In this document: positions 1-64,000 of the stretch, one piece after another
How the letters are laid out: each line of letters starts with the position of its first letter
Numbering within the stretch: the stretch's first letter is position 1
Assembly (NCBI RefSeq): GCF_002067135.1
Contig: NZ_CP020105.1
Span: 4,402,001-4,466,000 of the forward strand
Source of the DNA: Spirosoma rigui
GTDB taxonomy: Bacteria; Bacteroidota; Bacteroidia; Cytophagales; Spirosomataceae
Reading direction: 5' to 3'
Length of the DNA: 64,000 nt
Position numbers and translations under genes: made by a program
The notes under the pieces: generated by a model
What the model was told of the DNA's origin: nothing
Database searches by the model: none
What the model saw: only the letters and a program-made list of their open reading frames with translations

Positions 1-666
1 GACAACATTGGTCGTCTCCGACGATTTCACGTGGGTATAGCGTTGCCGGAACACGTCGATCAGGATCGCCAGGGTATGCTGGCAGATGGCCGGGTCGTCG
101 GCTTTGAACGACAATTCCAGCATATCGCTGGAGTTTTTCCGTACCACCGTGAGCCGGCTGGTGATGCCGTCAATGTCGTAATTTGACTTAGAGTCGTAAA
201 GAATCTTCTTAAGGAGGTTGTTCTCCGGCCGCTTCACCATTTGCCGGATCCGTTCGTAGGTAGCGCCCTCATTGCGGGGTACTACGATCTGGGCCCGGTG
301 CTTTTTGTCGACCAGCTCGGCCAGAGCCGCAAATCCTTTTTTATTGAGCGTATACGGATCGGGTTTGGTCAGGACCAGGTGACTGGCCAGCAAATGCATG
401 GACACATCCTCGATCGTCTCGCCCGACTTAATCGTGGTGATGAGGTTATCGAAGGCGTTGTTGACAGCGTAGTTATCGAGCCGCGAGTCTTCGCTGCTGG
501 TGATCGAGTAACCCGACGCGAGACCGGTATAAATGGTGGCATCCGTCACGTAGTCCCGCTGCATGTCGCGGGTGGAGTAAAAGACGGTACCCGCCGAGAT
601 GACGGGCAGCAGCAGGAGCCAGATCCACTTCCGTTTCAGGATTCGTTTGATAAGGAGTAGGTTCAT
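1..666 (-). CDS. Wzz/GumC-like polysaccharide chain-length determinant (partial)
   Basis: The reading frame is open from the ATG at 666 to the left edge, giving the first 222 residues of a longer protein. It starts with a basic segment (KRILKRKWIW) followed by one membrane span (about residues 14-30). A periplasmic part of mixed alpha/beta character follows, as in the chain-length determinants and polysaccharide co-polymerases of Wzx/Wzy exopolysaccharide systems. These inner-membrane proteins set polymer length and contact the export channel. The gene starts 7 bp after the TolC-like gene upstream, so the two are probably one transcript. The Wzz assignment rests on topology, the N-terminal pattern and the glycosyltransferase neighbours. 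The C-terminal half, including any second membrane span or tyrosine kinase domain, lies outside the window. Confidence 0.75.
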   Translation of the reverse strand, partial: MNLLLIKRILKRKWIWLLLLPVISAGTVFYSTRDMQRDYVTDATIYTGLASGYSITSSEDSRLDNYAVNNAFDNLITTIKSGETIEDVSMHLLASHLVLTKPDPYTLNKKGFAALAELVDKKHRAQIVVPRNEGATYERIRQMVKRPENNLLKKILYDSKSNYDIDGITSRLTVVRKNSSDMLELSFKADDPAICQHTLAILIDVFRQRYTHVKSSETTNVV

Positions 667-673
667 GGGCCGG

Positions 674-1498
674 TCAGTGCTTGGCTATCAGTTGGGCCAG
701 GTCAACACCAACCAGAGCGACCATATCATACAGGAAGCTCAGCATGTCGCCCCGCTCCTTTTCTACGTTGTGCTGCGCAATGGCGTTGACGTTGCTGCTG
801 CTGGCCAGGTTAGCCGCGCTGATTTTACCCTGCTGCATCTCTACCTCGGCCACCCGGTAGGCCATCATGGCCAGCTGGGCATCCCGAATCCGGATACCCA
901 GCAACCGGTGGGCCGTCAACAGGCCCTGGTAGGTTCGGTTGAGGTCCCGCTTCAGTTCGAGTTTGCTGATGTCTTTCCGGGCCGATGCCGCGCTGAGTTC
1001 GGCCCGCATCTGGTTGATCTTGTGTCGCCGGCCCAGCAACTCCGACACCGGTACCTGGATATTTATTCCCATACGCCGGCCGTTGATGGACTGCAGAAAA
1101 TCGCTGGCGACGGTACCGGTATTGAGGTAGGCCTGATTGCCGGTAGCATACGTAAAGAACGGGCTGACAACCTGCAGAACGGCCACTTTACTCAGGCTCA
1201 GGCTCGCCACTTTTCCGTCTACCATGGCCTCTTCAAACCGTACCAGTGGGGAGTGCCGAACGGCAATCTCGTATAAACTGTCGAAGGGCAGTAGCTGGTC
1301 GGCCAGGCTCTTCGAAACGTCCAGCAGGATGGTATCCGGTTCGGTCACCACCGGATGTAACGGCTCGCTGACCACGGCCTGCCCGGCGCGGGAGGGTTGC
1401 GCCAAGCAGGCAGGCAGAAATGTAAGCACCAAGCAAAAAACAGTAAGTAGAATACTAGAAGCACTATATACAGGATAATTTTGGCCGCCTACTGCCAT
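674..1498 (-). CDS. Short TolC-family outer membrane channel protein
   Basis: This 274-residue exported protein has a hydrophobic leader at residues 14-33. The leader ends in a possible lipobox (LPAC, Cys31), so it may be a lipoprotein. The mature part contains the typical TolC helical pattern: an N-terminal stretch around FDSLYEIAVRHSP, then long amphipathic helices with regularly spaced Gln, Ala and Arg. TolC proteins are usually 420-500 residues with two repeats. This one is about half that size and appears to hold a single repeat. It lies directly upstream of the Wzz-like gene, so it probably serves polysaccharide export rather than drug efflux (inference). The family call is fairly safe; the substrate is not visible. 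Confidence 0.75.
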   Translation of the reverse strand: MAVGGQNYPVYSASSILLTVFCLVLTFLPACLAQPSRAGQAVVSEPLHPVVTEPDTILLDVSKSLADQLLPFDSLYEIAVRHSPLVRFEEAMVDGKVASLSLSKVAVLQVVSPFFTYATGNQAYLNTGTVASDFLQSINGRRMGINIQVPVSELLGRRHKINQMRAELSAASARKDISKLELKRDLNRTYQGLLTAHRLLGIRIRDAQLAMMAYRVAEVEMQQGKISAANLASSSNVNAIAQHNVEKERGDMLSFLYDMVALVGVDLAQLIAKH

Positions 1499-1525
1499 GA
1501 CTGTAAACTTTATGTTTTTTATTCT

Positions 1526-1545
1526 GTAAATATATATACATTTAC
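1526..1545. promoter_or_regulatory. AT-rich 20-bp imperfect palindrome between divergent genes
   Basis: GTAAATATATATACATTTAC reads almost the same on both strands (18 of 20 positions). It lies in the 116-bp gap between the divergent TolC-like gene (minus) and the glycosyltransferase (plus). It could be a regulator's operator or simply an AT-rich promoter region. No clear TAnnTTTG box was found beside it. Confidence 0.35.
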
Positions 1546-1614
1546 TTAGTTATTTACCCACTTGTGGTTAGGTATTTTTACATTTAGCATCAAACTATCT
1601 ACTTCGTACCGTCG

Positions 1615-2832
1615 ATGGGCACCGATTTTGTTATTGTTGGCATCCAACCCTGGCACCTGCCGCTGGGCGGAAACTGCAAAGACATTGCGCTTGAGTTATC
1701 AAAAAGCTACCGGGTCTTGTACGTTAATCCCCCTGTCGACCGTGTTACGGCCTGGAAAAGCCGGACGAGGAAGTCCGGCCCGGCTGAAACGCTGGTACAG
1801 ATCAGCGCTACGTGCTGGGTATTCACACCCGGCATCCGGATCGAATCCCTCAACTGGCTTCCCGACAACTGGCTGTTCGATTGGCTCAACCGCATCAACA
1901 ACCGGCGGTTTGCCGGGTGCATCCGGCGGGCGATCCGTACGCTTGGCTTTACGCAGTTCAACCTCTTTAATGACAGCGATATGATTCGCAGTTTTTACCT
2001 GAGCGAGTTGCTGAAGCCCCGGCAGTTCATCTACTACACGCGGGATAACCTGCTAACGGTGGATTACTGGAAACGACACGGGCAGCGCCTTGAACCCGCG
2101 CTGATGCGAAAAGCGAGTCTGGTCGTCAGCAACTCAGCCTACCTCGCCCGCCTGGCCAGCCAGCATAATCCGGTTACCTTCGACATTGGGCAGGGCTGCA
2201 ACCTGACCCAGTTCAATGCGTCCGTTTCCCACCCGGTCCCGGCCGACCTGCGCTCCGTCGCTTTTCCAAAAATTGGCTACATCGGGGCGCTCAATGCATC
2301 CCGTCTGAACATAAACTGGCTTCTGGCTCTTGCTACCAGCCGCCCCGACTGGAACCTGGTACTGGTTGGGCCGGAAGACGACGCGTTCCGGACCAGTGCC
2401 CTGCACGGGCTGGCCAACGTTCATTTTCTCGGCAGCAAACCGATGGCCGATCTGCCCGCTTACCTGCAGCACCTCGACGTAGCAATCAACCCGCAGCAGC
2501 TCAACGACCTGACCATTGGCAACTACCCCCGCAAGGTGGACGAGTACCTGGCTATGGGCAAACCGGTTGTTGCCCTCGATACGGAGACCATGCAGCTGTT
2601 TGCAGACTACGTCATCCTGGCCAAAACCTTCGGTCAGTTTATGGACGGTATCGACAAAGCACTCGCCGGCGAAATGCCCGCCCCGCCGGCAGCCTGCATC
2701 GACTTTGCCCGGTCGCATACGTGGGCTCAATCGGTGGCGAAACTCATGCAGGCTATCCGTAGTGTAACAACGCTCAAAACCCTCACCGCAACTTTTCAAA
2801 ACGATGACTCTGTCAGGCTTTCTTCAAAATAA
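1615..2832 (+). CDS. Glycosyltransferase, GT4-like (exopolysaccharide locus)
   Basis: This 405-residue protein is built like a GT-B glycosyltransferase. An N-terminal Rossmann half contains a Gly-rich loop near residue 18 (LPLGGN). A C-terminal half has IGYIGAL near residue 222 and the nucleotide-sugar site region [18 protein letters not shown] at 303-320, with Glu310. It resembles teichuronic-acid-type transferases of the TuaH kind. It would add a sugar to a lipid-linked repeat unit at the inner face of the membrane. It is transcribed away from the Wzz/TolC pair, and its last 29 bp overlap the next gene, so translation of the two is probably coupled. The sugar specificity cannot be read from sequence. 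Confidence 0.82.
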
Positions 2833-3457
2833 CAAGCGCATCAAACGCTGGACCCACTACCTGCTGATCCCCACGGGGCAAGCCCGGCCGCGCCGGTGGG
2901 TGAGCTGGCTGGTAAATCCATTCATCCACAAAAAAGGAGCGGGAGCCCGTATCTGCCGCTCCGTCCGGCTGGATGTACTTCCCTTCCGGCAGTTCGAACT
3001 GGGCGAACGCTCCACCGTCGAGGATTTCTGTACGCTTAACAACGGCGTGGGCGATATCAGGGTGGGCAGCTTCTCCCGGGTGGGTATCGGCAGCGTCGTT
3101 ATCGGTCCTGTCACCGTTGGCAATCAGGTTATCATTGCCCAGCACGTTGTTATTTCCGGATTGAACCATACCTACGAGTCGGTTGACCTGCCCATTCGGC
3201 AGCAACCCGTTGTCAGCCAGCCGGTCGTTATCGAAGACGAGTGCTGGATCGGGTCCAATGCCGTCATCACGGCGGGCGTCCGGGTTGGCAAACACGCGGT
3301 CGTAGCGGCTGGCAGCATCGTCACCAAGAATGTGCCGGCCTATACGGTCGTGGCCGGCAACCCCGCCCGGGTCATCAAATACTACGACCAGGAGCGCCGG
3401 GTCTGGGTAAAAAATAAGCCCGCGCCCGTAGCGCATGGCGTCCGGTATCCGAACTGA
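2804..3457 (+). CDS. Left-handed beta-helix acyltransferase (WcaF/maltose O-acetyltransferase-like)
   Basis: The 217-residue product contains repeated hexapeptides from about residue 60 to 190 (for example [13 protein letters not shown]), the signature of the left-handed beta-helix O-acetyltransferases. A likely catalytic His sits in the loop [10 protein letters not shown] near residue 125. The C-terminal part has the family's closing segment ([12 protein letters not shown]). Enzymes of this group use acetyl-CoA to acetylate sugars in surface polysaccharides. The gene overlaps the glycosyltransferase by 29 bp, which supports a joint role in decorating the same polymer. The acceptor is unknown. 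Confidence 0.85.
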
Positions 3458-3526
3458 CCAACCGCCGGGCCGCTCCGCAGCGCCCTGCCTCTACCACCCT
3501 TCCCTCCCACCCGTAACTTTCCAACC

Positions 3527-4582
3527 ATGCACGCGCCCCATCTGCACCCGGAACGAAGTCCGTTCATCGACTTCGCTAAAGGCTTCTCGATCCTGACGAT
3601 CGTGGTATTTCATTACCTGCTGACGCTGGAGCTCCGGGGGAGCCTCGCGCAGGCCATCCGAGTGGGCGGGGCCGGCGTTCACCTGTTCATGTTTGCCTCC
3701 GGCTTTGGCCTGGCCCTGGGAAAACAACAGGGGTTCGGTCAGTTTCTGTCCCGGCGATTCAAAAAGGTACTGATCCCCTACTACGTTGTCGTGACGGTGA
3801 TTTTTGGTCTGAACCTGTTGCTGGGCCTGTATCCGGCCGGGTTCGGCGCCTATTTGTCGCACCTCTTTCTGTACAAGATGTTTATCGACGACTACAACAG
3901 CAGTTTCGGTTATCACTTCTGGTTCATCTCGGCCATCATCCAGTTCTACCTGGCCTTTCCGCTCATTGACCGGCTGGTCAGGCGGCTGACTCCCGGCAGG
4001 GCGGTGGCGACGGGTCTGATCGTTTCCCTGAGTTATACCAGCTTCGTATACCTGATTGGCAAGGGCGATCAACGGGTATGGAATAGTTTTTCCCTTCAGT
4101 TTTTCTGGGAGTTCGTGCTGGGGATGGTCATTGCCCGTACCCGACTCCTGCCTGCGTTGCTGGCAACGGCCTGGCCCGTTGTGCTGGCCAGCAGCCTGGC
4201 CGGATTCGCCGGTATGTGGCTGCTGGCATTCATGGGCGGGAGCGTCGGCCGGGCGTTCAATGATTATTTTTCGTTCATCGGCTACACGAGCGCCTGCCTG
4301 CTCGTTTACAAAATCGGCACCCACGGCATCAGACCACTGGCGCAGGCTTTTACGGCAATAGGATCATTCTCTTACTCGCTCTACCTGATTCATTACCTGG
4401 TACTGCACCTGTATCTGCACCTGGTCCGGATCGGGCAGCCGCGGCTTATCGACCTCACCGTGGCGCTGGCGCTTTCGCTGCTGGGCGCGTTTTACGTCGA
4501 AAAGGGTATGCAGTGGCTGCTGAGCCAACTCGACCGGAGCCGACCGGCGTCAACCTTGGCGCTGACTGGCTCTGAAGGATGA
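3527..4582 (+). CDS. Membrane acyltransferase, acyltransferase-3 (OafA-like) family
   Basis: The 351-residue protein has about ten hydrophobic segments. It starts with the family's first-helix pattern: RSPFIDFAKGFSILTIVVFHY carries the FID.AKG..I motif and a conserved His. Members transfer acyl groups across the membrane to sugars of O-antigen or exopolysaccharide. It lies 69 bp after the beta-helix acetyltransferase in the same direction, which fits a second modification enzyme of the same polysaccharide. The C-terminus is cytoplasmic and polar. Start at 3527 is supported by the motif being close to the N-terminus. Only short, weak hairpins follow the gene. Confidence 0.83.
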   Translation: MHAPHLHPERSPFIDFAKGFSILTIVVFHYLLTLELRGSLAQAIRVGGAGVHLFMFASGFGLALGKQQGFGQFLSRRFKKVLIPYYVVVTVIFGLNLLLGLYPAGFGAYLSHLFLYKMFIDDYNSSFGYHFWFISAIIQFYLAFPLIDRLVRRLTPGRAVATGLIVSLSYTSFVYLIGKGDQRVWNSFSLQFFWEFVLGMVIARTRLLPALLATAWPVVLASSLAGFAGMWLLAFMGGSVGRAFNDYFSFIGYTSACLLVYKIGTHGIRPLAQAFTAIGSFSYSLYLIHYLVLHLYLHLVRIGQPRLIDLTVALALSLLGAFYVEKGMQWLLSQLDRSRPASTLALTGSEG

Positions 4583-4699
4583 GTCTGGCTGCGGGACGGG
4601 TCACCGCCCCGTAGCGAACCACTCGGTAACTCGACCGGTCAAAAAGGCTGGTTTGGGTAAGATTACGGTCGCTGGCTGGTGCATCCCCCGCACCTTTCG

Positions 4700-4707
4700 T
4701 ACCTTTG
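4700..4707 (+). promoter_or_regulatory. Bacteroidota -7 box TACCTTTG
   Basis: TACCTTTG matches the TAnnTTTG -7 consensus of the Bacteroidota housekeeping sigma factor. It lies 19 bp before the ATG at 4727. A transcript starting just after it would exclude the in-frame ATG at 4679, so 4727 is the better start. No convincing -33 TTTG is seen. Confidence 0.5.
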
Positions 4708-4726
4708 CGGCCTTTTTACAGTACAA

Positions 4727-5413
4727 ATGAGTCTTTTATCACCTGATCCAACCAGCGATCTGGCCTGGCAGGCTGCCTGGCGACACCCGGTTTTTCGTTG
4801 GAAGTTATGCCTGGGCATCCTGGGCGTACTTATTCTGCTAGTGACTTTTACGCCGTTTTTTCAATTCATTGAACGGCATAACGGCCCTGTTCTCAACGAC
4901 TGGATTCTCGACCAGTTGCCCCCCCGCGACGTATCGATTCCTTTGTTTCTGACCATCTGGGCAGCGGCCATACTCATCCTGTACCGCGCCCGGCGCAGCC
5001 CGGTTATTTTTATCCTTTTCATTTACAGCTACATCATCGTCAGCCTGGCGCGGATGCTGACCATCAATCTGTTTCCGCTCAACCCGCCCGACGGACTTAT
5101 TCCCCTGATCGACCCGATCAGCAATGCCTTTTACGGGAAGACGTACATTACCAAAGACCTTTTCTTCTCGGGCCATACGTCGAGTATTCTGCTGATTTTT
5201 CTGTGTCTGCGCCGGCGTTGGGATCGATTACTGGTCCTGATTGGTTCAATCGTGGTGGGCGGACTGCTGCTGGTGCAACACGTTCACTACAGCATTGATG
5301 TTCTGGGCGCGTTCGTCTTTACCTACCCGCTCTACCGGCTTGGCAAACGGTTGGCCCTGGGCGGCTGGCACTACGTTGAAATGCAGGAAAAGGAAAACAC
5401 ACCGATAGATTAA
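4727..5413 (+). CDS. Sphingomyelin-synthase-like membrane phosphotransferase/phosphatase (PAP2_C type)
   Basis: This 228-residue membrane protein has about six spans and the three motifs of the sphingomyelin-synthase branch of the PAP2 superfamily. They are a central Arg-containing segment ARMLTINLFPLNPP (about 108-121), KDLFFSGHTS with His150, and HYSIDVLGA with His187 and Asp191. The two His and the Asp form the catalytic triad in characterised sphingomyelin synthases, which move a phospho-headgroup from a glycerolipid to ceramide. Here the job could be headgroup transfer or phosphate removal on a membrane lipid or undecaprenyl carrier (inference). The start at 4727 was chosen over 4679 because a -7 box lies between them. 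Confidence 0.7.
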   Translation: MSLLSPDPTSDLAWQAAWRHPVFRWKLCLGILGVLILLVTFTPFFQFIERHNGPVLNDWILDQLPPRDVSIPLFLTIWAAAILILYRARRSPVIFILFIYSYIIVSLARMLTINLFPLNPPDGLIPLIDPISNAFYGKTYITKDLFFSGHTSSILLIFLCLRRRWDRLLVLIGSIVVGGLLLVQHVHYSIDVLGAFVFTYPLYRLGKRLALGGWHYVEMQEKENTPID

Positions 5414-5837
5414 CAGAAAATCATTAGATCGATACGGCAGCGGACTTTCCTGTCCATAATTCCGGGGAACCAACCAACTTTAACGAAGCAGGAATTTGCA
5501 CAAAACAGACCGAAAAGTAAATCACCACTGTTCGGCTTTACCCGTTTAATCCAGTTAACCCTTAGACAACGGAACCTTGTTTTGGCTCCGCTAACCGGCC
5601 GAACAAGCATATTCAGCGTTGCTATCCACTAAAAACGCCCGCTTATCCGCCAGACGTAACATTAAAAACATAATGTCCCATAATTAAAGTCACATTAATT
5701 AAATTGCGGCACAGTAAGGCAAAAATTGTAAATTTTGTAGATTTGGGACTTTATACCAGCGTAGCAACCAAACCATTGTCAACCGGCGATGTTGGCGTTT
5801 AGTCTAAAGCAGCAGACCCGTTTAGTAAACCACCGAT
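5414..5837. other. AT-rich intergenic region, 424 bp
   Basis: No plausible gene is seen. The last 200 bases are clearly more AT-rich than the surroundings and hold the candidate -7 box of the next gene. No terminator-like hairpin is evident after 5413. Confidence 0.5.
5738..5745 (+). promoter_or_regulatory. Bacteroidota -7 box TAGATTTG
   Basis: TAGATTTG fits TAnnTTTG and lies 92 bp before the ATG at 5838, implying a leader of about 85 nt. A near-match (TAAATTTT) begins 9 bp earlier. No good -33 element was found, so the assignment is tentative. Confidence 0.4.
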
Positions 5838-6653
5838 ATGAGCAAAATAAACTTGCCGCCCTTTACTCTGGGCGAAACCATTACCCCTGAGCAACGCCAG
5901 TTTTTCAACAAAAATGGGGTCATCGTTTTTCGTAACTTCATTAACCCCGAAACGGTCCGGTTATTTATCAGTGAAACCGAGCGTATCGAGAAGGAATGGC
6001 TTGCTGAAGGGCGTGATAAGGTCAATGGCGTTCCATTGAAGTTCGGGCAGGACGAAGCGGGCAATCCAATGATCCAGCGGATGTGTTTCCTGTCGCAATA
6101 CAGCACCGCCCTGCACGAGTTCCTTCAGGACCCACGCCTGCAGGCCGTTGTCGATCTGCTGCAACCCTACGAAGGGCGTATCGCCGAGATCGAGAAGGAT
6201 GGGCTGATCATGAATCACTACATCCGGAACCCGAACAGCAAATTCTCGCAGATGGGCTGGCATACCGACAGTCCGCGGGATATCTTCCTCGGCCAGCGGA
6301 TCATGCCGATGCTGAACGTTGGTATCCACCTCAACGCGACGCCTTACGAAAACGGGGGGCTGCGCGTTATTCCGGGTACTCACAAGCAGGGAATTCTTAA
6401 AATGCTGTTCCGCAAGAAATACTTCGTCGACAATGACCCCGACAAGCACGAAGTAGGCTTTGACATGAACGCGGGCGACCTGTCGGTTCATGATGGACGG
6501 ATCTGGCACCGGGCGCAGCAGTCTCCGCACGTAGGCGAGGCCAGCCGCCGGCGTGTAATGTACGTTCCCGTCGTTACGGGCAAGTACATGCCCAAAGACG
6601 AGAATAGCAAAACGCCGTTCTACCACCGGTTCATTTCTAAAGTAAACATCTAA
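5838..6653 (+). CDS. Phytanoyl-CoA dioxygenase (PhyH) family protein
   Basis: The 271-residue protein has the Fe(II)/2-oxoglutarate oxygenase triad. The first two metal ligands are His142 and Asp144 in GWHTDSP, and the distal His224 is in RIWHRAQ. An Arg pair (about 238-239) is positioned to bind the 2-oxoglutarate carboxylate. PhyH enzymes hydroxylate diverse small molecules, using oxygen and 2-oxoglutarate. No signal peptide is present, so it is cytoplasmic. It stands alone: a long AT-rich gap precedes it and a strong terminator hairpin follows at 6669-6730. The substrate is not predictable. A second, unrelated PhyH gene occurs at 10745-11731. Confidence 0.88.
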   Translation: MSKINLPPFTLGETITPEQRQFFNKNGVIVFRNFINPETVRLFISETERIEKEWLAEGRDKVNGVPLKFGQDEAGNPMIQRMCFLSQYSTALHEFLQDPRLQAVVDLLQPYEGRIAEIEKDGLIMNHYIRNPNSKFSQMGWHTDSPRDIFLGQRIMPMLNVGIHLNATPYENGGLRVIPGTHKQGILKMLFRKKYFVDNDPDKHEVGFDMNAGDLSVHDGRIWHRAQQSPHVGEASRRRVMYVPVVTGKYMPKDENSKTPFYHRFISKVNI

Positions 6654-6668
6654 TAACAGTTCGTCTGT

Positions 6669-6730
6669 TAACGATTCGGTCAGTGGTTGCGCGCGTGTTA
6701 AACCCGCGTCAGCCACTGACCGAATCGTTA
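6669..6730 (+). terminator. Hairpin terminator, 18-bp perfect stem
   Basis: The arms 6669-6686 and 6713-6730 are perfect reverse complements. A further GC-rich partial pairing lies inside the 26-nt loop. It sits 15 bp after the oxygenase stop codon. Confidence 0.75.
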
Positions 6731-6753
6731 AAGGGCATACTACTAACGTATTT

Positions 6754-7527
6754 ATGGCTTACGCCCTCATTACCGGAGCGAGTAAAGGCATTGGTCTGGC
6801 CATTGCCGACGAACTGGCCCGCCGGTCGTTCGATCTGCTGCTGGTAGCCCGGTCGGAGTCGCTGCTGAAGAGCGAGTCGCAACGGCTGGCAACCACCTAC
6901 GGGGTTAAAACGAATTACCTCGCCATTGACCTGGCCGACACCGGAGCCGCGCAGGCCGTGTTCGACTGGTGCACGCGCTACGGCTACCCCGTTCAGATGC
7001 TGGTCAACAACGCAGGCTATGGCCTCAGCGGCCCCTTCGAGAGCCACCCCCTCGCTGAACACCTCGACATGCTCAGCGTCAACAATGGTACGCTGGTCAA
7101 ACTCACCTACCTGTTTCTGCCCCAGCTCAGGCAGCAGTCAAAAGCTTATATTCTCAACATCGGTAGTTCAGCGGCTTATCAGGCCGTACCCCGCCTGAGT
7201 CTTTACGCAGCCTCCAAAGCTTTCGTGTTGCAGTTTAGCCGGGGACTGCATCAGGAGTTGCGACGTACAGCCGTCTCCGTTACCTGCGTATGTCCCGGCG
7301 CTACCGACACGGGTTTCGTAAACCGGGCTCAGATTGGCGAGAAAGGCCGTAAAGCCGCCGAACGCGTGAACATGACCCCTGCCGACGTAGCCCGGCAGGC
7401 CGTTACCGCCACCCTGGCGGGCAAAGCCGAAGTTGTCACCGGCGTTGTCAATAAACTGGGCAAACTGATGGCCTGGCTCCTGCCCAAAGGCGTAGTTGAA
7501 CAGGCTGCCGGCAGTATCTACGAATAG
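6754..7527 (+). CDS. Short-chain dehydrogenase/reductase (SDR)
   Basis: A 257-residue classical SDR. It has the NAD(P)-binding TGASKGIG at residues 7-14, the structural NNAGYG motif, and the catalytic Ser-Tyr-Lys in SSAAY...YAASK. It closely matches the bacterial DltE/YqjQ-like group of SDRs that reduce ketones or oxidise secondary alcohols. The protein has no leader and acts in the cytoplasm. A basic residue (Arg) soon after the glycine motif would favour NADPH, but this is only suggestive. It is monocistronic between two perfect-stem terminators, so the neighbours give no clue to its substrate. Confidence 0.9.
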   Translation: MAYALITGASKGIGLAIADELARRSFDLLLVARSESLLKSESQRLATTYGVKTNYLAIDLADTGAAQAVFDWCTRYGYPVQMLVNNAGYGLSGPFESHPLAEHLDMLSVNNGTLVKLTYLFLPQLRQQSKAYILNIGSSAAYQAVPRLSLYAASKAFVLQFSRGLHQELRRTAVSVTCVCPGATDTGFVNRAQIGEKGRKAAERVNMTPADVARQAVTATLAGKAEVVTGVVNKLGKLMAWLLPKGVVEQAAGSIYE

Positions 7528-7580
7528 TTTATCACAGGGGAGCCCGGCAAAGAAAACTTGCCGGGCTCCCCTGTGATAAA
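7528..7580. terminator. Bidirectional terminator, 23-bp perfect stem
   Basis: Arms 7528-7550 and 7558-7580 pair perfectly around the loop AGAAAAC. The hairpin begins right after the SDR stop codon and serves the convergent kinase gene as well. Each outer end carries TTTA/TAAA. Confidence 0.85.
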
Positions 7581-7595
7581 CATCTGTATGATCAG

Positions 7596-8246
7596 CTAGC
7601 GGTCGACCAGCGTCGCCAGCCGGGCGTCAATCTGACGGATTACCTCGGCAAAATCGTCGGGGCGAGTGGCGTAGTCCAGTTCATTCACGTCGATAACTAA
7701 CAGTTCACCCTCGCTATACGACCCGGCAAATTCCTCGTAGAGCCGATTCAGGCTACTCAGGTACGCATCGCTGATCGATTGCTCGAATGAGCGCCCCCGC
7801 TTCCGGATCTGGCCCCGTAGCTTGGGCAGATCAGCGCGGAGGTAGATCATCAGGTCAGGGGGCCGAACGAGGCTTTTCATGTTGTCGAACAGCGTTTGGT
7901 AAGTCTCGTAGTCGCGCTCGGTCATACTACCGCTCTCGCGCAGGTTCCGGGCAAAAATAGCGGCATCTTCGTAAATAGTCCGATCCTGCACCACGGCGGT
8001 GGGGTGGCTGCTGTCCAGCCGACTGGCCTGCCGGATGGCCGATATCTTCCGAACCTGATCAAAACGGCTGTTCAGAAAATACACCTGCAGGTTAAAGGCC
8101 CAGCGCGGCATATCGTCGTAGAAATCGGCGAGGTAGGGGTTACCCTCTACGGCTTCGTACAGAACGTGCCAGCCGTAATAGGTAGCCAGTTGTTCGGCCA
8201 GGGTCGTCTTTCCGGCGCCGATATTTCCTGTAATGGCAATGTGCAT
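7596..8246 (-). CDS. Deoxynucleoside kinase (dGK/dAK family)
   Basis: The 216-residue protein is a typical member of the dNK/TK2-like family. The P-loop GNIGAGKT is at residues 7-14, followed by the substrate-binding Glu region YEAVEGNPY, the DRT motif (QDRTIYEDA) and the Arg-rich lid RGQIRKRGR. It phosphorylates deoxynucleosides (usually purine deoxynucleosides in Bacteroidota and Firmicutes homologues) with ATP, in the salvage pathway. It is divergent from trhO, with about 90 bp between start codons. The specificity between deoxyadenosine, deoxyguanosine and pyrimidines cannot be settled by eye. Confidence 0.92.
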   Translation of the reverse strand: MHIAITGNIGAGKTTLAEQLATYYGWHVLYEAVEGNPYLADFYDDMPRWAFNLQVYFLNSRFDQVRKISAIRQASRLDSSHPTAVVQDRTIYEDAAIFARNLRESGSMTERDYETYQTLFDNMKSLVRPPDLMIYLRADLPKLRGQIRKRGRSFEQSISDAYLSSLNRLYEEFAGSYSEGELLVIDVNELDYATRPDDFAEVIRQIDARLATLVDR

Positions 8247-8307
8247 AAAAAAATGGGGAGCAGGTAATGGGGTCCTTTTCGGGGAACGAAGTTCCGCGAA
8301 ATGCGTT

Positions 8308-8315
8308 TAATTTTG
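8308..8315 (+). promoter_or_regulatory. Bacteroidota -7 box TAATTTTG
   Basis: TAATTTTG is an exact TAnnTTTG match, 21 bp before the ATG at 8336. It supports that start over the in-frame ATG at 8267, which lies upstream of the box. A small inverted repeat, GGAAC-GAA-GTTCC, is at 8283-8295. Confidence 0.55.
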
Positions 8316-8335
8316 TTAAAAAGTTAACAGTTGGC

Positions 8336-9301
8336 ATGAAATCGTACCGCGTTCTCCTCTACTACATCTACTCGCCCATCGAAAACCCCGATCAGTACCG
8401 TGAGGAACATCACCTGCTGTGCCTTCGGCTGAATCTGCTGGGACGCGTGATTGTAGCGGCCGAAGGGCTCAACGGCACCGTATCCGGGCTGGCCGCCGAT
8501 TGTGAAGCCTACATGGCGGCTCTCCACGCCGATCCGCGGTTTGCCGGGATTGACTTCAAGGTAGACGACGCGGAAGGACATACGTTTCAGAAACTCCACG
8601 TACGGGTCAAGAACGAGATCGTTCACTCCGACCTGCCCGTCGACCCGCTCCGCCAGACGGGTATCCACCTCGACCCGGAAGAATTCCAGAAGCTGAAGAA
8701 TGACCCCGACGTAGTGCTGGTCGATATGCGGTCGAACTACGAACATGCCGTTGGCCGGTTCAAAAACGCCGTTACCTTCGACATGGAAAACTTACGCGAC
8801 CTGCCGGACCATGTGCACGAAATCGATCATCTCAAAGACAAGAAGATCATTACGTACTGCACGGGCGGTATTAAATGCGAAAAGGCCAGTGCATACCTGC
8901 TGGCCCAGGGATTTGAGAATGTGTACCAGCTCCACGGCGGTATTATCAAGTACGGTATGGAAGTGGGGGGCGACGATTTCGACGGGCAGTGCTACGTATT
9001 CGATAACCGGGTGACCGTCGACGTAAACACGGTTAACCCTACTATTGTGTCGACCTGTTTCCGCTGTGGCAGTCCGTCGAGCCGAATGATCAACTGCGCC
9101 AGTCCCACCTGCAACAACCACGTCGTGATCTGCGAAACCTGCGGCCACGACTACAGCGGTACCTGCACCGACGCCTGCCTGGAAGATCCGGCGATTCGCC
9201 CCTACGATGGAACGGGCTACTACGGTAAACTCACGCAGACCTACTCCCCGCTGCAGGGCTTTAAAAGCCGTTCCGGTCAGCGGGTCACGCTTGAAAAATA
9301 A
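8336..9301 (+). CDS. trhO: tRNA uridine(34) hydroxylase TrhO (rhodanese-like)
   Basis: The 321-residue protein has the three-part TrhO (YceA) layout. An acylphosphatase-like N-terminal domain holds AAEGLNGTVSG. A rhodanese domain carries the catalytic Cys175 in YCTGGIKCEK. The C-terminal region is Cys-rich, with several CxxC pairs. TrhO uses oxygen to make 5-hydroxyuridine at the wobble position of tRNAs, the precursor of cmo5U/mo5U. Start 8336 is preferred because the TAATTTTG box lies just upstream and the family's N-terminus (KSYRVLLYY) follows directly. The stop is only 3 bp from the stop of the convergent RidA gene, with no room for a hairpin between them. Confidence 0.93.
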   Translation: MKSYRVLLYYIYSPIENPDQYREEHHLLCLRLNLLGRVIVAAEGLNGTVSGLAADCEAYMAALHADPRFAGIDFKVDDAEGHTFQKLHVRVKNEIVHSDLPVDPLRQTGIHLDPEEFQKLKNDPDVVLVDMRSNYEHAVGRFKNAVTFDMENLRDLPDHVHEIDHLKDKKIITYCTGGIKCEKASAYLLAQGFENVYQLHGGIIKYGMEVGGDDFDGQCYVFDNRVTVDVNTVNPTIVSTCFRCGSPSSRMINCASPTCNNHVVICETCGHDYSGTCTDACLEDPAIRPYDGTGYYGKLTQTYSPLQGFKSRSGQRVTLEK

Positions 9302-9304
9302 GGA

Positions 9305-9694
9305 TCAGGGTACTTTTGCCACTACGTCAATTTCTATTTTGATTCCATTCCGCAAACCCGACTGAACGGTTGTCCGGGCGGGTTTGATACCGGGAAAGTA
9401 CGTCGCGTAAACGCTGTTGTAAGCCGCAAAGTCAGCTATATCGGCCAGGTGCACAGTAGTCTTTACGACGTCATCCCACGAACAGCCAGCCGCTTCCAGT
9501 AGCCGCCCTACGTTCTGCATGGTCCAGTGGGTTTCTTCTTCGATGGTACCGAGCCGATAGACACCATTCACGTAGTCGACGGCCGTTTGTCCCGAGACGT
9601 ATAGCCAGCCCTCGCAGATGATCGCCGGTGAATAGGCTCCCGTCTTAAATCCTTCCTGAACGTCGGGGTGCTGAATCTGAATCTTGTTTGCCAT
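9305..9694 (-). CDS. RidA/YjgF-family enamine/imine deaminase
   Basis: The 129-residue product, counted from the ATG at 9694, matches the Rid family. It has GWLYVSGQ, the central TMQNVGRLLEAAG segment, the conserved Arg in ARTTVQSGL and the acidic residue in IEIDVVA. RidA proteins hydrolyse reactive enamines and imines such as 2-aminoacrylate made by PLP enzymes. An in-frame ATG at 9733 would add 13 basic residues not typical of the family, so the internal start is preferred. It is downstream of the dehydrogenase gene in the same direction, but a hairpin at 9738-9764 separates them. Confidence 0.88.
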   Translation of the reverse strand: MANKIQIQHPDVQEGFKTGAYSPAIICEGWLYVSGQTAVDYVNGVYRLGTIEEETHWTMQNVGRLLEAAGCSWDDVVKTTVHLADIADFAAYNSVYATYFPGIKPARTTVQSGLRNGIKIEIDVVAKVP

Positions 9695-9737
9695 GCGGTT
9701 GATGCCTTTCCGGCGGAAAAATAGGCAAATCATTACG

Positions 9738-9764
9738 AAAGCCAGTACGCCAGGTACTGGCTTT
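9738..9764 (-). terminator. Short hairpin terminator, 11-bp stem
   Basis: Arms 9738-9748 (AAAGCCAGTAC) and 9754-9764 pair perfectly around GCCAG. It lies just after the stop of the 3-hydroxyacyl-CoA dehydrogenase gene on the minus strand. Confidence 0.6.
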
Positions 9765-9770
9765 TGTGGT

Positions 9771-10754
9771 TCAGGCGTCTTCGTCCAGTTGTTTTTTCAC
9801 TACATCGGCGGGGTAGCGCAGGGCCAGCTCCCGGATCTCGAAGCTGAACTGCTCGAAGGTTTTCCGCCAGGCCTCGGCCTCACCGGGGGCGTAGTCGTAG
9901 AACCCAATCCCGTTGGCAACGCCACGCCCGCCCCGATCCACAATGTCCTGAATCAGGGGTGGCACGTCGGTACGGTTGCTCAGGGTCGGAAACAGGTCTT
10001 TCAGGACGTTCAGATAGGCCGGTACACCCGTCAGGTCCATCCAGCGGAACACCCCCGCGAGGGTCATCCAGTAGCCCGTATTATTGCGGCAGGCCCGGTC
10101 AACGTCCTCCACCGTCGCGTAGCCCTTTTCGACCAGATCGAAGGCTTCGCGATACATGGCATACATCAGGCGGTTGGCAATGAACCCGCGGATATCTTTC
10201 CGCACCAGCGTCGGCTCCTTCCCCCACTGCTGCGACAAAGTGTAGAAAAACTCGGCATACACCAACGCTGTCTGGTCACCACAGATCACCTCCAGAAACC
10301 GGGTCGTGTGCGACGGCTCGGCCCAGTGCAGACCGATGAACCGCTGCGGCCGCTGTGTTTCCTGCTGCAGGTCTGAGATCGGGATGGCCGATGTGTTGGA
10401 TGCAATAACCGTTTCATCATCAACCGCGTTTTCAATCAGGGTATAGACCCGGCGTTTGATGGCGAGCGATTCGAGGGTACACTCGATTACCAGCCGGCAA
10501 TTGCGCAGGTCGGCATAGTCTTCGGTAACGGTCAGCCGGGCCAGCACGGCACCGGGTAATTCGGTCAGAATTCCGTGACTGTGCAGGTCGGTGAGGTGGT
10601 GACTGATCCGGGGTTCGGCGGTAGGAACATCGGCGGGGATGGGCGCGACAGCTACTACCGGGTGGCCAGCTGCGAGCAGGCAGGTAACAATGCTGCAGCC
10701 CATCAGGCCCAGCCCCACGACGCCAACGGGTATGGTTTCGGTTGTCAGTCCCAT
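9771..10754 (-). CDS. 3-hydroxyacyl-CoA dehydrogenase-like NAD-dependent enzyme
   Basis: This 327-residue protein has the full two-domain layout. The Rossmann domain carries GVVGLGLMG (residues 11-19) and ASNTSAI. The catalytic His is in GLHWAEP, a conserved Glu follows in LEVI, and the Asn is in GFIANRL. The all-alpha C-terminal domain follows. It oxidises a 3-hydroxyacyl substrate with NAD. Its start overlaps the stop of the PhyH oxygenase gene by 10 bp, so the two are translationally coupled. A hydroxylase followed by an alcohol dehydrogenase suggests a hydroxylate-then-oxidise pathway on a shared substrate (inference). The usual GMHFFNP motif is altered to GLHWAEP, so the substrate may not be a fatty acyl-CoA. 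Confidence 0.85.
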   Translation of the reverse strand: MGLTTETIPVGVVGLGLMGCSIVTCLLAAGHPVVAVAPIPADVPTAEPRISHHLTDLHSHGILTELPGAVLARLTVTEDYADLRNCRLVIECTLESLAIKRRVYTLIENAVDDETVIASNTSAIPISDLQQETQRPQRFIGLHWAEPSHTTRFLEVICGDQTALVYAEFFYTLSQQWGKEPTLVRKDIRGFIANRLMYAMYREAFDLVEKGYATVEDVDRACRNNTGYWMTLAGVFRWMDLTGVPAYLNVLKDLFPTLSNRTDVPPLIQDIVDRGGRGVANGIGFYDYAPGEAEAWRKTFEQFSFEIRELALRYPADVVKKQLDEDA

Positions 10755-11731
10755 GAATCGAGTCCAAGCAGTTTACGGCCCAGGGGCGTCAGGTCGGCCG
10801 TCTGGTAGCGGGTCTTCTCCCAGTTGCGCGGGTCGCCGGGAAACGCGTAGCCCTCGGGTGCCTGCCGGTCCCGCCAGGAGGTAATTCGCCACTGCCGCAG
10901 GGCTTCGTTATCTTCCTGCGCGGGCATCATAGAAATATACTGGGCAATGCGGACTTTGTCCGTTGTCAGGTTGGGCCGGATACCGTGCGCCAGCGTGCTG
11001 TTGAAAATCAGCAGGTCACCCGCCTGCATTTTCACTTTTACCAGTTCAAAACCCGTCGTGTCGGGCCGGAAGCGGTTCCGGTCTGCGGGCTGGGTGAGCT
11101 TCCAGGTATCATAGGTACGGTACAGTTCGGGGATGCACTGGAACCCGCCCATGTTCTCGTCGTCCTGGTCGGCCAGCGCCAGCACCCCCTGCACGTTCTG
11201 GGGCCGGGTTTCGGGGTCGTAGTCCCAGTGGATGAAGCCGGTAAACGGATGGTCGGGCCGGACGGGGAAATTCAGGTTGGCCCGGTCGATGGTCACCCAT
11301 AAATTCTCGACGCCCCACACATCCACAAATGCATCGTACACCCGCGGATACTGCCGGTTATCCCACTCGAACTGATGGTTATACAACTCAACCATGCCGC
11401 TGTTGGTCAGTTCCTTCATTTTCATCTCGGCGCGCGGGGGCGCGTACCAGGTTTCCGGATCATTCGGGTCTTTCTCCTCGAACGCCCAGAGCAGATCGGC
11501 CAGTCGCTGGGCCTGCTCCCGGGGTACGGCCTGCCTGACGACGATGTACCCATTTTCTTTCCAGAAAGTCCAGTCGGCCTCCGACAGTACACGCAACGGC
11601 TTGACTGAACCGTCGGCCTGTGGCGATCGGTCGCTGAGAGACAGGCTGCTGCTGGTAGCCGTAGATGGATTACCGGGGATGTCCTTGTGCACATTGGCCG
11701 GAATTGTGGTTGGGGTCATGGTCGGCTGCAT
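10745..11731 (-). CDS. Phytanoyl-CoA dioxygenase family protein, coupled to a dehydrogenase
   Basis: This 328-residue Fe(II)/2-oxoglutarate oxygenase has ligands His168 and Asp170 in FIHWDYD and distal His249 in TLAHGIRP. Arg261 is in position to bind 2-oxoglutarate. The first 45 residues are Thr/Ser/Pro-rich and unlike the rest, so translation may start at a later codon; the first ATG is at 11731. It overlaps the dehydrogenase gene by 10 bp. It is 57 residues longer than the PhyH at 5838, and the two do not look like recent duplicates. A TAnnTTTG box lies 34 bp upstream on the same strand. The substrate is unknown. Confidence 0.85.
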   Translation of the reverse strand: MQPTMTPTTIPANVHKDIPGNPSTATSSSLSLSDRSPQADGSVKPLRVLSEADWTFWKENGYIVVRQAVPREQAQRLADLLWAFEEKDPNDPETWYAPPRAEMKMKELTNSGMVELYNHQFEWDNRQYPRVYDAFVDVWGVENLWVTIDRANLNFPVRPDHPFTGFIHWDYDPETRPQNVQGVLALADQDDENMGGFQCIPELYRTYDTWKLTQPADRNRFRPDTTGFELVKVKMQAGDLLIFNSTLAHGIRPNLTTDKVRIAQYISMMPAQEDNEALRQWRITSWRDRQAPEGYAFPGDPRNWEKTRYQTADLTPLGRKLLGLDSWD

Positions 11732-11764
11732 GGTCGTATTGTGTTTTAAGGGGTTTAGTTAGGA

Positions 11765-11772
11765 CAAAAATA
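11765..11772 (-). promoter_or_regulatory. Bacteroidota -7 box TATTTTTG (minus strand)
   Basis: CAAAAATA on the plus strand reads TATTTTTG on the minus strand, an exact match to the -7 consensus, 33 bp before the oxygenase ATG at 11731. Confidence 0.5.
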
Positions 11773-11903
11773 GCACAGATGGCATTACGCTGACTAGCAC
11801 ACCAATGACCAGTACTGACGCTCTATTACCCTCTTCACCCCAAACTAGACGAGCAGGCCGGCATATACAGCACCTACAAACCCCTGTCCTCCGTATTATT
11901 TAA

Positions 11904-13619
11904 TCAGTTCCAGACCAGGGTCAGTAGGGATACCCCCTGACGAGGCAGGGAAAAATTAAGCGTAGCACGCCCCTTGTCGACCTGAACTGGTTGCGGGGCC
12001 GACAACTCCTGAAGCTGGCCAGCCTTTTCCAGTTCGGCAACCTGCGCTGGGGTAGGCGCTTTGGGCGACCCCATTTTCTTCCAGACTTCGTACGAATTAC
12101 TGTGTTGCTGGTCGATCCGGTAATGGTGCACAATGACCCGTTTTCCGGGTATGCCCGTCAGCACCACCGATACGGGCGCGTCGGGGGCGGGCAGGTTATC
12201 GTCGTGGTAATTCCAGACCATGACCGCGGCCGATTTAGCGTCTTTGGAAGCCAGTGCGTTCACGTCGGCCTCGCCCCGAACGCTTTCGTCCCGTACGCGC
12301 TGGTAATCATAGGCCAGCCCCTTCTCGACGGCGACCCGGTTGCCGGGCATCATCCCGAACATCCGGAATACGTTGAGCACCGGTTTGTCGACGCCGTTGG
12401 TGGCCAGATCCCGAAAGCCGCGAAACCAGGGTTGGTTTTCGAATTCGAAGGCCCAGGTAACAGCCCCCGCCAGATTTACCCCGTAGTGATCGGCCAGATC
12501 ATACTTCCGGGCAAACGAAGCGGCCGTATAACTTGAGTACATAGTCCCGTTCCGGTAGGCATTCTGAGGGTGCAGGTCCTCGGAACAGGCCGCACATCCT
12601 TCGGGGTCCGACTCGCCGATGATGATGGGCAAATTCTTGAGCGTTGGGTATGAGGCCACGATCTGAAAACCCTGATCGATGTCCCGCAGCTGGGTGCCCA
12701 TGTTCATCTGCACCACCCCATTGACTACCTTCGGAGCGCCTTTCGCGTGGAAGGTGATAAAATCGATGGGGCTTCCTGTTTTCCCCGTTACGTAGTTTTT
12801 ACCATGTACAACGTGGTCCATGAACGCTTTGAAGAAGGTATATGACCCTTTGCTGCCGGGTCCCGTTACCTCGGGCCCACCGATTTTAGCCGTTGGCAAC
12901 GCCCGCTTTACCGCATCGGCGGTGTAGTCATACAGTTTGATGTACTCGTCCGTTGTTCCTTTCCAGTAGCTGATGTTGGGTTCATTCCACAATTCCCAGT
13001 ACCAGCTTTCGACCTCCTTTCGCCCATATTTCTGCACCGAGTGGTTCACCCACTGGTACACCAGTTCACTCCACTTCGCATAATCGTTGGGCGGATACGC
13101 CCAGCCAGTGTAAATGTCGTTGTAGTTGTCGCCGGGTTTCCAGTGGTGCCGGTACGGCTGGGGTTTTGTCGACAGCGCTTCGGGCATGAAGCCAATCTGC
13201 GCAATGGGCTTCATACCCCGCTCCAGAAACGTATCGAAGATCCGGTCGACAATGGTCCAGTCGTAAACCGGCTTCCCGCTGGCGTCTTCGGTGTAGGCGT
13301 TGGTCGATCCCCATTTCAGCGCAGCCTCGCCATCGCCCGTTACGAGCAGGCTATGCACCCGAACGTTTACCGGTACCTTGCTGAGTTTCGAGATTTCGGT
13401 GAGCAGCTTTTTCCCATCTTTCATGTAGGTGTAGTTGGGCTCGTCGTAGCCGAACCACGCCCATATCGGCTTCAGCGGTCCTTTATCCGTCGACAAATCA
13501 ACCGCGATTCGAACGGTTTTTTCGGTAGTCTGGGCCGGGCACGGGGCAGCAGGAAAGCCGAGCAGTCCAAGACCAAGGGCAGCAATCGATAACCAGGAGG
13601 GGCGTTGGTGGTGGTGCAT
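11904..13619 (-). CDS. Secreted glycoside hydrolase, GH39-like
   Basis: The 571-residue protein has a signal peptide (about 1-30, cleavage near PAQ) and a TIM-barrel like that of GH39 beta-xylosidases and related enzymes. The acid/base Glu213 sits in WELWNEPN and the likely nucleophile Glu336 in IIIGESDPEG. A C-terminal beta-sandwich follows from about residue 440 and includes VWNYHDDN. The enzyme should cleave beta-linked sugars such as xylosides from plant or microbial polysaccharides outside the cytoplasm. It is monocistronic, with no susC/susD genes nearby. Two Cys in CAACSEDLH (about 341-344) may form a loop disulphide. The exact sugar is open. Confidence 0.85.
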   Translation of the reverse strand: MHHHQRPSWLSIAALGLGLLGFPAAPCPAQTTEKTVRIAVDLSTDKGPLKPIWAWFGYDEPNYTYMKDGKKLLTEISKLSKVPVNVRVHSLLVTGDGEAALKWGSTNAYTEDASGKPVYDWTIVDRIFDTFLERGMKPIAQIGFMPEALSTKPQPYRHHWKPGDNYNDIYTGWAYPPNDYAKWSELVYQWVNHSVQKYGRKEVESWYWELWNEPNISYWKGTTDEYIKLYDYTADAVKRALPTAKIGGPEVTGPGSKGSYTFFKAFMDHVVHGKNYVTGKTGSPIDFITFHAKGAPKVVNGVVQMNMGTQLRDIDQGFQIVASYPTLKNLPIIIGESDPEGCAACSEDLHPQNAYRNGTMYSSYTAASFARKYDLADHYGVNLAGAVTWAFEFENQPWFRGFRDLATNGVDKPVLNVFRMFGMMPGNRVAVEKGLAYDYQRVRDESVRGEADVNALASKDAKSAAVMVWNYHDDNLPAPDAPVSVVLTGIPGKRVIVHHYRIDQQHSNSYEVWKKMGSPKAPTPAQVAELEKAGQLQELSAPQPVQVDKGRATLNFSLPRQGVSLLTLVWN

Positions 13620-13870
13620 AAGCGGGAAACAGGATAGACAACGGGGCTACCCGCGACAGACAGGTATCCGAAAAAAAATAAGCAAGCCTGATGCAGTAAG
13701 TTCAGACACCCTGATTCCTACCAATACCCCCGGCGATTTGACGAAACGGAAACCAGGTTGGCCCCGGAAGCTCCAGAACGGACTTTTCTCCCCATCAGCA
13801 CGGCAGGGCGACATACCAAACATAGCCTAATCACTTTATGATCAAGGCTATCGGTCCGTTCCCGATGGGG

Positions 13871-13910
13871 AAAACAACAAAAAAGCCCTGGTCTAATCAG
13901 ACCGGGCTTT
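13871..13910 (-). terminator. Intrinsic terminator of an unknown minus-strand transcript
   Basis: On the minus strand, 13910-13882 folds into a stem of 12 pairs with one bulge (AAAGCCCGGTCT with AGACCAGGGCTTT). It is followed by TTTTTTGTTGTTTT, a classic U-tract. The nearest upstream minus-strand gene in this window is more than 5 kb away, beyond the plus-strand surE and GH3 genes, so the terminated transcript most likely begins in this gap. Confidence 0.7.
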
Positions 13911-13930
13911 CCACTTCTATCCACACCATT

Positions 13931-13948
13931 GCGTAGTTGGAACTACGC
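13931..13948. repeat. Short perfect hairpin/palindrome GCGTAGTT-GG-AACTACGC
   Basis: Eight-base arms are separated by GG. It lies about 20 bp before the orphan terminator on the minus strand. It may be a second stem of a small RNA or an operator. Confidence 0.4.
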
Positions 13949-14285
13949 GTTGATTTAACTCTAACCATAAGTACGGGCAAAATGATTCCTACCCATCGTG
14001 AAAATTCATGGTAATGTACAATCGACAAATTTTTATCTATTTGAAAATCAGAATCTTAATACTCTACTAAAATGATTCCGTAGCCGATAATTCTTTATAC
14101 AATCTATCGACTGGGACGGCTTTACCTGACATATCCACACCCCCAGCGCACCTTTTTGTAACCGTCCAGCAACATTACAACGACATGTGCGCGGGAGCGA
14201 CCAGTAGCCGGTGCAGTCGTTTAATCCCGGGCAGAAACGGCCTGCTTCCCCGCAAACTATCGGCCAAGTTCAGCACGTAGTTGCG

Positions 14286-14293
14286 TAGCTTTG
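14286..14293 (+). promoter_or_regulatory. Bacteroidota -7 box TAGCTTTG
   Basis: TAGCTTTG is an exact TAnnTTTG match, 26 bp upstream of the surE ATG at 14320. Confidence 0.55.
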
Positions 14294-14319
14294 CGTTAGA
14301 AAAAGACAACCTTTAATTC

Positions 14320-15096
14320 ATGGCGGATCGCAAACCCCTGATTTTAGTAACCAACGACGATGGCATTACAGCCCCTGGCATCCGGACGCTCGTTGAATTG
14401 ATGCAGCAGATTGGATCAGTAATTGTTGTAGCCCCCAACAGCCCTCAGTCGGGCATGGGCCATGCCATTACCATTGCTGACCCCCTACGGCTTTACCCGT
14501 CCGAAATTTTTGGCGATATTCCGTCGTACGAATGTTCCGGCACCCCGGCCGACTGTGTTAAGCTAGCCAAGCACCATATCCTGAAAGACCGGGCGCCGGA
14601 CCTCGTTGTCAGCGGCATTAACCACGGCAGCAATACGTCGATCAGTGTACTGTATTCGGGCACCATGTCTGCCGCCATCGAAGCCGCTATTGAAGGAATT
14701 CCGGCTATCGGTTTCTCGCTCGGCGATTTCACCCGCCAGCCCGACTTCTCTCACGCCCATGAGCATATCCTGACCATTACCCGCACCGTACTGGAACGCG
14801 GGATGAAACGGGGCACGGCGCTGAATGTTAATTTCCCCAGCCGATCGGCGGAACCCCTGAAAGGCATTCGCATCTGCCGGCAGGCCAACGCCAAGTGGCA
14901 GGAGGTATTTGAAGAACGACGCGATCCGAATGGTCGACGCTATTTCTGGTTGGCCGGTGAGTTCGTCAATTTCGACACCCACGCCGAGGATACCGATGAG
15001 TATGCCGTAGCCAATAACTACACATCGGTTGTCCCCTGCCAGTATGACCTGACGGCCTACGGCATGCTGGACACGCTGAAAGAATGGCAGTTATAA
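14320..15096 (+). CDS. surE: 5'/3'-nucleotidase SurE
   Basis: The 258-residue protein begins with the SurE signature LVTNDDGITAPGI, in which Asp13 and Asp14 bind the divalent metal. It continues with the metal-binding Ser in PNSPQSGMG and Asn in SGINHGSN, plus a conserved Gly-rich SGTMSAAIEA. SurE removes phosphate from nucleoside 5'- and 3'-monophosphates and helps stationary-phase survival in several bacteria. The length fits the family (about 250). It precedes the GH3-like gene by about 70 bp in the same direction. In many bacteria surE lies with pcm or lipid A genes; that arrangement is absent here. Confidence 0.95.
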   Translation: MADRKPLILVTNDDGITAPGIRTLVELMQQIGSVIVVAPNSPQSGMGHAITIADPLRLYPSEIFGDIPSYECSGTPADCVKLAKHHILKDRAPDLVVSGINHGSNTSISVLYSGTMSAAIEAAIEGIPAIGFSLGDFTRQPDFSHAHEHILTITRTVLERGMKRGTALNVNFPSRSAEPLKGIRICRQANAKWQEVFEERRDPNGRRYFWLAGEFVNFDTHAEDTDEYAVANNYTSVVPCQYDLTAYGMLDTLKEWQL

Positions 15097-15164
15097 ATTA
15101 ATGACGGGCGATGACAGTGGGCGTCCAGGCGTCTGGTCATCACTCGTCACTCATCACTAACTTT

Positions 15165-16712
15165 ATGGCATTATTGGGCAGTATGCTTAAAAACGGCATT
15201 CGATTGACGAATGTCGTTCGGTTGCGCAAGCTCAACGCGCATCGGCAGCAACGGAAAGCGTTCCGGAAACTGGTTGGCAAAGCCCGGTTCACCGAGTTTG
15301 GCAAGACCTACCATTTCGATGAACTGCTGAGCGCGGCCGAGTTTGGCACAGATCGGGAGTACTACGAGAAATTCAAGCAGTATGTTCCCATCCACGACTA
15401 CAACAAGATGTTCGATGGCTGGTGGAAACGGTCGCTGGCGGGCGAGCGGGACATTGCCTGGCCGGGGCGGGTCAAGTATTTCGCGCTGAGTTCGGGGACT
15501 TCGGAGGCTGCATCCAAATACATTCCCGTTACCAAGGCCATGTCCAAGGCTATCCAGCGGACGGGGGTCCGGCAGATTCTAACGCTGGGCCGTTACCAGA
15601 ATTTACCCTCCACGCTGTACGAAAAAGGCTACCTCATGCTGGGTGGCAGTACCCAGCTAAACGCCCGCGAGGGTCACTACGAAGGTGATTTGAGTGGTAT
15701 TACGGCCAGCAAGATCCCGTTCTGGTTCGAGCGATTTTATAAACCGGGTAAAGAGATTGCCCAGGAACGAGACTGGGCCCTGAAACTCGATGAAATCACC
15801 GAGCAGGCCGGCGACTGGGACATTGGCTACGTGGTGGGCGTTCCCGCCTGGATTCAGCTCCTGATGGAGAAGATCATTGCCCGTTATAAGGTCAAAACCA
15901 TTCACGATGTCTGGCCTAACCTGATGGTGTTCTGCCACGGCGGGGTGTCCTTCGAGCCGTACCGGCAGGGTTTCGAGAAGCTCCTCGCCCACCCCATCAC
16001 CTACATCGAGACTTACCTGGCTTCGGAAGGGTTCATTGCTTACCAGAGTCATCCCAATGCCGAAGGGATGCAACTGGTGCTCAACAACGGGCTGTTCTTC
16101 GAGTTCATCCCCTTCAACGAACACAACTTCTCGCCGGATGGCGACCTCGTCGACAATCCCGAAACGCTGATGATCGACGACGTTGAGGAAGGCAAAGAAT
16201 ATGCACTGCTGCTGTCGACCTGCTCGGGAGCCTGGCGGTATCTCATCGGCGACACGATCCGGTTCGTCAGCAAACGCAAAGCCGAAATCGTCATTACCGG
16301 CCGTACAAAACACTTTCTGAGTCTGTGTGGTGAACACCTCTCGGTCGATAATATGAACAAGGCCATCGAGATGGTATCGGAAGACCTCGGCATTTCCATC
16401 CGGGAATTTACCGTGGCGGGTGTCTCCTACGATACCTTGTTTGCGCACCACTGGTACGTCGGTACCGACGATGCCGTTGACGCCGGTGATCTCCGCGACC
16501 GTATTGACGCCCGGCTTATTGAGCTCAACGATGATTACGCCGTGGAGCGCCGGCACGCACTGAAGGAAATCACCGTTACGGTACTGCCGGCCGCTACGTT
16601 CTACAAGTGGATGGAATCGCGCGGAAAAATGGGCGGGCAGAACAAATTCCCCCGGGTGCTCAAAAAAGGTCTTATCGCCGATTGGGAAGCGTTCCTGGCG
16701 GCTACCCGGTAA
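15165..16712 (+). CDS. GH3 auxin-responsive-promoter family protein (acyl-adenylate ligase)
   Basis: The 515-residue protein matches the GH3 family. It has an N-terminal helical segment, the adenylate-forming loop SSGTSEAASKYIP, the central YLASEGFIAYQ and the hinge region YLIGDTIRF followed by ITGRTKHFLSLCGEHL. Plant GH3 enzymes join amino acids to jasmonate or auxin through an acyl-AMP. Bacterial members are common in Bacteroidota and their substrates are mostly unknown. I chose 15165 as start because the family's N-terminus (AxLGxxLKxG) follows it. The ATG at 15111 would add residues encoded by short CATCACTCGTCAC-type repeats. A 36-bp hairpin lies just downstream. Confidence 0.9.
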   Translation: MALLGSMLKNGIRLTNVVRLRKLNAHRQQRKAFRKLVGKARFTEFGKTYHFDELLSAAEFGTDREYYEKFKQYVPIHDYNKMFDGWWKRSLAGERDIAWPGRVKYFALSSGTSEAASKYIPVTKAMSKAIQRTGVRQILTLGRYQNLPSTLYEKGYLMLGGSTQLNAREGHYEGDLSGITASKIPFWFERFYKPGKEIAQERDWALKLDEITEQAGDWDIGYVVGVPAWIQLLMEKIIARYKVKTIHDVWPNLMVFCHGGVSFEPYRQGFEKLLAHPITYIETYLASEGFIAYQSHPNAEGMQLVLNNGLFFEFIPFNEHNFSPDGDLVDNPETLMIDDVEEGKEYALLLSTCSGAWRYLIGDTIRFVSKRKAEIVITGRTKHFLSLCGEHLSVDNMNKAIEMVSEDLGISIREFTVAGVSYDTLFAHHWYVGTDDAVDAGDLRDRIDARLIELNDDYAVERRHALKEITVTVLPAATFYKWMESRGKMGGQNKFPRVLKKGLIADWEAFLAATR

Positions 16713-16717
16713 TCCGT

Positions 16718-16794
16718 TTCAAACGCCGAAGGGGCGGGGACAAATGCCATTACCCGGAGTAATGGCATTTGTCCCCGCCCCTTCGGCGTTTGAA
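16718..16794. terminator. Bidirectional hairpin with a perfect 36-bp stem
   Basis: Arms 16718-16753 and 16759-16794 are perfect reverse complements around the 5-nt loop CCGGA. It fills almost the whole gap between the convergent GH3 and sugar dehydrogenase genes. The stem is far longer than a terminator needs. Confidence 0.85.
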
Positions 16795-16805
16795 CTAAGC
16801 CGACG

Positions 16806-19703
16806 TTACAGGTTCAGTACGTTCATGAACCGGATACCGGACAGCGACAGCAACGGCTGAATGGCCTGGGCTTTGTCGTTCTTGAACACGAAATAAACAT
16901 CATGCACGCCTTCGGTCGCTTTCAGGGCCATCTTCACCGGCGGCCGCGCAAACCGCCCCGGTCCCGGAGCGGGCGCAGCGGGTTTGGCGGTGGCGGTACC
17001 ACTGGCCGGGGTAGCCGTAGCGGGCGGAGCCGCCGACTCCATCTGTGCCATCAGCTTGGTCATGTCGACCTCGGGATCCAGTTCGATCGTTGTTTCACCA
17101 ATGACCGGACCCGTCGGCGAGTCAAGCCGCACCTCAATCGTTCCCCCCGAGTTACCCTGACGGCGCTGGGCCTGCGCCGACAGTTCGAGTTGCTTGATAC
17201 CCGTCAGGTCGAACTGCCGGAACCCAATGTAGCCGTTGTTGTAGGGAATGACATTTTCGCCCTTGCCCATTCCCTTTGCTTTTACCTCGGCCCCTTTGAT
17301 GATGCCCGCCGTTGAGGCTTCGAGCTGGGGGCTGTGCAAAATCAATACTTTCTCGACCGTCTGCGCCGGAACAGGTCTGACTCCTTTTCCTCCCTGATCG
17401 GTGTAGGCCGCCCGGATCAGTACCGATCCTTTACCGTTATCGTCCTTTGGTAGTTTAACGGCGTAGGTTCCCTGCGTGGGCAGGGTGCTGTAGGTTTTCT
17501 CGTTTATGTGGAGAATGTAGTTTACCAGCGTTCCCGCATCGGCTGACGACATGGCCGGGTGGCCCGGCATGGCGACATCACCCCAGACACCAACGCCCCC
17601 CTGCCGGATCTTTGTTACCAGCCGGTCGTGAGCCCCCGCGTCGCCTTTGTATTTCGTTGCAATGGCCGTAAACGCCGGCCCTACCGATTTGGTGGCGATC
17701 TGGTGACAGACTTTACAATCGCTCTGGCTGATCATCGACTGGGCCACGGCATACTGCGTCGACGCGTCGACACTGCGCTGGCTCTGCATCACTTCGGCGT
17801 AGTCGAAACCCTCGGAGGTGTAATCTATACTGATTGCCACGCGCGCCGGGCTGATTTGTCCCGGACCCGCCGTTGCCGTTGCCAGCACACCGTCTTCCTT
17901 ATCGGTCACCTTAACCGTGTACTGTATGGGCTGGTCGGCGAAGAAGAACGTACGGTTACTGGTCAGGTTGACCGCAACGGCGGGCGGTTCGTTCCCCGCA
18001 ATGATCCGCACCGACTGGCTATTGGCAGCCCCTTTGTTGTCTTTCACGGTCAGCGTAGCGGTATACACCCCCGCTTTGTCGAACGTAACGGCCGGATTGG
18101 CGGTGGTGAAAACGCGCGCGGGAGCCCCCGGCGAAGTCACTTTCCACTGATACGTCAGCGCATCGCCGTCAAAATCTTTGGTCCCGTCGGCCAGCAGCGT
18201 GAGCTGGAGGGGAACCGTACCACCCGCTTTGCTGGCCGCGGCCTTCACGACGGGTTTACGATTGCCGCCGTTGTACTCGATCCGAACCAGGCGGGCGTTG
18301 TCACTTTTGCGGAACCAGTTGCTGCCATATTCGAGTACGTACAGATCGCCGTCGGGTCCGAAGTCCATATCGATGGGTTCAACGGGGTGGTAGCTGGGCA
18401 GGACGCGCTCCATGCTTTTATAATTCCCCTGGGCATCCATCGAGATCGCCATGATCCAGCCCCGCGAGAAGTCGGTAGCCAGCCACTTGCCTTCGTAGTA
18501 GGCTGGCCAGGGGCGCTTGGCACCCGGGAAGTCGGCCTGCCGGTACACGGGTCCGCCCGTGGCCGAGCGGGAGCCCGTTCCCACCAGCGGGAACTCCTCC
18601 GAAATAGCGTAGGGGTAATAGATAAACGAGGGGGCCGTGGGGGGCAGTTCGGTCAGGCCGGTGTTGTTCGGCGACGTGTTCATCGGCTTCTTCGGATCTT
18701 TCACCGCCAGCGGCTTTTTCTCAGCGTAGTCATACACCGGAAAGGCCTGGTTGTTGCCCACGAACCAGGGCCAGCCGAAGTTTCCCGGCTTGCGGGCCTG
18801 GTTCAGCTCGTCGTAGCCCCGGGGGCCGATCTCCGAATCTTTCGTAGCGTCGGGACCAATTTCTCCCCAGTACAGGTAGCCGGTCTGGCTGTCGATCGAA
18901 ATACGCCAGGGGTTACGGTGGCCCATCGAGTAGATCTCGGGCCGGGTCTTGGCAGTCCCCTTCGGAAACAGGTTACCCTCCGGAATGGTATAGCTACCAT
19001 CGGCTTCGGGGTGAATCCGCAGGATCTTCCCGCGCAGATCGTTGGTATTACCCGCATGGCCCTGGTCGTCCCAGCTGCTGCGGTCGGGTCGTTCGTCGGT
19101 CTGGGCGGCCTGCTGGTTACCGGTGTTGTTGCCCACGGTCAGGTATAGATTACCCGCCCGGTCCCAGGTCATGCCCCCGCCCGTATGGCAGCACACTTCC
19201 CGCTGGGTGGTTACTTCGAGCATCACCTTCTCCGACTGCAGCTTGTTGTCGCGGAACTCCCAGCGGGTGAGCAGGTGCTTTTTCTCGGTCGGGTGCGCGT
19301 AGTAGAGGTACATGAAATGATTCTGCTCGAATTTCGGATCGAGTGACAGGCCCAGAAGACCTTCCTCCGCTTCCGACACCTTGCCCTGCGCCGAAGTGTA
19401 CTTGGTATTGACGGGCAGGGTCGCAATCAGATCGACGGTCTGCGTGGCGGGGTCCCACTTTTTCAAGGCCCCTTTGCGCTCAATGATAAAAGCCGTACCG
19501 TCTTTGAGCACCTCGAACGCCATGGGCTCATCGAGGTCTTCGGCCACGACTACGGGGGTGAAGCGGGTTTCGTCCGGTTTTGCCGGTCCGTCCTGCATCA
19601 CAAACGACGCGAGTCCCGTCAGGAGAAGGCCGTTTATAAACAGCGAAACGGTCTGACCAAAAAGGCCAGCCCGTTTCGGGAGAGTAAACTGTGCGTTACG
19701 CAT
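16806..19703 (-). CDS. Secreted glucose/sorbosone dehydrogenase fused to PKD, cytochrome c and carbohydrate-binding-like domains
   Basis: This 965-residue exported protein is a chimera. It has an N-terminal leader (about 10-38) and a six-bladed PQQ-type GSDH propeller (about 45-470; HTGGGMTWD, MGHRNPWRIS). A PKD domain follows (about 480-570), then a class I cytochrome c (about 645-735, heme motif CKVCH, likely Met ligand in VAMPGHPAM) and a C-terminal beta-domain like CBM6 (about 750-965). An Ala/Pro-rich stretch interrupts the last domain (890-924). It could oxidise a sugar in the periplasm or at the surface and pass electrons to its own heme. It lies 3 bp after the TIM-barrel gene, so they form one operon. 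Confidence 0.85.
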   Translation of the reverse strand: MRNAQFTLPKRAGLFGQTVSLFINGLLLTGLASFVMQDGPAKPDETRFTPVVVAEDLDEPMAFEVLKDGTAFIIERKGALKKWDPATQTVDLIATLPVNTKYTSAQGKVSEAEEGLLGLSLDPKFEQNHFMYLYYAHPTEKKHLLTRWEFRDNKLQSEKVMLEVTTQREVCCHTGGGMTWDRAGNLYLTVGNNTGNQQAAQTDERPDRSSWDDQGHAGNTNDLRGKILRIHPEADGSYTIPEGNLFPKGTAKTRPEIYSMGHRNPWRISIDSQTGYLYWGEIGPDATKDSEIGPRGYDELNQARKPGNFGWPWFVGNNQAFPVYDYAEKKPLAVKDPKKPMNTSPNNTGLTELPPTAPSFIYYPYAISEEFPLVGTGSRSATGGPVYRQADFPGAKRPWPAYYEGKWLATDFSRGWIMAISMDAQGNYKSMERVLPSYHPVEPIDMDFGPDGDLYVLEYGSNWFRKSDNARLVRIEYNGGNRKPVVKAAASKAGGTVPLQLTLLADGTKDFDGDALTYQWKVTSPGAPARVFTTANPAVTFDKAGVYTATLTVKDNKGAANSQSVRIIAGNEPPAVAVNLTSNRTFFFADQPIQYTVKVTDKEDGVLATATAGPGQISPARVAISIDYTSEGFDYAEVMQSQRSVDASTQYAVAQSMISQSDCKVCHQIATKSVGPAFTAIATKYKGDAGAHDRLVTKIRQGGVGVWGDVAMPGHPAMSSADAGTLVNYILHINEKTYSTLPTQGTYAVKLPKDDNGKGSVLIRAAYTDQGGKGVRPVPAQTVEKVLILHSPQLEASTAGIIKGAEVKAKGMGKGENVIPYNNGYIGFRQFDLTGIKQLELSAQAQRRQGNSGGTIEVRLDSPTGPVIGETTIELDPEVDMTKLMAQMESAAPPATATPASGTATAKPAAPAPGPGRFARPPVKMALKATEGVHDVYFVFKNDKAQAIQPLLSLSGIRFMNVLNL

Positions 19704-19706
19704 AGG

Positions 19707-20666
19707 TTAAGCGAGAACTTTTTTCAGATTGGTATAGCTGGTCGTAATGTTCGCAATTGGGTCAGGGGCCATATCCTGTTCCACGAAAATATGCCTGAGT
19801 CCGGCGGTTTTGGCTGCGGCAAACGCCCGCTTAAAGTCCACAACACCGTTACCGACTTCGGTGATGGTCTTGTTATCGGCTTTGATATCTTTGATGTGCC
19901 AGAGCGGGAAGCGACCCGGCTGCTCCTTGAACAGGGCTACAGGATCTTTGCCCGCTTTAGTCGCCCAGGCCAGATCAAGTTCCATCTTCACCAGCTCTTT
20001 GTCCGTCTGCGACAGGATTAACTCATACGGCGTTTTGGTGCCCTCTACCGGATCGAACTCCGTCGCATGGTTGTGGTAGGCAAACCCAATTTTCGCCTTT
20101 TTGCAGGCTTCACCCGTTTTCTGGAATACCTCGATGGACTGCTTGATCTCGTCGAGCGTACTGACCGGTGTGCTTGAGCAAACCAGGTACGTCAGCCCCC
20201 CTTCAGCCGCCTGATCGACCAGTTCCTGGTAGTTGTCGCGCAGGTTGAGCATGGGTGGCATTTTGGAGAAATCCATGGCCGGGCGTCCACCGGCGGGCGC
20301 AGCGCCACCCGCAGCCGGAGCACTGGGGCGGGGCCGGAACGGGGCACCTCCCGCGTGATGAGCGCGCCACTTCATGCCCAGCCCTTCGACCAGCGCCTTA
20401 AACTCTTTGGCGTTGTAGCCGTAGTAGCCCCCGCGCATATTGAAGGCTGATTCAACTTCCTGATACCCGACGGCAGCAACCTTTTCGAGGGTTCCTTTCG
20501 GGTCGTCGTTCATCGATTTAAACAGGGTAAACAGCTGGATACCGATCGGGTATGCCGTAGCTTCGGGAAATAGCGTACCGGCATTTGCCAGTTGGGGCAG
20601 CACCAGGCTACCCAGGGTTAACGCCCCGGCATCGCGGAGAAAATGTCGTCGAGTTATCATTCGCAA
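19707..20666 (-). CDS. Sugar phosphate isomerase/epimerase-like TIM-barrel protein, Tat-exported
   Basis: The 319-residue protein starts with a twin-arginine signal (TRRHFLRDAG) and a hydrophobic stretch ending in ANA. The rest is a xylose-isomerase-like/AP endonuclease-2 barrel, with IGIQLFTLF-type first strand, a metal-site Glu in VESAFN, His in FAYHNHATEF and Glu near the end (FVEQDMAP). Exported members of this family are common beside secreted sugar oxidoreductases in Bacteroidota. An Ala/Gly/Pro-rich insertion at about residues 108-130 breaks the barrel. Folding and cofactor loading before Tat export would fit a metal enzyme. The reaction is unknown, probably isomerisation of a sugar linked to the downstream dehydrogenase (inference). 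Confidence 0.83.
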   Translation of the reverse strand: MRMITRRHFLRDAGALTLGSLVLPQLANAGTLFPEATAYPIGIQLFTLFKSMNDDPKGTLEKVAAVGYQEVESAFNMRGGYYGYNAKEFKALVEGLGMKWRAHHAGGAPFRPRPSAPAAGGAAPAGGRPAMDFSKMPPMLNLRDNYQELVDQAAEGGLTYLVCSSTPVSTLDEIKQSIEVFQKTGEACKKAKIGFAYHNHATEFDPVEGTKTPYELILSQTDKELVKMELDLAWATKAGKDPVALFKEQPGRFPLWHIKDIKADNKTITEVGNGVVDFKRAFAAAKTAGLRHIFVEQDMAPDPIANITTSYTNLKKVLA

Positions 20667-20686
20667 AAAAATTGGTTGACAGTAGG

Positions 20687-20722
20687 CCAGTAGCTGCCCC
20701 CCCCGGGGGGTTCAGCTACTGG
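20687..20722 (-). terminator. Hairpin terminator after yceI
   Basis: CCAGTAGCTG (20687-20696) pairs with CAGCTACTGG (20713-20722). The core CCCCCC/GGGGGG pairs inside, with a CC/TT mismatch between the two segments. It separates the YceI gene from the isomerase operon. Confidence 0.65.
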
Positions 20723-20762
20723 CTGGCATGATGATGACGCGCCCACGACGGGCAACCGTCCA

Positions 20763-21359
20763 TTATTTTTTCTCGGCCATAGCCGTGTCCTGTTTGTTAA
20801 ACTCGGCGTTGGCCTTGATCTCGACTTCCTCGCTCACCACCGCCGTCGACGACGAGCCTACGCCAAAGTCGGAGCGTTTGATAACACCCGCCACTTTGAA
20901 ACCTACTTTGTCCTGTTTGCCGCGGGGCGTCTCATTGGTTACCGGACCGTTCATGGTTACGTCCAGCGTTACGGGCTTGGTTACGCCGTGCATGGTCAGG
21001 TCGCCCATGGCTTTGTATTTCTTACCCTCTACTTTTTTGAAAGAGGTACTCTTGAAGCTCAGCGTCGGGAACTTGGCCGCATCGAAGAAATCCGGACTTT
21101 TCAGGTGCCCGTCGCGCCGGTCGTTGTCGGTGTCGATGCTGTTGATATCGGCCGTTAGCTCAAAAACAGCATCCGACAGATCGGGTTTAGCGGCTGTGAT
21201 CTTGGCGTCGAACGTCTTGAAATTACCGTCTACTTCAGACAGCATCAGGTGCGTTACGGTAAAGCCAACTTTCGTGTGAGCTTTGTCGACGGTCCAGGTT
21301 TGGGCATAAGCAGCAACGGGGGCCAGAGCAATAGCCAGGCTTACGAATAGTTGTTTCAT
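20763..21359 (-). CDS. YceI-family periplasmic lipid-binding protein
   Basis: The 198-residue protein has a signal peptide (1-19, ending in AYA) and the YceI lipocalin-like barrel. Recognisable motifs are WTVDKAHTKVGFTVTHL, KSPDFFDAAKFP, and MGDLTMHGVTKPVTLD. YceI proteins bind isoprenoid or other amphiphilic molecules in the periplasm. It lies upstream of the isomerase-dehydrogenase operon but is separated from it by a hairpin, so it is probably its own transcript. Length and start are normal for the family. Confidence 0.93.
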   Translation of the reverse strand: MKQLFVSLAIALAPVAAYAQTWTVDKAHTKVGFTVTHLMLSEVDGNFKTFDAKITAAKPDLSDAVFELTADINSIDTDNDRRDGHLKSPDFFDAAKFPTLSFKSTSFKKVEGKKYKAMGDLTMHGVTKPVTLDVTMNGPVTNETPRGKQDKVGFKVAGVIKRSDFGVGSSSTAVVSEEVEIKANAEFNKQDTAMAEKK

Positions 21360-21639
21360 GAATTGATTTTGTTTGACTGTGAACAGATTGTTTATGACAG
21401 AGTAAAGATACTGTAGTCCTGCCTTCCCTGAAACGAAGGTTGCTGAATGCCGTTTTTTACCCTCCGAATAACCGTTTCGACCGGACGGACAGCGGGCTTC
21501 GGGTAAGGATAATTACTCAGCGCATCCGGTAAGCCGGCAACGTACCCGGCATTCAGCGATTCGCCGTCATCCGGCGGGCACCCACCAAAATAGTTGTATA
21601 TTCGCCAGACTGGTTTCAACGTTTTTATTAACCTTTTGC

Positions 21640-22038
21640 ATGAAAACCCTTACACTTGCCCTGCTGCTCCTTGCTGGCCTGACCAGCTCATCATTCGCCC
21701 AGACCAAATCGGTGGAGGATGAGAAATTTGTGTTTCTCAACAACGGTGCTACCGTAGGAATGATCATCAAATCGGTCCTGAAAGCCGATCAGCAGCGGCT
21801 GAAACTAACCCCTGAGCAACTGCCCAAAGCCAGACAGATCATTACCGATGCCACCGTCAAGTATAATGAGGGGGTGAAGCAGATGAAGAAAACGGGGCTC
21901 AATCAGAAAAAGCTGCGGGTATTCGCCATTGAAGTCGAAACAGAGAAAGCCCGCAACTACAAAGCAATCTTAACGCCGGCGCAGTATGCCATCCTGCAGG
22001 CCCAACACCGGAAAATGTATCCCGAAAGTAAGGTATAA
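21640..22038 (+). CDS. Small secreted protein, Spy/CpxP-like character
   Basis: The 132-residue protein has a clear signal peptide (1-20, cleavage after SFA). The mature part is largely helical and highly charged. It contains LTPEQLPKARQI and ILTPAQYAILQA, two short LTxxQ-like repeats as seen in Spy/CpxP-type periplasmic chaperones of Bacteroidota. I do not recognise a specific family beyond that resemblance. It is followed by a 19-bp perfect hairpin and stands alone. A periplasmic chaperone or stress-sensing role is possible but not shown. Confidence 0.7.
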   Translation: MKTLTLALLLLAGLTSSSFAQTKSVEDEKFVFLNNGATVGMIIKSVLKADQQRLKLTPEQLPKARQIITDATVKYNEGVKQMKKTGLNQKKLRVFAIEVETEKARNYKAILTPAQYAILQAQHRKMYPESKV

Positions 22039-22056
22039 GCCGGGCGCAGACATGCA

Positions 22057-22099
22057 AACGCCGGATAGTGACTCTGTAGCAGAGTCACTATCCGGCGTT
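22057..22099. terminator. Bidirectional terminator, 19-bp perfect stem
   Basis: AACGCCGGATAGTGACTCT (22057-22075) pairs perfectly with 22081-22099 around GTAGC. It lies between the small secreted protein gene and the convergent FKBP gene. Confidence 0.85.
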
Positions 22100-22142
22100 G
22101 ATTTTATACCACCACCAGCGCTAGGCTTTCCGTACTGAACGC

Positions 22143-22625
22143 TTAGTTGTTGATCCGCGTCAGGTCGATCGTAAAGACCAGGATCGAATTCGCCGGAATA
22201 CCGTTCTGGGCCGCCGATCCGTAGGCCAGGCTGGGCGGTAGATAAAGCGTGATGCTGCCGCCCGGCGCAATGAGCGGTATCCCTTCCTGCCAGCCGAGGA
22301 TGAGCTGGTTCAGACCAAAACTGATCCCGTTCCCACTGTCGAAGGTACTCCCGTCGGTAAGCTTTCCGGTATAGTTGACCGTCACATTCGAGCAGACCGT
22401 TGGTTTGGTCCCCGTTCCCGGTTTCTGAATTGTGTAGTAGAACCCCCGGTCATCGGCCGTAGCGGTTAGCTTGCTGGCGTCGATGTACTGCTTGAGCAAA
22501 GCTACTTCAGAAGCGGGGGCTTTGGTGGTGACGGTCGTGGCGGTGCAGGGCGTGGTGTCGCCCGGCTGGCACGAGCCCGTAAAGAGCGCTGCCGCAACCA
22601 GCAGCGCAAGGGTGTATTTTTTCAT
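22143..22625 (-). CDS. FKBP-type peptidyl-prolyl isomerase lipoprotein
   Basis: The 160-residue protein has a lipoprotein signal (LFTGSCQ, Cys19). From about residue 62 it has an FKBP domain: YTIQKPGTGTKPT, VNYTGKLTDGSTFDS, LGWQEGIPLIAPGG and LPPSLAYGS. These are the active-site aromatic and hydrophobic positions of FKBPs. It would assist folding of periplasmic or outer membrane proteins by proline isomerisation. It is monocistronic, and a minus-strand TAnnTTTG box is found 107 bp upstream. Short Ala/Thr-rich linker residues join the lipid anchor to the domain. Confidence 0.93.
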   Translation of the reverse strand: MKKYTLALLVAAALFTGSCQPGDTTPCTATTVTTKAPASEVALLKQYIDASKLTATADDRGFYYTIQKPGTGTKPTVCSNVTVNYTGKLTDGSTFDSGNGISFGLNQLILGWQEGIPLIAPGGSITLYLPPSLAYGSAAQNGIPANSILVFTIDLTRINN

Positions 22626-22731
22626 GAATGAAGACCCGCTTCGGCGAGTCAGTTTATTTGGCTAATAACGCGGTAGCCCGAACAATCCCGCCACTGGCGC
22701 TGACCGTTTTCTGCTGCCACCGAATCAGGTT

Positions 22732-22739
22732 CAAAATTA
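22732..22739 (-). promoter_or_regulatory. Bacteroidota -7 box TAATTTTG (minus strand)
   Basis: CAAAATTA on the plus strand gives TAATTTTG on the minus strand, an exact consensus match, about 107 bp before the FKBP gene start. Confidence 0.4.
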
Positions 22740-22907
22740 CCCTGATTTTTCCGTTGTGGGCTTACGCACGCCTAATTGTATTTTACGATCGATTCATAGA
22801 ACTTTCTTCGCCTTCTACGGGGAAATAAAGAATAAAAAGCGTATTTGATCCTCATTCAGCCAACGTCTCCCAACGCTACTACGCATCCATCGCCGATGCT
22901 ACACGCT

Positions 22908-25052
22908 ATGAAAAAGTTTATACGACTCTGCCTAACGCTCACCGTATGTATGTACCGATTCGCTTCGGGGCAAACCTTCCCGCTCGAATCGGTAAAGAGT
23001 TACCCCTTCCCTACGGGCCTGACCAGTTCGGCACAGGGTTCCCGGATCGCGTGGGCCCTCGATGAACAGGGAAAACGGAATGTGTACGTTGCCGAAGGGC
23101 CGGACTTCACCCCCCGTAAGCTGACAAACTACTCCGAAGACGACGGGCAGGAACTGACCAGCCTCTCTATTTCGGCCGATGGAAACTGGGTCGTCTACGT
23201 CCGCGGGGGCGACCATGGGTCCAACTGGGACGATGAACTACCCGTCAATACGCTGTCGGTGCCGAGCCCCCCCAGCGTGCAGATCTGGAGTGTGCCGTTT
23301 GCGGGGGGCGCCCCTAAGCTCATTGGCGAAGGCGATGAACCTGTTATCTCACCGGCCAGTGACCGGGGTACGCCAGCCCGGATTGCTTTCGTCAAAAAAG
23401 GACAGGCCTGGGTAGCCCCCGTCGATGGATCGCAGGCGGCCAAAGCCCTATTTACCGCCCGGGGTACCAACCGGGCCCTCGTCTGGTCGCCGGACGGGTC
23501 CAGGCTAGCCTTCGTCTGCGACCGGAAAGACCATGCGTTCGTGGGTGTCTTCACCGGCGAAACGGCTCCCATCACCTGGATAGCTCCGTCGTTTGCGAAA
23601 GATGCTTCCCCGCGCTGGTCACCCGATGGTCAGCGACTGGTATTCGTTCGCACGCAGGGAACGGGTGGCGCTCCCGATTCAATACTGGCGCGTACGCACA
23701 TCCCCTGGTCTATCTGGACAGCCGACGTAGCATCGGGCCGGGCTACCCGGCTCTGGCAGGCACCCAAAACGCTGGCAGGTTCGGTACCAACCACTCACGG
23801 TGGATTCAACCTGAACTGGGCCGCCCGCGAGCGGATCGTGTTCCTGTCGTATCAGGATGGCTGGCCGCACCTGTATTCCATACCATCGGCCGGAGGAACG
23901 CCCCTCCTGCTGACACCCGCGCCGTTCATGGCCGAGCACATCACGCTAAGCCACGACCGTCAGTGGCTGCTCTTCAGCGGCAATACCGGTCCCGACAAAC
24001 TGGACATTGACCGACGGCACGTCGTCCGGGTACCCGTCGACAAAGCCGTCATGGACGTGCTCACGCCCGGTACCGGACTCGAATGGACGCCGGTCCTTAC
24101 GGGCGACGGGGCTACAATTGCCATGATCAGCGCCACGGCACAGCGCCCACCCCTGCCGGCAGTCATGGCGTTCACAAAAAGCACCCCCAGATTACTTGGG
24201 CAGAACCTGATACCAGCCAGTTTTCCGCAGGCTCAACTGGTAACGCCCAAACAGGTTACGTTCACCGCGCCCGATGGCATGGTCGTCCACGGGCAGTTGT
24301 TCGAACCGGCGGAGGGATCAAAAAAGTCCACGGAGCGCCGGCCGGCACTGATCTACGTGCATGGCGGGCCTCCCCGCCAGATGCTGCTGGGCTGGAACTA
24401 CTCGGACTATTACGCCAATTCCTACGCCCTGAACCAGTACCTGGCCAGCCAGGGCTTTGTCGTGCTGTCGGTAAACTACCGCCTGGGCATTGGCTACGGC
24501 TACGACTTCCACAAACCCGCCAACGGAGGTGAACGGGGCGCATCGGAGTACCAGGACGTGCGGGCGGCCGCGCTCTGGCTCACCAGACAGCCACAGGTCG
24601 ACCCCGCCCGGATTGGCATTTACGGCGGCTCCTACGGCGGTTACCTGACCGCGCTGGCCCTCGCCCGCGACTCCAGACTGTTCGCGGCCGGGGTCGACAT
24701 CCACGGTGTGCACGACTGGAGTCAGGCGGGGGAAGGAGGCAATCCGGGTGACCGCTACGAGAAAGCGCCCGACCACGCGAGGGCGGCTGCAATCGAATGG
24801 GCATCCTCACCCGTTTCGTCGGTCAGTACCTGGACATCGCCCGTATTGATCATCCACGGTGACGACGATCGGAACGTACGGTTTAGCCAGAGCACCGATC
24901 TGGTCCGGCGGCTCGACCGGCAGGGTGTACCGATGGAGACGCTGGTTATCGTCGACGATACGCACCACTGGATGAAGCACAGCAACGCCCTGAAAATAAG
25001 TGCCGCTACCGCCGACTATTTCAAACGAAAGCTGCTGAAAGCAAAGCAGTAA
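22908..25052 (+). CDS. Secreted S9 prolyl oligopeptidase-family serine peptidase
   Basis: The 714-residue protein has a signal peptide after the ATG at 22908 (MKKFIRLCLTLTVCMY...). A TolB/WD40-like beta-propeller follows (about 40-430), with repeats such as WSPDGSRLAF and WSPDGQRLVF. The C-terminal alpha/beta hydrolase has nucleophile Ser575 in GGSYGGY, an Asp in IHGDDDRNV and a His in DTHHWMK. S9C-type enzymes cut dipeptides or acyl-peptides. The start at 22908 was chosen because it gives a clean leader; codons at 22845 and 22896 only add polar residues. A small hairpin follows at 25074. Confidence 0.92.
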   Translation: MKKFIRLCLTLTVCMYRFASGQTFPLESVKSYPFPTGLTSSAQGSRIAWALDEQGKRNVYVAEGPDFTPRKLTNYSEDDGQELTSLSISADGNWVVYVRGGDHGSNWDDELPVNTLSVPSPPSVQIWSVPFAGGAPKLIGEGDEPVISPASDRGTPARIAFVKKGQAWVAPVDGSQAAKALFTARGTNRALVWSPDGSRLAFVCDRKDHAFVGVFTGETAPITWIAPSFAKDASPRWSPDGQRLVFVRTQGTGGAPDSILARTHIPWSIWTADVASGRATRLWQAPKTLAGSVPTTHGGFNLNWAARERIVFLSYQDGWPHLYSIPSAGGTPLLLTPAPFMAEHITLSHDRQWLLFSGNTGPDKLDIDRRHVVRVPVDKAVMDVLTPGTGLEWTPVLTGDGATIAMISATAQRPPLPAVMAFTKSTPRLLGQNLIPASFPQAQLVTPKQVTFTAPDGMVVHGQLFEPAEGSKKSTERRPALIYVHGGPPRQMLLGWNYSDYYANSYALNQYLASQGFVVLSVNYRLGIGYGYDFHKPANGGERGASEYQDVRAAALWLTRQPQVDPARIGIYGGSYGGYLTALALARDSRLFAAGVDIHGVHDWSQAGEGGNPGDRYEKAPDHARAAAIEWASSPVSSVSTWTSPVLIIHGDDDRNVRFSQSTDLVRRLDRQGVPMETLVIVDDTHHWMKHSNALKISAATADYFKRKLLKAKQ

Positions 25053-25073
25053 TGACAAGCGTGACGGTGGCGG

Positions 25074-25092
25074 CAGGTTGAGAACCTGGCAC
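25074..25092 (+). repeat. Hairpin copy CAGGTTGAGAACCTGGCAC flanking the RES-Xre locus
   Basis: CAGGTT-GAG-AACCTG forms a 6-bp stem 21 bp after the S9 peptidase stop. All 19 bases recur in reverse orientation at 26197-26215, on the other side of the toxin-antitoxin genes. Confidence 0.7.
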
Positions 25093-25202
25093 CGGGGGTA
25101 GATCACACCGGGTACAAATCGTTGTTTGTTTCGTTTTACCAAGACTGTGTGTACGCATGATCGTTAAAGGTTAACATTCCCTCGACAAAAGATACAATTG
25201 GC

Positions 25203-25210
25203 TATTTTTG
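25203..25210 (+). promoter_or_regulatory. Bacteroidota -7 box TATTTTTG before the antitoxin
   Basis: TATTTTTG is an exact TAnnTTTG match, 27 bp before the antitoxin ATG at 25237. The promoter of the toxin-antitoxin pair therefore appears intact. Confidence 0.55.
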
Positions 25211-25236
25211 TGTTAACGCTGTGAAAAGCAGTTGTT

Positions 25237-25668
25237 ATGAAACGAGCAGCACTAGCCGAAAGCCCCATTCTACGGGATGTACCCGGGCACATTAACGACA
25301 GCGAAATCCTGCATTTCCTTTATACGAAGGATGTTAACTGGTAACATGTCAATGCCATTAAAACCCTGACTGATTTCAATGATGACGTTATTTCAGATTA
25401 GCTGAATGTAAGTGTCAAAACGTTTCGGGAATACAAAAAGCCCCAGAATACATTCAAAGAAAACGTTAAAGAACAGGTTCTGCTCCTTCTATCCCTGATC
25501 AAACATGGCATTGCCGTATTTGGCACCATCAACGAATTCGATCAGTGGCTAAACCGAAAGAACTTTTTTTTCGACAACAAAAGCCCCAATTCATTTTTGA
25601 ATACAGTAACAGGGGTACGATTTGTGGACGATCGGCTAACGGCCCTCGAGCACGGAGATAATGTATAA
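25237..25668 (+). pseudogene. Xre/MbcA/ParS-type antitoxin with two in-frame stop codons
   Basis: From the ATG at 25237 one frame runs 143 codons to a TAA at 25666-25668, broken by TAA at 25342 (codon 36) and TAG at 25399 (codon 55). Ignoring the stops, the translation reads as an Xre antitoxin. Around the second stop it is SD*LNVSVKTFREYKKP, where relatives have W (TGG to TAG is one base). The C-terminal part (FGTINEFDQWLN, then LNTVTGVRFVDDRL) is the conserved toxin-binding domain of MbcA/ParS proteins. The frame itself is undamaged, and TAATG couples it to the toxin. No in-frame ATG follows the second stop, so the neutralising domain is not made in the normal way, unless stops are read through or the sequence is in error. 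Confidence 0.85.
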
Positions 25669-26120
25669 TGGAAGTATTCCGCATCAGCAAGGAGGCCTAC
25701 GCCCAGACATTACGCTCCTCGGGTAGTGCCAACCGGTGGAATACGAGAGGACAGCAGGTCATCTATACCGGCTCATCGCGGTCCTTATCATCGCTGGAGT
25801 TAGTTGTTCACCGGGGCTCTGTACAGCCGGCTACTGCCTACAAGGTGATGGTTATTTCGATAGCCGATGACGATTACCTGATTAAACAGTTCTTAATCAA
25901 AGACCTGCTTTCAAGCTGGCGGAGCTTAGCCGGTTATTCAACCTTGCAAAAGATTGGTTCGGCCTGGTATGACAGCCAGGAAACGGTGGTGCTCAAGGTG
26001 CCTTCGGCCATCATTATCTACGAATATAATTACATCATCAATACCGAACATCCTGATTTTGCCCGCACCATCCAGCTCGTGCGGACTGAGGATTATTTTG
26101 GGGATTCCCGACTTTTGTAA
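25668..26120 (+). CDS. RES-domain toxin (NAD-depleting type II toxin)
   Basis: The 150-residue protein matches RES toxins. It has NRWNTRGQQVIYTGSSRSLSSLELVVH at 22-48 with Arg23, Tyr33 and Glu44, the residues known to line the NAD-binding pocket, and ends with HPDFARTIQLV. Characterised RES toxins (MbcT, ParT and the Photorhabdus and Pseudomonas proteins) degrade or transfer ADP-ribose from NAD and stop growth. The start codon overlaps the antitoxin stop (TAATG). The frame is full length, with no visible damage. The usual Gly before RWN is Asn here, which might lower activity. With the antitoxin interrupted, an active toxin should be harmful, so either activity or expression may be reduced. 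Confidence 0.9.
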   Translation: MEVFRISKEAYAQTLRSSGSANRWNTRGQQVIYTGSSRSLSSLELVVHRGSVQPATAYKVMVISIADDDYLIKQFLIKDLLSSWRSLAGYSTLQKIGSAWYDSQETVVLKVPSAIIIYEYNYIINTEHPDFARTIQLVRTEDYFGDSRLL

Positions 26121-26189
26121 AGTCGATCAGGTAATGCAGCTTGTAAAAACCAGCTGGAAATATCCACAACAACCCGCGGTTCTTCAAAA

Positions 26190-26226
26190 CCCCGTAGTGC
26201 CAGGTTCTCAACCTGACACTACGGGG
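26190..26226. terminator. Bidirectional terminator, 17-bp stem with one mismatch
   Basis: CCCCGTAGTGCCAGGTT (26190-26206) pairs with 26210-26226 around CTC, with one C-A mismatch. It lies between the RES gene and the convergent nucleoside hydrolase gene, and includes the 19-bp sequence shared with 25074-25092. Confidence 0.8.
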
Positions 26227-26234
26227 AGCGCCGG

Positions 26235-27164
26235 TCAACGCTTGAACTGGGCGAGGAGGTATTCGTAGAAAACAGTGGTATTAACCCCCGTAGCGATGGT
26301 GAGCCTGTAGCCCGATTCGTCCAGATACGTTTGCCCCGCGTTGGGTGGGCGGGTGCTGACGTTTGCCCTGACCACTTCGGTGGTAAACTGCCCGGGCAGC
26401 GCCAGGTAGCTGGTCGCCAGAATATCCCACATGAAGTAGGTGTAGTGGTAACTCGGAATGGTATCGATCGTCAGCGCCCAGAGCTGGCCCGTCAGGTTCG
26501 AGAGCCGGTGATCGATCTGCGTCGCCAGTCTTGACAGGAACGACTTCGTTACGGGTACATGATTCGTTACGTCCAGCGGAATCAGCGTCAGGGGTAACTC
26601 CCACGACAGTAGTTTCTGTGAGCTGATCGGGTCCCAGAACACATTCCATTCGGCCGTACCATCGTGCTGAAAAGTCTGCACGTTGCCGGGTGTCCGGAAT
26701 GCCCCCGCCATCCAGACGATCTCCGCAACCTTACTTTTCAGTTCGGGAGCTTTTTCCAGCGCCAGCACCAGGTTGGAGCAGGGACCGGTCATCAGAATCG
26801 TGACAGCGTCGGCAGCGCCGGACAGCTTGTCGATGATCAGATCCGGGGCGCTCGGGTAAGCGTAGGGATCGGGCGACGGGGGCAGGTTGATCAGCAGCGG
26901 CAGGGCATTAATGATCTCGGGCCGCGCCCGCCACTCGTTCGGAAAGGCATTGATCCCGTAGTAATCGCCCCGCCCGATGGCAATGTCCGTCCTGTCCATC
27001 AGCTGGAGCAGCTTATACGTCGATTCGAGGGCTGGCTCAATGTAGCAGTCGGCGGGGGTAACCGTAACGCCGATCAGGGTTACGTCGGGCATGGTCAGCA
27101 CGAGCAGTTGCGACAGCAGATCATCGATCGCACCGTCGTGGTCCATCAAAAGAAGGTTGGGCAT
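26235..27164 (-). CDS. Nucleoside hydrolase (IunH family)
   Basis: The 309-residue protein has the calcium-site Asp cluster at the N-terminus (DHDGAIDD; the family norm is DTDPGIDD). It also has the substrate-contact segment AEWNVFWDP and the late Asp in MWDILATSYLALP. Such enzymes hydrolyse nucleosides to ribose and base. The first motif is changed at the Pro-Gly positions, and the usual His before the late Asp is Trp, so its preference may be unusual. It has no signal peptide, unlike its upstream neighbours. It ends a run of seven minus-strand genes that includes a purine nucleoside permease-type protein, which supports a role in nucleoside salvage. Confidence 0.87.
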   Translation of the reverse strand: MPNLLLMDHDGAIDDLLSQLLVLTMPDVTLIGVTVTPADCYIEPALESTYKLLQLMDRTDIAIGRGDYYGINAFPNEWRARPEIINALPLLINLPPSPDPYAYPSAPDLIIDKLSGAADAVTILMTGPCSNLVLALEKAPELKSKVAEIVWMAGAFRTPGNVQTFQHDGTAEWNVFWDPISSQKLLSWELPLTLIPLDVTNHVPVTKSFLSRLATQIDHRLSNLTGQLWALTIDTIPSYHYTYFMWDILATSYLALPGQFTTEVVRANVSTRPPNAGQTYLDESGYRLTIATGVNTTVFYEYLLAQFKR

Positions 27165-27192
27165 TGTCGTTCAATTAATCAGGTTGTTGCAC

Positions 27193-27942
27193 TCATTTTT
27201 TGGCAGCGGTGTATTTCTCCACCAGCTTCAGCGTATGATCCAGGGCTTTGGCATCGCTCAGGTCCTCATGGCCGGGCACGACAATCCGGGCCGTCCCAAA
27301 CTGATTTTTTAGCTTTCGGATGGACCCTGCCCAGGCATTTACGTTGGCGTCGGCGAGGTTACCCATCCCAAAAACGGCGACACTTTTCACCAGGCATCCA
27401 CCGAACAGAACCCGCTGTTTCGGCAACCAGACAACGATATTATCGCTTGTGTGTCCTTCGCCCGGGAAATAGCAGCGAATGCGCTCATGCCCGACCGAGA
27501 AGGTGGTATCGGTGGGCAAAACAGGCTCTGGCGACAGGAATCCGCGGTCAACGGCCTTACGGGCGGTGGCGGGGGTACTCACAACCCGGATACCCGCCCG
27601 GCGAAGTTCGCCAATACCGGCTACCCGGTCGTCGTGCGCGTGGGTGACGATACACAGCTTCACAGGCTTGTGCAGGTTCGTGGCCACCCACGCCAAAATC
27701 TGGCGGGTATTGTCGGTGCTGGTGTCGGTATCCCAGCCCGTATCCACCAGCACAACGCCGTCTTTGGTATCGACAATCAGCCCGTTGGATGGATACGGCT
27801 TCTCCCCGTACATCCCGTAGCTGACATGTACATACACCCCGTCGGTGATGGGCGAAACGGAGATCGGGGGTGTCGCTGCCGTCTGGGCCTGAACGTGGGA
27901 AAGAATCAACAGGAAGCAGGTACTGAACAGGAAACTACGCAT
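27193..27942 (-). CDS. Subclass B1 metallo-beta-lactamase, putative
   Basis: The 249-residue protein has a signal peptide (1-20) and the complete B1 zinc-ligand set: His101, His103 and Asp105 in HAHDD, His164 in GEGHTSDN, Cys183 in GGCLVKS and His225 in VPGHED. Lys186 sits three residues after Cys183, as the substrate-binding Lys does in B1 enzymes. GNLADAN supplies the conserved Asn. HAHDDRVAGI and the following helix resemble the VIM-type sequence. B1 enzymes hydrolyse penicillins, cephalosporins and carbapenems in the periplasm. The gene lies between a purine nucleoside permease-type gene and a nucleoside hydrolase gene and has no mobile element beside it, so it seems to be chromosomal and intrinsic. 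Activity is inferred. Confidence 0.9.
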   Translation of the reverse strand: MRSFLFSTCFLLILSHVQAQTAATPPISVSPITDGVYVHVSYGMYGEKPYPSNGLIVDTKDGVVLVDTGWDTDTSTDNTRQILAWVATNLHKPVKLCIVTHAHDDRVAGIGELRRAGIRVVSTPATARKAVDRGFLSPEPVLPTDTTFSVGHERIRCYFPGEGHTSDNIVVWLPKQRVLFGGCLVKSVAVFGMGNLADANVNAWAGSIRKLKNQFGTARIVVPGHEDLSDAKALDHTLKLVEKYTAAKK

Positions 27943-27991
27943 GGGACTAGAATGGCGTTGGGTTAGATGGTCATGAACGGGCTACCGGGCA

Positions 27992-29056
27992 TCAGTTGCC
28001 CGGTAGCTTATCCTTGTACTGGGACCAGTTAGCGAGCAATTTATCGATCACCGTATTACCCGCCCGGTAGGCGGCTTCCAGGGCGGGGATGTAGCCCGTG
28101 TAACGCTCCCCCACTTCTTTACCACCGTTGGTCAGGTTTTGGGCGGCCGTCACTCCCGACGGCTGCATGGTGTAGTTGCTGGCCGTTCGCAGTACCATGT
28201 ATCGGTTGATGTCGGCTTTGCCCGCTGCGCTGAGCCACTGCAACGACTGCCCGGTTCCGGTGTCTTCCATAGCCGAGGTCACGAAATTCCCTTTCCCGCC
28301 CGTCCAGTAGCTGACCCAGTCGTTAGCCCACTCGTTCAGGTATTTACCGTGCCAGAACGTCATTGCGGCCAGGTGATCGCCCATCATAACGCGGGGTGGC
28401 TTTTGGGCTTCCGGATAGTCCCGGTACACGGTTCGCATCGTCCGCAGGGTTTCCGAATCAGCAAGCGTGAGCTCTTTTGTGAGGCCATAGGCCCATTTTG
28501 CCAGTCCGGGGTTCAGATGAATGGCAACGGTGAAGTCATTGTCCTGAACCGGCTGTTCATAGGGTTTCGTCCGGCGCAGGGGCAGGTAGCCCGTTTTCCA
28601 TTCGGTCGGCATTTCGCGCGGGTCGATTTCGTGCGCCAGATCCCCGTCGACGAGCCATTCGGCCCACACCGCCGACCCGGCGCTCCCGTCGTTTGGATCG
28701 ATTCCCGCAATACCCGCCACCAGCCAGTAGGCGTGCGACAGGTCGAAGCGGGGGTCCATACCCAACGCCATGATCGAGGCCGCCGAGCGGGCTGTCCCCA
28801 TGCCGGTACAGATTCCCAGCACCTGCTTCTCGGGGTTATAGCGCAGGGGTCGGTAGCCCTGCGGAAACGGAATCGTTTGGGGCAGCGGCAGGCGCTCGAC
28901 CCAGTACTGAAACTCGCCGGGACGGTCGCCGGTGTCGGCTCCAATCTCAAACATGGTCACCACCACGACTTTTACCGGAATGGACGCGGCCGGCTGCCCA
29001 TAGGTGGTCGCCAGGCTGCACACCAGCAGCCAGACAAACGGGACGATCTTTTTCAT
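27992..29056 (-). CDS. Purine nucleoside permease (NUP) family protein, exported
   Basis: The 354-residue protein has a signal peptide (1-20) and matches the NUP family. It has the stretch VVVTMFEIGADTGDRPGE, the central GMGTARSAASI, and GDHLAAMTFWHG followed by SAMEDTGT. The family is named for a yeast purine nucleoside permease, but the sequence has no row of membrane spans. It looks like a soluble nucleoside-phosphorylase-type fold (inference), so it may bind or cleave nucleosides in the periplasm. It is 12 bp from the hydrolase upstream and 49 bp from the beta-lactamase downstream, consistent with one transcript. Confidence 0.8.
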   Translation of the reverse strand: MKKIVPFVWLLVCSLATTYGQPAASIPVKVVVVTMFEIGADTGDRPGEFQYWVERLPLPQTIPFPQGYRPLRYNPEKQVLGICTGMGTARSAASIMALGMDPRFDLSHAYWLVAGIAGIDPNDGSAGSAVWAEWLVDGDLAHEIDPREMPTEWKTGYLPLRRTKPYEQPVQDNDFTVAIHLNPGLAKWAYGLTKELTLADSETLRTMRTVYRDYPEAQKPPRVMMGDHLAAMTFWHGKYLNEWANDWVSYWTGGKGNFVTSAMEDTGTGQSLQWLSAAGKADINRYMVLRTASNYTMQPSGVTAAQNLTNGGKEVGERYTGYIPALEAAYRAGNTVIDKLLANWSQYKDKLPGN

Positions 29057-29068
29057 AAATGGCGAAAT

Positions 29069-31027
29069 CTAGGGCGCTAATACCCCTACTGTCAAAAAAC
29101 TTGCTCCCGCTTTGCCGTGGTAAACCCGGTGGGTTGCTTTCTTGTAATCGGACGGTTTTGCGCTGAACACGGGCACGAACGTTTGCGGGTTCAGGTCGCT
29201 GAACGGGAAACACGTGCTCTGGACCTGCACCATGAGCCGGTGCCCTTTTTTGAATGTGTGGAGCACGTCCTGCAGTTCGACCGCAACGGGGGTTGGTTTA
29301 TCGGGCGTAAAGGCTTCCGGTTTACTGGGGTTGTTACGGTACCGACCCCGGATAATCTCGCTGCGAACCAGCTGCTGGTAGTTGCCAAACACGACGTCCG
29401 GCTTTTTAGGGTCCTGGGGCGCATCGGTTGGGTATACGTCAATGACTTTAACCATCCAGTCGGCATCGGTACCGGTTGTCGAGACGGTGAGTTGCGCCAG
29501 GATAGGGCCCGCCAGCGTCAGGTCGTCGGTGAGGGCGTCGGTCTGGAACGTCAGCACGTCGGGCCGGGACGAAGCAAACCGCTGGTCCTCGACCATGTAG
29601 TCGGCGGAGAAACCCTCGTTGATCGAACTGGAAAAGGGCACCGGATGCGCCGGGTCCGACGGGAACTCGGAGAAGGCAGCTCCCGCAGCGGGCTGGGTAA
29701 AGCCCAACTTGCCGTTGCCTCCTAAATATAACTGTTTCGTAGCTGTGCCTTTGGGCGGGTACGTATCGAAGGTGCGCCAGCGGTTGGTTCCCGTTTCAAA
29801 CAGCGTAGCTTCGGGCAGGGCCGGTGAGGGGGTATTTCCCCGGTTTGGGTCGTTAAAAAGGTGCTGCTTAAAAAATCGGGCTTCGATGGTTTCCTGGTAA
29901 TAGGGCGCGGTTTTCGACCCGAAATCAAGATCGGCCAGTGTCTGGCCCGACGATCCCGCCCAGCCACCGTGTACCCACGGGCCTACAACGAAGATGTTCT
30001 CGATGCCCGGATTCTGCTTTTCGATGGCCTTGTAAGTGTTGAACGTACCGAACAGATCCTGCTCGTCGTACCAGCCGCCCACCACCATCACAGCGTGTTT
30101 GATGCCCTTCAGGTGCGGCAGGATATTCCGTTTCTTCCAGTGGTCGTCGTAGTCGGGATGCTCGAAATTCTCGTGGTAGTATTTGTTACGGCCCTTGAAA
30201 TACTGGCTCTCCGAGTTGGCCGTTGGGCCCATGTTCAGGAAGTAATGGTAGCCGTCGGGGTCGTTGACATCAAACAGCACGGGCTGGTTCTCTTTCGTTG
30301 GTTTTTTATGTTCCTGAAAAAAGGTATAGAACAGGAAGTTTCCCGCAATCATGAACGCGCCATTGTGAAAAGCGTCGTCGCGCCAGAGATCGGCCATGGG
30401 AGCCTGGGGTGACGATGCCTTCAGGGCCGGGTGGCTCGACAGGGCACCCGCCGAGGTATAAAAACCGGGGTAACTGATGCCCCACTGCCCGACGTTGCCG
30501 TTATTGGCCGGAATGTTCTTCAGCAGCCAGTCGATGGTGTCATACGTATCCGACCCTTCATCATGGTCGGTCTTTCCTTTTTTATCGTCGATATGCGGGG
30601 TCATCTCCACGAATGTCCCCTCCGACGCCCAGCGACCGCGCACATCCTGATACACGACGATGTACTCATCGCGCAGCATGAAGGGATTGGGCGCTACCCG
30701 CCGACGCATACGCTCAACGCCGTAGGGCTGACAGCTGTAGGGCGTCCGCTGCAGGAGGATGGGGTGCCTGACGGACTGGTCTTTGGGCGCGTAGACCTGC
30801 GTGAAGAGTTTGGTACCGTCGCGCATGGGCACCATGTATTCAAATTTCTGGTAGTGCTCCCGCACGTAGACCGAATCCTGGGCGGGCGTGAACGGATACG
30901 GGTTGGCAGGTGGGGTGGGTGGCGTTGATTGTGCAGCCGCAGCGAGCGGCATCAATACCAGGAGATAACGGAGCGTTTTTAACACAGCCAAGGCTTGAGA
31001 TAGATGATGGTACTGGTTTCTAAACAA
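29069..31027 (-). CDS. CocE/NonD-family hydrolase (alpha-amino-acid ester hydrolase/acylase-like)
   Basis: The 652-residue exported protein (leader about 16-33) belongs to the S15/CocE group. The N-terminal alpha/beta hydrolase starts at VPMRDGTKLFTQVY. Nucleophile Ser185 is in WGISYPGFY, with the oxyanion Tyr in QRTPYS. The cap and the C-terminal jelly-roll domain follow (about 480-650), ending QVQSTCFPFSDLNPQ. Relatives include cocaine esterase, glutaryl-7-ACA acylase and amino-acid ester hydrolases that act on beta-lactams. Its place two genes before a B1 beta-lactamase is therefore notable, though simple peptides or esters are the likelier substrates. Spacing to the next gene is 12 bp. 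Confidence 0.88.
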   Translation of the reverse strand: MFRNQYHHLSQALAVLKTLRYLLVLMPLAAAAQSTPPTPPANPYPFTPAQDSVYVREHYQKFEYMVPMRDGTKLFTQVYAPKDQSVRHPILLQRTPYSCQPYGVERMRRRVAPNPFMLRDEYIVVYQDVRGRWASEGTFVEMTPHIDDKKGKTDHDEGSDTYDTIDWLLKNIPANNGNVGQWGISYPGFYTSAGALSSHPALKASSPQAPMADLWRDDAFHNGAFMIAGNFLFYTFFQEHKKPTKENQPVLFDVNDPDGYHYFLNMGPTANSESQYFKGRNKYYHENFEHPDYDDHWKKRNILPHLKGIKHAVMVVGGWYDEQDLFGTFNTYKAIEKQNPGIENIFVVGPWVHGGWAGSSGQTLADLDFGSKTAPYYQETIEARFFKQHLFNDPNRGNTPSPALPEATLFETGTNRWRTFDTYPPKGTATKQLYLGGNGKLGFTQPAAGAAFSEFPSDPAHPVPFSSSINEGFSADYMVEDQRFASSRPDVLTFQTDALTDDLTLAGPILAQLTVSTTGTDADWMVKVIDVYPTDAPQDPKKPDVVFGNYQQLVRSEIIRGRYRNNPSKPEAFTPDKPTPVAVELQDVLHTFKKGHRLMVQVQSTCFPFSDLNPQTFVPVFSAKPSDYKKATHRVYHGKAGASFLTVGVLAP

Positions 31028-31043
31028 AGCCGTACGAAGCGGC

Positions 31044-32183
31044 TCAGTGGTGTTCCTGCTGGATCAGGTCGAAAAATAGCCGGGCGGCTGGTTCAATCAG
31101 GGCATCGTTGAAATCATAGTCGTTGTTGTGCAGCGCCGGGGAGTCGATTCCGTTTCCAATGCCAAACATAGCACCTTTATAGGTCTGAGTGAACAGCCCA
31201 AAATCCTCCCCCCACTTAAACGGCTCTTGCTTTTCGACAAACGTGAAGCCCCTCGCCAGGGTACACGCCCGGATCTGGTCAACGGCTTTTTCGTCGTTCT
31301 CGTTGGCAGCGAACGCTTCGGTATACCGGGTATCAATGGCAATGCCACTTTCCGCCGACAGTGCCGACAGCGCGGCCAGCAGCCGGGTGGTCAGGGCTTC
31401 CATGCGACTGGCCGTTCGGGTCCGGAGGGTGAGGTGCACCTCGCCGTACCCGGCCGAAATCCCGTACGACCGTTCGCCCAGGGTGGTGTACACCGGGGTG
31501 ATCAGCGCAAAGTCATCGGCAGACGGATCGGGCTGCTGGAGTTGCTTCGCCTTCAGCATAAACTCCGCCATGACGTAGGCCGGGTTCAGACCGTTCTCCG
31601 GTTCGGCCGCGTGCGCCACCGTACCCGTGAACGTAACGATCAGGCTGAGCACGGAGGGCGTGAAGGGACCAGCCTTACAAACAATAACCCCTTGTTCATA
31701 GCCCGGCAGGTTATGCAGCGCAAACGCCCGGTCGGGCCGGATAGTGGCGAAAACCGGATCGCCGAGGACCGCAGCGGCTCCCTCTCCCGTTTCTTCGGCG
31801 GGCTGAAAAACCAGATAGACGCGCCCGTTGGCAACCGGTTTGCCGGCCAGTAACGACGCCAGCCGGGCCAGAATAGCCGCGTGCCCATCGTGACCGCATT
31901 TGTGCGACACCCCTTCGTGCTGCGACCGGTGAGCAAAGGTGTTGACCTCCTGAATCGGCAGCGCATCAATGTCGGCCCGGATCAGCGTTACGGGTCCGTC
32001 GGTGGCCTGACCGTATTGCAGGAGCAGTCCCGTTCCGGCGACATCGGTCAGCTGGTCGGGCGCAAACGAACGAACGAAGGCCTTGATCCGGTTGCGCGTT
32101 TCGGTTTCCTGACCGGACACCTCCGGAAACTGGTGCAGCTCCCGCCGAAACTGGATGAAATGATCGGGCTCGTAGCGTATCAT
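31044..32183 (-). CDS. M20-family amidohydrolase (hippurate/IAA-amino acid hydrolase-like)
   Basis: The 379-residue cytoplasmic protein has the M20D metal site. Cys and His are in HKCGHDGHAA, and two Glu are in PAEETGEGA. A later His lies in FALHNLPGYEQG, and the dimerisation domain (about 170-290) follows. Enzymes of this group remove amino acids from N-acyl conjugates such as hippurate. It is encoded 16 bp before the CocE-type hydrolase gene, in a run of exported hydrolases, so it may finish the breakdown of their products inside the cell (inference). Confidence 0.9.
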   Translation of the reverse strand: MIRYEPDHFIQFRRELHQFPEVSGQETETRNRIKAFVRSFAPDQLTDVAGTGLLLQYGQATDGPVTLIRADIDALPIQEVNTFAHRSQHEGVSHKCGHDGHAAILARLASLLAGKPVANGRVYLVFQPAEETGEGAAAVLGDPVFATIRPDRAFALHNLPGYEQGVIVCKAGPFTPSVLSLIVTFTGTVAHAAEPENGLNPAYVMAEFMLKAKQLQQPDPSADDFALITPVYTTLGERSYGISAGYGEVHLTLRTRTASRMEALTTRLLAALSALSAESGIAIDTRYTEAFAANENDEKAVDQIRACTLARGFTFVEKQEPFKWGEDFGLFTQTYKGAMFGIGNGIDSPALHNNDYDFNDALIEPAARLFFDLIQQEHH

Positions 32184-32196
32184 AACGGGTAATTAG

Positions 32197-32400
32197 TTAT
32201 CGCTTAAGCCATTCGCGGAACGTAGCGGGGCGGCCATCTATGCAACTGTACAGCACAGCTAACCCGCCATTGATCAGCAGGCATATCGCCACCGTAGCCC
32301 ACTGCCCCCGGCTGCTTTTCATGGGTATGAGTACCGTGACCATAACGAGCCAAACAACCACCATAACGACCGTAAGTATTATTTTGCTGAATTTTGTCAT
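32197..32400 (-). CDS. Small two-span membrane protein, unknown
   Basis: This 67-residue protein has two hydrophobic segments (about 7-26 and 36-52) joined by a short basic loop (MKSSRGQ). The tail is charged (REWLKR). I do not recognise it. It lies between the S10 peptidase gene (39 bp away) and the amidohydrolase gene (13 bp away) in the same direction, which supports it as a real gene. It might help place or export neighbouring proteins, but nothing in the sequence says so. Confidence 0.6.
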   Translation of the reverse strand: MTKFSKIILTVVMVVVWLVMVTVLIPMKSSRGQWATVAICLLINGGLAVLYSCIDGRPATFREWLKR

Positions 32401-32439
32401 CAGGGTGGTTGTTTAGGGGATACATTTCCTGCGTTGACA

Positions 32440-33999
32440 CTACCGGCTTCCCGAGTATTTGGCGGGTGCGCTGTTCGTGGGTGTGCTCTTCTGGATAAAT
32501 TTCCGCAGGTGCTCGTTGCTGGTGGCGAGGTCTTCCTTGCGGAGGTACATCATGTGGCCGCTCCGGTAGCCTTCCCAGTCGATCCGGTCTTTAAGTTTAC
32601 CGCTGGCGTCCATCTGCCACATGTTGTATTTGGCGTTGAAATAATCGCAGGCACCGTCGTAGTAGCCCGACTGCACCAGTACATGCAGGTACGGGTTCTG
32701 GGCCATGGCCTGCCGCAGGTTTTCGCCGGTCTTGTTGTTGCTGTTGTCCCAGGGAAAAGTGGGCCCGAACATGTAGTACTTCAGGTCCGTTTTGTAGTTG
32801 AGTTCCTCGCGCATGAACATGTTGATGGCGGGCGTAAACGAGTGCAGCCAGGAGGTAAGCTCCGAGTTATAATCGGGCGCGACACCCGCGTCTTTACTAT
32901 CCAGCCCGAGGTAGCGCGAATCCAGCCGGCCAACGGTCTGGCTCTTGCTACGCAGGAGTTCTTTCCAGAAATAGTTGGTGGGCACGTCCAGGTTCTGCTG
33001 CATCACCGCCGTTTCCGACAGCCCCGAGTACCGGGCTACTTTGGCCGCAATCTCCTTCCGTTTCTGATCGGTCAGTGAGCCACCCAGCGCCAGCGCGGGC
33101 AGGTACTCCTGAATGGTGAAGGCTTCCACTTCGGGCAGCACATCGGTCAGGTCCTTCTTCTGCAGATCGGCGGGCAGGGCTTTGTGATACCAGGCCGTAG
33201 CGGCAAAGTATGGCAGTTTCAGCGCACCTTTGGCCGGGCCGTCGCGCTCGATACCCAGGTCGGTGGGCGACACCAGCACGACGCCGTTCAGGTACATCCA
33301 GTGGGCGTTCTGCAGTTCGAGGGCCAGTCCCGAAACGCGGGTGGTACCGTAGCTCTCGCCGATCAGGTACTTGGGCGAGGCCCAGCGGTTATAGCGGCTC
33401 ACGAACGTATTGAGCCAGTCGGCCAGGTATTTAATGTCCTGGTTGACGCCGAAGAATAGCTTCGCAGCCGGTACATCTTTATTGGCCGGCCGCGAGAACC
33501 CCGTGTTAACCGGATCGACATACACAATATCGGCCACGTCCAGAATGGAGTTTGGATTGTCTTTGATACCGTACGGCTGCACGGGGTACCCTTCATCGTC
33601 GATCTTCAGGATACGCGGGCCCGTATACCCGATCATCATCCAGACCGAAGCGGTACCCGGACCGCCATTGAAGGAAATCACCAGCGGGCGCGTCGACCGG
33701 TCGGTCACGTCGGAACGTTCAAAATAGGTAAAAAACACACCCGCTACGGGTTTGCCTTCTTCATCCCAGACGGGGATGGTACCGACCGTCGATTTGTACG
33801 GCACTTTCTGTCCCTTGATGGTCACCTGACCGCTGGTGACCACCTGTGCATCGAGGTTCAAAGTGCGGGGACCGGCTTTGTCGGCCGGCATTGACTTCTC
33901 TTCTTTGGCAGATTGCTTCTCGGCGGTGGATGGTTTCTGGGCGTAGAGGCTAACGAGCGTACTACAACCGACAAGTACAGTGAGGAAAGCGTGTTTCAT
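32440..33999 (-). CDS. Secreted S10 serine carboxypeptidase-like peptidase
   Basis: The 519-residue protein has a signal peptide (1-20, ending in YA) and the S10 fold. It has ISFNGGPGTASVW for the oxyanion hole, nucleophile Ser in IGESYGT, an Asp in the C-terminal half and His in RSGHMMYLRKEDLA. S10 enzymes remove residues from the C-terminus of peptides, often at acid pH. It heads a run of seven same-strand genes down to 26235. The gaps are mostly below 50 bp, so it may be the first gene of a degradative operon. A Ser/Lys/Glu-rich stretch follows the leader. Confidence 0.93.
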   Translation of the reverse strand: MKHAFLTVLVGCSTLVSLYAQKPSTAEKQSAKEEKSMPADKAGPRTLNLDAQVVTSGQVTIKGQKVPYKSTVGTIPVWDEEGKPVAGVFFTYFERSDVTDRSTRPLVISFNGGPGTASVWMMIGYTGPRILKIDDEGYPVQPYGIKDNPNSILDVADIVYVDPVNTGFSRPANKDVPAAKLFFGVNQDIKYLADWLNTFVSRYNRWASPKYLIGESYGTTRVSGLALELQNAHWMYLNGVVLVSPTDLGIERDGPAKGALKLPYFAATAWYHKALPADLQKKDLTDVLPEVEAFTIQEYLPALALGGSLTDQKRKEIAAKVARYSGLSETAVMQQNLDVPTNYFWKELLRSKSQTVGRLDSRYLGLDSKDAGVAPDYNSELTSWLHSFTPAINMFMREELNYKTDLKYYMFGPTFPWDNSNNKTGENLRQAMAQNPYLHVLVQSGYYDGACDYFNAKYNMWQMDASGKLKDRIDWEGYRSGHMMYLRKEDLATSNEHLRKFIQKSTPTNSAPAKYSGSR

Positions 34000-34230
34000 G
34001 GATGGGGAGATGAGTGATCAGTACACGTTTAAGTGACACGGAGCCGGAAGCCCATTTTTCGATCGAAGATAGGAAGAATAGCAGAATACTATTTGGAGCT
34101 GATGCAGAAAGCCGTTTAGTTCGGCCTACAGTAGACCTCAGCGAAGGATAAGTTGCATTTAATCGAACAGCCCGGCAGCGAGCCTGTAACTTTCCGTAGT
34201 TTAGCCCGGTCGTCTAATCAAATATCCCAC

Positions 34231-35502
34231 ATGAAATTCCTGTACGCCCTGCTCCTGTGTAGCCCCGCCGTTCTGGCGCAGTCGCTCACTAAACCCGAAA
34301 AAGCCGTCCTGGCCACCGTGCAAAAACAGATGCCCGACACCGAAGCTTTCCTCGAAAAAGTTGTCAACATCAACAGTGGCTCGCTCAACAAAGAAGGGGT
34401 CCGAACGGTGGGTAAACTCATGGCCGACGAACTTGACAAGCTTGGCTTCAAAACCGAATGGGTTACCCTCCCCGACTCCCTCAACCGGGCCGGTCACCTG
34501 GTGGCCACGCGGCAAGGCCGGAAGGGCAAAAAGCTGTTTCTGATCGGGCACCTCGATACGGTCTTTGAGAAGAGTCTGCCCATGGAACCCTTCACCCGCA
34601 TCAACGATTCCACTGCCGCCGGGCAGGGGGTGAACGATATCAAAGGGGGCGACGTGCTGGTTATTGCGGCCCTGAAAGCCCTCCATGCCCAAAAACTGCT
34701 CGACGATACGTCCATTACCGTTTATTTCACGGGCGATGAAGAGAGCGGTGGCGGGGCCGCCAGCCGGATCGATTTTGTGGAACGGGCCCGCAAGTGCGAC
34801 GTAGCGCTGGCCTTCGAAACGGCCCAGGGCCTGCACAGCGTCACCACCGGTCGGCGGGGGTCAAGCAGCTGGACGCTCAACGTAAAAGCCCGCACCGGTC
34901 ACTCGTCGCGCATTTTCAGCGACCTCGGCTACGGCGCTATTTACGAAGCCGTCCGGATTCTGAACGAGTTTCGGCGGACGCTGGGGCAGGAACAGTACCT
35001 GACTTTCAACCCCGGCCTGATCGTGGGGGGATCAGAGGTGCACTACGATGACAAAACCGCCAAAGCCGAAACCATCGGTAAAACGAATATCGTAGCCGGC
35101 ACTGCGCTGGTCAAGGGTGATCTGCGGTTTCTGACCGAAGCCCAGAAGGAAAGCGCCCGTAGCCGGATGCGCGAGATCGTGGAGAAGAGCCTGCCCCTGA
35201 CCAAAGCCACCATCTCGTTCGAAGACGGTATTCCGGGCATGGAGCCTTCGGCGGGAAACGAAGAACTGCGCAAACAGCTCGACAAACTAAGCCAGGATAT
35301 TGGTCTGGGTCCCGTACAGGCGGGTGATCCGGGGTCGCGCGGGGCGGGCGACGTGTCGTTTGTGGCGCAGTACATGCCCTGCCTCGATGGGCTGGGCGCG
35401 TCGGGAAAAGGAGCGCATAGCATCGAAGAAACCATGAACACGAAGGAGTATCCCCTGTTAATTCAGCGCGCGGCCCTGTTCATGTACCGATTGACGCGAT
35501 AG
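34231..35502 (+). CDS. Secreted M20 metallopeptidase (glutamate carboxypeptidase-like)
   Basis: The 423-residue protein, counted from 34231, has a short signal peptide (MKFLYALLLCSPAVLA). The M20 metal-binding sites follow: His in LIGHLDTVF, Asp in GVNDIKGGD and Glu-Glu in TGDEESGG. A dimerisation domain comes next, and the last ligand His is in GKGAHSIEE. The pattern is closest to M20 glutamate carboxypeptidases, which release C-terminal Glu from folates or peptides. It is divergent from the S10 gene. The start at 34153 would put a polar stretch before the leader, so 34231 is chosen. Length fits the family. Confidence 0.92.
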   Translation: MKFLYALLLCSPAVLAQSLTKPEKAVLATVQKQMPDTEAFLEKVVNINSGSLNKEGVRTVGKLMADELDKLGFKTEWVTLPDSLNRAGHLVATRQGRKGKKLFLIGHLDTVFEKSLPMEPFTRINDSTAAGQGVNDIKGGDVLVIAALKALHAQKLLDDTSITVYFTGDEESGGGAASRIDFVERARKCDVALAFETAQGLHSVTTGRRGSSSWTLNVKARTGHSSRIFSDLGYGAIYEAVRILNEFRRTLGQEQYLTFNPGLIVGGSEVHYDDKTAKAETIGKTNIVAGTALVKGDLRFLTEAQKESARSRMREIVEKSLPLTKATISFEDGIPGMEPSAGNEELRKQLDKLSQDIGLGPVQAGDPGSRGAGDVSFVAQYMPCLDGLGASGKGAHSIEETMNTKEYPLLIQRAALFMYRLTR

Positions 35503-35547
35503 AACGCTGATGGGTATGGCCCGCTGAGCGTAAGAGCCGGCCTGTAC

Positions 35548-35576
35548 GCGCCACCATTATCAAGAGCGTTGCCCAC
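35548..35576 (+). repeat. Degenerate second copy of the downstream hairpin arm
   Basis: The 29 bases match 35622-35650 at 25 positions in the same direction. The outer and inner blocks (GCGCCACCA and AGCGTTGCCCAC) are identical. Confidence 0.6.
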
Positions 35577-35622
35577 ATGCTTAAAGGCATTATTTTAATT
35601 CACAGCGTAGCTTAACTCACAG

Positions 35623-35704
35623 CGCCACCACTACCCGGAGCGTTGCCCACTGGCAGGATTGCGAGTAACCCCGCCAGTGGGCAACGCTCCGGGTAGTGGT
35701 GGCG
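35623..35704. terminator. Bidirectional terminator, 32-bp perfect stem
   Basis: Arms 35623-35654 and 35673-35704 pair perfectly around an 18-nt loop. The element lies between the M20 peptidase and the convergent desaturase gene. Confidence 0.85.
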
Positions 35705-35780
35705 ACGACTAACTGACAACCAAGCGACTAACTGAATAACTAGCTCATTCACTCATAGTCCGTCAAGCAGCGTCATGCAG

Positions 35781-36578
35781 TCACATATACGCTTCGTCGC
35801 GGCCAGCGCGGAGTTTGACGATGTGGAGCGCGTTGAGCAGTTTCAGCAACGGATAGGCTGGGTCGAACTCGTGCCAGCGGAACCCGCCGAAGTTGGGCCG
35901 GCCACCGTATTTGTGGTGGTTGTTGTGGTATGATTCGCCCATCATCAGGAAATCGAACGGCAGCAGGTTTTTAGCCGTATCGTTTACGCTGAAGTTGATG
36001 TACCCGTAGCGGTGCGCGTACCAGTTGATAATAGCCCCGTGAACCGGTCCCATGAAAAAGTGAACGGGTAGCAGCAGAAACAGCCAGGGCGACGTAGCAA
36101 ACTGGATGTAGAACAGCGTGTAGGCCGTTCCCCAGGTCAGCCGCACCAGCCACCGGTCGCCCAGCCGCTCCATCCACGGCCAGTTGGGAACTCCCTTCTT
36201 GAACTTCGCCGGGATGGTATCGCGGTTATTCAGGATGTCGTTGTAATAGATTCGAGTCTTCCACATCATGTCGAACAGGTTTTTGGAGAAATCCGGCGAG
36301 TGCGGGTCCTGATCGGTATCGGCGTGGGCGTGGTGCAGGCGGTGCATGATCCCATAAGCGCGGGGACTCAAAAACGACGACCCCTGCCCAATGAACGTTA
36401 GAATGTAGAACACTTTTTCCCAGCCTTTGCTCATCGTGAACATCTGGTGGGCAGCATAGCGGTGTAAAAAGAGGGTTTGCATCAGTACCGACAGGTACCA
36501 GTGGGCGAGAAAGAAAGCGAGGATGATCATCAATAAACAGCAGCCCGGCCTGGACAGACCGACCAATTTGTGAAACAA
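35781..36578 (-). CDS. Fatty acyl-CoA/acyl-lipid desaturase
   Basis: The 265-residue membrane protein carries the three His boxes of the delta-9-type desaturases: HRYAAHQMF, HRLHHAHADTDQDPH and SYHNNHHKYG. Four hydrophobic stretches surround them. These His bind the di-iron centre that inserts a double bond into fatty acids. The C-terminus is short. The gene follows the hypothetical gene at 36595 by 16 bp in the same direction, so they are probably cotranscribed. It would adjust membrane fluidity. The position of the double bond is not visible from sequence. Confidence 0.92.
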   Translation of the reverse strand: MFHKLVGLSRPGCCLLMIILAFFLAHWYLSVLMQTLFLHRYAAHQMFTMSKGWEKVFYILTFIGQGSSFLSPRAYGIMHRLHHAHADTDQDPHSPDFSKNLFDMMWKTRIYYNDILNNRDTIPAKFKKGVPNWPWMERLGDRWLVRLTWGTAYTLFYIQFATSPWLFLLLPVHFFMGPVHGAIINWYAHRYGYINFSVNDTAKNLLPFDFLMMGESYHNNHHKYGGRPNFGGFRWHEFDPAYPLLKLLNALHIVKLRAGRDEAYM

Positions 36579-36594
36579 TAAATACGGGGCAGGG

Positions 36595-36993
36595 TCAATA
36601 AAACTGCGTACAGCGGGCCTTTATCCGGGCCAGTTCAGCGTCGAGTACCCGCAGTTGGGCATCAACGGCCATGTTGGTATACAACCCGGCTTTGGCTTTG
36701 CGGCAGGAGAACGGCGTAGTAGACCCGCATAGCGAGTGGTCGCAGATCATATCCAGCCGCAGGCGCTGGAAGATATTTTTTAGCCGGATCAGATCACTGT
36801 AATAATATTTGGCCTGGTAGTTTGGGCTCTGGGGGTTGCGTTGCTCCGGCAGTTCTGTCAGAAACAGCAGCAGTTGCTGAATTTCCTGTTCGTTTCGAAC
36901 AATAATGGCTGTCCAGTACTGGTGCTGGATCTGGCAGTTCCGGGCAGCGGTGGAGTCGTCGCCAGGGGGGATGTCAAGCGTTGTCTCGGACAT
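36595..36993 (-). CDS. Hypothetical cytoplasmic protein with Cys/Lys-rich centre
   Basis: I do not recognise this protein of 132 residues. It is mostly helical (LLLFLTELPEQ, LKNIFQRLRLD, LRVLDAELARIKAR), with one segment holding three Cys near the centre (MICDHSLCGSTTPFSC). The helices at both ends suggest a small coiled-coil bundle. Start 36993 (MSETT) is preferred to 37038 because the extra N-terminal residues (GYFYARKFMLYHT) look like untranslated sequence. It is the first gene of a likely pair with the desaturase 16 bp downstream. No function is proposed. Confidence 0.55.
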   Translation of the reverse strand: MSETTLDIPPGDDSTAARNCQIQHQYWTAIIVRNEQEIQQLLLFLTELPEQRNPQSPNYQAKYYYSDLIRLKNIFQRLRLDMICDHSLCGSTTPFSCRKAKAGLYTNMAVDAQLRVLDAELARIKARCTQFY

Positions 36994-37192
36994 AGTGTGG
37001 TATAGCATGAACTTACGGGCGTAAAAGTACCCGACCACCCCGGCCCCACGCCTGACGCTCGTCAGCCCGCCCCATGAGTTTGCTTAGCTTCCATTATATA
37101 TCCACGCTGACCGGCCCATGTGCGACGGGAACAGCCTTTTCTCGAAAACATTGCATTCAGCTAAACTTTTTCGGGCTGGCACCAGTTGTTAT

Positions 37193-37218
37193 ATTGTACA
37201 CAATTTAATTGTACACAA
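37193..37218 (+). promoter_or_regulatory. OhrR-like operator: two ATTGTACACAA repeats around ACAATTTAATTGT
   Basis: ATTGTACACAA occurs at 37193-37203 and again at 37208-37218, 15 bp apart. The centre ACAATTTAATTGT (37200-37212) is a palindrome like the TACAATT-AATTGTA operators known for OhrR. It ends directly at the ohrR start codon, so binding would block its own transcription. Confidence 0.7.
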
Positions 37219-37650
37219 ATGAATAAACTACGACTCGACGATCAGGTTTGTTTTCCGCTCTACGCTTTATCGCGTCAGGTTACTGCCCTGTACCGGCCGC
37301 TGCTCGAGAAACTGAACCTCACCTACCCGCAATACCTGGTGCTGTTGCTACTCTGGGAAACCGACAGCGTAACGGTAAGCGACATTGGCGAACGGCTTCG
37401 GCTGGACTCCGGCACGCTTACTCCGCTGCTGAAACGGATGGAGCAGAAAGGACTCATCAGCCGCAGGCGTAACCCCGCCGACGAGCGTCAGGTGACGATT
37501 CTGCTCACGGACGCTGGACGGGCGCTGGAAAAACAGGCCATGACCGTACCGGTCGATCTGCAAACCAGTCTCCAGCTTACCGATGATCAGCTGGTAACGC
37601 TGCGGGACGAACTCAAAACCTTACTGAATCAACTTGCTAGTATAAACTAA
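37219..37650 (+). CDS. ohrR: MarR-family peroxide sensor OhrR
   Basis: The 143-residue protein, read from 37219, begins MNKLRLDDQVCFPLYALSR, in which Cys11 corresponds to the redox-sensing Cys of OhrR. A typical winged helix follows (VSDIGERLRLDSGTLTPLLKRMEQKG, then the basic wing RRRNPADERQ). OhrR represses ohr until an organic hydroperoxide oxidises the Cys. The palindrome just upstream and the ohr gene 19 bp downstream agree with this. The ATG at 37186 would lie upstream of the operator and add residues the family lacks, so it is rejected. No second Cys is obvious, which suggests the one-Cys type. Confidence 0.93.
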   Translation: MNKLRLDDQVCFPLYALSRQVTALYRPLLEKLNLTYPQYLVLLLLWETDSVTVSDIGERLRLDSGTLTPLLKRMEQKGLISRRRNPADERQVTILLTDAGRALEKQAMTVPVDLQTSLQLTDDQLVTLRDELKTLLNQLASIN

Positions 37651-37669
37651 ATAAACCGATCAATACACC

Positions 37670-38113
37670 ATGTTACAAGCACTGTATACGGCTCACGCCA
37701 CCGCAACCGGCGGACGCGACGGTCACGTCACTTCCTCAGACCAGGTTTTAAACCTCGACGTTCGTACGCCCCGCGAGTTAGGGGGCAGCGGGGGCGCTTA
37801 CACCAATCCCGAGCAACTGTTCGCGGCTGGTTATGCGGCCTGTTTCGATAGCGCCCTGAACCTGGTCATCCGGATGGGGAAAGTAAAAACGGGGACCACC
37901 ACCGTCGACGCTGCGGTAAGCATTGGCAAACTGGACGCGGGCGGCTTTGGTCTGGCCGTAACCCTCACCGTCAACGTACCGGGCGTTGAGCAGGCCGTGG
38001 CCGACGAACTCGTTGCCAAAGCCCACCAGGTATGCCCTTACTCCAACGCCACCCGTGGCAACATTGACGTAACGCTGAACGTAACCAGCCTTGACGAAAC
38101 ACCAATCGCATGA
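37670..38113 (+). CDS. ohr: Organic hydroperoxide resistance protein Ohr (OsmC family)
   Basis: The 147-residue protein has the Ohr/OsmC fold. Both catalytic Cys are present: Cys58 in GYAACFDSALN and Cys122 in HQVCPYSNATRGN. Arg32 (VRTPRELGG) and the following Glu bind the peroxide. Ohr reduces organic and fatty acid hydroperoxides with lipoylated proteins as reductant. It lies 19 bp after ohrR, and its stop overlaps the next start (ATGA at 38110-38113). The operon thus encodes sensor, peroxidase and a reductase. Confidence 0.96.
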   Translation: MLQALYTAHATATGGRDGHVTSSDQVLNLDVRTPRELGGSGGAYTNPEQLFAAGYAACFDSALNLVIRMGKVKTGTTTVDAAVSIGKLDAGGFGLAVTLTVNVPGVEQAVADELVAKAHQVCPYSNATRGNIDVTLNVTSLDETPIA

Positions 38114-39108
38114 ACAAGCAACAGATAGTCCTGGCAGCGCGCCCCAAGGGGATGCCGGATGCCTCAACCTTTCGATTTGAAGACCTTCAGCTCCCCCGGC
38201 TACAGTCGGGGGATGTCCTGGTCGAGCCTACTTATTTCTCCGTCGATCCCTACATGCGTGGTCGCATGAACGATGCTAAATCGTACGTACCACCCTTTGT
38301 AGTGGGTGAACCTCTGGCGGGTGGTGCCGTCGGTACCGTCATCGACAGCCAGTCTGAAGGGTTTGCCCCCGGCGATCTGGTAACGGGCACGCTGCCCTGG
38401 GCCACACAGTCCGTTGTGCCGGGCACTGCGCTGAAGAAACTGGACCCCAGCCTGGCCCCCGCCAGCTACTACCTGGGCATTCTGGGTATGCCGGGCCTGA
38501 CGGCCTATTTCGGCCTGCTCGACATTGGTAAACCCAAAGCCGGCGAAACAGTCGTGGTGTCGGGTGCGGCCGGCGCGGTCGGCATCATTGTCGGCCAGAT
38601 TGCTAAAATTCAGGGATGCCGCGTAGTGGGCATTGCCGGTTCGGACGATAAGGTGACCCTGTTGCAGGATCAGTTTGGGTTCGATGCTGTGGTGAACTAC
38701 AAAACGGCACCCGATCTGACCAAAGCCATCGCCGATGCCTGCCCGGACGGAGTCGACGTGTATTTCGACAACGTAGGGGGTGCGGTATCCGATGCGGTCA
38801 TTGAGAACCTGAACTTCCACGCCCGGATTCCACTCTGCGGACAGATCGCGTTATACAATACGACCGACGTACCAACGGGACCCCGTATTCAGCCCATGCT
38901 GCTTACCCGCAGTGTACTCATGCAGGGTTTCATCATTGGCAACTACAAGGATCGGTTCGGCGAAGGTGTGCGTCAGCTGGCGGCCTGGGTGCGCGAAGGC
39001 AAACTCCAGTACACCGAAACAACCCTCACCGGATTCGACAAATTACCCGACGCGATGCTGGGCCTGTTCTCGGGCCAGAATACGGGTAAAATGATTGTCG
39101 AAGTTTAG
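38110..39108 (+). CDS. NADP-dependent MDR-type oxidoreductase (CurA/leukotriene B4 dehydrogenase-like)
   Basis: The 332-residue protein is a zinc-free medium-chain reductase. The nucleotide-binding loop is SGAAGAVGIIVGQ, followed by GIAGSDDK and the Tyr in VVNYK, and VDVYFDNVGG is characteristic of the double-bond reductases. These enzymes reduce alpha,beta-unsaturated carbonyls with NADPH. As the third gene of the ohrR-ohr operon (overlapping ohr by 4 bp), it could detoxify reactive aldehydes or enones from lipid peroxidation (inference). A 17-bp hairpin follows. Confidence 0.9.
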   Translation: MNKQQIVLAARPKGMPDASTFRFEDLQLPRLQSGDVLVEPTYFSVDPYMRGRMNDAKSYVPPFVVGEPLAGGAVGTVIDSQSEGFAPGDLVTGTLPWATQSVVPGTALKKLDPSLAPASYYLGILGMPGLTAYFGLLDIGKPKAGETVVVSGAAGAVGIIVGQIAKIQGCRVVGIAGSDDKVTLLQDQFGFDAVVNYKTAPDLTKAIADACPDGVDVYFDNVGGAVSDAVIENLNFHARIPLCGQIALYNTTDVPTGPRIQPMLLTRSVLMQGFIIGNYKDRFGEGVRQLAAWVREGKLQYTETTLTGFDKLPDAMLGLFSGQNTGKMIVEV

Positions 39109-39125
39109 GCATTTTGCCTCCATAG

Positions 39126-39181
39126 TACCGCCTAAGAGCACCGGCAGGACACGTACGCCCCGTTGGTGCTCTTAGGCGGTA
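39126..39181 (+). terminator. Terminator hairpin, 17-bp perfect stem
   Basis: TACCGCCTAAGAGCACC (39126-39142) pairs perfectly with 39165-39181 across a 22-nt loop, 17 bp after the oxidoreductase stop. Confidence 0.8.
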
Positions 39182-39304
39182 TTACCTTTAGGCCGGTTCC
39201 CGGCGCGCCTGTGGACGGCACAGTACCGGCAATTTCCCCGAAATACCTATACCTTTTATAGACTATATGCAAGGACCGGTAGCCTATTTCCGGGTGGTAT
39301 CGGT

Positions 39305-39312
39305 TATCTTTG
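39305..39312 (+). promoter_or_regulatory. Bacteroidota -7 box TATCTTTG just before the efflux operon
   Basis: TATCTTTG is an exact consensus match but ends only 4 bp before the ATG at 39317, so a transcript from it would be nearly leaderless. A weaker TACCTTTT at 39250-39257 would give a leader of about 55 nt. Confidence 0.45.
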
Positions 39313-39316
39313 TTCC

Positions 39317-39709
39317 ATGAAATCCCCGCTGGCGCTCATTATGGGTTTGTTAATGATGGCTGGAAGTCTGTTTCCCCAGACCGACGTGGAGGAAGTATAT
39401 AAAATTCCCGGGCTCTTCGGCCATTACCAGCTTCACAAGCGGGAGGCCGGTTCCGGGTTCGATTTCTGGCAGTTTCTGGACATGCACTACAGCATCAATT
39501 CCAGACACAACAAAACGCCCCACAAGGGAGTAAAAATCCCGCTCTACAATCACCTTTCGGCCGGGTTCGTCTTTGTGCTGACCAAGCCCACGCTGGTGCC
39601 GGGTGCCTTGCCCGCCGAAATCCTCGCCCAGGAAACCCAGTTCCAGTACGAGAACGTCTACCAGTTCCTGCGCGCCTACCCCCTCCTGCAACCACCCCAG
39701 TTCAGTTAA
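39317..39709 (+). CDS. Small exported His-containing protein of the metal-efflux operon
   Basis: The 130-residue protein has a signal peptide (1-21) and a mature part rich in His and aromatic residues (GHYQLHKREAG, DMHYSINSRHNKTPHKG, YNHLSAGF). I recognise it only as a type of short protein often found in front of cusA/czcA genes in Bacteroidota. The His cluster could bind a metal ion in the periplasm and hand it to the pump (inference). It lies 87 bp before the RND gene in the same direction. It lacks membrane spans and known folds. Confidence 0.7.
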   Translation: MKSPLALIMGLLMMAGSLFPQTDVEEVYKIPGLFGHYQLHKREAGSGFDFWQFLDMHYSINSRHNKTPHKGVKIPLYNHLSAGFVFVLTKPTLVPGALPAEILAQETQFQYENVYQFLRAYPLLQPPQFS

Positions 39710-39796
39710 TTCACCTCGGTATTTCTGTCGTTGACCGGGCGCTGCTGGCGCTGCCTGTCGACGCATGTCCTATTTCCGATTTGAATCAACTGCTGC

Positions 39797-42700
39797 ATGC
39801 TTTACAAAGTCATTCAGCTCAGCATCCGTCATAAATTGATGGTAGTGCTGGGCGTGGTGGCGCTGGTGGCCTGGGGGACGTACGCGCTCCGCCAGCTGCC
39901 CATCGACGCTATACCCGATATTACAAACAACCAGGTTCAGGTGATCACGCAGGCCCCCGCCCTGGCGGCTCAGGAGATTGAACCGTTTATCACTTTTCCG
40001 CTCGAAGCGGCCCTGCGCAACGTACCGGGCGTTACCGAAATCCGCTCCATTTCCCGCTTCGGCCTGTCAGTCATTACGGTGGTGTTCGACGAGAATACCC
40101 CCACCTACCAGGCCCGGCAACTCGTGACCGAGCAACTCAAGACGGCCGAGAAAGACCTCCGCGACGGTTCGCCCCAGCTAGCCCCCATCACCACGGGACT
40201 GGGCGAAATTTACCAGTATGTGCTGCGTCCCAAACCGGGTTATGAACAGCGCTACTCCCCCACCGAGTTGCGAACGATTCAGGACTGGGTAGTCAAACGC
40301 CAGCTGTCGGGGGTACCCGGCGTGGTGGAGGTAAGCAGCCTGGGCGGCTTCCTCAAGGAGTATGAGGTTCGGATCAATCCCGAACGGCTGCGGGCGATGG
40401 ATGTTACGCTCAGCGAGGTATTCGACGCCCTGTCCGATAACAACGCTAACACGGGCGGCAGCTACATCGAAAAAGGGCCCGAAGCGTTCTTCATCCGGGG
40501 GCAGGGCACCGTAGGAACCACCGACGAAATTGGTCAGATCGTGGTCAAAAACCGGGATGCCACGCCCGTTCTGGTACGCGACGTAGCGACGGTGGGCCTG
40601 GGCCATGCCGTACGCTACGGGGCCATGACCCGCAATGGGCAGGGCGAAGTCGTGGGCGGTATTGTGCTGATGCTGAAAGGAGCCAGCTCCGACGGGGTGA
40701 TCGAAGGGGTAAAAGAACGGATGGCGACCATTCAGAAAACCTTGCCGCCCGGCCTGCTCATTGACCCCTTCCTAGACCGCAAAACCCTCATCGACAAAGC
40801 CATCGATACCGTTACCCACAACCTGATTGAAGGCGGCATCATCGTGATGAGCGTATTGCTGCTCCTGCTGGGCAACTGGCGGGCGGGGCTGGTGGTGGCG
40901 TCTGTCATTCCGCTCTGTTTGCTGTTTGCGCTCGGCATGATGCACGTCTTTGGCGTATCGGCCAACCTGATGAGCCTCGGTGCTATCGACTTCGGCCTGC
41001 TCGTCGACGGGGCGGTGATCATCGTAGAGAGCATGATTTTTCAGATCGTGCACACGCAGGTCGCCCGCACAAAATCGATGGACGACATTGCCCTCGACTC
41101 GGCCAACCGGCTTATGCGCTCGGCGCTGTTCGGTCAGCTGATCATCCTCATTGTCTACATCCCGATCCTGTCGCTGACGGGTATCGAAGGGAAGATGTTC
41201 CGGCCGATGGCGCTGACGGTGGGCTTTGCCATCTTCGGAGCCATGCTGCTGTGCGTCACCTACGTACCAATGGTGGCGGCTGCCTTCCTGCGTAAAGACA
41301 TCCGAGAAGAAGGTACCCTCGCCGACCGGATCATGAAATTTGGCTACCGGCTCTACGCTCCGCTGCTGGAAAAAGCCCTGCGGTGGCGCATGACGGTGCT
41401 GGGTCTGTCGGCGGGCCTGCTGGCCGGGGCGGTGGCGCTGTTTATGGCGATGGGGGGCGAGTTCATCCCGAATCTGGACGAAGGTGACATCGCCATCAGC
41501 CTCACCCTGAAACCAGGCTCGTCGCTGACACAGACGGTGGAGACGACCCGGCGTATGGAAACCATTCTGAAGGGCGGCTTTCCCGAAGTAAAGGATGTTA
41601 TTTCCAAGATCGGCACCGCCGAAATCCCGACCGATCCCATGCCCATTGAAGCCGCCGACGTGATGGTGCTGCTGAAAGAACCCGGCGAATGGACGACGGC
41701 AGCGACCAAGCCCGAGCTGATCGAGAAGATGCGCCGGGCACTAGGCGTCCTGCCGGGTCTGAACCTGGAGTTTACGCAGCCCATTCAGCTGCGGTTCAAC
41801 GAACTGATGACCGGCGTCAAATCCGACATTGCCATCAAGATCTACGGCGATGATCTGGACACGCTCTTCGCCAAAGCCAATCAGGCTGCGGCCCAGCTAC
41901 GGTCCATTCCCGGCGTGGGCGACTTGAAAGTTGAGCAGATCGTGGGCCTCCCCCAGATGCTGGTGACCTATAACCGGGCCCGGCTGGCGCAGTACGGCGT
42001 ATCGGTAGGGACAGTCAACCGCATCCTGAAAACGGCTTTCGCCGGGGAAGCCGCCGGGGTCGTCTTCGAAGGCGAAAAACGATTCGACCTGGTGGTGCGG
42101 CTCGACAGTGCTTACCGGCAGGACATCGAAGACATCCGGCAGCTGTACGTCGACCTGCCCTCGGGCCAGCAGATTCCACTGGCTGAGCTGGCAACGATCC
42201 GGTACCAGAGCGCTCCCATGCAGATCTCGCGCGACAATGCCCGCCGTCGGATCACGATTGGCGTCAACGTGCGGGGGCGGGATGTGGAAAGTCTGGTGGG
42301 TGAGATGAAAACGGTGCTGGCGAAAAAAGTACCGCTGCCCGTTGGCTACAGCTACACCTACGGCGGACAATTCGAAAACCTCACCAAAGCCAAAGAACGA
42401 CTATCCATTGCCGTTCCGCTGTCGCTGGCCATGATCGGCCTGCTGCTGTTCTTTACCTTCGGCTCCGTACCGCAGGCGTTCATGATATTCTCGGCCATTC
42501 CCTTATCGGCCATTGGCGGCATTCTGGCCCTGTGGCTGCGGGATATGCCATTCAGTATTTCGGCGGGCGTGGGCTTCATTGCCCTGTTCGGGATTGCCGT
42601 GCTCAACGGCATCGTACTGGTCAGCCAGTTCAACCAGCTCGAAGCCGAAGGCGTTACCGACGTACTGACGCGGGTGCGGCAGGCAACGGCCATCCGGTTC

Positions 42701-44149
42701 CGACCGGTGATTATGACGGCGGCCGTCGCGTCGATGGGTTTTCTGCCGATGGCCCTCTCTACCTCGGCCGGTGCCGAAGTTCAGAAGCCGCTGGCAACGG
42801 TTGTCATCGGTGGGCTGGTGTCGGCCACACTACTTACCCTGGTGGTGCTGCCCGTCCTGTACAGTCTGGTCAGCAGACGCACCGCCAGCCCCCCGCCGGG
42901 TGACGACACTAACGCCCGCAAACTGCCCCATGCCGTAGCGGGACTGCTGCTGCTGAGCCTGCTGGGTGGGTCGGTGGCGCAGGCGCAGACCCGCTCCGGC
43001 CAACAACCCTTCACGGTCAACCAGGCCGTGGAGCAGGCGCTGCGCAGCAACGGCGGATTACAGGTTGCGGGGCTCGACGTTGCCCTGGCCCGGACGCTGG
43101 TACGAACAGCCTGGGATATTCCCCGGACGACGGTCGACTACCAGCGCGGACAGATCCAGTCGCGCCCCATCGACTACAGCCTGATGGTCATGCAGTCGGT
43201 AGCCTTTCCGGGTGTTTACGTGGCCCAGCGTAATCTGAGCCGGGCCCAGCAGCAGGTGGCCGAACGGCAGGTGACGGTCCAGCGTAGTGAACTCACACGC
43301 CAGGTGCGGCAGGCGTTTTACCAGTTGCGGGTCGACTACGAACGGCTCCGGCTCGTGCAGGCGCAGGACAGCCTGTACCGGCGGGCCGCCCACACCGCCG
43401 ACGTCCGGTACCGGACGGGCGAGGCCGGCCGACTCGAGCAGGTGTCGGCCACGACGCGGCAGCGGGACATCGAAAACCGGATCGCCCGCCTGAAAACGGA
43501 TATATCGGTAGGCCAGCAAACCCTGGCTATCCTACTTCAGCAGCCGGGGCCTATCCTCATCGACACGCTGACCCCTATCCGGGTGCAGCCCGTTTTTCCC
43601 GAACCAGCCCTGTCCGGCAACCCCTTACTGGCCGTACTAAATCAGCAGGTAGCGGTAAGCCGACGGCAGGTCGACCTGGAAAAGGCGCGGTTCTGGCCCG
43701 ACCTGCGGGTGGGCTACCTGACGCAGTCTATCGAGCAGCGACGCGGCTACGGCGTCTACCAAGTGGGTGTCTCGGTACCGCTGTTTATGGCTCCGCTCAA
43801 AGGACGGCTGGAAGCGGCCCGTCTGCAGGGCCAGATCGCCGACCGTCAGCTCAACTACCAGGCGCAGCGGCTCACGGGTGAATTAAACATCCGGAGTCAG
43901 CAGTACCAGCAGGCAATCAGTAACCTCAACTACTACGAGACATCGGCCCTGCCCCAGGCCAACCTGATCTTGCGGACGGCCGAACGCAGCTACCAGACCG
44001 GCGAAATCGAATACCTCGAATTTGCCCAGAGTGCGGCCCAGGCCTGGCTCATCCGAGAGCAGTACCTCGACGCCGTCGCCCAGTATAACCAGGCACTCAT
44101 CGACCAGGAAGCCCTGGCCGGTTACACCCCAACCCCATCGAATCCATGA
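39797..44149 (+). CDS. Heavy-metal RND pump CusA/CzcA fused to a TolC-family outer membrane channel
   Basis: The 1450-residue protein has two parts. Residues 1-1035 form a complete heavy-metal RND pump, with IDAIPDITNNQVQVIT near the N-terminus and IDFGLLVDGAVIIVE in span 4 carrying the proton-relay Asp/Asp/Glu of CzcA-type pumps. Residues about 1075-1445 are a TolC/CusC-type channel. Between them, at about 1048-1066, lies a hydrophobic stretch ending AVAGLLLLSLLGG...AQAQ, which looks like an internal signal peptide. The reading frame is continuous, so the two parts are one gene. The pump should export Cu/Ag or Zn/Co/Cd ions. The adaptor CusB-like gene overlaps by 4 bp. Confidence 0.9.
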   Translation: MLYKVIQLSIRHKLMVVLGVVALVAWGTYALRQLPIDAIPDITNNQVQVITQAPALAAQEIEPFITFPLEAALRNVPGVTEIRSISRFGLSVITVVFDENTPTYQARQLVTEQLKTAEKDLRDGSPQLAPITTGLGEIYQYVLRPKPGYEQRYSPTELRTIQDWVVKRQLSGVPGVVEVSSLGGFLKEYEVRINPERLRAMDVTLSEVFDALSDNNANTGGSYIEKGPEAFFIRGQGTVGTTDEIGQIVVKNRDATPVLVRDVATVGLGHAVRYGAMTRNGQGEVVGGIVLMLKGASSDGVIEGVKERMATIQKTLPPGLLIDPFLDRKTLIDKAIDTVTHNLIEGGIIVMSVLLLLLGNWRAGLVVASVIPLCLLFALGMMHVFGVSANLMSLGAIDFGLLVDGAVIIVESMIFQIVHTQVARTKSMDDIALDSANRLMRSALFGQLIILIVYIPILSLTGIEGKMFRPMALTVGFAIFGAMLLCVTYVPMVAAAFLRKDIREEGTLADRIMKFGYRLYAPLLEKALRWRMTVLGLSAGLLAGAVALFMAMGGEFIPNLDEGDIAISLTLKPGSSLTQTVETTRRMETILKGGFPEVKDVISKIGTAEIPTDPMPIEAADVMVLLKEPGEWTTAATKPELIEKMRRALGVLPGLNLEFTQPIQLRFNELMTGVKSDIAIKIYGDDLDTLFAKANQAAAQLRSIPGVGDLKVEQIVGLPQMLVTYNRARLAQYGVSVGTVNRILKTAFAGEAAGVVFEGEKRFDLVVRLDSAYRQDIEDIRQLYVDLPSGQQIPLAELATIRYQSAPMQISRDNARRRITIGVNVRGRDVESLVGEMKTVLAKKVPLPVGYSYTYGGQFENLTKAKERLSIAVPLSLAMIGLLLFFTFGSVPQAFMIFSAIPLSAIGGILALWLRDMPFSISAGVGFIALFGIAVLNGIVLVSQFNQLEAEGVTDVLTRVRQATAIRFRPVIMTAAVASMGFLPMALSTSAGAEVQKPLATVVIGGLVSATLLTLVVLPVLYSLVSRRTASPPPGDDTNARKLPHAVAGLLLLSLLGGSVAQAQTRSGQQPFTVNQAVEQALRSNGGLQVAGLDVALARTLVRTAWDIPRTTVDYQRGQIQSRPIDYSLMVMQSVAFPGVYVAQRNLSRAQQQVAERQVTVQRSELTRQVRQAFYQLRVDYERLRLVQAQDSLYRRAAHTADVRYRTGEAGRLEQVSATTRQRDIENRIARLKTDISVGQQTLAILLQQPGPILIDTLTPIRVQPVFPEPALSGNPLLAVLNQQVAVSRRQVDLEKARFWPDLRVGYLTQSIEQRRGYGVYQVGVSVPLFMAPLKGRLEAARLQGQIADRQLNYQAQRLTGELNIRSQQYQQAISNLNYYETSALPQANLILRTAERSYQTGEIEYLEFAQSAAQAWLIREQYLDAVAQYNQALIDQEALAGYTPTPSNP

Positions 44150-45324
44150 CAACGCAAGTCCGCAATGATAAGACCGCAGCGATCGGATACGTTCTGCTGG
44201 CCAACCTCGCCATCGCCTGCTCCCCCTCGTCAACATCCACCCAGCCCACGACTGCTTCAGCCGATAAACCACAGGCGGCAACGGTTGTGATTACCGATGC
44301 CCAGATCCGCCAGACGGGGATCAAGCTGGGCGGTGTTGACACGCTCACGCTGGGCAAAACCATTCAGGCCACCGGCCGACTGGAAGCCCCCCCCGCCGAC
44401 TGGGCCACCGTTAGTCCGCCCATGGGCGGTTTTGTGCGTACGACGCGGCTGGTCGAAGGCGACTACGTCCGAAAAGGGCAGGTTCTGGTGACGCTGGAAC
44501 ACCCCGACTACGTGAAGCTCCAGCAGGAGTACCTGCAAGCCGTGGCGCAGCTCCGTTTTCAGCGGCAGGAACTGGATCGGCAAACGGTACTGGCGCGGGA
44601 AGAGGTGGGCGCCCGGCGCAAATTCCAGCAGGCCTCCGCCGACTTCGAAACGACGCGGGCGCTGGTTACCTCGCTCGAAGCGCAGCTGGCGCAGCTTCAC
44701 CTGTCGGTTGAGGCCCTGCAAAAAGGTACCATCAGCCGGACCATTTCGCTGCCGGCACCCATCAGCGGCTACGTCGACAAGGTAAACCTGCGCATCGGCC
44801 AGTACGTTACCTCGACCGACATTCTGGTGAACATCGTCAACAAAGATCACCTTCATCTGGAGCTGCATGTCTTTGAAAACGACATCAGCCAGATTCGGGA
44901 AGGTCAGCTGGTACGGTTCACGCTGCCCCAGCAGCAGGCTGGCGAATTACTGGCCCGGGTCCACCGCGTTGGGCAGGCCTTCGACGAACAAACAAAAACC
45001 ATCCTGGTCCACGCCGATCTGGTCAGCAAAGACTACAAGCGGCTGATTCCGGGTTCCTACGTCCGGGCCCGCATTCTGGCGCAGCCCCGGCAGGTGGTGG
45101 CCCTGCCCGAAGAGGCCGTCGTGCTGGACGGTAAACGGTCCATCGTGTACACGGCCTCGGCCGACCCTTCGGCGGGGGGGTACCGGTTTGCCGCCGTACC
45201 GGTAAAAACGGGTGTTACCCAGAATCACATGATCGAAGTAACGCTGCCGCCTACCCTCCGCAACGCAACGACCCTCGTTCGGGCGGGGGCTTACTTCGTC
45301 AGTGCCGAACGAGCCAAAGAGTAG
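44146..45324 (+). CDS. RND efflux periplasmic adaptor, CusB/CzcB-like lipoprotein
   Basis: The 392-residue protein has a lipobox (LAIAC, Cys25) and the adaptor layout. A barrel-sandwich hybrid domain (VSPPMGGFVRTTRLVEGDYVRKG, later AP.SGYVDKVNLRIGQYV) encloses a helical hairpin (about 125-200). A beta-barrel and a membrane-proximal domain ending in TLRNATTLVRAGAY follow. It bridges the inner membrane pump and the outer membrane channel. The start overlaps the stop of the fused pump gene (ATGA), a strong sign of coupled translation. Confidence 0.93.
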   Translation: MTTQVRNDKTAAIGYVLLANLAIACSPSSTSTQPTTASADKPQAATVVITDAQIRQTGIKLGGVDTLTLGKTIQATGRLEAPPADWATVSPPMGGFVRTTRLVEGDYVRKGQVLVTLEHPDYVKLQQEYLQAVAQLRFQRQELDRQTVLAREEVGARRKFQQASADFETTRALVTSLEAQLAQLHLSVEALQKGTISRTISLPAPISGYVDKVNLRIGQYVTSTDILVNIVNKDHLHLELHVFENDISQIREGQLVRFTLPQQQAGELLARVHRVGQAFDEQTKTILVHADLVSKDYKRLIPGSYVRARILAQPRQVVALPEEAVVLDGKRSIVYTASADPSAGGYRFAAVPVKTGVTQNHMIEVTLPPTLRNATTLVRAGAYFVSAERAKE

Positions 45325-45390
45325 CCCGGCAAACAGTTTCTTTTGTTAACAGTAGTACGTATATGAACGGGGAAACCCAATTGATAGAGT

Positions 45391-46278
45391 ATGGAACCAT
45401 CCACGCTGGAGCCCCACAAAGCGAAACGGGGCGAACAAACCACTCTCGTCGGCATCGCCGTCAATGTTGGGCTGGTGCTGGTCAAAGGAACGGCCGGCTG
45501 GCTGGGCAACTCCTACGCCCTCATTGCTGACGCCCTCGAATCGGCCACCGATATTGTGACCTCTATTTTTGTGTGGATCGGATTGCGGACGGCCTCGAAA
45601 GCACCCGACCGGAACCACCATTATGGCCACGGGAAGGCAGAACCCCTGGCTACGATCGTTGTGGCGCTGGCGCTGGTTGGGGCCGCCATTCTGATTGCGG
45701 TACAAAGCATCGAGAACATCCAGACGCCCCACGCTATTCCGAAACCATTTACACTGGCCGTACTGGCGGGAGTCGTCATTGTGAAGGAAGTGCTATTCCG
45801 GCGCGTTACCAAAGTGGGCGACGAGGTAGAGAGCAGCGCGGTAAAAGCCGATGCCTGGCACCACCGTAGCGATGCCATTACCTCCCTCACGGCGTTCATT
45901 GGCATTAGCATCGCCCTCATCGGCGGGCCGGGCTACGAAAGTGCGGACGACTGGGCCGCGCTGCTGGCATCGGCGTTTATTATGTACAACGCCTACCACA
46001 TCTTTCGCCCGTCGTTTGGTGAAATCATGGACGAGACCCCGGCGGGCAACTGGCAGCCTGAACTGGAAGCCATTGCCCTGCGCGTACCACAGGTAAAAGG
46101 TATCGACAAATTCCGGGTCCGGAAAACGGGGTTTGAGTACTTCGTCGATCTGCACGTGCTGGTACCCGGCGACCTGAGTGTCAGCGAAGGACACGTTATC
46201 GCCCATGCGGTCAAGGCAGCCATCATTGCCGACAAGCCGGCGGTGTACGATGTACTGGTTCACATTGAACCCGTCTGA
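45391..46278 (+). CDS. Cation diffusion facilitator (CDF) metal transporter
   Basis: The 295-residue protein has the CDF membrane domain with six spans and a cytoplasmic C-terminal domain. Transport-site residues are visible in span 2 (ALESATDIV, where Glu replaces the first Asp of the usual DxxxD) and span 5 (HHRSD). HHYGHGKAEPLA follows span 3, and a C-terminal His lies in VHIEPV. CDF proteins export Zn, Fe, Mn, Co or Cd in exchange for protons. It lies 66 bp after cusB and probably belongs to the same metal-resistance unit. The span-2 Glu makes the metal preference uncertain. Confidence 0.9.
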   Translation: MEPSTLEPHKAKRGEQTTLVGIAVNVGLVLVKGTAGWLGNSYALIADALESATDIVTSIFVWIGLRTASKAPDRNHHYGHGKAEPLATIVVALALVGAAILIAVQSIENIQTPHAIPKPFTLAVLAGVVIVKEVLFRRVTKVGDEVESSAVKADAWHHRSDAITSLTAFIGISIALIGGPGYESADDWAALLASAFIMYNAYHIFRPSFGEIMDETPAGNWQPELEAIALRVPQVKGIDKFRVRKTGFEYFVDLHVLVPGDLSVSEGHVIAHAVKAAIIADKPAVYDVLVHIEPV

Positions 46279-46392
46279 ACATGAATGGTGTGGGCTGGGC
46301 GATGTGTGTACCCAATGGCTGGTTCGTCTGCCCTGCGTAACCACGACCAGAGACTGTGTAGTCCGAGTTCACCCTACGTTGCTGATCCGGGT

Positions 46393-46470
46393 CGTTGGCG
46401 CTGCGCAGCCAATACGTTCTGCTGTTGCCCGCAGGTAGTAGCTTGATGTATTGACTGCGCAGCGCCAACG
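46393..46470 (+). terminator. Long hairpin, 23-nt arms with one mismatch
   Basis: CGTTGGCGCTGCGCAG (46393-46408) pairs perfectly with 46455-46470. The stem extends to AATAC/GTATT with one C-A mismatch. The loop is 32 nt. It lies between the CDF and cyclase genes. Confidence 0.7.
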
Positions 46471-46522
46471 AACACGATACCGTATCGCTGGCTATCTTCA
46501 TGCGCTGTTAACAACATAGTTT

Positions 46523-47293
46523 ATGCCCCGTATCATCGACCTGTCGAAACCCATTCGGTACAACGCCGGCGACCCCTGGTTCATGCGCGTTCGGATCAAA
46601 CACAAACCCCACCGCCAGGCTCGCTGGCTTATCCGGTTCCTGGGCTTGCCGTTTCGGCTCTTCCCGACCAATTTTCTGGGCTGGGCCGATGACACCATCC
46701 AGTCTATGGGCGTTCACGCCACTACCCACCTGGACGCGCCCTGGCACTATGCACCGGAGGTGGCCGGGCAACGCGCCAAAACGATCGATGAGATTCCGCT
46801 GGAATGGTGTTATGGCGATGGAGTCATGCTCGATCTGAGCCACAAGGCCGAATTCGACCCCATCACCAGTGCCGACCTTCAGGATGCGATGACTAAGACC
46901 GGGGTTACGCTCCGGCCGGCTATGATCGTTCTTATCCGAACGGGGCGGGACACGCGCAATGGCCAGAAAGACTTCGCCGACGTAGGTACCGGTATGAGTC
47001 CGGAAGCTACCCACTGGCTGATCGACCAGGGCATTAAAGTGATGGGTATTGATCAGTGGGGATGGGATCTGCCCCTGCGGCACATGATCAAGCAGGCGAA
47101 ACAGAGTGGCAATCGGGAGTACTTCTGGCAGTCGCACCTGGTGGGCCGCGAGCGGGAATACTGCCACATGGAACAGCTGGTCAATTTGGGAGCCTTACCC
47201 CCTACCGGTTTCAAAGTGTGCGTTTTCCCCCTCAAAATCGAAGGTGCTTCGGCAGCCCCCGCGCGGGTTGTTGCCATCCTGGATGAGCCATAA
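46523..47293 (+). CDS. Cyclase-family protein (kynurenine formamidase-like)
   Basis: The 256-residue protein has the family's metal motif HATTHLDAPWHY (HxxxHxDxxxH). A later acidic/His segment includes MGIDQWGWD and REYCHMEQL. Members hydrolyse small amides or lactones, such as N-formylkynurenine, in a manganese- or zinc-dependent way. It has no leader and no coding partner. Without tryptophan pathway genes nearby, the kynurenine role is not supported by context; only the fold is safe. Confidence 0.85.
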   Translation: MPRIIDLSKPIRYNAGDPWFMRVRIKHKPHRQARWLIRFLGLPFRLFPTNFLGWADDTIQSMGVHATTHLDAPWHYAPEVAGQRAKTIDEIPLEWCYGDGVMLDLSHKAEFDPITSADLQDAMTKTGVTLRPAMIVLIRTGRDTRNGQKDFADVGTGMSPEATHWLIDQGIKVMGIDQWGWDLPLRHMIKQAKQSGNREYFWQSHLVGREREYCHMEQLVNLGALPPTGFKVCVFPLKIEGASAAPARVVAILDEP

Positions 47294-47461
47294 ATACACC
47301 GGAAATCAGAACAATCCCGAGACTATCTCACTGAAAATCAGAACATTTATACCAGATTAGCAAATATAGGTTTATTGTTAAAAATTGTGTAGACGGTCGT
47401 TTTTTTTTCACATCCCGAAAATTTCCTGTATCTATAACAATATCTATAGCGTTAGTGAGGT

Positions 47462-48487
47462 ATGAATTTATTCAATTTCTTCACCAGTGATATAGCTATA
47501 GACCTGGGTACCGCCAATACCTTAATTATACATAAGGACCAGATTGTGGTCGATGAACCGTCCATTATCGCGATGAATAAGATCAGCGGTAAAGTACTGG
47601 CGATCGGCCATGAGGCCATGCAGATGCATGAGAAAACGAACGAGAACATCCGGACGATCCGCCCCCTGAAAGACGGCGTCATTGCCGATTTCACGGCCGC
47701 CGAACTAATGATTCGTGGCTTGATCCGGATGCTCGACAACAACAGCAAGCTTTTTTCGCCTTCACACCGGATGGTCGTTTCTATTCCGTCGGGTATCACC
47801 GAGGTAGAAAAGCGCGCCGTCAAGGATTCCTGCGAACATGCCGGTGCCAAAGAGGTGTACATGGTGTACGAACCCATTGCGGCTGCCATTGGCATTGGCA
47901 TCGACATTACCCAACCCAACGGTACCATGATCGTCGACATTGGTGGGGGTACCACCGAAATCGCGGTCATTGCTCTGTCGGGCATCGTGTGTGAGCAGTC
48001 CATTCGTACTGCCGGAGACGTATTCACCCGCGACATTGTCGATTACATCCGGCGCGAACATAACCTGTTCATCGGCGAACGGTCGGCCGAGCAGATCAAG
48101 ATGGTTGTTGGGTCGGCATTGGCAGAACTATCCAATCCACCGGACGACTACGAGGTTCGGGGCCGCGACCTGATGACGGGTATCCCGAAAGAAATCAAGG
48201 TTACCTACAGCGAAATCGCTTACGCGCTCGAAAAATCGGTTTCCAAAATTGAGGAGGCCACCATGAAAGCGCTGGAGATGGCTCCCCCCGAACTGTCGGC
48301 CGACATCTATACCAACGGCATTCACCTGACGGGTGGCGGTGCTTTACTGCACGGCCTCGACAAACGGTTATCCTCCAAGACCAAACTACCGGTCCACGTC
48401 GCCGACGCTCCGCTCAAAGCCGTTGTCAAAGGCACGGGCGAGGTGATCAAAGACATGGAGATGTACCGTTCGGTCCTGATCAGTTAG
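47462..48487 (+). CDS. mreB: Rod-shape-determining protein MreB
   Basis: The 341-residue actin-like protein has all MreB landmarks. These are an amphipathic N-terminus (MNLFNFFTSD), phosphate loop 1 (IDLGTANT), the central YEPIAAAIGIG, phosphate loop 2 (VDIGGGTTEIAVI), the adenosine motif GGALLHGLD and an RSVLIS end. MreB forms membrane-bound filaments that guide cell-wall synthesis. It is normally followed by mreC and mreD, but here the next gene (531 bp away) is an M14 peptidase, so this mreB stands alone or is a second copy. A tract of T residues and a TATCTATA repeat lie just upstream. Confidence 0.96.
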   Translation: MNLFNFFTSDIAIDLGTANTLIIHKDQIVVDEPSIIAMNKISGKVLAIGHEAMQMHEKTNENIRTIRPLKDGVIADFTAAELMIRGLIRMLDNNSKLFSPSHRMVVSIPSGITEVEKRAVKDSCEHAGAKEVYMVYEPIAAAIGIGIDITQPNGTMIVDIGGGTTEIAVIALSGIVCEQSIRTAGDVFTRDIVDYIRREHNLFIGERSAEQIKMVVGSALAELSNPPDDYEVRGRDLMTGIPKEIKVTYSEIAYALEKSVSKIEEATMKALEMAPPELSADIYTNGIHLTGGGALLHGLDKRLSSKTKLPVHVADAPLKAVVKGTGEVIKDMEMYRSVLIS

Positions 48488-48532
48488 GGCGGTTTTATTA
48501 TCCGGCTGCCCCTATCCTGGACGACCGCGTCC

Positions 48533-48581
48533 GGGTGTGACACGTTCACGCGCCCGGATGTAGGGTGTGATACGTTCACGC
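48533..48581. repeat. Two 19-bp operator-like repeats, 30 bp apart, after mreB
   Basis: GGGTGTGACACGTTCACGC (48533-48551) and GGGTGTGATACGTTCACGC (48563-48581) differ at one base. Each is an incomplete palindrome (GTGA-N5-TCAC). CCGGG/CCCGG arms flank each copy and could make a hairpin. Confidence 0.7.
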
Positions 48582-48623
48582 CCGGACGGAGCCGCCCAGG
48601 GTCCGCGCCCCACCCGTTCCGCA

Positions 48624-48689
48624 GGGCATAAGCATCCAGGCAGGTCTTTCCACGAAAGGCTTGCCCGGATGCTTATGCCCTCTTTTTTT
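48624..48689 (+). terminator. Intrinsic terminator with U-tract
   Basis: GGGCATAAGCATCC (from 48624) pairs with GGATGCTTATGCCC (to 48680), extended by a partly mismatched CAGGCAG/TTGCC. It is followed by TCTTTTTTT. It ends the transcript passing the two repeats, about 140 bp after mreB. Confidence 0.85.
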
Positions 48690-49018
48690 GGTCTATTCCT
48701 GACCCGGCCGCATCCACCTACTGCCGTTCCCATACCCATCCAACGTCGCACGAACCCTCTTATCAGGATGCACAACGGGGGAATTTTATTCGGCACTTCC
48801 GGTCATTAATAAAATTTATTAACTTATAATTGGCCTGCAATCTCCAGAATTCACTGACACAGTGTCGCAAGCCCGCTTAAATAGTATTCACCTGGGATTT
48901 GTTGGTTTTTTATCGGTACAACCGGTTTGCAGCCCCGTCTTCTGCCGCGTTGCCCCATCTTCCCACTCTGCATCATCACAACCTAATCAACCATATTAAC
49001 CAAGCTAACTCTCCTGCA

Positions 49019-51844
49019 ATGCGTTACTTTTCCCGTACCCTCGTAGCCGCCCTCTTGTTGCGTCTGACAACAGGCTGGGCTCAGACTATTCCAACGCCCA
49101 AAGAGCATTTTGGCTTTGCCATCGGCGACGATTACAAGCTCGCTACCTACACGCAGACGGAGGCCTATTTCAAGAAAATAGCCGCTGCGTCAGACCGGGT
49201 AAAACTGATTGACATTGGCCTGACCGAAGAAGGCCGTCACCAGTACATGCTCATTGTTTCGTCGCCGGAAAACCTCAAAAAGCTGGATCGCTATAAAGAG
49301 ATTTCCCAGAAACTCGCCCGGGCTGAGAACCTCACCGATGAGCAGGCCCGCGCCCTCGCCGACGAAGGCAAAGCAGTTGTCTGGATCGATGGCGGTCTGC
49401 ACGCAACCGAAACCGTTGGTACCCACCAGCTGATCGAAACGATCTACCAGCTGGTGAGCCGCAAGGATCCCGAAACCATGCGGATTCTGGACAAGGACGT
49501 TATCCTGCTCACCCACGCCAACCCCGACGGCCAGGAGATCGTCACTAATTGGTACATGCGCGAGCCTACGCCCGAAAAACGCTCGCTGGAGAACCTGCCC
49601 CGGCTCTACCAGAAATACGTTGGTCATGACAATAACCGCGACTTTTTCATGCTCAACATGAAAGAAACGCAGAACATCGGCCGGCAGCTGTTCGTCGAGT
49701 GGATTCCGCAGATCATGTACAATCACCACCAGCGCGGCCCGGCCGGATCGGTGCTGGCGGGCCCGCCCTACCGCGACCCGTTCAACTACGTCTTCGACCC
49801 CATGATGATCACGGGAATCGACGCCCTGGGTGCTGCCATGATCAACCGGCTGAATGCGGAGAACAAACCGGGCTTTACCCGCCTGGGCGGTTCCGTGTTC
49901 TCGACCTGGTACAACGGTGGCCTGCGCACCACGACTCACTTCCACAACATGATCGGGCTGCTCACGGAAATCATTGGCGACCCCACCCCCGAAGATGTCC
50001 CCCTCGTGCCCAAACGCCTGATCCCGAACGGCAACACGCCGTTCCCGGTTACGCCCCAGAAATGGCACTTCAAGCAGTCGATCGATTACTCTATTTCGCT
50101 CAACTACGCTGTGCTGGACTATGCCGCCCGCCAGTCCGACCAGCTGCTGTACAACATCTACCGCATGGGCAAGAACTCCATCGAACGCGGCAGCAGGGAC
50201 TACTGGGCGCTGTCGCCGAAGCGGATCGACGCGATCGAAGAAGCGTTTAAGAACGACCCGAAGAAAGCGACTCCTCCCACCAACGCAGCGCTGGCCCAGT
50301 ATGGCATGATCCCACGCGGTGGCGGTATGCCGGTCAAGTATTATGACACGATCATGAAAGCGCCCGTCCTGCGCGACCCCCGCGGCTTCATCATTCCCGT
50401 GAACCAGCCTGATTTTGCCACCGCCGTTAAATTCATCAATGCCCTGATCCGGACCGGTATCCAGGTGCAGCAGGCCACCGCCGACTTCAGCGTAGCGGGC
50501 AAAAAGTACCCGGCGGGTTCGTACGTCGTCAAAACAGATCAGGCATTCCGGCCCCACGTACTCGACATGTTCGAACCGCAGGATCATCCCAACGACTTTC
50601 AGTATCCGGGTGGCCCGCCGGTTCGGCCCTACGATGCGGCTGGCTGGACACTGGCCTACCTGATGAACGTCAAGTTCGACCGTATCCTGGACGGCTTTGA
50701 CGGACCGTTCAAAAAGCTGCCTTACGGCGAATTGCAGTCACCCGAGGGTCACATCAACGGTTCGGCCACGGCGGGTTATCTGCTGAGCGCCAAATCGAAT
50801 AATTCGTTCATTGCCGTCAACGATCTGCTTGCATCGGGCATCGATGTATTCCGCCTGCCCAACGGCATCGGTGGTAAGTCGACGGTGGAGTCGGGCGTAT
50901 TCTTCGTGCCGGCTTCAACCAAAGCAAAAGGCATACTGGACAAATCGTCGAAGGAACTGGGGCTGGAAGTAACCGGCCTGTCGAAGCGGCCGGCGACGTC
51001 GATGACGAAAGTAGCGCCGATGCGTATTGCCCTCTGGGATACCTATGGAGGCTCGATGCCGTCGGGCTGGATCCGGTGGATGATGGAGCAGTACCACTTC
51101 CCGATGAAGATCGTATACCCCGGCGATATCGACGCTGGCGACCTGCGCAAGAAGTATGACGTTATTGTTTTCGTAACCCGGGCGATCCCACCCGTTGGCG
51201 GCAAGGACGAGGACGTATTCAGCGCCATGAGCCGCGAGCCAAAACCCGAGACGACCCCGGCCGAATACCAGCCCAGGCTGGGTAAGATCACGGCCAGTAA
51301 ATCGGTGCCCCAGCTGAAAGCGTTCCTCGATGCGGGCGGCACCATCCTGACCATCGGCAGCAGCACCAACCTGGCCTATCACCTGGGCCTGCCGGTTAAG
51401 AATGCGCTCGTCGAGATGACAGCCGCTGGCCAGGAGAAGCCCCTGCCAAGCGAGAAATACTACATTCCCGGCAGCGTACTGCGCGTTAACCTCGACTCGA
51501 CCCAACACGCTACCTGGGGCATGTCGAACCAGAGCGACGTGTACTTCGATGCCAGTCCGGTCTTCAAACTGGCTCCCGATGCCATTGCCAAAGGGCTGGT
51601 GAAACCCCTGGCGTGGTTCGACAGCAATAAACCTCTGCGCAGCGGCTGGGCCTGGGGACAGTCGTACCTGCAGGATGGCGTGGCGGCTTTTGTAGCGCCC
51701 GTTGGGTCGGGTAAATTCTACGCGTTCGGCCCCGAGATCACTTTCCGGGCTCAGGCGCAGGGTACTTTCAAGCTCTTATTTAACCAGTTGTATTCGATGG
51801 GACTGGGTAGCCCCCAAACCAGCGACCAGGCCGCCGGGGAGTAA
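49019..51844 (+). CDS. Large secreted M14-family zinc carboxypeptidase
   Basis: The 941-residue protein, counted from 49019, has a signal peptide (1-22, ending in GWA) and an M14 catalytic domain. Zinc ligands are His128 and Glu131 in GLHATETVG and His236 or 237 in MYNHHQRGP. The supporting motif NPDGQEIV and a likely catalytic Glu in LLTEIIGDP are present. The C-terminal half (about 500-941) has no zinc motif and includes a stretch like GIDVFRLPNG, perhaps a glutamine-amidotransferase-like fold as in related Bacteroidota proteins. It removes C-terminal residues from peptides or cell-wall material. The ATG at 48899 would add 40 polar residues before the leader, so 49019 is preferred. Confidence 0.9.
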   Translation: MRYFSRTLVAALLLRLTTGWAQTIPTPKEHFGFAIGDDYKLATYTQTEAYFKKIAAASDRVKLIDIGLTEEGRHQYMLIVSSPENLKKLDRYKEISQKLARAENLTDEQARALADEGKAVVWIDGGLHATETVGTHQLIETIYQLVSRKDPETMRILDKDVILLTHANPDGQEIVTNWYMREPTPEKRSLENLPRLYQKYVGHDNNRDFFMLNMKETQNIGRQLFVEWIPQIMYNHHQRGPAGSVLAGPPYRDPFNYVFDPMMITGIDALGAAMINRLNAENKPGFTRLGGSVFSTWYNGGLRTTTHFHNMIGLLTEIIGDPTPEDVPLVPKRLIPNGNTPFPVTPQKWHFKQSIDYSISLNYAVLDYAARQSDQLLYNIYRMGKNSIERGSRDYWALSPKRIDAIEEAFKNDPKKATPPTNAALAQYGMIPRGGGMPVKYYDTIMKAPVLRDPRGFIIPVNQPDFATAVKFINALIRTGIQVQQATADFSVAGKKYPAGSYVVKTDQAFRPHVLDMFEPQDHPNDFQYPGGPPVRPYDAAGWTLAYLMNVKFDRILDGFDGPFKKLPYGELQSPEGHINGSATAGYLLSAKSNNSFIAVNDLLASGIDVFRLPNGIGGKSTVESGVFFVPASTKAKGILDKSSKELGLEVTGLSKRPATSMTKVAPMRIALWDTYGGSMPSGWIRWMMEQYHFPMKIVYPGDIDAGDLRKKYDVIVFVTRAIPPVGGKDEDVFSAMSREPKPETTPAEYQPRLGKITASKSVPQLKAFLDAGGTILTIGSSTNLAYHLGLPVKNALVEMTAAGQEKPLPSEKYYIPGSVLRVNLDSTQHATWGMSNQSDVYFDASPVFKLAPDAIAKGLVKPLAWFDSNKPLRSGWAWGQSYLQDGVAAFVAPVGSGKFYAFGPEITFRAQAQGTFKLLFNQLYSMGLGSPQTSDQAAGE

Positions 51845-51868
51845 CCACCACCTGGATCGGCAAACCTT

Positions 51869-51942
51869 AAGCCAGCGCTTCCCCGGCTGCTACCAATACC
51901 TGCTTGAGGTCGTGGTAGCAGCCGGGGAAGCGCTGGCTTTTT
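51869..51942 (+). terminator. Terminator hairpin, 27-bp perfect stem
   Basis: Arms 51869-51895 and 51913-51939 pair perfectly across a 17-nt loop, followed by TTTTTC. It lies 24 bp after the M14 gene. Confidence 0.8.
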
Positions 51943-52058
51943 CGGGCAATGCGCTACGTAGCTTGGGGTAACAGGGTGCATCATGCCTTGTCTGCCAATG
52001 ATTTCAGGAATCCATAAAATAAACTTGAAGCTGTTCTTTAACACTGGAAACAAATGCT

Positions 52059-52078
52059 GGTTGTAAGTTTATACAACC
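52059..52078 (+). promoter_or_regulatory. Inverted repeat GGTTGTA-N6-TACAACC before the receiver gene
   Basis: The 7-bp arms are perfect. The repeat ends 18 bp upstream of the ATG at 52097, so it could be an operator or a leader hairpin. Confidence 0.4.
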
Positions 52079-52096
52079 GTTTTTAATCAAGTTTTT

Positions 52097-52531
52097 ATGG
52101 AAGTGAATGGCCCTATTATTTTCATCGATGATGATGAAGACGATCAACTACTTTTCAAACCACTGTTGGAAGAAATTGCGCCTGACAGCCCCATCCTGTT
52201 TTTCACCAATGGCCAGCTGGCAGTAGACTACCTGCGAACGACTGAGCATCGGCCATTCCTGATCATATCAGAAGTGAGTATGCAGGTCATGAACGGCCTG
52301 GAACTCCGCCGACAGATCGAACAGGATGATACGCTTAAGAAACGGGCCATTCCCTTCATCTTTTTAACGCATCCCGTTTATAAACATCTTGTTGAAGAAG
52401 CGTACGAACTGACCATTCAGGGATTCTTCGAAAAAAAACAAAGTCTGCCCGAAATGCGGACTCAGCTGAAAGCCATTGTAGACTACTGGTCAAACTGCCT
52501 GCATCCCAACCGCTTCACCGGCGACGAGTAA
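52097..52531 (+). CDS. Receiver-only protein with Glu at the phosphorylation site
   Basis: The 144-residue protein is a stand-alone receiver domain. The acidic pocket is present (DDDEDD, 11-16), as are Thr91 (FLTHP) and a Lys (FFEKKQ, 113-114). At the phosphoacceptor position the sequence is LIISEVSMQVMNGLE, with Glu59 where relatives have Asp (compare LILLDLNMPVMSGLE in the next gene). Glu at this site often mimics the phosphorylated state, so the protein may be always on or not controlled by phosphorylation. It has no output domain. It is followed 107 bp later by a normal receiver of the same length; the two appear related by duplication. Confidence 0.88.
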   Translation: MEVNGPIIFIDDDEDDQLLFKPLLEEIAPDSPILFFTNGQLAVDYLRTTEHRPFLIISEVSMQVMNGLELRRQIEQDDTLKKRAIPFIFLTHPVYKHLVEEAYELTIQGFFEKKQSLPEMRTQLKAIVDYWSNCLHPNRFTGDE

Positions 52532-52638
52532 CCAGTACTGGTGCAGTGGTAAGTGGCCAATAGGGTAACCAGGTAGCCTGAGCCCGGAACTCTCAACCCA
52601 AAGTGGGGGTTAAAACGTCGTAAGCAACATATAACTAA

Positions 52639-53073
52639 ATGGTCCAAGTGAGTACTGATTGCGTCTTTATTGTAGATGATGACGAGGACGACCGGTTTTT
52701 GGTACAGCAAATCTTTGAGCAGCAGAGTCCAGAGTCAGAACTACGTACGCTGGTGAATGGAGCGGAGCTCTTACAAACCCTGGCCGAGTCGGATAACTTG
52801 CCGGACCTGATCTTGCTCGATTTAAATATGCCCGTTATGAGTGGCCTGGAAACCCTCGAACGGGTTCGCCAGAACCCGGCCTATGAATCGGTACCTATTG
52901 TGATTTTAACCACCTCCGATCAGGCGATTGACAAACAGCGGGCTACCCGGCTCCGGGCCAACGGGTTCATTACCAAACCGCCAACCATCAAGCAGTACAA
53001 CGAAATTGTGCTGAATCTGAAGCGGGACTGGCTATCGGGCAAATCGACCCTCAACCAGGCAGGTAACGCCTGA
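52639..53073 (+). CDS. Receiver-only response regulator (canonical)
   Basis: The 144-residue protein contains every receiver residue: DDDEDD near the N-terminus, phosphoacceptor Asp in LILLDLNMP, Thr in ILTTSD and Lys in FITKPPT. It has no DNA-binding domain. It resembles the Rcp1-like, single-domain regulators that receive phosphate from phytochrome-type or hybrid kinases. No kinase gene is adjacent. Close length and order with the neighbouring Glu-type receiver suggest a pair in which one is switchable and the other fixed (inference). Confidence 0.93.
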   Translation: MVQVSTDCVFIVDDDEDDRFLVQQIFEQQSPESELRTLVNGAELLQTLAESDNLPDLILLDLNMPVMSGLETLERVRQNPAYESVPIVILTTSDQAIDKQRATRLRANGFITKPPTIKQYNEIVLNLKRDWLSGKSTLNQAGNA

Positions 53074-53092
53074 CACCAATCATGGATATAAC

Positions 53093-53130
53093 ACAAGGCC
53101 CGGCTCTCGCTAAGGAGAGCCGGGCCTTGT
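53093..53130. terminator. Bidirectional terminator, 16-bp perfect stem
   Basis: ACAAGGCCCGGCTCTC (53093-53108) pairs perfectly with 53115-53130. It lies between the receiver gene and the convergent HPF gene. Confidence 0.85.
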
Positions 53131-53167
53131 CAGTTAACAGGTAGTGAACGGTGGTATTCTACCAACC

Positions 53168-53461
53168 TTATTGAAATTTCCGGCGTATTTTTTCGCTCGC
53201 GTCGCGCAGGCCAGCGGCCCACGAATGGCCCGACCCTTCAACGAAGAGATCGTTACCCGGAATGCCAAGCCGCCAGCGTACCACTTTGTTAATGAAGGGG
53301 TTGCGCCCCTCTTCGCGCATATAAATATCGGCGGCTACGATGTCGCTCCGGAAGCGAATTATCCGGCGCAGTTCCTGTTCAACCAATCCAACCACCTCGG
53401 GTGTTTCGGCAAACCCCACGGTCTGCAAATCTATTTTTATGGTGTCCATCGTGAATTCCAT
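53168..53461 (-). CDS. Ribosome hibernation factor-like protein (HPF/RaiA family)
   Basis: The 97-residue protein matches the short HPF/YfiA (S30AE) fold. It starts with a strand-rich IKIDLQTVGF, has a helix VVGLVEQELRRIIR and a second strand pair (ADIYMREEG, VVRWRLGIPGNDLFVEG). It ends in a helix containing the family's W..GLRDASEKIRRKF. HPF binds the decoding centre of idle ribosomes and blocks translation. Start may be either 53461 or the internal ATG at 53449. It lies 30 bp after the baeRF-type gene, in the same transcript. Confidence 0.82.
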   Translation of the reverse strand: MEFTMDTIKIDLQTVGFAETPEVVGLVEQELRRIIRFRSDIVAADIYMREEGRNPFINKVVRWRLGIPGNDLFVEGSGHSWAAGLRDASEKIRRKFQ

Positions 53462-53491
53462 GACTTTAGTTGACTTGATATGTATGTATCG

Positions 53492-54658
53492 TTAAAAGCG
53501 AAGCAGGGCGGTTACGGAAACGGGCTCCCTGTCGGTCAGCAGGTCTACCTCGTCGAGGGTATATACCTCCCCGCCATTTCGGAGGGTCAGCAGGGCCGCC
53601 TGATCAACGAGCGACGTATCGCCCGGCCGGGCTTCGTCGTGGAGCGTCGCCGTCAGCGTCGCTTCGTTGAACTGACCCCAGGCCTGCGAATCCTGCTGAA
53701 TAAACAGCACCTCAACGCGCCCGGTCACGGCGGCTTCCAGAATCAGCCGTAGATCGCGCGACACCAGGTCACCCCCGCTGTTCTGTTGGTACTGGTTGAT
53801 TCGTTCCTGCTGGGGTTGCTCAAAATAACCGGCCAGCTGTTCATTGGCCATGGCGTGAAGGTCGCGCAAATCAACCTGATCGAAGTTTCCCGTCAGCCCA
53901 CCGTCGTGCAGGTGAGGATACGTGTTCACCTGTCGGTAGATGGGCTGATAGTACGCCACCGAAGCTAGCAGCAAAGGTACGTTTTGGGTACCGATGAGCG
54001 CGCGGATAGCGTCGTCGACAAGCCGGAAGTAATCGGCCAGCAGGTGATCCTTTTCTTTGCTGTCGCGATCATCGGTGGTGTACATGGCCGTCATGCCGCC
54101 CCGTCCTTTGGTGCGTCCCTGCAACTCCTCCTGGAATTCGTAGTATTGGGTCACTTCGTTCATATCCGTGGGCATCACCCCCCCGGTGTCGACCTCAGTT
54201 ATTGAATAGGGATCAGCCTGGTAGAGTGTAACACCTTTCTTACCCATCTGCAGAAGATAGTACGACTGAGCCGACTGGATGTAAGGCAGCAACGGCCGGA
54301 CAAAAAACGTGTCGCCCAGCCGGTAGAAATCATCCAGCGGCAGGGGGCTATCAAACGTTTCGTAGTAGTCCGGACTGCGAAAAATGGCCAGCCCGGCGGT
54401 ACGGTGACGCCAGAACTGTCCATTCGCCAGTAATGCGTCGAGGGGCTGCATCAGCCCGTCGACGTCGTTGCTACGGAGTGGTTGCCGGGCCAACTCCTGC
54501 CGAATGGCCTGCAGGTGATTTTTGAACAAACGTTGATCCTGCCCTTCCAGGACTTCCTTTCCGCGGCTGTGGGTTGGTATAAACAGGGAGATCGACAGGG
54601 GGTGCTTACGGTCGGCCAGCTCAAGCAGTGCCGCTTTGTCAAAGTTCGTGGATATCAT
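53492..54658 (-). CDS. baeRF-type protein (bacterial release-factor-like family)
   Basis: The 388-residue protein is like the bacterial relatives of archaeo-eukaryotic release factor 1. The N-terminal helical segment contains SISLFIPTH and KNHLQAIRQEL. A central RNase H-like portion has FRSPDYYETFDSPLPL and YYLLQMGKKGVTLYQ. The C-terminal segment has LRLILEAAVTGRVEVLFIQQD, as in the eL30-like part of release factors. Such proteins are proposed to act on stalled or hibernating ribosomes. The HPF-like gene follows directly, supporting a ribosome-related role (inference). A GGQ tripeptide is not visible. Confidence 0.75.
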   Translation of the reverse strand: MISTNFDKAALLELADRKHPLSISLFIPTHSRGKEVLEGQDQRLFKNHLQAIRQELARQPLRSNDVDGLMQPLDALLANGQFWRHRTAGLAIFRSPDYYETFDSPLPLDDFYRLGDTFFVRPLLPYIQSAQSYYLLQMGKKGVTLYQADPYSITEVDTGGVMPTDMNEVTQYYEFQEELQGRTKGRGGMTAMYTTDDRDSKEKDHLLADYFRLVDDAIRALIGTQNVPLLLASVAYYQPIYRQVNTYPHLHDGGLTGNFDQVDLRDLHAMANEQLAGYFEQPQQERINQYQQNSGGDLVSRDLRLILEAAVTGRVEVLFIQQDSQAWGQFNEATLTATLHDEARPGDTSLVDQAALLTLRNGGEVYTLDEVDLLTDREPVSVTALLRF

Positions 54659-55090
54659 ATCGTTATGTTGAGTACAAAAAATCAGTTGGCAGTTAACTAA
54701 CTGACTATCAAAGTTTTATTCCTTTTTATCCAAAGAGAAACCATACTGATTTAACCCACCCCAGCGGGCACTGTTCGCCCGACTAAACACTTCTAAGCAT
54801 ATTCTAAGCGAATACGGGCCAAAACGACAACTGACGGCTTTAGCCCGATCACAACAGCGTCGATATTAGAAAAATATTAACCCGTTTCTGCCAGTACTCC
54901 GGCGCACCGGGCCTGGACTGGTAGCGGCCAACCACCAGGTCGTCAGATCAACGGGTATGGAGCATCCCCGCCAGCCTACCCGGGTCCACACCCGATTCGG
55001 GCCACTCTCCTCCGGATAATATCCGTTTTCCCGAACAGGACAGCCGCGCATCAGTTGCTACTATAGCTGACGAACCAAACCAAAAGTCCC
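54659..55090. other. 432-bp gap without recognisable features
   Basis: The gap between the divergent baeRF and ABC genes is AT-rich on the left. I found no clear TAnnTTTG box, hairpin or gene. A minus-strand frame at 54866-55051 has no coding character. Confidence 0.5.
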
Positions 55091-56857
55091 GTGCGCATTC
55101 TCTGGAAATACCTGAAACCTTACCGCTGGCTGGCGGGGCTTGCCCTGGTCCTGGCGGGCATCGCGCAGGTGCTGGCCCTGGTCGACCCCATCATTTTCGG
55201 TAAGCTCATCGACACCTACACCACCAGACCGGTTTCCCAATCGGAGTCCGAGCAGGTGAACGGAGTACTCGGGCTACTGGCGCTGGCCGTGGGCGTTGCG
55301 CTCTTGTCCAACATCACCAAAGCGTTTCAGGAATACCTCACCCGGCTGGTCGTGCAGCGTTTCGGTACGGACATCTTCAACGACGGGCTTAAACAAACCC
55401 TGCGGTTGTCGTATCAGGAGTTTGGCGACCAAAGCAGTGGCGTCACCTTATCGATCCTGCAAAAAGTCAGAACCGACACCGAGAAATTCATCAATTCGTT
55501 CGTCAATGTCCTGTTTTCATCGGTGGTGGGTACCGGCTTTCTGATCTTTTACGCAATCACCAAGCACTGGGCTCTGGTACCGGTTTTCCTGATCGGGGTG
55601 CTGGTACTGGGTACGCTGACGGGTTTTCTGAGCAAGCAGATAAAAACCACCCAGCGATCCATCAACCGCGAAACGGCAATGCTCTCCGGGGTTATCACGG
55701 AGTCGCTGCGTAACATTGAGCTGATCAAGAGTCTGGGGCTCACCTTTCCCGAAATTCGGCGACTAACGGCGCAGACCCGCCGGATCTTCGAGCTGGAAAT
55801 GTTCAAGGTTCGGCGGGTACGGCTGCTTACGTTCTGGCAAAGTACGACCCTCAATGTGCTCAAACAGTCGGTACTGTTTACGCTGCTCTGGCTTATTTTC
55901 CGGAAGGTCCTCAGCACGGGCGAACTCATATCGATGCAGTTTATTTCGGTCGCCATCTTCAATCCGCTGCAGGAGTTGGGAAACATCATTCTGGCCTACC
56001 GCGAAGCCGAAGCGGGTCTAAACAGTTTCGACCGGCTGATGCAGAAACCCATCGAGCGCAACCCCGAGTCGGCCGTTGAGGTTGGCCCCATCGAGCGGCT
56101 CCGCTTCTCCGATGTTGTATTCCGCCACCAGGGGGCGGCCCAGAACGCCATCGACGGTGTCTCATTCGAGGCCGGGCTGGGCGACACCATCGCGTTTGTA
56201 GGTCCATCGGGTTCGGGTAAATCAACAATGGTAAAGCTGCTCGTGGGCCTATACCGGCCGGTGGGCGGAGCCATCTTCTACAATGATATTTCCACCAACG
56301 ATTTGCGTTTTAACCCCATGCGCCGGCAGATCGGGTTTGTTACCCAGGATACGCACCTGTTTGCCGGCACGATTCGGGAAAACCTGCAGTTGGTCAAAGC
56401 CGATGCCACCGACGCCCAGATGCTGGAAGCGCTGGAGCAGGCAGCCTGCACCAATTTGCTGGCCCGGTCAGCGGCCGGGCTCGATACCCAGATTGGCGAA
56501 GGGGGCCTGAAAATGTCGGGGGGCGAAAAACAACGACTGTCCATTGCCCGGGCGCTGGTACGCCACCCCCGGCTGCTTATTTTCGACGAGGCTACCTCGG
56601 CCCTCGACTCCCTCACCGAAGAAGAAATCACGGACACCGTTCGGGAGGTGTCGGCCAAGAATGAGCAAATTACCATTCTGATCGCCCACCGGCTGTCAAC
56701 GATTCTGCACGCCAACACCATCTTCGTTCTCGAAAAAGGCCGGATTGTCGAAACGGGCAGCCACGACGAGCTGGTAGCCGCCAGGGGGCTATACTACGCC
56801 ATGTGGCGGCAGCAGATCGGTGAGCGCAAGACCGATCTGATCGACACGACTCATTAA
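55091..56857 (+). CDS. ABC exporter, fused permease-ATPase
   Basis: The 588-residue protein has an N-terminal six-span exporter domain (about 1-320) and a nucleotide-binding domain. The latter shows Walker A GPSGSGKST, the Q-loop, signature MSGGEKQRLSIA, Walker B LLIFDEATSALD and the H-loop HRLS. Two copies would form the exporter of a lipid, peptide or drug; the substrate cannot be told. The start codon is GTG (55091), with ILWKYLKPYRW, a typical family N-terminus, just after it. The gene is convergent with the ICMT-like gene 12 bp away, and no terminator hairpin lies between them. Confidence 0.93.
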   Translation: MRILWKYLKPYRWLAGLALVLAGIAQVLALVDPIIFGKLIDTYTTRPVSQSESEQVNGVLGLLALAVGVALLSNITKAFQEYLTRLVVQRFGTDIFNDGLKQTLRLSYQEFGDQSSGVTLSILQKVRTDTEKFINSFVNVLFSSVVGTGFLIFYAITKHWALVPVFLIGVLVLGTLTGFLSKQIKTTQRSINRETAMLSGVITESLRNIELIKSLGLTFPEIRRLTAQTRRIFELEMFKVRRVRLLTFWQSTTLNVLKQSVLFTLLWLIFRKVLSTGELISMQFISVAIFNPLQELGNIILAYREAEAGLNSFDRLMQKPIERNPESAVEVGPIERLRFSDVVFRHQGAAQNAIDGVSFEAGLGDTIAFVGPSGSGKSTMVKLLVGLYRPVGGAIFYNDISTNDLRFNPMRRQIGFVTQDTHLFAGTIRENLQLVKADATDAQMLEALEQAACTNLLARSAAGLDTQIGEGGLKMSGGEKQRLSIARALVRHPRLLIFDEATSALDSLTEEEITDTVREVSAKNEQITILIAHRLSTILHANTIFVLEKGRIVETGSHDELVAARGLYYAMWRQQIGERKTDLIDTTH

Positions 56858-56869
56858 CTGGAATGCCTA

Positions 56870-57463
56870 TTACCCGCGCCGGTTACCAACGGGTAACAGC
56901 ATCGGTACCCGTGTTTTATACCGGCGGTACTCGTCGCCAAATACCGCGATCAGTTTGCGCTCTTCGAAGTAGATCCCAATCCGGATGTACAGGAATGCGA
57001 ATCCGCCAAACAGCAGATTGGTCCAGGTGGGTTCGCGCAGGAAGATTCCCGCCAGCACCAGCAATATAGCCGCGTAGAGTGGATGCCGTACTAAGCGCAG
57101 CAACCCCTGCTGACGTAGTGTACCGTATTCAGCGTTCACGGGTCGGGGTGGCCAGCCCGCAAACGCGGCCAGATCATACCCCCGCAGGGCTATCAGGCCC
57201 ACCGCCAACCCCGCGACTAGTACGAGCCAGCCAAGCACGCCCGACCCGCTCCACGCAGTGATATACTGCCGGGGAGCCACCCGGCAGGCCACCCAGACGG
57301 GCAGAAAGGTAAGCAGGGCAAAGCCGTTATACAGCAGCCGGTAGTAGGGTGTTAGTGATCGCCAGCGGTTCAGCACCCACCGTTTGAATGCGTTGGCGGC
57401 CGTCAGGCTGTGTAGGCAGCCAAACAACAGCCAGGTCAGGAAAAGCGGAACATAGGCAGCCAT
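56870..57463 (-). CDS. ICMT/NnrU-like membrane methyltransferase-family protein
   Basis: The 197-residue protein has about five membrane spans. It carries the motif RHPLYAAILLVLAGIFL, then EERKL.AVFGDEYRRYKTRVP, which is the S-adenosylmethionine-binding signature of the isoprenylcysteine carboxyl methyltransferase and phospholipid methyltransferase group. NnrU proteins share this fold. It could methylate a small hydrophobic substrate at the membrane, but this is inferred. It lies 14 bp after the GNAT-like gene in the same direction, so the two may be cotranscribed. Confidence 0.83.
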   Translation of the reverse strand: MAAYVPLFLTWLLFGCLHSLTAANAFKRWVLNRWRSLTPYYRLLYNGFALLTFLPVWVACRVAPRQYITAWSGSGVLGWLVLVAGLAVGLIALRGYDLAAFAGWPPRPVNAEYGTLRQQGLLRLVRHPLYAAILLVLAGIFLREPTWTNLLFGGFAFLYIRIGIYFEERKLIAVFGDEYRRYKTRVPMLLPVGNRRG

Positions 57464-57477
57464 GGCAAGCGGAAAGT

Positions 57478-58650
57478 TTAGTCCAGAACCGGGTGCCGAT
57501 GAAACGGCATTGCCCGATCGAACAGGTAGCGGTACGTGACCAGCACCCGGTTCTGTTCGGCACCCAAGTTACGGGATATATTCAGCATCTTCGGGTTGAA
57601 ATCGCCCTGCCACTGCAACTCAACCTCCTGGTATGACGTCGACGCTTTGATTACCTTCTCGGCCTCCACGATCATGTAATAATCGATTCCGGTACCCTGA
57701 AACGCGGGAACAATGCCGTAGGCTACGCCCACAAAGCGGGTACAGGTTCCCATGAGCTTCAGCGCAAAGAATTTCAGCTTGGCCAACAGGCCAAACCGCC
57801 CGTTCAGGTGTGACACGATCTGGTTGATGTCGGGAATATTAAGCCACATGGCTACCGGTTCATCGTTGTGGTAGGCAAACCAGACAAGTTTTTCGTCCAG
57901 AATTGGAGCCATCGTAGTAAATAGCCGTACCGCCTGCTCCACTCCCATCTGCTTGTTCCCCTCGTGTTTAGACCAGGCTTTGTTGTACACGATACTGAAA
58001 TCGGTGGCATACTTGCGCAGATTGGCTTTCTGCATATGGGCCGCCCGGACCGCCGGATTATTCGCGAAAAGCCGGTGCGCATCATAAAACTTTTGCTGTA
58101 GCTGCGCCGACTCCGACGCTACCGTCATTCGATAGCAGAGCTGATTAAAGAAGTTTTGAAAACCGTACGTTTCAAACAGGTTCTGGTAATAAGGCGGGTT
58201 GTAGTTCATCGTATACAGGGGCGGCTCAAAACCCGACACCAGCAGGCCCCACCACTTGTCGCGCTCGCCAAAATTGATAGGGCCATCCATGGCTTCCATG
58301 CCCCGCTCTTCCAGCCACTGCCGGGCCGTGTCGAACAGCCGATTGGCTGCCTGCTGATCATCGATGCAGTCAAAAAAGCCCATCCCTCCCACGTTTACGG
58401 TATCCCCTTTGTTCTTGTAACGCGGGTTTATAAAAGCAGCCACCCGGCCGATGAGCTGTCCGTCGTCACCCCTGAGCACCCACCGGCTAACGGCGCCGTC
58501 GCGGAAGAACTTGTTCTGCTTTGGGTCGAAAACATCCCGCACATCTTTGTCCAGGGGGCGAATCCAGTGGCGATTTCCGGCGTTGATCTGGTTGTGAACC
58601 CGGAGAAAATCCGCTTCTGTTTGCTGGTCGTTAACCTCTACAAGTACCAT
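57478..58650 (-). CDS. GNAT-like protein of Bacteroidota, function unknown
   Basis: The 390-residue cytoplasmic protein resembles two tandem acetyltransferase-like domains. The N-terminal one contains RWVLRGDDGQLIGRVAAFINPRY and GFFDCIDD. The second contains VWFAYHNDEPVAMWLNIPDIN and ends with a motif like VELQWQGDFNPKMLNISRNLGA. The typical GNAT acetyl-CoA loop (Q/RxxGxG/A) is not clearly preserved. I chose 58650 (MVLVEVND) as start because everything before it, up to 58926, overlaps the NhaD gene and looks non-coding. It is cotranscribed with the ICMT-like gene. No substrate can be named. Confidence 0.72.
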   Translation of the reverse strand: MVLVEVNDQQTEADFLRVHNQINAGNRHWIRPLDKDVRDVFDPKQNKFFRDGAVSRWVLRGDDGQLIGRVAAFINPRYKNKGDTVNVGGMGFFDCIDDQQAANRLFDTARQWLEERGMEAMDGPINFGERDKWWGLLVSGFEPPLYTMNYNPPYYQNLFETYGFQNFFNQLCYRMTVASESAQLQQKFYDAHRLFANNPAVRAAHMQKANLRKYATDFSIVYNKAWSKHEGNKQMGVEQAVRLFTTMAPILDEKLVWFAYHNDEPVAMWLNIPDINQIVSHLNGRFGLLAKLKFFALKLMGTCTRFVGVAYGIVPAFQGTGIDYYMIVEAEKVIKASTSYQEVELQWQGDFNPKMLNISRNLGAEQNRVLVTYRYLFDRAMPFHRHPVLD

Positions 58651-58742
58651 AGCTTTAGTCGTCTTTTTTCCAGAATTCGGTGCGTCTGCCGGACCCGGAT
58701 TTGGGTTGCCGGTCTGGTACATTCGGTCTGGCACCAGATTAC

Positions 58743-60041
58743 TTATGCATTCAGCGACAGGTAACACCCCGCCCCTGCTACGTAGCCAAGCAGCGCCAGC
58801 CAGCCCGTTTTCCGCAGGTATCCGAAAAAGGTGATCCGCTCCATGCCCATTACAGCTACGCCGGCGGCCGAGCCAATGATCAGCAGGCTTCCGCCGGTAC
58901 CGGCGCAATAGGCCAGGAACTCCCACATCCGGTCATCGGTGGGAAACTGCTGCAAGTCATACATACCCATCGTTGCCGCTACCAGCGGTACATTGTCGAC
59001 GATGGCAGACGCTGTACCAATCAGCAAAACAGTCAGGTCCATGTTCCCGACTGTATCGTTAAGCCAGCCCGCCACCCCAGTCAGGATGTGTGCGGCTTCC
59101 AGCGCGCCAACGGTCAGCAGGATACCTACAAAAAACAACAGGCTGCTGGTATCGATTTTACTGAGTGCATAAGCCGCCGAAGACCGATGGCGCGCTTCGT
59201 CATCCTTCCGGTAGTTCAGCACTTCGGATGTAACCCAGACAACACTCAAAGCCAGCAGCATACCCATGAAGGGCGGCAGGTGGGTAAGCTGTTTCAACAC
59301 GGGTACCAGCACGAACATGAACACACCCACGGTGAGCATGGTCGTCCGCTGAAAGGGCGTCGAGTCGGTAGCCTTGGTTCGTTTTGCCGTGGGTAGTGCA
59401 TCCAGTTTACCGCGGGGTCTGATGCTCCAGACGAGCAGGGGTATGCCCAAAGCCACCAGGCTGGGTAGAACAAGCGACTGAATTACGTTCAGAGCGGTTA
59501 GCTGCCCGCCAATCCACAGCATCGTGGTGGTCACATCGCCTAAAGGCGACCAGGCTCCACCCGCGTTGGCCGCAATAATGATAAAACCGGCTATTTCCAA
59601 GCGCAGCGCCCGCGAAGAAACCAGGTGACGACTCACCGTAACCATGACGATTGAGGCTGTCAGGTTATCCAGCAGCGACGACAGGAAGAAAGTGAGCAGG
59701 CTGATGATCCATACGAGCTTCCGGACCTGGCGTGTGCGCACCAGGTTGGTAACGCTGTCAAATCCCTGGTGGGCATCGATCAACTCGACGATCGTCATGG
59801 CCCCCATCAGAAAAAATACAATCTGCGCAATCTGGTTCAGGTGTTCAGCCAGGGCGGCCCCTGCAGGGCCCGGATCGGGCAGTGTCAGGGTATAAAAGAT
59901 CCAGCATACGACCCCCAGGAACAGCGCGACAGCCGTCTTGTTCAGGTGAATAACCTCCTCGAGGGTTATCAGTAAATAGCCAACTAAAAAAACAAGGACA
60001 AGTGCCGTTATCATACCGTTGCGTGTCAATAAAATAGCCAT
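58743..60041 (-). CDS. nhaD: Na+/H+ antiporter NhaD
   Basis: The 432-residue protein has about twelve hydrophobic segments and matches the NhaD family of the ion transporter superfamily. It has NLTASIVMV, GGAWSPLGDVTTTMLWIGGQ and VDNVPLVAATMGM, with the conserved Asp/Asn residues. NhaD exchanges Na+ or Li+ for protons and supports pH and salt homeostasis. The start at 60041 gives a first span close to the N-terminus, as expected. The GNAT-like gene follows 92 bp downstream. No regulatory site is visible. Confidence 0.95.
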   Translation of the reverse strand: MAILLTRNGMITALVLVFLVGYLLITLEEVIHLNKTAVALFLGVVCWIFYTLTLPDPGPAGAALAEHLNQIAQIVFFLMGAMTIVELIDAHQGFDSVTNLVRTRQVRKLVWIISLLTFFLSSLLDNLTASIVMVTVSRHLVSSRALRLEIAGFIIIAANAGGAWSPLGDVTTTMLWIGGQLTALNVIQSLVLPSLVALGIPLLVWSIRPRGKLDALPTAKRTKATDSTPFQRTTMLTVGVFMFVLVPVLKQLTHLPPFMGMLLALSVVWVTSEVLNYRKDDEARHRSSAAYALSKIDTSSLLFFVGILLTVGALEAAHILTGVAGWLNDTVGNMDLTVLLIGTASAIVDNVPLVAATMGMYDLQQFPTDDRMWEFLAYCAGTGGSLLIIGSAAGVAVMGMERITFFGYLRKTGWLALLGYVAGAGCYLSLNA

Positions 60042-60248
60042 TTGCCTGTGACAAATGGCTATTTAGTTATAGCGTTTGCAGAACGCCAGTTGGACATCCG
60101 CTGGCTGGACAAAGGCGCAACCAGTGGGTGTTTGTGGATGAAGGTAACGGGTGCAAAGGTCGCCATTCCGGCTAACAGACACCCGCTCAACGGCATTAGA
60201 ATATTCTTAGAACTGCACTGGAAGATCCAGATACAGGCGCTGGTCGTT

Positions 60249-60256
60249 TATTTTTG
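60249..60256 (+). promoter_or_regulatory. Bacteroidota -7 box TATTTTTG before the small lipoprotein gene
   Basis: TATTTTTG is an exact consensus match, 18 bp upstream of the ATG at 60275. It supports that gene and its start. Confidence 0.5.
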
Positions 60257-60274
60257 AGGCTATACCAGTAAACT

Positions 60275-60649
60275 ATGCTCTCCCGGTTTTCCTGTTTCGC
60301 GCTGCTTGTATGGCTGGTTGGATGCGACCACGCGGTGCCCCGTTCGGCGGTAGCCGCCGAAGAATGGGCTATTCAGCAGGCCAGCCTTTTCTGCCAGTCC
60401 AGCAGTTCGGATTTCAGCTGGCTACGTCAGCGTATCCGCACGCTGGAGAAGGCCCCTTTCGCGCAGCAGCAGTTTGTTCTCGTATTTACCGCGGCAAAGG
60501 CAACGTATTTCGCGACCGGCTCCACAGCCTCGGCCTTTCCCAGTCCGCCCCTGTTCAATTGCCGGGGTCAGCTGGTCAGACGTACGGTTACCAGCCAGCG
60601 TCAACTGACGGGTACGGTCATCTACGCTCCACCCATCCACCGCCGGTAA
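60275..60649 (+). CDS. Small putative lipoprotein, unknown
   Basis: The 124-residue protein has a short hydrophobic leader with a lipobox (LVGC, Cys17). The mature part contains two further Cys (ASLFCQSSSS and LFNCRGQL) that could form a disulphide. I do not recognise it. Support for it being real is the lipoprotein signal, the promoter box just upstream and the lack of any other frame. It lies between NhaD and a degenerate receiver gene, both on the minus strand. No function is proposed. Confidence 0.6.
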   Translation: MLSRFSCFALLVWLVGCDHAVPRSAVAAEEWAIQQASLFCQSSSSDFSWLRQRIRTLEKAPFAQQQFVLVFTAAKATYFATGSTASAFPSPPLFNCRGQLVRRTVTSQRQLTGTVIYAPPIHRR

Positions 60650-60659
60650 GCTCCGCGGC

Positions 60660-61109
60660 TCAGGAGTAAGGCATCAGTCGGGTATCGACCGGCCTGGTCG
60701 CCAGGCGGGTCCAGACGGGCCGGAGCTGTTCAACGGCCTGAACGGCTTCCTGGTAGGTACCGGGAAGGCCCATGCACATACCGGCATCCGTCGGTTGCCC
60801 CCAGTTGGCCATCGTTTCCGGAAAAGCACCACCGAGCATGACCACGGGCGTAGCCCGCAAACGGGCTTCTGCCAGCAGTTGGGGCATGGCTACGCGGTGG
60901 GTTGTGGCCGCCGTCTGGGGATTGACCAGGATCATGTGCGGCTGATCCTGCGTGTCGGACAGGTGTTCCAGCATCTCCTCCCCCGTAGTGAATTCATACA
61001 GCAGACAGTCGGGCTGGGTCAGACTGAACGCGCGCCACAGCCGAAGCTGGGTGTCTTCATCATCATCGACTACGTAGATCAGGTAAGGCTTTCGTTTCAT
61101 GGTGTTCAT
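60660..61109 (-). CDS. Degenerate receiver-only protein (Asn at the phosphorylation site)
   Basis: The 149-residue protein keeps a receiver-like start (IYVVDDDEDTQLRLWRAF) but has lost the key residues. The phosphoacceptor position is Asn63 (MILVNPQTA), the Thr/Ser position is Gly93 (VVMLGGAF) and the Lys region reads MGLPGTYQE. It therefore cannot be phosphorylated in the usual way. It may work as a protein-protein adaptor. It is the third receiver-only gene in the window and the most divergent. A hairpin 40 bp upstream of its start ends the transcript of the small gene at 61318. Confidence 0.8.
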   Translation of the reverse strand: MNTMKRKPYLIYVVDDDEDTQLRLWRAFSLTQPDCLLYEFTTGEEMLEHLSDTQDQPHMILVNPQTAATTHRVAMPQLLAEARLRATPVVMLGGAFPETMANWGQPTDAGMCMGLPGTYQEAVQAVEQLRPVWTRLATRPVDTRLMPYS

Positions 61110-61148
61110 CCGGTTTAGGTAAGACCAAAGGTGATTTTCTTAACACAA

Positions 61149-61179
61149 GATAGCCCCCATCCAGGCGATAGGGGCTATC
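61149..61179 (-). terminator. Hairpin terminator, 9-bp stem
   Basis: GATAGCCCC (61149-61157) pairs with GGGGCTATC (61171-61179). On the minus strand it is followed by TTGTGTT. It lies between the small gene at 61318 and the degenerate receiver gene. Confidence 0.55.
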
Positions 61180-61317
61180 GTTTACAAACATTGTTCCAAT
61201 CGTAAACTACTGTTCAGCCGGCCGGGGTAAACCACCGCCCTGCTCTTTCATTCGCAGACAACCCAGGGTGCAACACACACTGGCTGTACTCAATACATCT
61301 CACAAACAAACCAGCAT

Positions 61318-61512
61318 TCAACTCTCCTGATATATGGGAAGAACCCGTGTTTCCGGTTTCGACCGCTTCAACCGCGACCGGCACCAGCTCAGTAACTGCG
61401 TTCGCTCGGCTGGTGTCAGCAGCCGCAAAAACTTCCTCAATTCCTTTCTGAACAACCGTTGGTCGAATCCAACCTTATCCAGTATACACTGACTGTACTC
61501 TAACCACGACAT
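61318..61512 (-). CDS. Small basic helical protein, unknown
   Basis: This 64-residue protein has a net positive charge. Its helices (CILDKVGFDQRLFRKELRKFLRLL and PAERTQLLSWCRSRLKRSK) contain many Arg and Lys. It is not recognised. The composition would suit RNA or protein binding. It follows the RND gene (stop at 61611) by about 100 bp on the same strand and ends before a hairpin. Coding status is plausible but not proved. Confidence 0.5.
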   Translation of the reverse strand: MSWLEYSQCILDKVGFDQRLFRKELRKFLRLLTPAERTQLLSWCRSRLKRSKPETRVLPIYQES

Positions 61513-61610
61513 ACCTCCAGCGATTTTAAGGGTTGATCAATTATGTTGAACAAATTTGATAATACTTTTCACAATACCAAGCACCCGAACGGTTAGAAAT
61601 TCCTTAGAAA

Positions 61611-64000
61611 TTAAGCATGCACCAGCGGCTCCAGCGGCCGGTGCCCTTTCTGGGTAGTCCGCCGGTTGAACAGCCGGTAGATAATGGGAAAAACGAGCAG
61701 CGTCAGGATCGTTGATGTGATCAGACCGCCGATGACAACAATGGCCAGGGGCTTCTGCGTTTCGGAGCCAATACCGGTCGATACCGCAGCGGGCAGCAGC
61801 CCAATGGCGGCCATGAGTGCGGTCATGACCACCGGCCGTACCCGCGATTCGACCCCGGCCCGGATCGACTCATCGAGCGACAGTCGGGCCTGCCGATTGG
61901 CGTTGAACACGCTGACCAGGATCACTCCGTTCTGAATACAGATCCCGAAGAGGGCAATGAACCCTACCCCCGCCGAAATGCCGAAGTTCATCCCCGTAGC
62001 GTGCAGCGCCAGGATACCGCCAATGAGGGCAAACGGTACGTTGAGCAGCACCATACCCGCATCCTTGACATTCCCGAACAGCACGAACAGAATGACGAAA
62101 ATAGCCGCCAGGCAAATGGGTACAACCTGACCCAGCCGCTGCGTAGCCCGGACCTGGTTCTCGAACTCGCCCGTCCAGTTGATGCCGTAGCCCTTGGGCA
62201 TGTTCTTCAATTTCTGCTGCACCCGCTGCTGGGCATCGGCAATGGTGCTCCCCAGATCCCGCTCCCGCACCGAGAACTTGACACCGATAAAGCGTTTGTT
62301 GTTGTCGCGGTATACGAAGGCCGGTCCGGTCAGGGTACGGATGGTGGCAATCTCGCGCAGGGGAATCTTGCTGCCCCGCATGGTGGGCACCATCAGGCGC
62401 ATGATGTCGTCTTCTGTTTTGCGGTAGGCTTCATCGTAGCGCACCCGGATGTCGAACTTACGTTCCCCTTCGTAAAGGGTCGAAGCCGTTTTCCCGCCGA
62501 TGCCCATTTCAATAACGGCCTGGGCGTCGGCGGTCGAGACGCCATAGAGCGCCATCTTGCGGTCGTCGAAGAGCACGCTGATCTCGGGCTGGCCCACGTT
62601 ACGCAGGATCCCCACATCTTTCACGCCCGGCACATCCCGAATGGCCGCGATAACTTCGTTGGCGAGGTCATTGAGCGTGTTCAGGTCATCGCCGAATATC
62701 TTTACCGCGTTGCTGGCGTTCATCCCCGCTACGGCTTCCGCTACGTTGTCGATGATGGGCTGCGAGTAGTTGTAGTTGATTCCCTGAAACTGCTTCAGCT
62801 TCGCGTCCATTTCCTCAATCAGTTCGTCGGTGGTGAGCGGGCGATTCTCATGCCGGTCGGGCCAGTCGTCTTTAGGTTTCAGGTTCACCTGCATCTGCAC
62901 GTAGTAAAACCCCGACGGGTCGGTACCATCATTGGAGCGGCCCGTTTGCGACAGGACGCCGTTTACTTCCGGAAACTCATTCAGTTTGGCGCGGAGCACA
63001 CTCACCATCTTCACCGTTTCGTTGAGCGAACTGCTCATTGGTAGTTTGGCTTCTACCCACAGGGCTCCTTCGTTCAGCTGGGGCAGGAATTCGGTACCCA
63101 GCAAGGTGGCCGAAAAGAACGTAGCGGCCATCAGCCCCGATGCGACCAGCAGGCTCAGCTTGCGGTGGGCGTAGCACCAGCCAAATCCGCTCATGACGAT
63201 GCGGTTAAAGAAGTTGACCAGCGGGTTGTTCTTTTCCCGAACGTTTTTCCGGAGCAGGATCGAGCACAGCACCGGCACCAGCGTGAGCGTAAACAGCAAG
63301 GCCCCCAGCAGCGCAAAGCCCAGGGTCCAGGCCAGGGGCGAGAACATCTTACCTTCCACTTTCTGAAACGAGAAAATAGGCAGCAGGGCCGTAATGATGA
63401 TGAGCTTGGAGAAGAAAACGGCCTTACCCAGCTCTCCGCCCGTCTTTTTAATCAGCCCCAGCTTGGCCATAGTATTGAACTTTGCCATCCCCACGCGGTG
63501 CGCCCGGTGATCGAGCGCGACGAATATGCCCTCGACCATGACGACAGCTCCGTCGATGATGATCCCGAAATCGACCGCGCCCATCGACAGCAGGTTGGCC
63601 GACATCCCGCGCAGCCGCAGGCACATGAACGCGAACAGCAGGGCCAGCGGAATGATGATCGACACGATAATGGTCGTCCGCCAGTCGGCCATGAACAGAA
63701 AGACGATCACCGTAACCAGAATAATGCCTTCCACGAGGTTGTGGAGCACCGTCCGGGTACAGAACGCAATGAGGTTGTCGCGGTCGTAGAAGGTGACCAT
63801 CTTCACGTCCGACGGCAGGATGCGGGTGTTCAGCTCCTCGATCTTGTTCTTGACGCGACCGAGAATTTCGCTGGGGTTTTCCCCCTTGCGCATTACTACG
63901 ATACCTTCGACGACATCGTCATTTTTGTTGAGCCCTACCTGGCCCACGCGCGGCAGGTTCGACTCGGCCACTTCCGCTACGTTCCGAACCAGCACCGGGT
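61611..64000 (-). CDS. Heavy-metal RND efflux pump CusA/CzcA (partial)
   Basis: The frame is open to the right edge, giving the last 796 residues of a pump normally about 1,030-1,050 long. Visible parts are VDFGIIIDGAVVMVEG, the proton-relay span; the porter segments (AVKIFGDDLNTL and VAEAVAGMNASNAV); SAGVGFIALFGICIQNGVILVS; and a last span before a short basic tail (RRTTQKGHRPLEP). This pump has no fused channel. The sequence differs from the pump at 39797, so it is a second system. Its adaptor and channel genes should lie to the right of the window. Confidence 0.92.
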   Translation of the reverse strand, partial: PVLVRNVAEVAESNLPRVGQVGLNKNDDVVEGIVVMRKGENPSEILGRVKNKIEELNTRILPSDVKMVTFYDRDNLIAFCTRTVLHNLVEGIILVTVIVFLFMADWRTTIIVSIIIPLALLFAFMCLRLRGMSANLLSMGAVDFGIIIDGAVVMVEGIFVALDHRAHRVGMAKFNTMAKLGLIKKTGGELGKAVFFSKLIIITALLPIFSFQKVEGKMFSPLAWTLGFALLGALLFTLTLVPVLCSILLRKNVREKNNPLVNFFNRIVMSGFGWCYAHRKLSLLVASGLMAATFFSATLLGTEFLPQLNEGALWVEAKLPMSSSLNETVKMVSVLRAKLNEFPEVNGVLSQTGRSNDGTDPSGFYYVQMQVNLKPKDDWPDRHENRPLTTDELIEEMDAKLKQFQGINYNYSQPIIDNVAEAVAGMNASNAVKIFGDDLNTLNDLANEVIAAIRDVPGVKDVGILRNVGQPEISVLFDDRKMALYGVSTADAQAVIEMGIGGKTASTLYEGERKFDIRVRYDEAYRKTEDDIMRLMVPTMRGSKIPLREIATIRTLTGPAFVYRDNNKRFIGVKFSVRERDLGSTIADAQQRVQQKLKNMPKGYGINWTGEFENQVRATQRLGQVVPICLAAIFVILFVLFGNVKDAGMVLLNVPFALIGGILALHATGMNFGISAGVGFIALFGICIQNGVILVSVFNANRQARLSLDESIRAGVESRVRPVVMTALMAAIGLLPAAVSTGIGSETQKPLAIVVIGGLITSTILTLLVFPIIYRLFNRRTTQKGHRPLEPLVHA

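Follow-up and report, generated by a model that had tools for sequence, protein, structure and literature searches.

A probably horizontally acquired Xre-RES module in probable decay on the chromosome of Spirosoma rigui: an interrupted antitoxin gene next to an open toxin frame

The Xre-RES locus of Spirosoma rigui has an antitoxin gene interrupted by two nonsense codons and, downstream of it, an open RES toxin frame. It is probably a horizontally acquired addiction module at an early stage of decay on the chromosome, tolerated by the cell because its toxin is weakened, barely translated, or both. The window analysed is a stretch of 64,000 nt from the complete 5.83-Mb chromosome of the one genome representing the species, and positions are given in window coordinates unless the chromosome (C1) is named. 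The locus is explained in broad outline by known decay of toxin-antitoxin (TA) modules and does not point to a new mechanism; its mildly unusual part is that the antitoxin is visibly broken and the toxin open.

The antitoxin of Xre/MbcA/ParS type (25237..25668, forward strand) is a pseudogene with a full-length frame of 143 codons, stopped by TAA at codon 36 (25342..25344, forward) and by TAG at codon 55 (25399..25401, forward), and no restart preserves its toxin-binding domain. Frame length, both stops, and the TAATG coupling to the toxin had been described in the original prediction and were all confirmed by translation. In the assembled bases, the frame has no indel, and its terminal TAATG overlaps the toxin start by 1 nt. 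The intact antitoxin from a plasmid of S. oryzicola is 89% identical over 143/143 positions, with one TAG and one TAA inside the aligned frame of S. rigui. A relic of the PF09722 toxin-binding domain (25507..25656, forward) lies 3' of both stops and scores 37.7 bits against a cut-off of 24.5; the helix-turn-helix part of the frame was not recognised by Pfam. This score after the stops, together with the full-length match, identifies the frame as the relic of a real gene. No uninterrupted frame can yield the PF09722 domain, as TAA36 and TAG55 are followed by TTG at codon 121, within the domain, as the next common start. The locus thus does not have both genes intact, as is expected of a functional Xre-RES module.

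In 198 related genomes, 11 close orthologous toxins with 69–79% identity were found, and all 11 adjoin an antitoxin frame that is free of stops, also at these two codons. Ten of these frames read CAG (Gln) at codon 36 and one has a codon for Arg, so that TAA differs from CAG by two base changes, not one. Codon 55 is TGG (Trp) in 11/11, as had been predicted for the position of the TAG. An error of assembly or consensus behind the stops is very improbable: it would have to account for three separate base changes from the CAG and TGG of most relatives within 60 bases, all of them making in-frame stops and none an indel, and the genes on either side can be aligned with those of relatives over essentially their whole length. 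Against its nearest relative, the antitoxin has dN of 0.058 with synonymous sites saturated, which indicates purifying selection on the frame until recently. When window-specific changes were counted by simple parsimony, the antitoxin had 5 nonsynonymous and 11 synonymous changes (stops excluded) versus 16 and 27 in three sister branches. Its body thus carries no excess of amino acid changes, and the earlier view that the change is recent holds. The same count for the toxin gave 12 nonsynonymous and 7 synonymous changes versus 17 and 28 in three sister branches (p = 0.10, not significant), a weak hint that the toxin may have relaxed earlier than the antitoxin.

Several routes by which the cell could still obtain antitoxin protein were considered. 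Internal restart was rejected, as no ATG, GTG, or TTG is in frame between the second stop and codon 121, and no common start lies 5' of the binding domain. Readthrough or recoding of both stops into a functional antitoxin would be in keeping with a frame otherwise perfectly kept and free of excess amino acid changes. However, two different stops stand in series, and in the orthologues both are sense codons. Moreover, of the 43 tRNA matches found in the genome, none was assigned a stop-reading anticodon by ARAGORN (one weak match was left uncalled), and rescue by a suppressor tRNA was rejected for the tRNAs identified. Readthrough, one of four compensations named in the original prediction, is thus extremely unlikely.

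Another of the four, an unlinked antitoxin, was rejected for the same subtype, no such copy being present in the complete genome. The search for a second MbcA/ParS-type antitoxin returned a single one, belonging to an intact Xre-RES pair of a different subtype at C1:4000274-4001023, and what is left of that proposal is possible cross-talk from this one divergent pair. Neutralisation of a still active toxin by its antitoxin would be helped by the facts that the pair is intact and encodes the sole other PF09722 protein of the genome, that the C-terminal part of its antitoxin can be aligned with the pseudogene, and that a terminal E-x-GD stretch is common to both. The two antitoxins are, however, only 28% and the two toxins 44% identical, and almost every surveyed RES toxin of Spirosoma keeps its own adjoining antitoxin, even where several pairs coexist. 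We consider this cross-neutralisation quite improbable.

Among the best 150 RES matches in the genus survey, 119 have a listed adjacent antitoxin domain, and an adjacent open Xre-type frame was seen in 24/28 further RES matches fetched. Short antitoxin frames occur in four of the 119, i.e., in the window and in genomes G018, G001, and G035. The catalytic Arg is lost in two of the three other pairs with a broken antitoxin, the motif reading GGQWN in L212 (G001) and GDPWN in L213 (G035), and it is kept in G018. A widespread Spirosoma Xre-RES pair with an extra open frame between antitoxin and toxin was also encountered (L106, L107, and L108 in G017, G018, and G001, respectively). In these pairs the antitoxin is 1–2.5 kb from the toxin, and the intervening frame resembles an AraC-type regulator in G018 and G001.

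The toxin of the window (25668..26120, forward) is an open frame of 150 aa with a RES domain, as PF08808 scores 69.7 bits against a curated cut-off of 23.2. Its AlphaFold2 model has pLDDT of 92.1, and the best matches of the model in Foldseek, with E-values down to 3e-12, are ParT (6d0i), VPA0770 (8gug), the RES toxin of Pseudomonas putida (6gw6/9r35), and MbcT (6fkg). Model and alignment agree in an ADP-ribosyltransferase-like RES fold with the conserved Arg, Glu, and Ser; in the alignment R23, Y33, E44, and S113 are all present, as had been claimed for the NAD-site residues. The suggestion that Asn before Arg23 inactivates the toxin fails, as NRWN is the norm of the subtype and occurs in 11/11 close orthologues with open antitoxins. 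Compared with 17 other full-length close-subtype toxins, the toxin departs from otherwise invariant sites only by L107V and W145G. Codon 145 (26100..26102, forward) is GGG for Gly in S. rigui and codes for Trp in the other 17/17. Elsewhere the site is Phe in Cyclobacterium and hydrophobic in other RES toxins with a readable tail, and Pro stands at this position in the RES toxin of P. putida. On this residue comparison, it is plausible that W145G costs the toxin activity, and it is uncertain whether the toxin with Gly145 would still degrade NAD+ and arrest growth.

Two related toxins with changes of their own were seen beside open antitoxin frames. In Flavihumibacter cheonanensis (L071, 5001-5450), the close-subtype RES toxin has R23W next to an open antitoxin, so the order of decay is reversed there; it is the one close-subtype toxin copy without Arg23. 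In Pseudarcicella hirudinis (L076, 5001-5450), a related RES toxin has an in-frame stop and its antitoxin frame is open.

In the original prediction, growth was expected to stop once a RES toxin is free of its antitoxin. This is not universal, as NatT of P. aeruginosa does not act in the absence of NatR: deletion of natR abolishes toxicity, and NatT without its partner is insoluble and degraded (PMC11535050). By analogy, the toxin of S. rigui could be folded and catalytically able but silent without its antitoxin as a solubility partner, which would make loss of the antitoxin intrinsically safe. In NatT, however, the effect is ascribed to the Flap insertion, and RES toxins without the Flap are toxic alone (PMC11535050). 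The 150-aa toxin resembles the shorter ParT, VPA0770, and P. putida RES far better than NatT (8qnl/8qnq) in Foldseek, and judging from this comparison the Flap is likely missing from it. Silence of the NatT kind is therefore an improbable reason for tolerance.

Weakening of the toxin and low expression through lost coupling or polarity are the likeliest of the four compensations originally proposed. The former fits W145G. As for the latter, the part of the proposal that amounts to simple transcriptional silence fares less well. A putative promoter box, TATTTTTG (25203..25210, forward), is aligned with a similar block 5' of the antitoxin in 11 relatives. It resembles a Bacteroidota -7 promoter box (TAnnTTTG). 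Conservation of this putative motif suggests that transcription may persist and argues against simple transcriptional silence. A toxin start hidden in RNA structure was rejected as well, folding of 25600-25720 being no stronger than that of shuffled sequences.

The surroundings of the pair point to its arrival from outside. It lies between a gene of an S9-type peptidase (22845..25052, forward) and a converging gene of a nucleoside hydrolase (26235..27164, reverse). In G012 and G010, the converging peptidase and hydrolase genes adjoin each other without a TA module, with a gap of about 87 bp and about 113 bp, respectively, so the module is absent from the same site in these two relatives. The gap in the window is 1.18 kb and holds the TA pair, with G+C content of the module of 40–50% versus 57% for the window. 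Two palindromic hairpins bracket the module. The left one has core CAGGTTGAGAACCTG (25067..25092) and is an inverted copy of the right one, which has 17-bp arms and core CAGGTTCTCAACCTG (26190..26226) and is located between the converging genes. The core pattern, CAGGTT-NNN-AACCTG, occurs twice in the 5.83-Mb genome, both times at the borders of the module. Similar short hairpins are sparse in other Spirosoma genomes, and short hairpins also occur between the same flanking genes in relatives; the bracket may thus be a terminator that was split or duplicated.

Among copies whose location is known, the closest are intact ones on three Spirosoma plasmids, i.e., unnamed4 of S. oryzicola and unnamed1 and unnamed2 of Spirosoma sp. 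KNUC1025, with toxins 77–79% identical to that of the window. The two plasmids of strain KNUC1025 carry two different intact copies of the subtype (L214 on unnamed2 and L215 on unnamed1). Carriage of the module by phages was considered and rejected, as no relative was confirmed in viral contigs.

Staged decay of the same subtype is seen elsewhere in the genus. Intact pairs are present in 7/36 Spirosoma genomes, and four others (G010, G013, G020, and G002) contain remnants more decayed than the copy in the window. Internal deletions have fused antitoxin to toxin sequence in G010, G013, and G020, and the remnant in G002 is a fragment at a contig end with a nonsense codon. At toxin codon 145, G010 has TAG, G013 has GGG, and G020 has a 1-nt deletion. 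Every full-length close-subtype copy with an open antitoxin has Trp145. On the tree, the G010 copy clusters with another copy than that of the window (support 87), which makes its change at codon 145 independent of that in the window; the G013 copy is unplaced, and its W145G may not be independent. A decayed fragment in Fibrella (L118) retains Trp145, and the change at this codon is thus not universal in decayed copies. It is conceivable, though rather unlikely, that codon 145, in the YFWDxRLL tail, is repeatedly the first site to be hit and that these hits disarm the toxin ahead of the decay of the module. If this were true, RES toxicity would depend on the tail in a way not recognised so far.

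In the preferred reading of the locus as a decaying acquired module, a type II Xre-RES module of a subtype shared by plasmids and chromosomes would have entered the gap between the two converging chromosomal genes. The toxin would have been weakened first, by W145G at the site where Trp is found throughout the close subtype, and the antitoxin would then have been free to gain stops, with deletions to come later, as has gone further in the sister genomes. Ribosomes halting at codon 36 would leave about 320 nt untranslated, so that coupled translation of the toxin probably falls. We infer that the cell tolerates the open toxin since it no longer acts, its harmlessness being due to the weakened protein and to the loss of translational coupling or to polarity. 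Counting against this, the toxin retains R23, Y33, E44, and S113, the putative promoter motif is conserved, and W145G is not known to inactivate the toxin, Pro standing at this site in P. putida RES. One would expect an open toxin that has lost its antitoxin to harm the cell, and such loci can reveal which changes of the toxin or losses of expression come first. The locus is a natural snapshot of the dismantling of an addiction module, with several Spirosoma genomes at different stages of one decay, and these staged copies allow tests of the sequence in which events occurred and of what one toxin residue contributes.

The module shares with the Xre-RES / MbcTA / ParST / NatRT family (PF08808 and PF09722) the order antitoxin-toxin, the RES fold, the catalytic residues, and, as a relic, the binding domain. 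It differs in the two stops of the antitoxin and in Gly at a C-terminal toxin site that is normally hydrophobic. In the usual scheme of TA decay, the toxin is the partner seen inactivated. Nonsense mutations and deletions are documented routes of decay for chromosomal modules, e.g., for ccdO157 of Escherichia coli (Mine et al. 2009, as cited in PMC7167474). As at the S. rigui locus, an addiction module associated with plasmids is there being lost in stages from chromosomes in these ways, but in S. rigui it is the antitoxin that is visibly broken, and the frame of the toxin has stayed open. The copies on S. oryzicola unnamed4 and on KNUC1025 unnamed1 and unnamed2 have the same subtype and layout as the copy in the window, but in them both frames are open and Trp145 is present.
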